Position numbers and translations under genes: made by a program
IMG/VR virus record: IMGVR_UViG_3300037507_000172
Span: 1-25,115 of that record
Source: a virus
Length of the DNA: 25,115 bases
Strand: one strand, 5' to 3'
Notes under the pieces: model-generated
The model's input: only the letters and a program-made list of their open reading frames with translations
Told to the model about the DNA's origin: nothing
The model's database searches: none
In this document: positions 1 to 25,115 of the stretch, piece by piece
Layout of the letters: the number at the start of each line of letters is the position of its first letter
Position numbering within the stretch: position 1 is the first letter of the stretch

Positions 1-1859
1 TCAGCAACGATGTCAGGAGTTGCATCGCCTACTGTTGTGGAGCGTGATTTAGCGAGGTAAATTCCGCTTTGTCCGGTATCGTTTGAGTTCCTAAGAATTG
101 ACAGTGCTGAGTTGTTAAGAGTGGTGCCTTCTACTTGGAAGGGGCTAGTCCTTGCGCCGCTTGTGAAGTTGCTACGCGCACTAGACGTGCCAACTAAAAG
201 CCTGCCGCTGGAGTCGATGCGGGCGCGTTCGGTGCTGTTAATTTGAAATTTAAGGCCGGTGCTGCTGCTCTGAAAATCATTAATAAAGGACCCAGTAGTA
301 TCAGCGCCCATCTGTAAATACTGGTTGCCGCTTGTTCCACCAACTTGAAAATATGCCCTGCTAGCAGTTGCGTCAAAGGCGCTAATAGTCGAACCAGCCG
401 CTCCTGATGAGACAACATCTAGCCTTGCACTAGGGCTAGTAGTGCCAATCCCTACGTTGCCTGCGGAAGTGATGCGGACGCGTTCGGTCTGCGAGCCAAG
501 TGCGGCATTGCTTACGCTAAAAGCAATACCGTCGAAGCCACCAACGTTAAGCCAGTTCCCGGCGCTGCTGATGCTATTTGCCGCGCCCCTGAAAATACCC
601 ACATTGTAGGCCGTGGTCCCGTTGTCTCCGAGCGCAACAGTACCAAGACCCCCGGTAATCCCAGTATAGAACTTTCCAACGCCAGCAACTTCAAGCGGCG
701 TCGCAGGCGTAGTAGTGCCAATGCCGACGCGACCGTTCGGAATCAAAACATTTGCGGCAAGTCCTGTGCCTACTTGCAGAGTGCTTGTAGTAACGCCATC
801 GACACGGGTTAGTATATCTAAAAATCCTCGATCAGCGTTTCCGTTGTTAGGGTTACCTTTTAGGCGAGCAAATAACGTATTAGCCCCAGAACTATCATTG
901 CCCGTTAAATCTAGAGTGGGTCCCGATGTCCCAAAATTATATGATTGGGTATCTGTTAGCCTGCAAGAGCTAGCGCCCGAGCCAGAAACATGAAGAAACG
1001 CTACTGGGCTACTAATCCCAATGCCAACGCGGCCCTCGGCAGTAATACACATCCGCAGGGCTGGATCAACGCTTGCAAAAGAGCTTCCGCTATTATTTGC
1101 GGTGTAGAACTGTATGTCGCTACTTCTAAGCGAAGTTGGGAATGTGGCAGTACCTGGCCGATCCGTAAATACAATTGCTGCGGTAGCTCCATTAGTAGCA
1201 GTTGGACTACCTGAAGTCCTACGACCGCCTGTAGTACGCGCCCAATAAGACAGAGCTGTATATGAGAAAGTACTGCCACTTGCTTCATGGTTTCCATCGC
1301 TTAAACGGATGCCATCATTTCCAGCACCGGCTGAAAACTCAATTAACGAGGCAGGGCTACTAGTCCCCAGACCTAATTTGCCATCCGATGTGATGCGAAG
1401 GCGTTCACTGAAGCCACCAACGCCGACGCTAGTAGAAGTCGCGATGCGAAGACTACCAGTGCTTGGATAGACGATGGCAGCACTGTCGGCGGTTCCCGTA
1501 CCGCCATAGACGCCAAACCAACTGTCGCCCGCACCATTATCTGCGAAAAATCCAGCAGCTCCCGAGCTTGCTGGACGAATCCGCAGCATTCCCGAATAGC
1601 CGGTAAGCCCAAGAGAAGAGGAGAGATTGATGCCAACATTCCCACTCGCATCAACAAACAACCGCCCCGTGCCACCTGTGCTGATGGCTAGGTTATCCGC
1701 CGAGGGGTTATAAATACCTGTATTAAGATCCGATGCAAACGCGATTCCTGGTGCGGCTGCGGTGCCAGATCCAGCAGCCGAAACAGTGCCAGCAGGACCC
1801 TGAGGACCCGTTGTCGAATCATCAAATGTACCCGTAAATGGGTTAAATTTATATGGCAT
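1..1859 (-). CDS. Second tail fibre protein, repeat-rich (3' end beyond window)
   Basis: An uninterrupted 619-codon reading frame from ATG 1859 to the left edge. The N-terminus MPYKFNPFTGTFDDST matches a leader common in cyanophage fibre and fibre-associated proteins and is followed by a short collagen-like GPQGPAG. The body has at least five copies of a unit resembling ERxRITSxGxVGIGTTSP (residues about 152, 267, 370, 458 and 543), each separated by 85-115 residues of Gly/Ser/Thr-rich beta sequence. Such repeats are typical of trimeric fibres, many of which end with a self-cleaving S74 chaperone; that part, if present, is outside the window. Likely host-recognition function. Confidence 0.88.
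   Translation of the reverse strand, partial: MPYKFNPFTGTFDDSTTGPQGPAGTVSAAGSGTAAAPGIAFASDLNTGIYNPSADNLAISTGGTGRLFVDASGNVGINLSSSLGLTGYSGMLRIRPASSGAAGFFADNGAGDSWFGVYGGTGTADSAAIVYPSTGSLRIATSTSVGVGGFSERLRITSDGKLGLGTSSPASLIEFSAGAGNDGIRLSDGNHEASGSTFSYTALSYWARTTGGRRTSGSPTATNGATAAIVFTDRPGTATFPTSLRSSDIQFYTANNSGSSFASVDPALRMCITAEGRVGIGISSPVAFLHVSGSGASSCRLTDTQSYNFGTSGPTLDLTGNDSSGANTLFARLKGNPNNGNADRGFLDILTRVDGVTTSTLQVGTGLAANVLIPNGRVGIGTTTPATPLEVAGVGKFYTGITGGLGTVALGDNGTTAYNVGIFRGAANSISSAGNWLNVGGFDGIAFSVSNAALGSQTERVRITSAGNVGIGTTSPSARLDVVSSGAAGSTISAFDATASRAYFQVGGTSGNQYLQMGADTTGSFINDFQSSSTGLKFQINSTERARIDSSGRLLVGTSSARSNFTSGARTSPFQVEGTTLNNSALSILRNSNDTGQSGIYLAKSRSTTVGDATPDIVA
185..1664 (-). repeat. Diverged VGIGTTSP fibre repeats
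   Basis: Within the second fibre, the units KLGLGTSSP, RVGIGISSP, RVGIGTTTP, NVGIGTTSP and RLLVGTSS recur, plus an earlier partial NVGINLSS. The DNA copies are diverged (for example GAACGCGTCCGCATC near 475 and GAACGCGCCCGCATC near 220), implying old duplication with possible recombination between copies. Confidence 0.75.
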
Positions 1860-1864
1860 TTGCT

Positions 1865-2083
1865 TCAGCTCTTAGTAACAGTAAGGAGGTTATTGGAAAC
1901 GTCATAGGTAAGAACAAGGGTAGCAACCGTAATGCCACTAGCTCCACCAAATTTAAAAACAGCACCAGTTAGATTAGTTCCAGTATAAGAACAGGACACA
2001 TAATCATGCTCTGGAATTGACAGGTTAGACGTAACTGCTTCTGCAGAAAAGAGACCTGGGGAAATTGAAGTAGTGTAAGTCAT
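1865..2083 (-). CDS. Small hypothetical protein between endolysin and second fibre
   Basis: A 72-aa beta-rich protein (MTYTTSISPGLFSAEAVT; ends NLLTVTKS) with Ser/Thr-rich strands and two closely spaced Cys-containing turns (YVSCSYTG region). No family recognised. It lies 9 nt after the endolysin stop and 5 nt before the second fibre start. Its composition resembles a small virion or fibre-associated protein, inferred from composition and position only. Confidence 0.65.
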   Translation of the reverse strand: MTYTTSISPGLFSAEAVTSNLSIPEHDYVSCSYTGTNLTGAVFKFGGASGITVATLVLTYDVSNNLLTVTKS

Positions 2084-2092
2084 AATAATAAA

Positions 2093-3070
2093 TCAATCGT
2101 GCTCCAAAATAAGTTTAATTAATTTCTGAGGATAGGTTGGATCAGTAGCATAACCCTCAATCTGAAGAAGTTGACAGCACTCTTCCCATGAAGTGGCACG
2201 GTTAACTCCTTTCATATCTTTAAAGTTTTTATACCACAACCTAATAAGATCCTCAATACATGCTTCTGGGCTAGAATAATCCTTAAAGGTATCTGTAATA
2301 GTTATCCATTTCCCATTAAGGAATTCTTTGGTTTCCCGAGAGGTGCCAGGTTTACCTTTAATACCAAAATAATTATGTTTACCAGAAGTATGTTTACCAT
2401 AACTACTTTCAAGTGCCCATTGAGCAGCTACAACCTGTGGATATTTAGCGCCCTGTTTAGCGGCAACAGCTTTAATTCCATCCCAAGTATTTTTGAAAGG
2501 CTCTATTTTAGTAGTAGAAGACGTAGCCCGAAAGGTTATGTACCATCCAGAGCCATTACCCTCTACCATCCACCGTTTGGACCAATTTTTCCATGAATAG
2601 GGGACATATTTACCCCCAACACCGGGCTTTAGGTACCCACCATTACTATTATCCATTTCCCCATACGGGTCATGGCAGATAACATGGGTATCAGTAAGGC
2701 CCACAACTAACATCCAATGCCCCCCCCCTGTGGGGGCGTGAGCAGGACCCTTATGAAGGATTCCACAAGCCACAGGATAGCCCTTTTCTAGCTCCTTTTC
2801 CAGGGTTGTACGGGTGCCATTCTTTAAAAAGGTTGCTTTCACCCCGTAATGGGCAGTTGCTCTGATATGCGACACTGCTTCAGTGGTATCTCCATACTTA
2901 AGAACGGTACGGAGATAGGTATCATCGGCATTAGACCCCAACAAGGCAGTTGGATTGAGGTATTTCACTGCCATAGCACATGTACTAGAAAAGCACATGC
3001 GATCTCCATGTTGGGTAGCGGAGTCCAGCTGGGGGTAGTATTGATTTACCTTAAGCGTGATGTTAGTCAC
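2093..3070 (-). CDS. Two-domain endolysin: C39-like peptidase plus glucosaminidase
   Basis: A 325-aa cell-wall hydrolase. Residues 1-185 resemble a papain-like Peptidase_C39_2 domain: C26 in DRMCFSSTCAMAV, H118 in TGGGHWMLVVG and D134 in CHDPYG form the likely triad. Residues 190-325 resemble the FlgJ-type N-acetylglucosaminidase family, with the likely catalytic E221 in AAQWALESSYGKHTSG, then NYFGIKG and a C-terminal ATDPTYPQKLIKLI. The protein should cut both peptide and glycan parts of the wall at lysis. No signal peptide is seen, so release probably needs a holin. It starts with GTG 4 nt after the small membrane gene. A nine-base homopolymer encodes the three Gly before His118. Confidence 0.87.
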   Translation of the reverse strand: MTNITLKVNQYYPQLDSATQHGDRMCFSSTCAMAVKYLNPTALLGSNADDTYLRTVLKYGDTTEAVSHIRATAHYGVKATFLKNGTRTTLEKELEKGYPVACGILHKGPAHAPTGGGHWMLVVGLTDTHVICHDPYGEMDNSNGGYLKPGVGGKYVPYSWKNWSKRWMVEGNGSGWYITFRATSSTTKIEPFKNTWDGIKAVAAKQGAKYPQVVAAQWALESSYGKHTSGKHNYFGIKGKPGTSRETKEFLNGKWITITDTFKDYSSPEACIEDLIRLWYKNFKDMKGVNRATSWEECCQLLQIEGYATDPTYPQKLIKLILEHD

Positions 3071-3074
3071 AATC

Positions 3075-3275
3075 TTACTTGAGGATCGAATCCTTAATCT
3101 TTTGAATCTTATCGTCTTCCGAACGGAAGGGTTTTAGGGAATTGACAGCATTAAGAAGAAGTTGAACGATGCTATTCTCCTTAAGTTTGCTGTTACCAAC
3201 AACTTCAGAAGCAACAAATAGAGCCAAAAAGGCAAGAGTTTCGTAGGAAACTTTAAGACCAAATAGAGTAAGCAT
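3075..3275 (-). CDS. Small membrane protein next to the endolysin (holin candidate)
   Basis: A 66-aa protein with one N-terminal hydrophobic helix (YETLAFLALFVASEVVG, residues 10-26), an amphipathic segment (SIVQLLLNAVNSLKPF) and a charged tail (RSEDDKIQKIKDSILK). Similar small membrane proteins occur in marine cyanophages. It lies 4 nt upstream of the endolysin gene, so a holin or spanin-like lysis role is reasonable, but one transmembrane segment alone does not prove it. Confidence 0.7.
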   Translation of the reverse strand: MLTLFGLKVSYETLAFLALFVASEVVGNSKLKENSIVQLLLNAVNSLKPFRSEDDKIQKIKDSILK

Positions 3276-3281
3276 TGTGGA

Positions 3282-3410
3282 TTAGCGGCCTTGACCGCGA
3301 GAAAGTTTGCGAGTTCCCTTAGGTAGAGAATGTTGCCCCTGACCTTGACGGGTTTTTTTAGGAGGTCCGGGAACATGGACCACCTTCGTCATTGATTTGG
3401 GTTTACCCAT
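3282..3410 (-). CDS. Very small basic protein (42 aa)
   Basis: A 42-codon ORF starting MGKPKSMTKVVHVPGPPKK and ending TRKLSRGQGR. It begins 5 nt after the fibre stop and ends 6 nt before the next ATG, exactly filling that space. The protein is extremely basic (Lys/Arg/His-rich, with Gly/Gln) and probably unstructured. A weak AGG lies just upstream of the ATG. No family recognised; the tight packing is the main argument that it is real. Confidence 0.5.
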   Translation of the reverse strand: MGKPKSMTKVVHVPGPPKKTRQGQGQHSLPKGTRKLSRGQGR

Positions 3411-3415
3411 CCTGA

Positions 3416-5104
3416 TTACGGACTATAAGAAATATTAAGAGTGCCAGTATCGAAGGTATCCGTACCATTTACCGTAGTAAGTCTAATACGATCCAATACT
3501 GCTGATGTGGTTTTAGAACCACTGGTAAGTAAAGCAGTGTTAGTTGTACCACCAATTGAACCTGATGCACACCATGTATTACCAGTCATGTGGTGAATAG
3601 TTACCGCACCGGCCAATGAATTAGCGGCTACGTTATTGGGAAGTGCGAATCCAACAGTACTGCTTGAATGCGTAATAGCTCCAGCAGCAATCCTTACGCC
3701 AGAACCAAGATAACCTGTATTTTCAAATCCGCCACTATCACCAAGTTGAATCAACCACTCACTTGTGCCACTACTGCTGACAGTATCGAACATCATCGTG
3801 ATATGTGTAGCCCAAACTGGAATACCAAGAAACTCAACCACGGTTTGGTTAGTAAGAGCCACTTCAACGGCATTAACAGTAGCGTGATTGGCCCAGGAGA
3901 GCGTCCCAGAGCCGTTTGAAACTAATGCTTGGGTACTGGTACTATCTGTGGCTGGAAGCGTCCACACGAGGTTGCTAGCCACCGTTGCGGGGCTTTGGAA
4001 GCCTACATAGTTGCTGTTATCGGAGTCTCCAAAGCGGAGGTCACGTTGATTAGTAAGCAACAGAGCATTTTGATCAACCCTTGCCCATTCAGATACCGCA
4101 GTACCACCAGTATTACAACCCCTAAAGGTTAGATAAGAACCAGTAGCAGTGTTGGTCCAGTTTTCAGCAGCGTAAACATAATAACCACCAACAGTGGTTG
4201 ACCATGAAGACGTTTTATAGCCACGACCATTAAAACTTGCCAAACTATCGTTAGCAAGAACAGCTAAAGGTGTACTACTAGTGCCTCGTGCTCTACCACC
4301 AATCCACTTAAATTGACTAAAGGCATTAGTGTTATCGTAATGCTTACCACTGGCAGAACGAATGTCACTATTCCCTAGACTTTTAATATCTAGTGAGGTT
4401 TCTGGAATAGTTGTACCAATACCAACCCGATCATTAAGGGTATCAACAAACAGGCTATCAGTAGCAACGCTAAAATCACCAGTTAGGTCTCCACCACTAA
4501 GTTTTAGATACCGGGTTTCGGAATCATTAACATAATAATTTTGGAAAGCAAAACTAGTACCATTATACCTCAACCTAAAGGTTATGTTGGGCGATCCAAC
4601 CAACCCAACAGGAATACCAGTAATGGTAGGAGTAGTAGCTCCAGTAGAATCTTTAAGTTCATAGAAGTTACCATTAACTGGAGTAAGCGCATTAAGAGCC
4701 GCTAGATTGGCTACAATAATGTAAGGTACAGCCAAAGATGCAGCATCAATAGCATCCTGCGCTTTTTCGTCAATGCCCTCAATAGAATTCTGTGTTTCTT
4801 GAGTGAGATACAGAAGTTGATTTATATTGTCATTAAGATCATTTGCCCGAATGGGTGATCCAACAAAGAATGAAGCTTCTGCTGAATCAATATTGGTTTC
4901 CCTGGCAATTTCAATACCAGCACCATTAGCAGGAGCCGTGACAAATTCAATTTGAGTAAGGTTGGCAAACGTGTATTGAGTTATAATCGTCTGGAGAGTG
5001 TTATTAAGGTAAACCTTAATGTCAGACGTATTTAAATATGGGAAAGTAATGGAGAACAGCTTGTTAGTGCCGTTCCCCGTGTATGTATTTGAAGTGATTG
5101 CCAT
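3416..5104 (-). CDS. Tail fibre protein, T7 gp17-like N-terminus
   Basis: A 562-aa fibre. Residues 1-110 match the T7 gp17 tail-attachment domain: NTYTGNGTNKLFSITFPYL, a VYLNNTLQ strand, GAGIEIARET, and SPIRANDLNDNINQLLYLTQE. A DRVGIGTTIPETSLDI segment near residue 225 is a fibre repeat unit also found in the second fibre gene. The C-terminal half (SGTLSWANHATVNAVEVALT; then a beta-rich domain ending LNISYSP) is probably the receptor-binding tip. The start is preceded by an 11-C tract with no Shine-Dalgarno sequence. It is followed 5 nt later by a 42-aa ORF. Confidence 0.92.
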   Translation of the reverse strand: MAITSNTYTGNGTNKLFSITFPYLNTSDIKVYLNNTLQTIITQYTFANLTQIEFVTAPANGAGIEIARETNIDSAEASFFVGSPIRANDLNDNINQLLYLTQETQNSIEGIDEKAQDAIDAASLAVPYIIVANLAALNALTPVNGNFYELKDSTGATTPTITGIPVGLVGSPNITFRLRYNGTSFAFQNYYVNDSETRYLKLSGGDLTGDFSVATDSLFVDTLNDRVGIGTTIPETSLDIKSLGNSDIRSASGKHYDNTNAFSQFKWIGGRARGTSSTPLAVLANDSLASFNGRGYKTSSWSTTVGGYYVYAAENWTNTATGSYLTFRGCNTGGTAVSEWARVDQNALLLTNQRDLRFGDSDNSNYVGFQSPATVASNLVWTLPATDSTSTQALVSNGSGTLSWANHATVNAVEVALTNQTVVEFLGIPVWATHITMMFDTVSSSGTSEWLIQLGDSGGFENTGYLGSGVRIAAGAITHSSSTVGFALPNNVAANSLAGAVTIHHMTGNTWCASGSIGGTTNTALLTSGSKTTSAVLDRIRLTTVNGTDTFDTGTLNISYSP

Positions 5105-5113
5105 CTATTTTAA

Positions 5114-5124
5114 GGGGGGGGGGG
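5114..5124. repeat. 11-nt homopolymer (G on plus, C on minus) upstream of the fibre gene
   Basis: Eleven identical bases fill most of the 21-nt gap between the gp16-like stop and the gp17-like ATG. The tract lies 9 nt before the ATG on the coding strand, exactly where a Shine-Dalgarno sequence would be, and no alternative ribosome site is visible. Confidence 0.85.
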
Positions 5125-5125
5125 C

Positions 5126-8100
5126 TTATTTGCCAAAGTTAATTAGTTGATTATAGACTTCGGTAGCACCAGCTTCATCCGCAGAACTAAAATCTTCGGC
5201 AGTCATTGGTTTGCTAAGGTCATATTGACCTGCCTTGATGTTGGCTTGAGCCTTTCGTAGTTGAACGACTTTCTGACCAGTTTCAATCTTTTCTGCTTCC
5301 ATCTTATCAAAGGCTCGATTTCGGCTGCTTTCCCAAATTTTCTGAATTTCGGTATAGAAGTTAGGCCATTGTGCGCGATCTGTGCCGATGTCACCAGTAT
5401 TACGAACCTTCCAATTAGCAATATCCTGCTTAAACCAAGAAAGCTTACGGAGTTCGTCTAGCTGTTGGCGGAGACCATTCCGAGCCATCTCATTACGGAT
5501 GTAGCTTTTCTCTTCTCCGCTGAGTCGGTAACCCATAGGACTTACCTCAAGGGTATCGCCCCAGTTAAACTCAGCTTCCATCAACATCTTGGCAACTGGA
5601 TCCTTATTATCGGGACCAGTCTCAAACGGCACCAGCGCATTCCAGGGGCCGCCATTAGGGCCCTTGAGGGGTTGACCCGTAAGAACATTGATCTTTTCGG
5701 GAAGGAAGCGGCTGTAGCCCGGAATAGCAGCAGCAGCGGCCTTTTGATACTCATTTTCGAATTCCCTCATGTAGGGGTCCAAGGAGTTAGCAAAGGCTCG
5801 GCGAGCACCAGCAAGGGGCACCATGTTGTTGCCAGTCTGAAGCAGCCCCTTGAGTACCGTATCACCCTTCATCAATTGAGTAGGATCAGCAAAGGCCGCA
5901 AGGGCTTCAAGACCAGCAAAGTAACTCTTTTCGGTAAACGATGCTGCGATAGACAGACCTAGTTGTCCGACAAGATTCTCTACCCAATCTTCATTAAGAC
6001 CACTCTTAGCAAGCATCACGAGGTCTGCCGAAGCAGCAAGGATGTTGGAAAGCGGTTCAAGAGTATTGTAAGAAACCCACCGATCACCAATCTTGACAGA
6101 ACGAGGACGAATGCCAAGGGTTTGCCAGCGAGCACGTTCACGAGGATTAGCAGGAAGGTTTCCAGTAATCATCTCAGCCGCAGCAAGACTGCCTCCAACA
6201 GCAATGGTCATTGCTCCAATCATCTCACGACCTTCGTATTCAGCAACACGAAGTTCATCACCAGACTGTTTAACTGCCTGGTATTCTTGAGAAAATCTTT
6301 TAAGTAGTGGAAGGTGTTCTACTTGATAACGGAAGATGTTTGCTGGTGTTCTAAGAAATGGAACAACAAGTTTGCCAAGGGGACCAAAATAAGGAAGGTT
6401 CTCAAGGAACATGCTCAAGCTATTGATACCAACACCTGGATCATCTTGGAACGTACCAATCTCCGCATACTTTTGGAGACCAGCATCCTTAACACGACCT
6501 GTTTGTGGATCAATGAACTTAGAGTATTCATCCATGTAAACCTTGACCTTATCAGCAACATCCATAGGATTTTTGCTTTCGGTCATTGCTTTATACATGG
6601 ACTGCTCAGCAATCCGTTGCCTTACAAGGATAGTCTTAAGGAAGTCATCCGTGCTCATCAAGATCTTACTTGGAAAGTCGAACATTTGAGCAATACGCAT
6701 GTGCCCCTTAAGGAATCCAACGGCCATTTCCTCTCGTGGATTTTTGGCCATCTTTTCCATAGACTCGATCATGGCAGCCATTTCGGCTTGTTCCACGACC
6801 ATCTTTGGAGTCCAGCTTTGAGGCATGCCAGTCTTCCACGTTCTAGCAGCCACCGTAAAGGCTTCATTTGTAGAAGTACTGATGGCATGGAAACCAGCCA
6901 TAGCGGACCTGACAAGCGCAGGATCACCCCTTCGCATTCCCATAAGAGCAATGCTAGTGGGGGCCTCGACAAGGCGATACGCAGCACTAAGGTTACGAAT
7001 CATGGTCTTAGTTCCAGACAGGATGCTGTTATAAAACACACCCATCTGATTCTTACCAAAGATCTCAATAGCAGTACGCCCAAAGGAAATAGTCTTGGAT
7101 GGATCACCACCAGCAAGAACCATTGCTCTAGTCAGTGCTCGCATTTGATCTTGAGCATCAGGATCTCCACGGCGGAAGGCTTCCTTGATGTCACTTGCCC
7201 ACTTACGGATTTGACGGATCGTCAGGGAATCTTCCCCTTCAAAGTTACGGAGAGATTCGGCAGCCTCACCAGGGGCATCAGCACCAAGCTTGATCTTGAA
7301 GACATTCAGACCACCACCCATGTATTGGGCACCAGCTTTATAGATCTCAAGGAGACCAGTAAACCGATCCACGAGGCGATCAAAGTTATTAGCACCTCCA
7401 AGTTGAGCAAAGTCAATCTCTTCAGCACCATAAGCAATATCATAAATCTGAGCAGAGAGATCCGAAGCAATTGCCTTAACAGCAATGTTACCCTCAGGAG
7501 TTGGAAAGGTTCCCTTGGGTTCAGTAAGTGTGCCTCCAACTTCGGACAGCTTCTTGATCAGATCGCCTTCCGACACAATATCATCATAGGTCCGAAGGGA
7601 ATCCATGAAATCAGTGTAGATGCGAGTTGCATCTGCCACGACTTGATCCACTGTGCGGCCAGATTTGCGAGCAATTTGCTTAAAGTCAATCTGTTTTTGA
7701 TACTTCTTAATAACTTCTTCTGCCCCCTCACTTACATTCATGATGCGGAGTTGAGCATCAGTAAAGACCTTATTGCCACCACCTTGAGAGATCTGTCTAC
7801 CAGGAACAAATCCAGTCTCACTTTGAGGACGGGTATATCCACCTTCAAGTTCAATCTGCTTAGCAGCAACATCATTGATGTCAGATGTGCGAATAGCGGC
7901 TTGTGATTCCCAATACTCATACTTAACATTAGGATCAGCACCCTCAAGGATGGTATTATCCAAGTCAGTCTGAGCAAGACGTACCTGATCTAGTTCTTCA
8001 TTCAACTTAATAGCTACTTCATCTTCTGGATCCAAACCAGCAAGACGGCTTTGAATGTTCTGTTCACGACTTAGAAGACTACGCATCTCCTGTTCCTGAG

Positions 8101-9088
8101 CATCGGTCCACCGTACCCGTTCAGCTTCCGATGCTTTAAGGTCGCCTTGCATAAGTTCCTCGGACTTCTCCGCAGCAGCCTTGATGCCAACGCCAAGTGC
8201 CTCATCATCAGACCCACCAGCAGCCTTAATGGCCCTAGCAGCTTTATTACCGAAGATAAGAGCCGTGATGCCATTACCAGCAGCATTAAGCGGTCCGCCT
8301 TCAAACACCGAACGAAGTCGGTTAACCCAAGGGTTGTCATCCTCCTTTGCCGCAAGAGCAAAGGCAACGTTATCCTGATACTGTTCGGGGACAAGATCAC
8401 GGATGGAACTACTGAGGTTACCCTCTCGGGGGTCAGTTAAGATGAAGTCAGCAACAGCACCTGGAATCAAACCATCAGTAAGAAGCTTACGGGTTTGAGC
8501 AGCAAGCTTGGCTCCCCCCTTAAGACCAGTAGGAACAGGTTTAGTACCAATCTTCCCGACAGGGCCAAGAGCCCTGCCAGCAACACGGGTTCCGATAATA
8601 AAGCCAATAACTTTAGAAGCAGTTTGACCTAGTTGGGTTTTAGGGGTAACACCAAAATCATAAGCAGCACGGAGATACTCATCCTTTTCCCTATTACGGT
8701 TAACGGTGAGATCCATTACAGCTTGGGTTCCTACATTTAGAACGCCCTCAGCGACGCTTACAAGGCCCTTAGTGGTGGCTCTACGAAGTTCTTGGGTGAA
8801 CTCAGCAGGCCCCTCCAAAGGCGTACCTTTAAGGCGATCTGTGATGGCAGTAGAGGCTTCAGTAAGTTGTTGAATAGGCTTTTTAAGACCAGCAACGGGG
8901 TTAACCATCGTGGCATCAAGCTTAGCCTTACGTTCCTGTTCAGCCTTTTGTTGAGCCAACAGTTTCTTTCGTTTGGCTTCCTCTTCTTTTTGTTTCTTTT
9001 GAAGAGCAGCCTCTTCCTCGCGTTTTCTAGTTTGAGTAAAGTCTTCAATTGGCCCACCAGTGGACCGTCCAGGTACAATTTCTGCCAT
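5126..9088 (-). CDS. Internal virion protein, T7 gp16-like
   Basis: A 1320-aa protein, almost exactly the length of T7 gp16 (1318 aa), the largest ejected core protein, which spans the inner membrane and helps pull DNA in. The N-terminus is a charged helix (residues 19-60, rich in Lys, Glu, Gln), not the transglycosylase domain seen in T7 gp16. The middle contains YNSILSGTKTMIRNLSAAYR, VVPFLRTPANIFRY and MIGAMTIAVGGSLAAAEMITG (a likely membrane-active helix), which are typical of gp16-type ejection proteins. It follows a 98-nt intergenic region with two hairpins and ends 2 nt before an 11-nt homopolymer. Confidence 0.9.
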   Translation of the reverse strand: MAEIVPGRSTGGPIEDFTQTRKREEEAALQKKQKEEEAKRKKLLAQQKAEQERKAKLDATMVNPVAGLKKPIQQLTEASTAITDRLKGTPLEGPAEFTQELRRATTKGLVSVAEGVLNVGTQAVMDLTVNRNREKDEYLRAAYDFGVTPKTQLGQTASKVIGFIIGTRVAGRALGPVGKIGTKPVPTGLKGGAKLAAQTRKLLTDGLIPGAVADFILTDPREGNLSSSIRDLVPEQYQDNVAFALAAKEDDNPWVNRLRSVFEGGPLNAAGNGITALIFGNKAARAIKAAGGSDDEALGVGIKAAAEKSEELMQGDLKASEAERVRWTDAQEQEMRSLLSREQNIQSRLAGLDPEDEVAIKLNEELDQVRLAQTDLDNTILEGADPNVKYEYWESQAAIRTSDINDVAAKQIELEGGYTRPQSETGFVPGRQISQGGGNKVFTDAQLRIMNVSEGAEEVIKKYQKQIDFKQIARKSGRTVDQVVADATRIYTDFMDSLRTYDDIVSEGDLIKKLSEVGGTLTEPKGTFPTPEGNIAVKAIASDLSAQIYDIAYGAEEIDFAQLGGANNFDRLVDRFTGLLEIYKAGAQYMGGGLNVFKIKLGADAPGEAAESLRNFEGEDSLTIRQIRKWASDIKEAFRRGDPDAQDQMRALTRAMVLAGGDPSKTISFGRTAIEIFGKNQMGVFYNSILSGTKTMIRNLSAAYRLVEAPTSIALMGMRRGDPALVRSAMAGFHAISTSTNEAFTVAARTWKTGMPQSWTPKMVVEQAEMAAMIESMEKMAKNPREEMAVGFLKGHMRIAQMFDFPSKILMSTDDFLKTILVRQRIAEQSMYKAMTESKNPMDVADKVKVYMDEYSKFIDPQTGRVKDAGLQKYAEIGTFQDDPGVGINSLSMFLENLPYFGPLGKLVVPFLRTPANIFRYQVEHLPLLKRFSQEYQAVKQSGDELRVAEYEGREMIGAMTIAVGGSLAAAEMITGNLPANPRERARWQTLGIRPRSVKIGDRWVSYNTLEPLSNILAASADLVMLAKSGLNEDWVENLVGQLGLSIAASFTEKSYFAGLEALAAFADPTQLMKGDTVLKGLLQTGNNMVPLAGARRAFANSLDPYMREFENEYQKAAAAAIPGYSRFLPEKINVLTGQPLKGPNGGPWNALVPFETGPDNKDPVAKMLMEAEFNWGDTLEVSPMGYRLSGEEKSYIRNEMARNGLRQQLDELRKLSWFKQDIANWKVRNTGDIGTDRAQWPNFYTEIQKIWESSRNRAFDKMEAEKIETGQKVVQLRKAQANIKAGQYDLSKPMTAEDFSSADEAGATEVYNQLINFGK

Positions 9089-9105
9089 CTTTGTGTTGGT
9101 TAATT

Positions 9106-9119
9106 ACCTCCGCAGAGGT
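9106..9119 (-). promoter_or_regulatory. Small hairpin holding a GGAGGT upstream of the gp16-like start
   Basis: On the minus strand ACCTC-TGCG-GAGGT forms a tetraloop hairpin. It buries a near-perfect Shine-Dalgarno sequence (GGAGGT) that ends 17 nt before the gp16-like ATG, farther than usual. It might modulate translation or be coincidental. Confidence 0.3.
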
Positions 9120-9140
9120 GGGTTATTGAGAGGTAAGGGT

Positions 9141-9183
9141 GATGGAGAAGTCTACCCCGCAGAATAGACTTCTATGCTCCATC
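9141..9183 (-). repeat. Strong intergenic stem-loop between gp15-like and gp16-like genes
   Basis: AGAAGTCTA (9146-9154) and its perfect complement TAGACTTCT (9165-9173) surround a 10-nt loop. Outside them GATGG and CCATC also pair, with a 5-nt bulge on one side, giving a 14-bp interrupted stem. No T-run follows on the minus strand, so it is not a standard terminator; a transcript-processing or stability element fits better. Confidence 0.6.
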
Positions 9184-9186
9184 TAT

Positions 9187-11883
9187 TTAAGTTCCAGCAA
9201 TTTGTTTACGGGCTTCCCGAAGCGCCTGCTGAACACGCTTAGCTTCAAGGCTGGCCTTGTTGCCTGCCTTATCATTGTCATAATAGCCATAGCCTTCTGG
9301 ACCTGCCACAGCCGCCCATTCAAGGGCCATTTCTCTGTGAGCCTTTAAAAGGTCATTATTTTTACCCAAGAGGTAATCCCGTAGGGCAGGACGCTTGTTG
9401 GAGTTAAGAACATAAGCCCAGAACATCTTCAGTTGATTCTCCGGAGTCATCTTATCGTTCGGTCCCAAACCGGCAGCCTTAACTGCCATATCAAGTTGGC
9501 CATCAGACACCCACTGAGCAAAGCCTACAGCAAATACACCTTCACGCCCATTGGTTTCATTGTAGCGACGTTGAAGTTGTTGAACGTCACCAATACGCAT
9601 GGACGTAAGGTTCATACCCTGTGGAGAGTCTCCAGCAGTTCCACGGTTGACTGAGTTAAACCCGCCCTCACCACTGCTAATTAGAGCTGCCAGACCACCG
9701 TAGTCTCCAGCACCAAAAGCTTTACCACTTGATGATGTAGTCATAGAAGTTTGTTGTTGTCTACGTTTTGCTTCAGCCAACCTTGCCGTAGCACGGATAC
9801 GTTGGGAAGCTGTTGATCGTGGATTAGCAAGGATTTGAGCAGCAGAAGGATCCAACCTAGAGTTAGCTTGGAATTGTTTGGCTGCTTTATCGGAGGAGTT
9901 AGGGGTATAAGTAAGTCCGTTCTTCTGGGCCTGCTGAGTAAGGACCTGTTGAACAGACAATCCAGAAGCCTTAGCAATCGTTATCAGATCAGCACTAGGT
10001 TGTCCTCCATTATTGAGGGCATCAATGTTTGCTTGAACCTTTTCAGCATCAAGAAGCACATCACGCTTGGCAGAGACTACTGGGGGAAGACGGTTAATGA
10101 TTTGCCGGGAATAGTCCCTGCCGTTAGGACCAGTGGAGTAAGGAACGACAGCGGGAAGGTTGCGACCAGGAGTAGGAATAATGATATTTCCTTTTGCATC
10201 CTTTGTCGGCATAAATCGTTTTGTTTTAAGAGCATCAAGTGCCTGTTTTTCCAAAAACGATTGAAGCTGAGCAGTGCCTGTAGTTTTACCAGCAGCTTTA
10301 AGCTCCAGCATTTTGGACAGACCAACTTCCATCAGCTCATCCGTCAATGCCCCAACAAGAGGAAGAGTCTGATCTTTAAATGAATCAAAGTCAGCACCAT
10401 TGGTTTTAAATTCTGCCCTTAGTTGGTTGCGTACAAATGCTTCCATCCGAGGACGCAGAGTCTTAACCATCTCCGAAGAATCATCCTCAGGAAGCTGCTC
10501 CGATAGCTTATTAGCAGTATCAGCACTGATGTAACCATTAGCAGCTAACAGTTGAAGTTCAGTACGACTCTTAATGGAACCACCGGCAACAGCCTTGGTA
10601 ACGCTTTCCTCAGTAAGACTATTAAAGTTACGGCCAACCTGACGCATTCGAGAAAGAGCTTCCGTAGCTTCTGGATAGGTAGCAGCCAGCTTACTTAGTT
10701 CTTGTTCAGCAGCATCAAAGGCTCGCTGTGATTCAGCAAGGTTACCAGTCTCGGAAGCAGATCTCCACGTATTGTAAATGGAGTTAATCTCATCCTTGAT
10801 CTCAGCCTCTTCCTCAGCAGCTTGTTCCCTAGCGGACCCCTTAATAGAAGCACGAGCCTTTTCGATTTCTGCTGCGTAGCGATTGTAGACCGTACCCAGT
10901 TCTGGCTTTTCAGGATTCAGCAAAAGACCTAAATAGGAGTCAAGAATAGCGGAAGCCCCTTTTGGATCAGCAGCGCCCTTTGCCACTAGCTTGCTGAGAA
11001 CAGCCTCGTTGACAAATTGATTAGCTTGTGCCCAATTACCATTAAAGGTTTGACGAGCACTAGTCAAAAGTCCAGTAAGAATCTGTTGAGCAGTCTCTGG
11101 ATTGGCAAGTCCTTCTAGGTTTTGTCCAACTCCAATATTAATCTGCTCTTGTTCAGCTGCTTGACGAGCCCGGGTAATTTCACCCATCCGCTCACCAATT
11201 ACCTTAGCCCTTACCCTCATCATTGTTGGGGTAAGATTTTCAACAAGAATAGCTGGATTCAAACCAACGATTCCAGTGGCTTGCATGAACTTCTGAAGAC
11301 CCACTCCATAGGCAGCCATCAGTTCTGGTTCATTTTCAGCCTCTGCTGCGGTGAATTGTTTAATGCTACCATCTGGTTGACGGATAGTAAGAACTTCCTT
11401 GTTATCCCTCAAAAAGGATCCAAGCATGGTTTCAGCTTGGCTGGCAGCCATCTGTGCCTTACCAACAGCTTGACCGTATGCTCGCCATCCACTGATCGCA
11501 CGATTCTGTTGACGATAAGTCTCACCAGCACCTGGATCAACTTCAGCTAGTTGACTAGCAGCATTAATCTCACTGTCAGCAGCTTGCTCAAGAAGCTTTA
11601 CATTTTGCTGATAAGCATTCATTTGATCTGGCTTCATCGTCAATTCTCCATTGAGAATATCAGCGATACCAAGATTCAATTCTTGCTCATTTCTTTCTTT
11701 TGCCTTATCAGTGATGAACTTAGTAAGACTTTCACTGAAATTAGCAAATGCCCTAAGATCCTGTTCGGACTGCTGAAGCATCATCCGACTTGGATCATAC
11801 GCTTGAACAGGCTGAAAAGAAGTATTTGCTTGAGGTCCAGTTAGAGCAACCTGCTGGCCAGGGGATTCATAAATACTAGCCAT
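9187..11883 (-). CDS. Internal virion protein, T7 gp15-like, with C-terminal lysozyme-like domain
   Basis: An 898-aa inner-core protein in the T7 gp15 position (T7 gp15 is 747 aa), ejected to build the periplasmic DNA conduit. Residues 1-700 are mostly helical. From residue 729 to the end there is a separate peptidoglycan-hydrolase-like module: ALISSGEGGFNSVNRGTAGD with a likely catalytic Glu739, GVFAVGFAQW, NSNKRPALRDYLLGK and ALEWAAVAGPEGYGYYDND. This matches the lysozyme-like domain found in tail or ejection proteins of several podoviruses. In T7 the cell-wall-degrading domain is instead in gp16. A Gln/Thr/Ser-rich linker at about 700-725 separates the two parts. Confidence 0.9.
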   Translation of the reverse strand: MASIYESPGQQVALTGPQANTSFQPVQAYDPSRMMLQQSEQDLRAFANFSESLTKFITDKAKERNEQELNLGIADILNGELTMKPDQMNAYQQNVKLLEQAADSEINAASQLAEVDPGAGETYRQQNRAISGWRAYGQAVGKAQMAASQAETMLGSFLRDNKEVLTIRQPDGSIKQFTAAEAENEPELMAAYGVGLQKFMQATGIVGLNPAILVENLTPTMMRVRAKVIGERMGEITRARQAAEQEQINIGVGQNLEGLANPETAQQILTGLLTSARQTFNGNWAQANQFVNEAVLSKLVAKGAADPKGASAILDSYLGLLLNPEKPELGTVYNRYAAEIEKARASIKGSAREQAAEEEAEIKDEINSIYNTWRSASETGNLAESQRAFDAAEQELSKLAATYPEATEALSRMRQVGRNFNSLTEESVTKAVAGGSIKSRTELQLLAANGYISADTANKLSEQLPEDDSSEMVKTLRPRMEAFVRNQLRAEFKTNGADFDSFKDQTLPLVGALTDELMEVGLSKMLELKAAGKTTGTAQLQSFLEKQALDALKTKRFMPTKDAKGNIIIPTPGRNLPAVVPYSTGPNGRDYSRQIINRLPPVVSAKRDVLLDAEKVQANIDALNNGGQPSADLITIAKASGLSVQQVLTQQAQKNGLTYTPNSSDKAAKQFQANSRLDPSAAQILANPRSTASQRIRATARLAEAKRRQQQTSMTTSSSGKAFGAGDYGGLAALISSGEGGFNSVNRGTAGDSPQGMNLTSMRIGDVQQLQRRYNETNGREGVFAVGFAQWVSDGQLDMAVKAAGLGPNDKMTPENQLKMFWAYVLNSNKRPALRDYLLGKNNDLLKAHREMALEWAAVAGPEGYGYYDNDKAGNKASLEAKRVQQALREARKQIAGT

Positions 11884-11886
11884 TAG

Positions 11887-12513
11887 TTAACCGTAAGCAG
11901 GAGGTTTGTATTGCCCATAATCGGGTAATTGAGTATTGTATCCGCCACTGCCACTAGCGCCTGCTCCGCCTCCTCCGCCTCCGGCAGAAGGGGCTTTAAG
12001 AGATGCCCAAGTGGATACACCAGACATAGCAGCTCCAGCAAGACCCAACACCAGACCACCAGCACTAGGAGCAGCAATCCTCTGAGAAGCAGCTCCAATA
12101 TCAGCAGTCTTCTGTTGGTTATAAATGCTTTCCATGCCAAAGAAGTAATCCTGTTGAGCATAAGCAAGGTTCATACCAAGTGCTCCAAGATCCTTTCCTT
12201 CAACACGCTCAGCATCGGTCAGAAGGCCCCCAATGGACTGTCCACTACGGCCAGCAGCCAACGTGGTCCCCTGTGCTTGGAGACGCCTTACAAGGCCCTG
12301 TTCTGCCTGCTGAGATGCACGTTCCATCTCACCCTTCAGCTTAAGTTGTGTTTGTTGGTAAGCTCGGTTAGCAGCTTCCTGATTAAGATTACGTTGTTGC
12401 TGGTAAGCTCGTTCTGAAGCTTTAGCAGCTTGACTTTGAGCTTGAAATCCAGCAATAGATTGAACGGCGCTCATCAAGCCCGTTGCAATACCTACAATTG
12501 CGGGTACACACAT
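11887..12513 (-). CDS. Internal virion protein, T7 gp14-like
   Basis: A 208-aa protein close to T7 gp14 (196 aa), an inner-core protein ejected first to form a channel in the host outer membrane. The N-terminus AIVGIATGLMSAVQSIAGFQ is hydrophobic, followed by a long Gln/Ala-rich helix (residues 25-75), a YAQQDYFFGMESIYNQQ segment, a second hydrophobic stretch (GGLVLGLAGAAMSGVSTW) and a Gly-rich tail (AGGGGGGAGASGSGG). It ends 3 nt before the gp15-like ATG. Confidence 0.9.
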   Translation of the reverse strand: MCVPAIVGIATGLMSAVQSIAGFQAQSQAAKASERAYQQQRNLNQEAANRAYQQTQLKLKGEMERASQQAEQGLVRRLQAQGTTLAAGRSGQSIGGLLTDAERVEGKDLGALGMNLAYAQQDYFFGMESIYNQQKTADIGAASQRIAAPSAGGLVLGLAGAAMSGVSTWASLKAPSAGGGGGGAGASGSGGYNTQLPDYGQYKPPAYG

Positions 12514-12959
12514 TTTGTTAATTTAGCAAATTCAACATAAGTAAGATTGGTTTGAGTGGTAACATACATAAGCTTTTTAAATCCAAGCATATGAAGCAGT
12601 TTCATGTGCATCCTATTTCTTGGATCAGCAATGTTATGTAACATCTCATAGGAGGTCTGTTGTTCGACCCATTTCTTAGCCTCCTTAAAAAATAGTTTGG
12701 GATACGGACGGACATGTGGCGTAGTAAGCATCCATATGGCTCCGCAATGGGCATCGGTTCTGGATACCCCCGCTATCCCGCAGATCTCTCCGCATGGGTT
12801 TCGAAAGGTTACCGGGTTATTAGAAAGATCCATAGAAAGGCAGAGGGCGGCTTCCATCATAGTATGGCCCAGACCCTCTAGTTCCCTTCGATCATCTTCT
12901 TGTAGGTGCTGAGCCACCCAGATTGCGTCTGAGCGGCTCGCTTTGTGGATAAGCTCCAT
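12492..12959 (-). CDS. T7 gp13-like internal protein (acetyltransferase-like fold)
   Basis: A 155-aa protein in the position of T7 gp13. It resembles the DUF2833/GNAT-like family: an N-terminal helix (MELIHKASRSDAIWVAQHLQ), a strand-turn with NPCGEICGIAGVSRTD, GAIWMLTTPHV, and then NIADPRNRMHMKLLHMLGF, the usual GNAT C-terminal helix and Leu-Gly-Phe turn. In T7, gp13 is needed for correct virion internal composition; transferase activity is not established. An AGGGG lies shortly upstream of the ATG. The 3' end overlaps the gp14-like gene by 22 nt. Confidence 0.85.
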   Translation of the reverse strand: MELIHKASRSDAIWVAQHLQEDDRRELEGLGHTMMEAALCLSMDLSNNPVTFRNPCGEICGIAGVSRTDAHCGAIWMLTTPHVRPYPKLFFKEAKKWVEQQTSYEMLHNIADPRNRMHMKLLHMLGFKKLMYVTTQTNLTYVEFAKLTKCVYPQL

Positions 12960-12972
12960 AATAAGGTGCCCC

Positions 12973-15879
12973 TTAAAGGGATTGAATTCCTTTGTTATCG
13001 TATGTGCCTTCCCAATCTAACGAGGTAAATGCGGTTGGGAATGGACTATCAGCAATCAAATTAAATTCAAATAGAGTGCCCTTTGCAAAGATTGGAATCG
13101 TTGCTTGAGCATTTCTAAGCAATGGAATTGAATTTGGTGCCGTTACGTTTGCTGTAATTTGCGGAAGAGTAAGTGTAAAATCTGGTCGTCCAGTAGCTTT
13201 AACTAATGTTTTATATGGACCAGAATTGTAACTATTTACTTTGATTCGATTTACAGTAGGAATATTAACAGTATCCTTAAGAGCCCTGGTTTCTTCCCTT
13301 ACAAAATAAAACGCAGGTAATTGAGCAGTGGCTTCGTATTTAAATCCAATTGCAAATCGAGACGCAGTTTGGTCACCATCAACCGTAAGGAAATACCGTT
13401 GTCCAATAGGTTGAGATAGATCCACTTGCATTGATTGCTCTTCAAAATAACCAGCTTGATCAGGGTTAAGATAAATCAATACTGCTTGAAGATCCATTGA
13501 TTCAAACCCATCTTTAAAGCAGATATGAGTTTGATCAGCAGTAGCATCATAAACAAGTGTTGGAGTATAGTCAAAGTAGTCTAGACGCACATCCAGATAT
13601 TCACCTTCAAAAAGAAGTGATTCACTGGGAGTTTCGGTGATCAATGATACAGTACTAAGAATATAATTACTACCATTTTTAGCAACAATATACAGTATAT
13701 CTTGATCAAAATCAAAATGCTCTACATCGTTAGGCATGTTCCATCTAAACCAACCAGAAATTCTTGAATCTCCATTTTGAAAGAAACGATAGAGATACAA
13801 TTTATTCAACTGGATTTGACTTAACAATCCAATGGTTCCTGCGGTTTGAGAAACTTTCAACTCTGAAACAGCATTAGGAATATAAGTGGGAATAAGACGA
13901 GTTAATTCAATAACAGTTGGCTTACCACCAACATTATCATTGATTCCCATTTCATAAACAGCAGATGCCTTTTCCCCTTCTTCAACAAAGACAACACTGG
14001 TTCCAATATCAATTGGATTGAGATCTTCTTGTAGACTTAGGGTTGACAAAAGGTTAATTTCAGCTGTCCTTGAAGAAAACGCTTCGGTAGTTGTTTCAAG
14101 AATATATTGCCCATTATCGCCAAATAGAAGCAAACCGCGAGAAGTGGATAGAGTTCCCTTTAGTCGAATGGGCTTCTTACTACTAGCACTAATGTCAATT
14201 GGATCACTATCGACAAATGTAATTACGGTACTAGCAAAGAAATTAAAGTAATCTCCTGCTTGAGAACAAATTACATTTTGACGGGAAGTGAAAATAATTC
14301 TATTTTTAAAGAACGAAATGGTATCAATAGGAAACTTAACAAATGAAGGCATCGGATTTGTAACCGTATCGCCTACCTCTCGTGGTTTCCAATACCTAAG
14401 ACGACTTTCGTCGCCTTCCAACAGCTGACTAGTGATTGTAGCAATTTGGAATGTATCACCTTGTGTATTTTGAACAATGTCTAAAGCTGTATAATTTTGA
14501 CCAGCTTTAACAATTGATACTTCATCAATAACACCTGTTTTGGTTTCTACTGCTTGAACGCCAGCACGAGATGTACCACTAACAGTCTGAAAAGGTGTAT
14601 TTCGCGTATAAGTGATATTGCCAACTGTAACAGAATCATCGCCTGCAATGGTAGTGGCGATTAAAACGTTATTGACATAGTAGGACCAAGTAATGATATT
14701 ACTTTGAACGTAAGTGCTAGACGTAGCAAGGTAATTAGTAGTAATTGTATCTGTTCTAAGTTTGGTAACTTTCAAACGAAGGCCACTACCAGTACCACCT
14801 GCTGGTTCAAATTGTTCATCAAGAACATGACCAACACTTGAGGTTGTAGCAATATTAACAGAAGAAGCCAAGCCTAGAACCAAACTTGAACCAGCACTAG
14901 CAATTGCTGATGCTTCGTCTAACTTCCGATAAGTGAATGTTCCATTAGCCTCACGAATGATAACATGAGGTAATGTATCTTCATCGATATTTAAAGCAAT
15001 TTCAGGTCCAATAGTTTCTTCCCAAACTCCAGTTCCATTTGGAGTGTTGTCACTGGTTTTAAAAATAACCCAATAATCATCAGCTCCTGTTTCGGCAGAA
15101 CCAGAAACTTTTAATTTACTATTATTGATGAATTGCTTTGGCAGCTGACCTACGGCTGTAACCGAATCTTTAAAGGCATCAATAGACGTGCCAGATTGAC
15201 CACCATTTGCTTGAATACCGAAGTCGCTATTATCTGCCCTTCGAATATAAATAGTATTACCAATACCTGTTGCTACCCAAGCAGGGTTGGCATTGATGGA
15301 AGACACCAAACCATTAACAATATCTGCAACATTTAATTGTGTTGTAGAAGTTGTGGGCGTAGCATAAGAGAAAGGTGTACTATCTAATTTTATATTATAA
15401 GTAGAACTATATGCTACGGTATTAATACTGACAAATCCAAAAGGAATTTGTGCTGGACTTTCAACTGTTCCTGATTCAACTGTTACTGTTCGATTAAGAA
15501 CAAAGATGAAATCATTAATTTGAAGCAGTTGTAAATCTTGCTGTGAATCATGAACAGCATAAGCAGTTGCGCTTGCGTCTACCGCATTAATGGTTTGCTC
15601 AATGCCAGTAAAAGCACTCCAAATTTTCAGTGCTCCAGCTTTAGTAAACTGACCGATGTACTTTTCTTCATCATCCCTAAAGATGGTAAACCATGTCCCA
15701 TTGTCAGCAGCATTACTAAGCTTATTAATGGCTTGAAGACCTGGACGCTTTGTCAATCCAGTAGCAACGTCTGGATAAAAATTATCACAGACTCGTAATT
15801 GATTCGTAAATTTAACAGTATCTGGTTGCTGTGAAACACCACCAATAATGCTGCTGATTTTCTGAGAGATGGCTGCCAT
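12973..15879 (-). CDS. Tail tubular protein B, T7 gp12-like
   Basis: A 968-aa tail nozzle protein, larger than T7 gp12 (794 aa). The N-terminus AAISQKISSIIGGVSQQPD followed by a GLTKRPG motif is the family signature. The rest is beta-rich; features include RYWKPREVGDTVTNPMPSFV, SFFKNRIIFTSRQNVICSQAGDYFNFF and FSSRTAEINLLST, all typical of tail tube B. Roughly 170 extra residues compared with T7 fall in the N-terminal half, where Ser/Thr-rich beta segments recur. It overlaps the gp11-like gene by TAATG and is followed 13 nt later by the gp13-like gene. Confidence 0.95.
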   Translation of the reverse strand: MAAISQKISSIIGGVSQQPDTVKFTNQLRVCDNFYPDVATGLTKRPGLQAINKLSNAADNGTWFTIFRDDEEKYIGQFTKAGALKIWSAFTGIEQTINAVDASATAYAVHDSQQDLQLLQINDFIFVLNRTVTVESGTVESPAQIPFGFVSINTVAYSSTYNIKLDSTPFSYATPTTSTTQLNVADIVNGLVSSINANPAWVATGIGNTIYIRRADNSDFGIQANGGQSGTSIDAFKDSVTAVGQLPKQFINNSKLKVSGSAETGADDYWVIFKTSDNTPNGTGVWEETIGPEIALNIDEDTLPHVIIREANGTFTYRKLDEASAIASAGSSLVLGLASSVNIATTSSVGHVLDEQFEPAGGTGSGLRLKVTKLRTDTITTNYLATSSTYVQSNIITWSYYVNNVLIATTIAGDDSVTVGNITYTRNTPFQTVSGTSRAGVQAVETKTGVIDEVSIVKAGQNYTALDIVQNTQGDTFQIATITSQLLEGDESRLRYWKPREVGDTVTNPMPSFVKFPIDTISFFKNRIIFTSRQNVICSQAGDYFNFFASTVITFVDSDPIDISASSKKPIRLKGTLSTSRGLLLFGDNGQYILETTTEAFSSRTAEINLLSTLSLQEDLNPIDIGTSVVFVEEGEKASAVYEMGINDNVGGKPTVIELTRLIPTYIPNAVSELKVSQTAGTIGLLSQIQLNKLYLYRFFQNGDSRISGWFRWNMPNDVEHFDFDQDILYIVAKNGSNYILSTVSLITETPSESLLFEGEYLDVRLDYFDYTPTLVYDATADQTHICFKDGFESMDLQAVLIYLNPDQAGYFEEQSMQVDLSQPIGQRYFLTVDGDQTASRFAIGFKYEATAQLPAFYFVREETRALKDTVNIPTVNRIKVNSYNSGPYKTLVKATGRPDFTLTLPQITANVTAPNSIPLLRNAQATIPIFAKGTLFEFNLIADSPFPTAFTSLDWEGTYDNKGIQSL

Positions 15880-16478
15880 TATCGTGCGATGGTACGGAAG
15901 GGAGTGTAAGAAATGTAGAAATTCTGACCAGTCTCTACACCAAAGATGTTTACATCAGAAGTGCTGGTATCATAAGCAATACAGTTAGCTCTTAGGATAC
16001 CTTCATCTTGCTGGTTAAATTGGAACATATCCTTCGATCCAACAGAACTACCAGCGAAGACACGGGAAGCACGTTGGGTGATATAATCCTTAAAGACCTG
16101 AGGAAGATCTTCAAAGTCAAACAACCACACCACATCACAACGGACTGGCACAGGGTTGGTAAATTTATAAGTATGATTTACTTTGTCGTAGAGTTTGCCA
16201 CCCCTTAATACGGTCTGGTATTGTTGAACATTGGAATTCTTATTGTCGGAGATCTGAAGTACGTTTGAAGGTACAATAATCTCATCGTTAGCATCAGGAG
16301 TAAATGGATAATCTACTTCAGAATTGAAGTGCCATCCTTCTCCTTGAACTTCACGGTTGACATTTTCAAGAATGCTCAATGCTGTAGCAATCTCTGGGTT
16401 GGCGATGTCGAGCGACACCACAGGTGCCTGCCCGATGCTTGTCAACATTTGGTTGATAGCTTGAAGTTGGGTTGTCAT
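15879..16478 (-). CDS. Tail tubular protein A, T7 gp11-like
   Basis: A 199-aa protein matching T7 gp11 (196 aa), the gatekeeper ring between the portal and the tail nozzle. The start TTQLQAINQMLTSIGQAPV, then ALSILENVNREVQGEGWHFN, is diagnostic of the family (T7 has a comparable VNDILASIGEPPV and a RGWTFN). The ATG at 16478 is chosen because the family motif begins there; an in-frame upstream ATG at 16553 would read through the terminator hairpin. The C-terminus ends YISYTPFRTIAR and the stop overlaps the gp12-like start as TAATG. Confidence 0.93.
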   Translation of the reverse strand: MTTQLQAINQMLTSIGQAPVVSLDIANPEIATALSILENVNREVQGEGWHFNSEVDYPFTPDANDEIIVPSNVLQISDNKNSNVQQYQTVLRGGKLYDKVNHTYKFTNPVPVRCDVVWLFDFEDLPQVFKDYITQRASRVFAGSSVGSKDMFQFNQQDEGILRANCIAYDTSTSDVNIFGVETGQNFYISYTPFRTIAR

Positions 16479-16489
16479 AGTTCGGACAG

Positions 16490-16526
16490 GAAAAAGAAAA
16501 GGGGCCCACCGTTGATAGGCAAGCCC
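16490..16526 (-). terminator. Terminator-like hairpin after the capsid gene (T-phi position)
   Basis: On the minus strand GGGCTTGCC pairs with GGTGGGCCC (nine pairs, three of them G-U) around a TATCAAC loop, followed by CTTTTCTTTTT. It lies 24 nt after the capsid stop and just before the tail tube A start, the same place as the T7 late terminator after gene 10. Confidence 0.6.
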
Positions 16527-16549
16527 GTTATTAACCGGAGGGGTTACCC

Positions 16550-17569
16550 TCAAACGTTACGGAACGCACCGGCAACGCCGACGCGCACAGCAGCGCAACC
16601 ATAGGCCAGACGGCCCACGATCACATCGCCTTGATAGATCACCTTTGTATCGGCGCCCGTGGTTTGCACGGAGGGACCGATGGCTTCCACAACGCCAGCA
16701 GCGTCACGGTGGAAGATCAGGCCGCAGCTGTTGGTGAAGTTAGAAGCAATACCATAGGAGTTGTTCTCGCCAGTCACAGCAGCAGCATCAATGGCAGTAC
16801 CAGCAGCAGAACCGTACTTCCCAAGGAAGGGGATGTTGTTGGACTTCTTGATGGAGATACCAGCAATTTCGAACAGACCGTCGCCAGTGTTCATCGAACC
16901 CTGGGTGTTGCCATATTCGCGGTAAAGGATGTTGGTATCGACCTGAGAGATCAGGGCGTAGTATTGACGGGGGCTCAAAACAGCCACGCGGCCATCCTTA
17001 GGAGCAGCCACTTCATCGAGACGGGCAGCAGCTTCAAAGAAGCCATCAACCAGGGCCTGAGCATCATACTCTTTGTTGGCACCGAGGTTGATTTGGAAGC
17101 CACCAGGCTCACCAGTCACAGCAGCCGAAGCAGACGAGGCACGGTCCAGAACGCGGAAGATACGGCGATCATAGAACTCAGCCAGGCTTTGACCGATCTG
17201 ACGGGCAATAGGGCCACGAATGTCATACTGGCTCATGATTTCGTCGAGGTTATCAACGAAGGCAGATGCCACCAGCAGGTCATCCAGCGCGATGGTGGTT
17301 TCGGCTGCCGGGGGGTTGCCCGAACCGAGGATAGGCACACCAGGCGTACGATAACCAGCCGAGATGCGGCCAGTGTGAATGAATTGAGCCTGCTTACCAC
17401 CACGCAGGGTCCGGTTCATCACCAGATCCTTAGCAATAGTGGAGTTACGGAAAGCCTCATAGACCTCGCCCGAAAAGAGCTTGAGGAAGAGGTTAGTACG
17501 CTCAGCGTAAGTAGGAGAAGCGCCGCCAGCTTTATTACTGGCGCCAAGATAAGTTACTGAAGCAGTCAT
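16550..17569 (-). CDS. Major capsid protein, T7 gp10-like
   Basis: A 339-aa HK97-fold-type major capsid protein of the T7-like group (T7 gp10A is 344 aa), forming the icosahedral shell. It starts MTASVTYLGASNKAGG; an in-frame extension to 17677 adds 36 low-quality residues encoded by the hairpin-rich leader and is rejected. Family features include LFLKLFSGEVYEAFRNSTIA, a GKQAQFIHTGR strand, a LDDLLVASAFVDNLDE segment and RVAVLSPRQYYAL. The gene looks more GC-rich than the tail genes that follow, as often seen for highly expressed phage genes. No Shine-Dalgarno sequence precedes the ATG; the last 28 nt of the leader are AT-rich. Terminator-like hairpins lie upstream and downstream. Confidence 0.96.
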   Translation of the reverse strand: MTASVTYLGASNKAGGASPTYAERTNLFLKLFSGEVYEAFRNSTIAKDLVMNRTLRGGKQAQFIHTGRISAGYRTPGVPILGSGNPPAAETTIALDDLLVASAFVDNLDEIMSQYDIRGPIARQIGQSLAEFYDRRIFRVLDRASSASAAVTGEPGGFQINLGANKEYDAQALVDGFFEAAARLDEVAAPKDGRVAVLSPRQYYALISQVDTNILYREYGNTQGSMNTGDGLFEIAGISIKKSNNIPFLGKYGSAAGTAIDAAAVTGENNSYGIASNFTNSCGLIFHRDAAGVVEAIGPSVQTTGADTKVIYQGDVIVGRLAYGCAAVRVGVAGAFRNV

Positions 17570-17590
17570 TGGAATAATGAATAAAAAGAA

Positions 17591-17615
17591 TTTATAACGA
17601 TTACAAGTACTTGTA
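17591..17615 (-). promoter_or_regulatory. Operator-like palindrome beside a -10-like box, upstream of capsid
   Basis: TACAAGTACTTGTA (17602-17615) is a perfect 14-nt palindrome. Ten nucleotides... measured on the minus strand, only a short ATCGT spacer separates it from TATAAA (17591-17596), so a regulator bound here would cover the -35 region of a possible promoter about 20 nt before the capsid ATG. No good -35 hexamer is visible, so a conventional sigma-70 promoter is not proven. Confidence 0.3.
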
Positions 17616-17641
17616 TTTGAAGATAAGGCAATAGATGTGTT

Positions 17642-17685
17642 GTATTGGGTGTCCACCGCAGCGGGCCAATACTCCAACCGGTTGG
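17642..17685 (-). repeat. Paired inverted repeats in the capsid leader
   Basis: Two inverted repeats lie side by side: a perfect 12-nt palindrome CCAACCGGTTGG (17674-17685), and GTATTGG (17666-17672 on the minus strand) with its complement CCAATAC (17642-17648), enclosing a GC-rich centre (CCGCTGCGG). In the leader RNA they could form one compound stem-loop. On the plus strand the palindrome is followed by GTTTTT, so it also resembles a plus-strand terminator. Confidence 0.5.
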
Positions 17686-17707
17686 GTTTTTAATGTGGTC
17701 CCTCCAC

Positions 17708-17740
17708 AAAGAAAAGGGGGTCCTACTCCGAGGTGCCCCC
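17708..17740 (-). terminator. Rho-independent terminator-like hairpin between RlpA-like gene and capsid
   Basis: On the minus strand GGGGG (17736-17740) pairs with CCCCC (17716-17720), with an inner CCT/AGG helix, and is followed immediately by TTTTCTTT. It lies 10 nt after the RlpA-like stop. Its tail, CCCCTTTTCTTT, is shared with the hairpin downstream of the capsid gene. Confidence 0.6.
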
Positions 17741-17750
17741 AATCCAAAAG

Positions 17751-18047
17751 TTAATTAAGGCGAGTAATTGATACTCTACCAACTCCAGAGCCGGTTAGAC
17801 CGATCTTGTCAGCCGCACCTTTACTTAGATCAAGACTCCTACCATGAGCGTAGGGACCCCGATCATTGACCCGAACAACGGCACACCTATTGTAACAAAC
17901 CTTAAGGCGTGTTCCAAAGGGTAGTGTCTTGTGCGCTGCCGTAAGGCCGTTTTGATTGTATCGTTCGCCATTGGCAGTCGTGTTTCCGTGGAAGCCAGGA
18001 CCATACCAAGAGCTGATAACAGACAGAGTAGTTAGAAGAGGTAGCAT
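17751..18047 (-). CDS. RlpA-like double-psi beta-barrel protein (putative peptidoglycan hydrolase)
   Basis: A 98-aa protein that is almost wholly one RlpA-like double-psi beta-barrel: SSWYGPGFHGNTTANGERY, GLTAAHKTLPFGTRLKV, VVRVNDRGPYAHGRSLDLSK and a final GVGRVSI strand. In bacterial RlpA this domain is a lytic transglycosylase acting on peptide-stripped glycan; D62 and H68 in NDRGPYAH lie in the conserved catalytic region. C51 and C55 could form a disulfide. Residues 1-11 (MLPLLTTLSVI) are hydrophobic but lack a basic start, so export is uncertain. An in-frame TAA lies one codon before the ATG's preceding codon, so it cannot start further upstream. It has no Shine-Dalgarno sequence at a usable distance and sits between two terminator-like hairpins. 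Confidence 0.85.
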   Translation of the reverse strand: MLPLLTTLSVISSWYGPGFHGNTTANGERYNQNGLTAAHKTLPFGTRLKVCYNRCAVVRVNDRGPYAHGRSLDLSKGAADKIGLTGSGVGRVSITRLN

Positions 18048-18066
18048 GAGTTAATTGCAAAGAACT

Positions 18067-18105
18067 TTTATATTGCTTACGGCTCCTTCTTTTAGTCAAC
18101 TAAAA
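18067..18105 (-). promoter_or_regulatory. Candidate host-type promoter and palindrome upstream of the RlpA-like gene
   Basis: On the minus strand a TTGACT (18094-18099) is followed 21 nt later by TATAAA (18067-18072). The spacing is longer than the sigma-70 optimum of about 17, so this is weak. The TTGACT lies inside a 16-nt palindrome, TTTTAGT-TG-ACTAAAA (18090-18105), which could be an operator or only part of the terminator tail. An AAGGAG between the two boxes is too far (about 33 nt) from the ATG to act as its ribosome site. Confidence 0.25.
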
Positions 18106-18132
18106 AGGTGGCCAGTCATCACGACGGTCACC
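18102..18132 (-). terminator. Rho-independent terminator-like hairpin after the 66-aa gene
   Basis: On the minus strand GGTGACCGTC pairs with GACTGGCCACC around a GTGAT loop (nine pairs, one mismatch, one bulged T), directly followed by TTTTT. The stem lies 9 nt after the stop of the 66-aa basic gene and 55 nt before the RlpA-like start. Confidence 0.6.
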
Positions 18133-18141
18133 AGCTTAGTA

Positions 18142-18342
18142 CTAGGCGAGTTTACCTTTGCTTTTCCCTTTGGTTGCCTTTTTGGCTAGGGGAAGTTGGG
18201 GTCCACTGCGCTTGAGGAACATTTCCTTTTCGTAAGGGTTATCTGTTCCTTTGCCCTTGTTATAAAGCTTTTGTTGCTTTTGGGCATCCTTATGTTTTTT
18301 AGGATCAATCGGCATGGATTGAGCCAGTTTGCGTGTTGCCAT
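18142..18342 (-). CDS. Small basic hypothetical protein
   Basis: A 66-aa highly basic protein (MATRKLAQSMPIDPKKHKD at the start; a tail of ATKGKSKGKLA). An AAGGAG Shine-Dalgarno sequence lies 9 nt before the ATG and directly follows the scaffold stop, so this is one of the best-supported starts in the window. It is followed by a terminator-like hairpin at 18102-18132. Charge and position suggest nucleic-acid or capsid-interior contact, but I recognise no family. Confidence 0.72.
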   Translation of the reverse strand: MATRKLAQSMPIDPKKHKDAQKQQKLYNKGKGTDNPYEKEMFLKRSGPQLPLAKKATKGKSKGKLA

Positions 18343-18359
18343 TTGTGAGAACTCCTTAA

Positions 18360-19217
18360 TCAGAGCAAGTCGCCAGAAGCGGCTAGTTTTTGTTCGACAT
18401 CAAACCGATAAGCAGGGTCAGTACGATACCGTTTGTCACTGATAGCAGATGCTAGTTCAGCATTAGAACGGAATCCTTTGACCGTACTCTTCGGTGCCTT
18501 GCCCGAAACCTGTTGACCTTCAAACCCAACGGAATCCTTATAACGTTGATTGAGGGCTTGAACAGCAAAGAAGATAGCATCCTTATTGCCACTATTAACA
18601 ACATTATCATAGGCAGCAACTTCCTCAGGTTTGAGGTTATCGGCTGCCCACGCTAGGGTGTCGTTATAAGATTCCTGTCCCCCGACAGAAGCAACAATGT
18701 CCTTTGCAGCTTCATCAGAAAGGGGCTGCGATTGAACAGTAGGATTACTTTTTTGCCATTCCATGTATGCCTCGATGAGGTCTTCCGAAGGCATCTCCTT
18801 AAGCTTCTCAATTGTTTCCGGCTTAAGTTGATTATCGTTGGAGTAATACTCCTCAGATGCCTCCTTTAGGAAGCTGACACGTTTGGTTACCGGGGACTCA
18901 TCATTTTGGGAATTATCACCAGTTTCCGTTCCATCATCGCTCTCGTTTTTATTTGTCGAAGAGGACTCATCGGTTTCTTTCTGACCTAGTTTCTTTTGAA
19001 GTTCTAGGTATGCCTTCTCAAGGTCTTCTGCTGATTTAAATTTACCAGCATACTGAGAATGTTCTTCTGCTTCAAGTTGACTGCGGCGATACTTTTCTTC
19101 GACCTCAGCTTCTTGTTTTTCAATTAGCTTGTTGCCCTGCTCAATGAGTCGTAGCTCTTCGGTTTCACGGGCAGACGTAACATCTGGATCCGTAGCATCA
19201 AAAACAATTTCAGACAT
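18360..19217 (-). CDS. Capsid assembly (scaffolding) protein, T7 gp9-like
   Basis: A 285-aa strongly acidic, charged protein located between portal and capsid, the position of the T7 gene 9 scaffold. Scaffolds direct procapsid assembly and then exit. Residues 25-80 (IEQGNKLIEKQEAEVEEKYR onward, with AGKFKSAEDLEKAYLELQKK) look like an extended helix or coiled coil; residues 80-115 are Ser/Asp/Asn-rich linker; the C-terminal part (SAISDKRYRTDPAYRFDVEQ, then KLAASGDLL) is a basic helical region of the kind that docks to the capsid protein. Assigned by position, charge and the KSAEDLEKAYLELQKK-type motif common in phage scaffolds. Confidence 0.87.
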   Translation of the reverse strand: MSEIVFDATDPDVTSARETEELRLIEQGNKLIEKQEAEVEEKYRRSQLEAEEHSQYAGKFKSAEDLEKAYLELQKKLGQKETDESSSTNKNESDDGTETGDNSQNDESPVTKRVSFLKEASEEYYSNDNQLKPETIEKLKEMPSEDLIEAYMEWQKSNPTVQSQPLSDEAAKDIVASVGGQESYNDTLAWAADNLKPEEVAAYDNVVNSGNKDAIFFAVQALNQRYKDSVGFEGQQVSGKAPKSTVKGFRSNAELASAISDKRYRTDPAYRFDVEQKLAASGDLL

Positions 19218-19222
19218 TTGGT

Positions 19223-19390
19223 TTAGTGGATAACAATGGAAACGCGACCAACACCAGGAGAGTTAATTTTTACATCACCATACTTAAATTGTTCCTTTGG
19301 TGTGATCTTTACCGGAGCCTGTTCCTCATTGCTGGGGGGCTGGTTGGGGCTGGCCTTGTCCGGTTGCTTGCGCGGCTGTGTTGACGACAT
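19223..19390 (-). CDS. Small 55-aa ORF overlapping the portal 3' end
   Basis: A short ORF starting at ATG 19390 inside the last codons of the portal gene, in another frame, and ending in TAA 5 nt before the scaffold ATG. The protein begins MSSTQPRKQPDK, has a Pro/Asn/Gln-rich first third, and a more ordered C-terminal part (PKEQFKYGDVKINSPGVG, then RVSIVIH). It exactly fills the otherwise empty 108 nt between portal and scaffold, which is what would be expected in a packed late operon. No Shine-Dalgarno sequence is clear, but the neighbouring starts lack one too. No family recognised. Confidence 0.5.
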   Translation of the reverse strand: MSSTQPRKQPDKASPNQPPSNEEQAPVKITPKEQFKYGDVKINSPGVGRVSIVIH

Positions 19391-20975
19391 TTTGAAGTGC
19401 TTCGATAGAATCAGGATTTTTGGTTGGATCCATCATAGGAGCCTTAGCCAGTTGTCCAGCTTGTCCAACGAGACTAGTGCTCATGTTAAGTTGCATGGCC
19501 TTCTGCTGTTCTTGTTGACGCATCTCTGCGGTCTTGACCAGCTTGAGGGTATCAATACCTTGAGCAGCAGCAAGACGCTTAACGGCTTCCTCTGGATCAA
19601 TGTATTGGGCCATTGCTTCTGGACCTAAGGCTTGTGAGATTGTCTGAAGGAACATCATGAGAGACTCACGATCTTGCCCACGGCCAATTCCCTCAAGGCC
19701 AGCAATGATGGTTGGGAACACAATACCCTTAGGCAGTTGTGGAAGTTCTTTAGCGCGTTGAAGAGTGAAGAGTTTTCGTTGGAGGTACGGGCGAACCAGT
19801 TCCACGGTAAGGTTACCATAGATTCCCCCAAGCTGCTCGTTGAGTTCCTGCTGGGTAGCACGGATCTCCTCGGCAGTGGTACGTTCCGATTGCCTCACGG
19901 AGAGGATCAGGAACGCCTCAGATAGGCGCTGGGTAAGGGACTGGATCATTTGGTAAGCAGACGAGAAGTCAGCCTGCTTGCTCACCTGAACAGCAGTCAC
20001 GTCTTCAGCACGGCCCTGAATGATTGCCCCATTGCCTGCCTTAGCAAGCGTACTGGGCTTCACAGTAGCGGCAGGACTTACCAGGAACACCACCTTAGCA
20101 GCGGCGGCAGAACCCTCCACCATGGCTTGCATCAGCCCCTCAAGGGACCTCAGATCACCAAGGTACTCTTCAATGCGGCCCCGTCCATAGTCTTCTCCAT
20201 CAACCACATTAAAGCGGAGAGGAAGCCACGGGGTTGTATTTTTTGGAGCCTTACCGAAGGAGTCAGGAAGAATCTTTCCTTCTACTTCTTGACGCCAACG
20301 CCACTGTCCATCCTTGAGTTTTGCCCAAGTGTAAACAGCAACTTCATTTTCACCAACAGTGACATCCACATTAGGAGCACTGGTGTTGTCAGCTACATCA
20401 TTAACATTCCTGGCTTGTTCCGTTTGAAACTCAGCAGGAAGGAATTGGCGGTCAATTGATTCAACAGTAACGACCTCGGTGGGATTACCCTCTCCATCAC
20501 GGACGACCACAAATCGGTCAAGAGGATAAAGTTTTACACCACTTGAACCCATGTATACCAGAGCATTTCCGGTTACAATCAAGTGCTTCATTGCCTGGTG
20601 GAGGATAACACGATCCTGTGATTCGGCAATGTTTTGCATGACCACCCGTTCCATTTTAGAAAGGGAAAGATCAATTTCTGATTTAACAGCAGCACTTAAT
20701 TCGGGGTCCAAGCTAAGCTTACCATCATTTACTTGAAGCTTGAAGAAAGTTGCGTTCACAGGGAACAAACTAAGCATCAACTTCGATGCCATGACGTTAA
20801 CGCCTTTAGCGCCCATGGACTGCCAAGGAGTGGGCAACTTCTGTCCATTAACAACTCCAGTAGGAGTCAAAAGATAAGGAACAGAAAGAGCTGCACAATC
20901 CCTAGCAGTATCGAGAAAGATCGTTCTGTCGCTTGCCAGCTTTGCGTAACGACTTGCGGCAGATTGATTTTCCAT
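19326..20975 (-). CDS. Portal (head-tail connector) protein, T7 gp8-like
   Basis: A 549-aa protein close in length to T7 gp8 (536 aa). It forms the dodecameric portal through which DNA is packaged and ejected. Recognisable family features are the N-terminal RYAKLASDR and CAALSVPYLLTP segments, the LMLSLFPVNATFFKL region, LIVTGNALVYMG, and EDYGRGRIEEYLGDLRSLE in the middle, followed by TTAEEIRATQQELNEQLGG. The last 20 residues are Gln/Pro-rich (QGQPQPAPQQ). Its 3' end overlaps a small ORF starting at 19390 in another frame. No Shine-Dalgarno sequence is evident before the ATG. Confidence 0.95.
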   Translation of the reverse strand: MENQSAASRYAKLASDRTIFLDTARDCAALSVPYLLTPTGVVNGQKLPTPWQSMGAKGVNVMASKLMLSLFPVNATFFKLQVNDGKLSLDPELSAAVKSEIDLSLSKMERVVMQNIAESQDRVILHQAMKHLIVTGNALVYMGSSGVKLYPLDRFVVVRDGEGNPTEVVTVESIDRQFLPAEFQTEQARNVNDVADNTSAPNVDVTVGENEVAVYTWAKLKDGQWRWRQEVEGKILPDSFGKAPKNTTPWLPLRFNVVDGEDYGRGRIEEYLGDLRSLEGLMQAMVEGSAAAAKVVFLVSPAATVKPSTLAKAGNGAIIQGRAEDVTAVQVSKQADFSSAYQMIQSLTQRLSEAFLILSVRQSERTTAEEIRATQQELNEQLGGIYGNLTVELVRPYLQRKLFTLQRAKELPQLPKGIVFPTIIAGLEGIGRGQDRESLMMFLQTISQALGPEAMAQYIDPEEAVKRLAAAQGIDTLKLVKTAEMRQQEQQKAMQLNMSTSLVGQAGQLAKAPMMDPTKNPDSIEALQNVVNTAAQATGQGQPQPAPQQ

Positions 20976-20978
20976 TTG

Positions 20979-21206
20979 TTATTTACCAATATTAAGGTTA
21001 GTCATAGAGCCAGAAGGCATACTGCCACCAGCTCCTCCACCTGTGCTAAGAGGAATCGTAAGACCACCCGGACCTTTAGTTGCCTGTTGAAGAGCAGCAC
21101 GGCGGGATTTAATGGTCTTTACCGTTGTAGGTTGATTGCTAGTAACGGTAGCAGGCGGCGGGGGCGGTGGTTCCGGCGGGGGCGGAATTTTAGGAGAAAG
21201 GCACAT
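20979..21206 (-). CDS. Small proline-rich protein preceding the portal
   Basis: A 75-aa protein with an N-terminal proline-rich stretch (residues 5-18, PKIPPPPEPPPPPP), a central basic segment (IKSRRAALQQATKG) and a Gly/Ser/Met-rich tail. It ends 3 nt before the portal ATG, so it is probably co-translated with it. Short proline-rich ORFs in this position, immediately ahead of the portal gene, occur in many T7-like phages, and an assembly-related or portal-associated role is a reasonable guess, but no enzymatic motif is present. Confidence 0.72.
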   Translation of the reverse strand: MCLSPKIPPPPEPPPPPPATVTSNQPTTVKTIKSRRAALQQATKGPGGLTIPLSTGGGAGGSMPSGSMTNLNIGK

Positions 21207-21211
21207 GATGT

Positions 21212-21415
21212 TTAAAGCTTACGTTTGGATTTAAGAAAGCGAATAACTTCAATCACTCCAGCCATACGTCCAGCTTCCCACGGAGTCATCTCGTGGTCTG
21301 GATACTGGTCTGGATACATCTGATCAAGTTCCTCGATGAGGGTATTTAGATCAATCCTCCCACCAATAACACTGGTGAGGGGAATGGTTTCGGTGTCAAA
21401 ATAGGCGTCAGCCAT
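21212..21415 (-). CDS. Small hypothetical protein
   Basis: A 67-aa acidic ORF beginning MADAYFDTETIPL and ending in a basic helix (VIRFLKSKRKL). I do not recognise a family. The ATG at 21415 overlaps the last 8 nt of the reductase small-subunit gene; an in-frame TTG at 21445 would add ten residues but needs a rarer start codon. The central segment (IEELDQMYPDQYPDHEMTPWEAGRMAGVIEV shape, split here as an acidic run followed by an Ala/Gly helix) suggests a small soluble helical protein. It sits between the dNTP cluster and the structural genes. Confidence 0.65.
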   Translation of the reverse strand: MADAYFDTETIPLTSVIGGRIDLNTLIEELDQMYPDQYPDHEMTPWEAGRMAGVIEVIRFLKSKRKL

Positions 21416-22139
21416 ATTGTGGAAGGTCGTTGTTAGAGGCTTCAAAGAAGGCAGGCATTCGAGCCCGCTGGGTATCCTTTAGTCCTGGGGCTTTTCCTTT
21501 TTCGTAGAGGGAATCAGATTGAGCCAACCAAAAATCTTTATCAAGATACCTGCTTTCAGATTTACCAAGCCCATCAACTACCCATCCCACAGTCGCTCTA
21601 CGAAGTCGATTGAGGCTTGATGTGGACTTGAGGCCCAACTCGGAGCAGACCATCGAGTGGATGGCGACATGCGTTTGTTCATCTCGGCTAATGTCGGCTG
21701 CTGTGGTTCGGATTCCGATGTCACCATTGAATCGGAAGAATGGGAGGATGACGAAGAAGACACTGCGTTCAAGGATAGCGGCTTTTAGGAGTGGATGTTC
21801 AGGGGCATCCAGCCACGCCTTAAGAATGTGCTTAGCTTCGGATTCAAACTTTTCATTTGAACCATGAGCAGCCACTACATAGTTAAGGGCTTGATCATGC
21901 CTCTCTTCATCCAATTGATTAGACAGTAGAGCTTCCCTAACACCAGGAGTATTAGGTAGTTCTTTTTCGAGTCCCTGTTGTAGAAACTCTCGCACCGGCA
22001 ATTCAAGATGACGGAGACCAAGGGCACGATAGATCGCATCCTTAGCCCCATCAACGAGTTTCCCCTTTTGAACAGCAACTGGAGTCCACTTTCTTTTTCT
22101 TGAAATTACTTGATCGTAGGGGGAAAGAGTTGCGTTCAT
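21408..22139 (-). CDS. Ribonucleotide reductase, small (beta) subunit, ferritin-like
   Basis: A 243-aa ferritin-like protein with the di-metal ligand pattern of class I reductase small subunits: an upstream Glu (E51 or E46), E78-x-x-H81 (DEERHDQAL), E124 (LERSVFF) and E154-x-x-H157 (DEQTHVAIH). Residue 242 is a Tyr in a flexible tail (NDLPQYG), consistent with the tail Tyr that relays the radical to alpha. By motif spacing, the radical-Tyr position four residues after the first His is Leu85, with Tyr87 two residues later. The ATG at 22139 overlaps the alpha stop (TAATG) and follows a GGAG, so it is preferred over an in-frame upstream start. Shorter than typical NrdB/NrdF. Confidence 0.83.
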   Translation of the reverse strand: MNATLSPYDQVISRKRKWTPVAVQKGKLVDGAKDAIYRALGLRHLELPVREFLQQGLEKELPNTPGVREALLSNQLDEERHDQALNYVVAAHGSNEKFESEAKHILKAWLDAPEHPLLKAAILERSVFFVILPFFRFNGDIGIRTTAADISRDEQTHVAIHSMVCSELGLKSTSSLNRLRRATVGWVVDGLGKSESRYLDKDFWLAQSDSLYEKGKAPGLKDTQRARMPAFFEASNNDLPQYG

Positions 22140-23572
22140 TATTCTCCGCAGGGAATACAAATGTTATCGTTGGTTGGTTCGGAAACAGGACAACCACAGT
22201 CTTCCTCTTCAAACGAAAAGAGATCCTTGAAGTCGTCATCTAGGGCAGCAAGAGCATCATCCTTTGCTTGCGTGTCTGGCATGACCTGAAGAGCATAATA
22301 AAGGGAAGTCTGGGATGATGCCATCCAATCCCTAAGGAACTCTCGGTCATAGGTCACAACATCGGACCAGCTATTAAAGGAGTATCCGTGAAATAGCATC
22401 GTTGAGCGGAAGAGTGTTACCACCCCATCAACTACCTTCTTGTAATCATGCCACCCTACTTCCGACGCGATTTCGCAGTCAGGCGGGTACGCATATGATT
22501 GAACTCCAAACGTCCCAGAATCGCGGTCAACGTGGCGGCTGATAGGAGGAGCCAACTCAGGAGTGGTAGTGTAGCCCCGAAGATCAATGTTGTTGTAACT
22601 ACAAGAAGCGGTAGGAGCAATAGCAAAGGCCCTCTGCATACCTGCTTGACGGGCGATCTGCGCCGCGATTTCGATTGACTTGGCCAGCTCCGAAACAAGA
22701 ACGTATGCTGGTGTGTGTGTTGGTTGGTGTGTGTGGTAAGCATCAAGAGCTTCTCCAAATTCTTTGTAGGTTACTTTATTCTGACAAAGGAAATTAGCCA
22801 GCCCAAGCACACCCAAACCAACCTGCTTGTCCACCTCAGGAGAAAGATACTCTCCTGTTTCTCCTACGCCAGTTTTAGCATGAAGAGCAACAAGAGAAGT
22901 CATCCCCTCCACAAAGGCAGGAGTTAGATCCTCGAACCTACAAGCACCCAAATTGACGTGCTGAAGTAGACAAGTACCACGGCTAGGAAGATAAACTTCA
23001 AGGCAGACATTTCCATAGATTCTATTACCTTCCGCATCGTAGCGGATCTTATTTAGCCATATATCACCCTTCTTAATTCCTTCAAGGGTAGCATCAATCA
23101 ACTCGGGTGGAGCAGATGTAAGGAACCCGGGGTCCACATTGAGGCAACGCTTTACCCAAGACAGCTCAGTACGGCTAGCCTTAATAAATTCAATAGCATC
23201 AGGGTGGGTGTAGTCAAGGTGGCACACAACAGCACCATTCTTGTAGACACCACCGCGCCTCAGGATTTCGTTGAGGGTTGAGTAGATTCTGGCGAACGAC
23301 ACAGGGCCAGACGCCACAAGTCCTCTTCCATTCTCGCTGCCTCGTTCACGGAGTTTAGAAAGGTGTACAGCAACTCCAGCTCCGTTGCGGAGAGCGTGGG
23401 AAACAAATCGCCACGAGGCTTCAATTCCATTGGGTCCCTCCATTTGATCTTCAACAACAAAAACCGTACAGCTCACGGGAAGGCGAGACTCTGGATCATC
23501 AATCCAATTTTGAACCCGACCAGTTCGGGCGATGGTGTTGGGGGTGTCTCCAAGGTCAGCGAAGGCAGTCAT
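22139..23572 (-). CDS. Ribonucleotide reductase, large (alpha) subunit, compact phage form
   Basis: A 477-aa reductase alpha subunit that converts ribonucleotides to deoxyribonucleotides. Visible catalytic features: C35 in LPVSCTVFV and C201 in GTCLLQHVNL (redox pair), N188-x-C190-x-E192 in GNVCLEV (thiyl-radical Cys with its Asn and Glu), a PTASCS loop at about 320, a Y425-Y426 pair (SLYYAL) as in the class I radical-transfer chain, and C-terminal shuttle cysteines C472 and C475 (CIPC). It is shorter than cellular NrdA and has no N-terminal ATP-cone, so allosteric activity control is probably absent. The Tyr pair, the C-terminal cysteines and an adjacent small subunit favour class I over class II. 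The stop overlaps the next start as TAATG. Confidence 0.93.
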   Translation of the reverse strand: MTAFADLGDTPNTIARTGRVQNWIDDPESRLPVSCTVFVVEDQMEGPNGIEASWRFVSHALRNGAGVAVHLSKLRERGSENGRGLVASGPVSFARIYSTLNEILRRGGVYKNGAVVCHLDYTHPDAIEFIKASRTELSWVKRCLNVDPGFLTSAPPELIDATLEGIKKGDIWLNKIRYDAEGNRIYGNVCLEVYLPSRGTCLLQHVNLGACRFEDLTPAFVEGMTSLVALHAKTGVGETGEYLSPEVDKQVGLGVLGLANFLCQNKVTYKEFGEALDAYHTHQPTHTPAYVLVSELAKSIEIAAQIARQAGMQRAFAIAPTASCSYNNIDLRGYTTTPELAPPISRHVDRDSGTFGVQSYAYPPDCEIASEVGWHDYKKVVDGVVTLFRSTMLFHGYSFNSWSDVVTYDREFLRDWMASSQTSLYYALQVMPDTQAKDDALAALDDDFKDLFSFEEEDCGCPVSEPTNDNICIPCGE

Positions 23573-23946
23573 ACGAGGTCGTCAAGAAATGGTGGTTGGT
23601 AGTTGGGCCCCTTGAGTATCTTACCATCTTCGCGGCGGAGGGGCTTCCCGTCTACGAACTTGCTCATGTTGGACTCAAACACCCGCTTGAGGGCGATGTC
23701 TAGGTTCCAGCCGCGAGCAACGGCATATTGGTAACAAACAAAAACAAGATCAGCGAGTTCCTTTAATGTGTGGATCTTGTCTTTATCGGTGTCCTCATTG
23801 ATGTGTGCTTCAAGAAGTTCATTGAATTCCTCTCGTATGAGAGTCATTTGCATCTCTTGAACCAGTTCATCATTTGGATCAATGGATTGTTCAGCGGCAA
23901 GTCGGAAGACAAACGCCTGTTCAATTAGATGTTCAGGGGTTTCCAT
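23569..23946 (-). CDS. mazG: MazG-like nucleotide pyrophosphohydrolase
   Basis: A 125-aa all-alpha NTP pyrophosphohydrolase of the MazG superfamily, which hydrolyses nucleoside triphosphates to monophosphates and pyrophosphate using Mg2+. The metal-binding pair is visible as E40-x-x-E43 and E63-x-x-D66 (REEFNELLEA and LKELADLVF). The C-terminal part, NMSKFVDGKPLRREDGKI with GPNYQPP, resembles the phosphoribosyl-ATP-pyrophosphohydrolase-like branch seen in phages. In cyanophages MazG has been proposed to adjust nucleotide or alarmone pools, but the substrate here cannot be read from sequence. Its stop overlaps the reductase start as ATGA, so it is likely coupled to dNTP synthesis. Confidence 0.85.
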   Translation of the reverse strand: METPEHLIEQAFVFRLAAEQSIDPNDELVQEMQMTLIREEFNELLEAHINEDTDKDKIHTLKELADLVFVCYQYAVARGWNLDIALKRVFESNMSKFVDGKPLRREDGKILKGPNYQPPFLDDLV

Positions 23947-24310
23947 CAGTGGTTAGTGCTTTGATTTTGCGGTCAACATAGGCTTTAACTTTGAGCCAGT
24001 CGTCGATCTCAGACTCCTGATCTTTGTGGCCAGCACGGCAGACATACTTAATGACATTGCCAGCCAGAAAATCCAGCTGCTGATCCACAACAAAATCCCA
24101 AACCTCGATACGTCCACGCTGATAGTGCTTGGGGTCATACTTCGTCACGGAAGAATTCTCTGTAGGCTGGGTTGTTTCTGATTCCTCGGAGTTGCTGGTC
24201 CCGTAGAAATCGTCCCACTGGTCCCGGTCGTAGCGATTGTTTGTCATACCAAAGTCGGATTCTAAATACTCCTTGATAGATAAGTAGTCTGCTGTTGATA
24301 AATTGTTCAC
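23933..24310 (-). CDS. DUF3310 family phage protein
   Basis: A 125-aa protein whose C-terminal half matches the DUF3310 family found in many phages: KYDPKHYQ followed by IEVWDFVVDQQLDF and GNVIKYVCRAG (residues 57-94), then a helix ending in VDRKIKAL. Some databases label this family a nucleotide kinase, but there is no P-loop here and the function is not established. The first 55 residues are acidic, Ser/Thr/Glu-rich and look disordered. The start called is a GTG at 24310; an ATG at 24247 would give 104 aa and reduce overlap with the upstream membrane ORF. The stop overlaps the mazG start by 14 nt, suggesting translational coupling within the nucleotide-metabolism cluster. Confidence 0.75.
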   Translation of the reverse strand: MNNLSTADYLSIKEYLESDFGMTNNRYDRDQWDDFYGTSNSEESETTQPTENSSVTKYDPKHYQRGRIEVWDFVVDQQLDFLAGNVIKYVCRAGHKDQESEIDDWLKVKAYVDRKIKALTTDGNP

Positions 24311-24407
24311 TTATCTTTAACTTAAGATAGTACGGAAGGTTAGGTTCAAGGATATAGATGATGGCCAGCAGTAAGCCAATGTCTAATCCGATGTAGGTGG
24401 GTTCCAT
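24135..24407 (-). CDS. Small hypothetical protein with one N-terminal membrane segment
   Basis: A 90-aa ORF of unknown function. Residues 7-20 (GLDIGLLLAIIYIL) look like one membrane-spanning helix, and the remainder is rich in Arg, Lys and Tyr. An AAGGA Shine-Dalgarno-like sequence lies 9 nt before the ATG, better than most starts in this window, and the start overlaps the 3' end of the exonuclease by 25 nt. The downstream two thirds overlap the DUF3310 gene in another frame, which is unusual. Either both are translated, or one of them starts or ends differently from the call here. It is the only ORF covering 24311-24382 on this strand. Confidence 0.5.
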   Translation of the reverse strand: MEPTYIGLDIGLLLAIIYILEPNLPYYLKLKISEQFINSRLLIYQGVFRIRLWYDKQSLRPGPVGRFLRDQQLRGIRNNPAYREFFRDEV

Positions 24408-25115
24408 AGAATAGGTTCCTTCGTTGTTGAGTTGTACTCTCCAGGCCGAAGGATCCGTGCCAATCGAGCGTTACGGATGGCATCATCCTCAGTCTGTCCA
24501 GCCTTGATATAAGATTCAAGGATAGCTTCCCAAGGGCTTTCTGCTTTATCCAGAATCTTCTTGGCACCCACACCACCAATGCCAGGTACACCTTTATATC
24601 CATCAACTGGATCACCAGTTAGGCACTGTGTCCAGAACCAGTAGTCTGCCTCTTCTGGGGTGACAGTGATCTCCTCTTCCCCATTAAATAACCGGCAAGC
24701 GATCTGTTTCATGTCCTTGTCTGGGCTAACAAGAATGAACTCTCGTGGATCAAGGTGGCACTCAAGGCCAAGGGCATCGTCTGCTTCGATGTTCGGATAC
24801 CGTACTACCTTGTAATTAGCACCACACCAATCTAAGAGTCGCTTGTATCCCACAGGTTTCCTTTTAGTGCGTTTTCCCTTGTAGTCGGGACATACAACCT
24901 TACGGAAGTTCTTGGAGTCTGAGAAGTAGAGGGTGACGTTGTTGGTGTCAAACCTTTTTCGGAGGTTATTGAGTTCACCTTCAAAGATGTCGAGGACAAC
25001 TCGGAAGTTACTAGCAATGGTGATGAGGTCATCCCCCCAATCAAGTTCAGTTTCAGCCGATTGACAAGCGCGGTAAGCATAGAAGTCTGCGTCAACACGC
25101 AATTGAAGGTCAGTG
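24383..25115 (-). CDS. 5'-3' exonuclease, T7 gp6-like (5' end cut by window edge)
   Basis: This is a PIN/FEN-type 5'-3' exonuclease, which in T7-like phages degrades host DNA and removes primers. The N-terminal VDADFYAYR motif supplies a metal-binding Asp. EADDALGLE and SPDKDMKQI are further acidic metal-site motifs. GVPGIGGVGAKKIL is the helix-3-turn-helix DNA-binding motif. The frame stays open through the last complete codon before the window edge (it reads T-D-L-Q-L-R-V-D-A-D upstream), and the only start-like codon near it is a TTG at 25102 with no visible Shine-Dalgarno sequence, so the true start is probably outside the window. Its stop overlaps the start of the small membrane ORF at 24407. 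Family identity is strong; exact N-terminus unknown. Confidence 0.9.
   Translation of the reverse strand, partial: TDLQLRVDADFYAYRACQSAETELDWGDDLITIASNFRVVLDIFEGELNNLRKRFDTNNVTLYFSDSKNFRKVVCPDYKGKRTKRKPVGYKRLLDWCGANYKVVRYPNIEADDALGLECHLDPREFILVSPDKDMKQIACRLFNGEEEITVTPEEADYWFWTQCLTGDPVDGYKGVPGIGGVGAKKILDKAESPWEAILESYIKAGQTEDDAIRNARLARILRPGEYNSTTKEPILWNPPTSD

Follow-up and report, generated by a model that had tools for sequence, protein, structure and literature searches.

Phage T7 makes much capsid protein from one gene of its late operon, and the expression of this gene (gene 10) involves the phi10 promoter, RNase III sites, the g10 leader, and a terminator. In animal mitochondria, polycistronic transcripts are punctuated by tRNAs, and plant mitochondria carry t-elements; in both, a tRNA or tRNA-like fold stands at a border where a long transcript needs cutting. 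In cyanopodoviruses, the interval between the scaffold and capsid genes is a known site for auxiliary genes (hli and psbA, e.g., in P-SSP7). For the Syn5 RNA polymerase, the whole genome offers two promoters; the enzyme transcribes more than 37 kb from one of them and reads through a T7 terminator (PMC3950665). RNase P accepts phage RNAs and mRNAs with tRNA-like folds, and its phage substrates include M3 RNA, the C4 antisense RNA, and T4 gene 32 mRNA (PMC11143913). When P-SSP7 infects its host, RNase E increases, and phage transcripts are thought to be shielded by antisense RNA (PMC9692554); RNA decay is therefore an active battleground in this system.

The present study analyzed a 25,115-base virus record (hereafter the window) from a T7-like cyanopodovirus. 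Its late genes are all on the minus strand and are transcribed in the order RNR subunits, portal, scaffold, a 66-aa ORF, rlpA, capsid, and tail tube proteins. An earlier sequence-only reading interpreted the rlpA-like gene and the hairpins on either side of it as a moron. We instead propose that rlpA is swappable and that the capsid gene has a leader with interchangeable modules, which may punctuate the late transcript; as a whole, this is the best explanation that we have, and we give it an even chance of being correct.

Cargo between the scaffold and capsid genes

The upstream edge of the cargo slot is the scaffold gene (18360..19217, minus strand; phrog_1052, 5e-57). On the other side is the major capsid gene (16550..17569, minus strand, with its ATG at 17569; Pfam Gp10A-like, 7.7e-59), which is preceded by a structured leader. 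The slot contains the 66-aa ORF (18142..18342, minus strand), which the first reading did not mention; it has no family and is present in some relatives and absent in others. It also contains the rlpA-like gene (17751..18047, minus strand; Pfam DPBB_1, 1.1e-23), which encodes a 98-aa double-psi beta-barrel protein.

The DPBB_1 domain of this protein scored 83.7 bits against a gathering cutoff of 28.8. Bacterial RlpA is a lytic transglycosylase, and the phage protein has the same DPBB fold with conserved AAH and NDRGP residues; across 114 phage copies, DRGP was found in all 114 and AAH in 112. However, the phage version differs in its length of 98 aa and in having neither a lipoprotein signal nor a SPOR domain. 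An in-frame stop codon precedes its ATG by 6 nt, and the ORF encodes a 12-residue hydrophobic N-terminus followed by the DPBB domain only. The gene is under purifying selection (dN/dS of 0.13–0.47 in the pairs tested, mostly 0.13–0.28). The nearest cellular relatives found were the RlpA proteins of Crocosphaera/Cyanothece-type cyanobacteria (approximately 70%), in a pattern-based search that is not exhaustive for origin. Judging from the fold and conserved residues, the product is probably a late peptidoglycan-acting enzyme, either for lysis or virion-borne. At 2093–3070 (minus strand), the window encodes an endolysin in which a C39-like peptidase forms the N-terminal part and a glucosaminidase domain the C-terminal part; thus, the phage already owns a separate lysis enzyme besides the RlpA-like protein.

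Cyanopodoviruses that carry rlpA always have it between the scaffold and capsid genes. It lies there in S-CBP4, S-CBP3, S-CBP1, DSL-LC07, and S-SRP01, mostly with hli and psbA alongside, and is absent from this slot in S-CBP2, Syn5, S-TIP28, NATL1A-7, P60, S-RIP2, and P-SSP7. Among the IMG/VR loci listed, which are related by shared ancestry and are not independent events, rlpA was present in 27 and absent in three with capsids at least 90% identical to that of the window; the three (L096, L102, and L103) have capsids that are 92–96% identical. It was absent in all 54 listed loci with capsids 79–90% identical, and present in 53 and absent in 113 with more distant capsids. The comparison of this junction in relatives, which the sequence-only reading had proposed as a check, thus showed that rlpA is not universal. 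In L096 (capsid 96% identical), a glutamine-II riboswitch and a short ORF at 214–267 are found in place of rlpA. Since rlpA is patchy among relatives, and since hli, psbA, and this riboswitch occur at the same site, we conclude that the slot is the auxiliary-gene site and that rlpA is one of its passengers, a swappable accessory cargo. The moron claim holds insofar as an accessory cargo is inserted between scaffold and capsid, but not as a lone insertion, because the site is the known slot for hli and psbA, nor as a self-contained unit with its own terminators.

rlpA is intact yet unannotated in the records of S-CBP1, S-CBP3, and S-CBP4 (KC310802, KC310803, and KC310804, respectively), and other records of S-CBP3 and S-CBP4 annotate it as rare lipoprotein A. 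It goes unmentioned in a comparative cyanopodovirus paper (PMC4646655). None of the papers covered by our literature search deals with a leader RNA of the capsid gene, or with rlpA, in cyanopodoviruses.

Signals upstream of rlpA

The features on which the moron interpretation was built can all be read in the sequence: the rlpA-like gene, a hairpin on each side, the missing Shine-Dalgarno sequence, and a poor promoter-like TTGACT/TATAAA pair at a spacing of 21 nt. However, most of the upstream features do not follow rlpA among relatives. The upstream hairpin with its TTTTT occupies 18102..18132 (minus strand), and its stem (18132–18107) reads GGTGACCGTC-GTGAT-GAC.GGCCACC, followed by TTTTT. It is followed by a palindrome, TTTTTAGTTGACTAAAA (18090..18106, minus strand), which reads TTTTTTAGTCGACTAAAA in relatives. 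The hairpin is conserved, yet it was found in just 10 fetched loci and is missing from most close rlpA-bearing relatives. Therefore, the hairpin and palindrome together (18132–18090) are an optional insert, and the hairpin is not a signal of rlpA itself.

The proposed −35 box did not survive this comparison either. TTGACT (18099–18094), which lies 21 nt from TATAAA (18072–18067), is part of the palindrome; it reads TCGACT in relatives, most of which have no palindrome, and a conserved −35 box was not found upstream of rlpA among the relatives. There is no Shine-Dalgarno sequence within 20 nt of the rlpA ATG; since the capsid gene has no clear one either, this is not distinctive.

The sole signal that travels with rlpA is a 5' element, CCGTAAGCAATATAAAAGTTCTTTGC (18057..18082, minus strand), which ends 10–11 nt before the ATG. 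A stretch of approximately 20–24 nt within this region (GCAATATAAAAGTTCTTTGC; GTAAGCAATATAAAAGTTCTTTGC) is nearly letter-identical before rlpA in almost all rlpA loci, and is kept across phages whose RlpA-like proteins are 57–90% identical. It occurs once per genome and is confined to rlpA-bearing phages. The element may serve as a −10-like promoter or as a signal for translation. A general phage promoter was ruled out because the element has a single copy in the window and one per genome, and a riboswitch was ruled out because Rfam gave no match.

Neither hairpin was called a terminator in a consensus scan, owing to stem mismatches. A scan of the region revealed no excess over shuffled sequences for terminators (18 vs. 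16.1 ± 4.3) or promoters (23 vs. 23.7). The significance of the hairpins consequently rests on their conservation in relatives and not on the scan.

The structured leader of the capsid gene

The hairpin downstream of rlpA (17740–17716) reads GGGGG-CA-CCT-CGGAGT-AGG-A-CCCCC, followed by TTTTCTTT. We refer to this type as the class-3 hairpin; it spans 17711..17745 (minus strand), has the core CACCTC(A/G)GAGT(C/A)GGA, and forms an extended helix that takes in part of the T-run. The near-invariant core is CACCUCAGAGUCGGA, an invariance that is partly due to selection, because the regular expression used to collect class-3 hairpins fixes most core letters. This does not affect the location test, in which IMG/VR was scanned for exact matches to a 16-nt core (CACCTCAGAGTCGGAC). 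In 113 of the 118 loci with this exact core, it lies 125–221 nt before the capsid start, whether rlpA is present or not; of the other five, two are cut by a contig end and three are otherwise placed or unresolved. The stem is paired in 117 of these 118 loci, and complete genomes that have the core carry it once. In 61 distinct relatives, pairs 4 and 5 of the stem are 100% paired with six and five pair types, respectively, against maxima of 75 and 66% in shuffles. On one contig (L495) with the order scaffold-rlpA-psbA, on which a capsid gene was not found, the class-3 core precedes psbA; this is the only clear case of its kind.

These results bear on the moron interpretation, according to which rlpA and both hairpins came as one self-contained unit and the hairpins act as insulating terminators. 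Both hairpins of the window have T-runs, the 5' element travels with rlpA, and the class-3 hairpin is associated with rlpA: it was found at 58 of 68 rlpA loci vs. 22 of 131 loci without rlpA, and in the close clade at 23 of 23 vs. 2 of 40. Shared ancestry accounts for part of this association; the type of hairpin is accordingly not independent of the cargo. At 10 rlpA loci, a T-arm hairpin takes the place of the class-3 hairpin. However, where psbA separates rlpA from the hairpin (S-CBP4, S-CBP1, and DSL-LC07), the hairpin stays by the capsid gene, and at 22 loci it exists without rlpA. The T-run does not persist as a U-tract among relatives (CTCC-TATTGG stands there in S-CBP4, and the tract is absent in others too), and part of it pairs with the GATT of the 5' strand, as pairs 8 and 9 (95% paired in the 61 distinct relatives). 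A GC stem followed by a conserved, unpaired U-tract, as in an intrinsic terminator, was not found among the relatives. Moreover, the upstream hairpin is optional, and the Syn5 RNA polymerase ignores a T7 terminator (PMC3950665). We consider the moron interpretation improbable. The rlpA gene does come and go at the junction, as had been suggested, but the downstream hairpin stays with the capsid gene. Based on its position before the capsid gene, its presence without rlpA, and its separation from rlpA by psbA, we conclude that the downstream hairpin is not the rlpA terminator, and that it is the first module of the capsid leader. More generally, before hairpins that flank a cargo gene are called terminators, it is advisable to check which neighbor they follow in relatives.

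The leader opened by the class-3 hairpin is approximately 180 nt long and has covarying structure. All of its elements are on the minus strand. The P2 hairpin GTGG-AGGGA-CCAC (17695..17707) is 100% paired in 38 sequences, 15 of which have A-U/U-A compensatory changes. It is followed in the alignment by the conserved single strand ATTAAAAAC (17686..17694; GUUAAAAAC in most relatives) and by a palindromic hairpin, CCAACCGGTTGG (17674..17685), in which the letters vary and the palindrome is retained. Next is P3 (17642..17672), which was defined by grammar and covariation; in it, a C//AYA internal loop separates an outer from an inner helix, and a tetraloop of the UNCG or GNRA type caps the latter. 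A second palindrome, ACAAGTACTTGT (17603..17614), was read directly 34 nt before the capsid ATG, and it also varies in its letters and remains palindromic.

In 38 aligned leaders of the window type, 92.0% of the cells in four leader helices are paired vs. 80.7% after shuffling, with 60 changes on both sides vs. 16.8. The covariation score was 0.276 vs. 0.118 for shuffled alignments (0 of 500 as high), and slid versions did not exceed 0.064. Strict matches to the P3 grammar were obtained for 158 of the 284 distinct leaders (only 56%), in every capsid group tested; of 852 shuffles, 18 matched. Folded alone, the leader of the window is no stabler than shuffles (z = 0.25), and the class-3 hairpin alone gives no signal (z = −0.94), so the structure rests on covariation and conservation. 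We conclude that the leader is a conserved structured RNA of the major capsid gene.

Known ribozymes and riboswitches were rejected as identities for the leader. Rfam 15 contains no family that matches the window between 17500 and 18200, even at E values up to 5, and the only matches nearby are glutamine-II riboswitches and tRNAs. The leader and the tRNA mimicry at its 5' edge, described below, are in no RNA family database. A Syn5-type promoter was also rejected for the downstream hairpin (ATTGGGGGCACC, which is like ATTGGGCACCCGTAA), because the window has no match within three mismatches and the promoter sequence is absent near the Syn5 capsid gene.

The conserved blocks may also be regarded as DNA signals, i.e., a promoter or a sequence bound by the phage polymerase or by some dimeric protein, and the two palindromes that change letters yet stay palindromic fit this idea. 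However, the conserved pairs include G-U wobble, the UNCG and GNRA loops are interchangeable, a promoter would preserve sequence rather than pairing, and the Syn5 promoter motif was not found in the window. Among the explanations weighed in the present study, we rate this one as the least probable.

The leader palindromes differ between phages (CCAACCGGTTGG, CAGTCATGACTG, and CAGCACGTGCTG) and are self-complementary through the center, similar to kissing-loop dimer sites. In some phages, the class-3 loop looked by eye to be complementary to hairpins farther along the leader, but not consistently. In L112, L220, and L189, the leader has lost its 3' part to an ORF (SIEWAAGLFEGEGSI...) that, by eye, resembles a LAGLIDADG homing endonuclease.

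Interchangeable modules at the 5' edge of the leader

Among the 284 leaders, module 1 is a T-arm hairpin in 127, a class-3 hairpin in 105, and unclassified in 52. The T-arm belongs to a tRNA-like fold with an acceptor of 5–7 bp, a mini D-arm that often has a GGU loop, and no anticodon arm. In a strict test, an acceptor of at least 5 bp abutted the T-arm in 79 of 128 leaders, whereas local shuffles averaged 10.9 and never exceeded 21; a looser acceptor test did not discriminate (control 172/384). This grammar test with shuffles replaced pair counts from a MAFFT alignment, which had aligned the acceptors by sequence and not by structure, and was left out for these folds. The acceptors include the compensatory forms GAGTA/TACTC, GAATA/TATTC, GATAA/TTATC, and GTGAA/TTCAC. 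The P-SSP7 element GAGTA-ATCGGTTAAAGCCGAT-CA-GGGAGGTGCGAGTCCTCCC-TACTC folds on its own exactly in the tRNA-like form (z = −3.5). ARAGORN did not call most of these folds as tRNAs, as expected from the missing anticodon arm. Real tRNAs occupy the same position in NATL1A-7 (tRNA-Gly), L242 (tRNA-Asn), and L198 (tRNA-Cys). No tRNA was found in the window, in which module 1 is the class-3 hairpin without a T-arm/acceptor arrangement. In these forms of module 1, the bases that follow are usually (A/U)AUUG or AAUUU. The position before the capsid gene can therefore be filled by a tRNA, a tRNA-like fold, or a class-3 hairpin; the three structures are interchangeable, and two of them are tRNA-like.

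Alternatively, the slot may be a hot spot for tRNA cargo, and the tRNA-like folds may be mere remnants of tRNA genes that are decaying and do nothing for the capsid message. The real tRNAs in the same slot and the truncation of several forms agree with this. However, acceptor pairing is kept in 79 of 128 leaders where 10.9 are expected, with compensatory forms, and all of these folds are fixed directly 5' of the same leader. We regard decay as very unlikely.

Taken together with the Syn5 data, the modules suggest a candidate mechanism. The Syn5 promoter sequence occurs in the Syn5 genome at 4929 and 44797 only, and the capsid gene is near 20 kb; this lack of a capsid promoter is evidence from Syn5 and may not hold for the RNA polymerase of the window phage. 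With only two promoters, both far from the capsid gene, and a polymerase that ignores a T7 terminator, the capsid message would be cut from a long transcript. We infer that the late genes may be transcribed as one very long message on which module 1 serves as a cut mark. Where module 1 is a tRNA or a tRNA-like fold, the cut would be made by host RNase P and/or RNase Z. At the class-3 hairpin, cutting, or the blocking of decay, would occur by some equivalent route, and this is the weakest link of the mechanism. The capsid mRNA released in this way would begin with folded elements (P2, the palindromic hairpin, and P3) that protect its 5' end, and the capsid dose would thereby be uncoupled from the upstream cargo genes.

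We tentatively describe this as tRNA punctuation in cyanopodoviruses: a tRNA, an anticodon-less fold, or a substitute hairpin would mark the capsid border, and cutting by host tRNA-processing enzymes would replace the capsid promoter and terminator of the T7 style. The chance that this specific mechanism is correct is, in our judgment, somewhat below even. It resembles mitochondrial tRNA punctuation in the placement of the fold, but differs in that the system is a bacterial virus, a single border (before the capsid gene) is marked, the third form is not a tRNA, and cleavage is proposed from structure. The problem is the same as that of T7 gene 10; however, T7 uses a promoter and terminator, whereas Syn5 has no phage promoter there. 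M3, C4, and T4 gene 32 are likewise phage RNAs with folds acceptable to RNase P, but they are small RNAs or single cases, whereas the present leader precedes a structural gene and is conserved throughout a group of phages.

The leader may alternatively act in translational control, so that capsid translation is set without RNA cleavage. Either the folded leader would bind a phage protein (the capsid protein or a different one), or its tRNA-like fold would bind the ribosome or EF-Tu. The conserved asymmetric internal loop of P3 with its interchangeable tetraloops is typical of a protein site, the predicted structure runs close to the start codon, and the tRNA elbow is preserved. On the other hand, the 5' edge is occupied by any of three unrelated modules that share a similar (A)UUG junction, which favors a border or processing role for module 1, and nothing links P3 to a known ligand. 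We consider translational control to be a serious possibility, although a doubtful one.

The leader would also be an RNA family that marks the capsid gene in a common aquatic phage group. How Syn5-type phages set the capsid level apart from that of neighboring genes, when almost the whole genome is transcribed from one promoter, may be approached with the leader as a concrete sequence to test.

Another RNA was noted near rlpA in cyanomyoviruses. Genes resembling tmRNA, unannotated as such in the stretch shown, lie within 2 kb of rlpA in S-CBWM1 (L381, 1189–1467) and S-CRM01 (L383, 3264–3485), and match the Rfam family cyano_tmRNA at 123 and 74 bits, respectively.

Follow-up and report, generated by a model that had tools for sequence, protein, structure and literature searches.

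Where can the oxidising equivalent of a two-subunit reductase (RNR) be held, if its radical-generating subunit carries leucine at the usual tyrosine position? The question is raised by two neighbouring genes of IMGVR_UViG_3300037507_000172 (positions 1-25,115, here called the window), a 25-kb fragment of a T7-like cyanophage genome. The pair is very probably a two-subunit RNR of class Ø (Cyano SP, proposed subclass If) with a metal-centred oxidant and Tyr242 of beta as relay.

Gene neighbourhood and the two subunits

The genes are transcribed from the minus strand in the order exonuclease, DUF3310, MazG, alpha, beta, small ORF, proline-rich ORF and portal, which is identical to that of Syn5 gp29-gp37. 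The MazG-type nucleotide pyrophosphohydrolase (23569..23946, minus strand) is followed, as in Syn5, by the alpha (catalytic) subunit (22139..23572, minus strand; 477 aa) and the beta (radical-generating) subunit (21408..22139, minus strand; 243 aa); the 3' end of beta is overlapped by the small ORF (21212..21445, minus strand), which takes the position of Syn5 gp35. At the junction, the stop TAA of alpha and the ATG of beta overlap by one base (TAATG), and this suggests coupled translation of the two subunits. Beta was numbered from the ATG at 22139; the ORF list gives 250 aa instead, from a TTG that lies 21 bases upstream. In relatives, alpha stands directly upstream of beta in 245 of 247 loci; in Microcystis phage Mic1, an exception, the class Ø beta (L084:3983-4753) is about 12 kb away from its class Ø alpha. 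Elsewhere in the window, a 98-aa ORF (17751-18047) between head genes matched phrog_7930 (lipoprotein precursor) and resembles an RlpA-type small barrel.

Alpha was matched by phmmer to PDB 7URG, the cryo-EM structure of the class Ø alpha of Synechococcus phage S-CBP4 (PMC9531940), with E 5.5e-208 over residues 12-462. No ATP-cone domain was matched in alpha, and the 7URG match begins at residue 12, so that there is no room for one; the first-pass annotation had rightly described alpha as short and devoid of this domain. Present are C35, N188, C190, E192, C201, Tyr425-Tyr426, CGC (459-461) and CIPC (472-475); from the sequence, C35/C201 were assigned as the redox pair and C190 as the catalytic cysteine, with N188 and E192. 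C35, C190, C201 and Tyr425-Tyr426 are kept in nearly all of 154 near-full alpha relatives, and N188 is invariant; redox cysteines and the radical-transfer pair had been recognised at first pass. The alpha tail (22148-22198) holds both CGC and CIPC; this double motif is not described in the class Ø paper, where tails were scored as CxC or CxxC, one or the other (Burnim 2022, PMC9531940). Both motifs occur in 64 of the 154 relatives by a loose pattern count in the last 26 residues.

Beta matched phrog_6799 (labelled class Ia beta) with E 1.9e-113 and contains all six di-metal ligands (E46, E78, H81, E124, E154, H157). The first motif, E78-E-R-H81-D-Q-A-L85-N-Y87 (codons 21879..21908, minus strand, computed from ATG 22139), carries Leu85 where E. 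coli NrdB has Tyr122, and Tyr87 at +6, as had been read at first pass with numbering from the same ATG; the second-sphere Asp153 (E. coli D237 equivalent) and the second ExxH (E154, H157) are encoded at 21669..21683 (minus strand). The complete ligand spacing arose in 22 of 100,000 shuffles of beta, and the six ligands are invariant across 193 distinct relatives save one unread residue; this ligand set is therefore not due to chance.

Direct sequence searches of Pfam, NCBIfam and PDB with beta gave no matches. PF00268 was touched by 9 of 36 class Ø beta members (best E 0.0036), and the window beta itself had no match to the Pfam R2 family; a PDB profile search returned weak R2 matches, among which the Plasmodium entries misalign the first ExxH. 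When the class Ø profile was compared (hhalign) with the single E. coli NrdB, the second motif alone was aligned. The usable alignment was that of 49 class Ø betas with E. coli NrdB and 14 class I betas, which was weak (E 0.0013, probability 19%), yet had all ligands in register (beta/E. coli NrdB): E46/D84, E78/E115, H81/H118, E124/E204, E154/E238, H157/H241; other sites: W18/W48, D153/D237, L85/Y122. An AF2 model of beta had a mean pLDDT of 89.8, with residues 228-243, including the Y242 region, mostly of low confidence; its best PDB fold matches (Foldseek) were R2 proteins, with Clostridium botulinum R2 and Chlamydia class Ic NrdB (ranks 2-5) at the head of the list; class Id of Flavobacterium was among the best by TM-score, and diiron R2s were also returned. 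Structure prediction and alignment with class I betas, the check proposed at first pass, thus returned an R2 fold and placed L85, not Tyr87, on Y122.

Relation to described classes

Cyano SP RNRs were reclassified as class I, with proposed subclass If, by Harrison 2019 (PMC6370689), in which the beta was found in P-SSP7, its lost Tyr was noted and the ligands were given as E-E-H-E-E-H with a D-D second sphere. The clade was named class Ø by Burnim 2022 (PMC9531940), where Phe or Leu was reported for the radical position and Tyr for the penultimate residue of beta, and where beta was described as unstable without metals; according to a 2026 preprint, the Cyano SP group is yet to be biochemically characterised (PMC12918982). 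Judged by its sequence, the window RNR is one more carrier of this type, with every clade feature that was tested: near-full-length 7URG homology at about 410-480 aa and without ATP-cone; a ferritin-like gene of about 240 aa immediately downstream of alpha; ligands E,E,H,E,E,H with a D,D second sphere (D77, D153) and Phe/Leu at the radical site; a beta that ends one residue past Tyr; and C-terminal CxxC/CxC in alpha (both). It shares alpha length, Tyr dyad, Glu as first ligand and the adjacent beta of about 240 aa with S-CBP4, P-SSP7 and Syn5, and differs from the one-or-other scoring of Burnim in that its alpha tail has CxC and CxxC. Its beta is 50-66% identical to those of the named marine phages compared (Mic1: 35%). 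The fit to cyanopodovirus RNRs that were reinterpreted as class I with an adjacent small subunit, proposed at first pass, holds and was already in print (PMC6370689, PMC9531940). Two facts count against the assignment: the sequence relation of beta to class I beta is weak, and the Burnim 2022 tree places the class Ø alpha clade outside class I (PMC9531940).

Among class I betas, class Ic NrdB (Chlamydia trachomatis, Mn/Fe) is alike in its Glu first ligand, Tyr-less radical site (Phe127), Tyr at +6 and fold, and differs in being about 100 residues longer at about 18% identity and in having Glu119 in the second sphere where the window beta has Asp77. The window beta thus lacks the second-sphere Glu of class Ic and, with D77 and no Pfam R2 match, stands outside the NrdBz/Ic sequence clade; class Ø beta is also separated from NrdBz/Ic betas in the trees of Harrison 2019 (PMC6370689). 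Class Id NrdB (Flavobacterium johnsoniae, Mn2; TMq 0.60) has the same Glu first ligand and a small partner alpha without ATP-cone, whereas its Tyr is retained at the radical position, though unused, and its second sphere has Cys96; class Id is defined by such a Tyr with Cys/Ser in the second sphere (PMC6370689 Tables 3-4), and the window beta has Leu85 and D77. For classes Ib and Ie, the NrdI activase and a Tyr or DOPA site are expected; no Tyr was found at the site, and no NrdI in 14 phage records of relatives and 4 cyanobacterial genomes. A Tyr-radical class Ia beta has Tyr four residues past the first ExxH His, where Leu85 is found here.

Several relatives are unusual in gene structure. The deposited betas of S-CBP4, P-GSP1 and P-RSP2 have interrupted reading frames (L083:3060-3120; L090:3065-3110; L191:2870-2890), with a run of five A in S-CBP4 and P-GSP1 against six in relatives. 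A programmed frameshift, suggested by these frames, was considered and rejected: the P-RSP2 break is at another place, and when viral contigs were scanned for the S-CBP4 form, S-CBP4 itself was the sole beta gene returned; the breaks are probably record-specific errors or mutations. In a phage-like contig that was binned as a gammaproteobacterium, a group I intron (L187:3361-3639; Rfam RF00028, E 1.3e-21) interrupts beta precisely at the boundary of the D153 and E154 codons, the latter encoding a metal ligand. A lone class Ø-like beta with Leu at the radical site and Asn at +6 (L183:3007-3723) sits between apparent cellular genes of Calothrix membranacea; this genome has a class II enzyme, and no class Ø alpha was found in its 8.8 Mb.

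Seat of the oxidising equivalent in beta

Conservation was examined in 193 distinct betas, window included, and in 49 non-redundant ones (<80% mutual identity); many are metagenome-derived, and several matches from bacterial MAGs probably represent phage contigs that were binned with bacteria. Leu (178) and Phe (15) are the sole residues at position 85, whereas position 87 is Tyr (168), Phe (20), Leu (2), Met (2) or Asn (1). Y242 (codon 21414..21416, minus strand) is the only invariant Tyr, Y8 being near-invariant (one Phe, two gaps); W18, W186, D77, D82 and D153 are invariant, and W109 nearly so. Beta ends in ...LPQYG, one residue after Y242, and the C-terminal Tyr of class Ø beta was proposed as the equivalent of E. 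coli Tyr356 by Burnim 2022 (PMC9531940). Both the presence and the invariance of these residues, as well as the lack of a second invariant Tyr, are read directly from the aligned sequences.

As the Tyr87 site is an unlikely one for the radical (see below) and there is no other invariant Tyr, the equivalent is most likely stored on the metals and relayed through W18, D153 and Y242. Beta would bind two metal ions through its six ligands and would react, NrdI-free, with O2 or reduced oxygen species; since Leu85 occupies the pocket, the oxidising equivalent would stay on the metals. Once substrate binds, it would move along W18-D153 to Y242, then to Tyr426/Tyr425 of alpha and to C190, which would start reduction at C35/C201, the latter pair being re-reduced by the tail cysteines; beta would dock on alpha via its Tyr-ended tail. 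A metal-centred oxidant like that of class Ic or Id is probable, with Mn/Fe (class Ic) the first candidate and Mn2 (class Id) the second. Rather unlikely is a cofactor chemically distinct from those of Ia-Ie, that is, a metal-centred oxidant formed without NrdI in an R2-like fold of unusually small size, and passed to alpha through a tail ending at the relay Tyr; it would be marked by W18, D77, D153, W186 and Y242 together with the six ligands and no other invariant Tyr.

Beta may instead use two irons like class Ia, in which case the oxidant would be Fe-centred and no organic radical would be involved; its ligand set is iron-compatible, and diiron R2s are found among its fold matches. This is improbable, since the known metal-bearing R2s without a working Tyr radical (Ic, Id) use Mn (PMC6370689), and the Glu-for-Asp first ligand is common only to these two classes (PMC6370689 Tables 3-4). 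That a Trp or the C-terminal Tyr242, and not the metals, stores the equivalent is still harder to accept: the invariance of W18, W186 and Y242 and the near-invariance of W109 speak for it, but W18 and Y242 match W48 and Y356, which in class Ia carry the radical only transiently, and a flexible C-terminal Tyr would be a poor store.

At first pass, a metal-based or relocated radical had been suggested; the Tyr-less site agrees with the first part, and the second, a stable radical on Tyr87, two residues past the usual position, is extremely unlikely. Tyr87 is common (36 of the 49 non-redundant betas) and is kept even in Mic1, but the other 13, all of which keep every ligand, have Phe, Met, Leu or Asn there; this variation argues against a Tyr87 radical. 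By helix geometry, position +6 from the His would face away from the His/+4 side, and the metal-centred Chlamydia NrdB has a Tyr at the equivalent place, two residues past Phe127. Phe/Leu at +4 with Tyr at +6 was also seen in three Bacteroidota R2 proteins (L294, L295, L299), likely metal-centred enzymes, with motifs such as EAIHTHAFLY (502-aa frame) and ENIHADSLLY; with Chlamydia, these indicate a pattern that is common to other R2 proteins.

Cyanobacterial hosts and the class II question

A class II reading, with a B12-dependent alpha and some other role for the ferritin-like beta, is scarcely credible: the best NCBIfam match of alpha is a class II model (TIGR02504, far under the cut-off), class Ø alpha was put nearer to class II by BLAST (Burnim 2022) and the hosts carry class II, but Tyr425-Tyr426 is conserved, the 7URG dyad takes up the room that an adenosyl group would need (PMC9531940), and beta is the adjacent gene in nearly all loci. 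A class II enzyme would be expected to have no beta and no Tyr dyad in the adenosylcobalamin pocket; the window encodes a downstream beta and the Tyr425-Tyr426 pair.

A class II RNR (RTPR match) was found in all 4 cyanobacterial genomes; none of the cyanobacterial genomes examined had a class I beta that passed the family cut-off. A search for NrdI in 14 phage records of relatives and the 4 cyanobacterial genomes found none, the window itself being a genome fragment; this argues against the Ib and Ie route of activation. Adaptation to iron-poor seawater, which had also been put forward at first pass, is unsupported: Cyano SP viruses are anti-correlated with predicted iron in the 2026 preprint, where this was attributed to host distribution (PMC12918982), and avoidance of nitric oxide was the alternative suggestion of Harrison 2019 (PMC6370689).

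The missing beta tyrosine had already been reported by Harrison 2019 (PMC6370689) and Burnim 2022 (PMC9531940); new are the conservation over 193 betas (L/F at 85, variable Tyr87, Y242 as sole invariant Tyr) and the absence of NrdI from the 14 phage records and 4 cyanobacterial genomes. Many cyanophages have class Ø RNRs, which a single study puts at the root of the class I and II reductases; the conservation narrows the choice of cofactor, as it makes a Tyr87 radical unlikely and leaves the metals as candidate store and the C-terminal Tyr as candidate relay. With such an enzyme, the phage would make deoxynucleotides in hosts whose own RNRs are B12-dependent class II enzymes.
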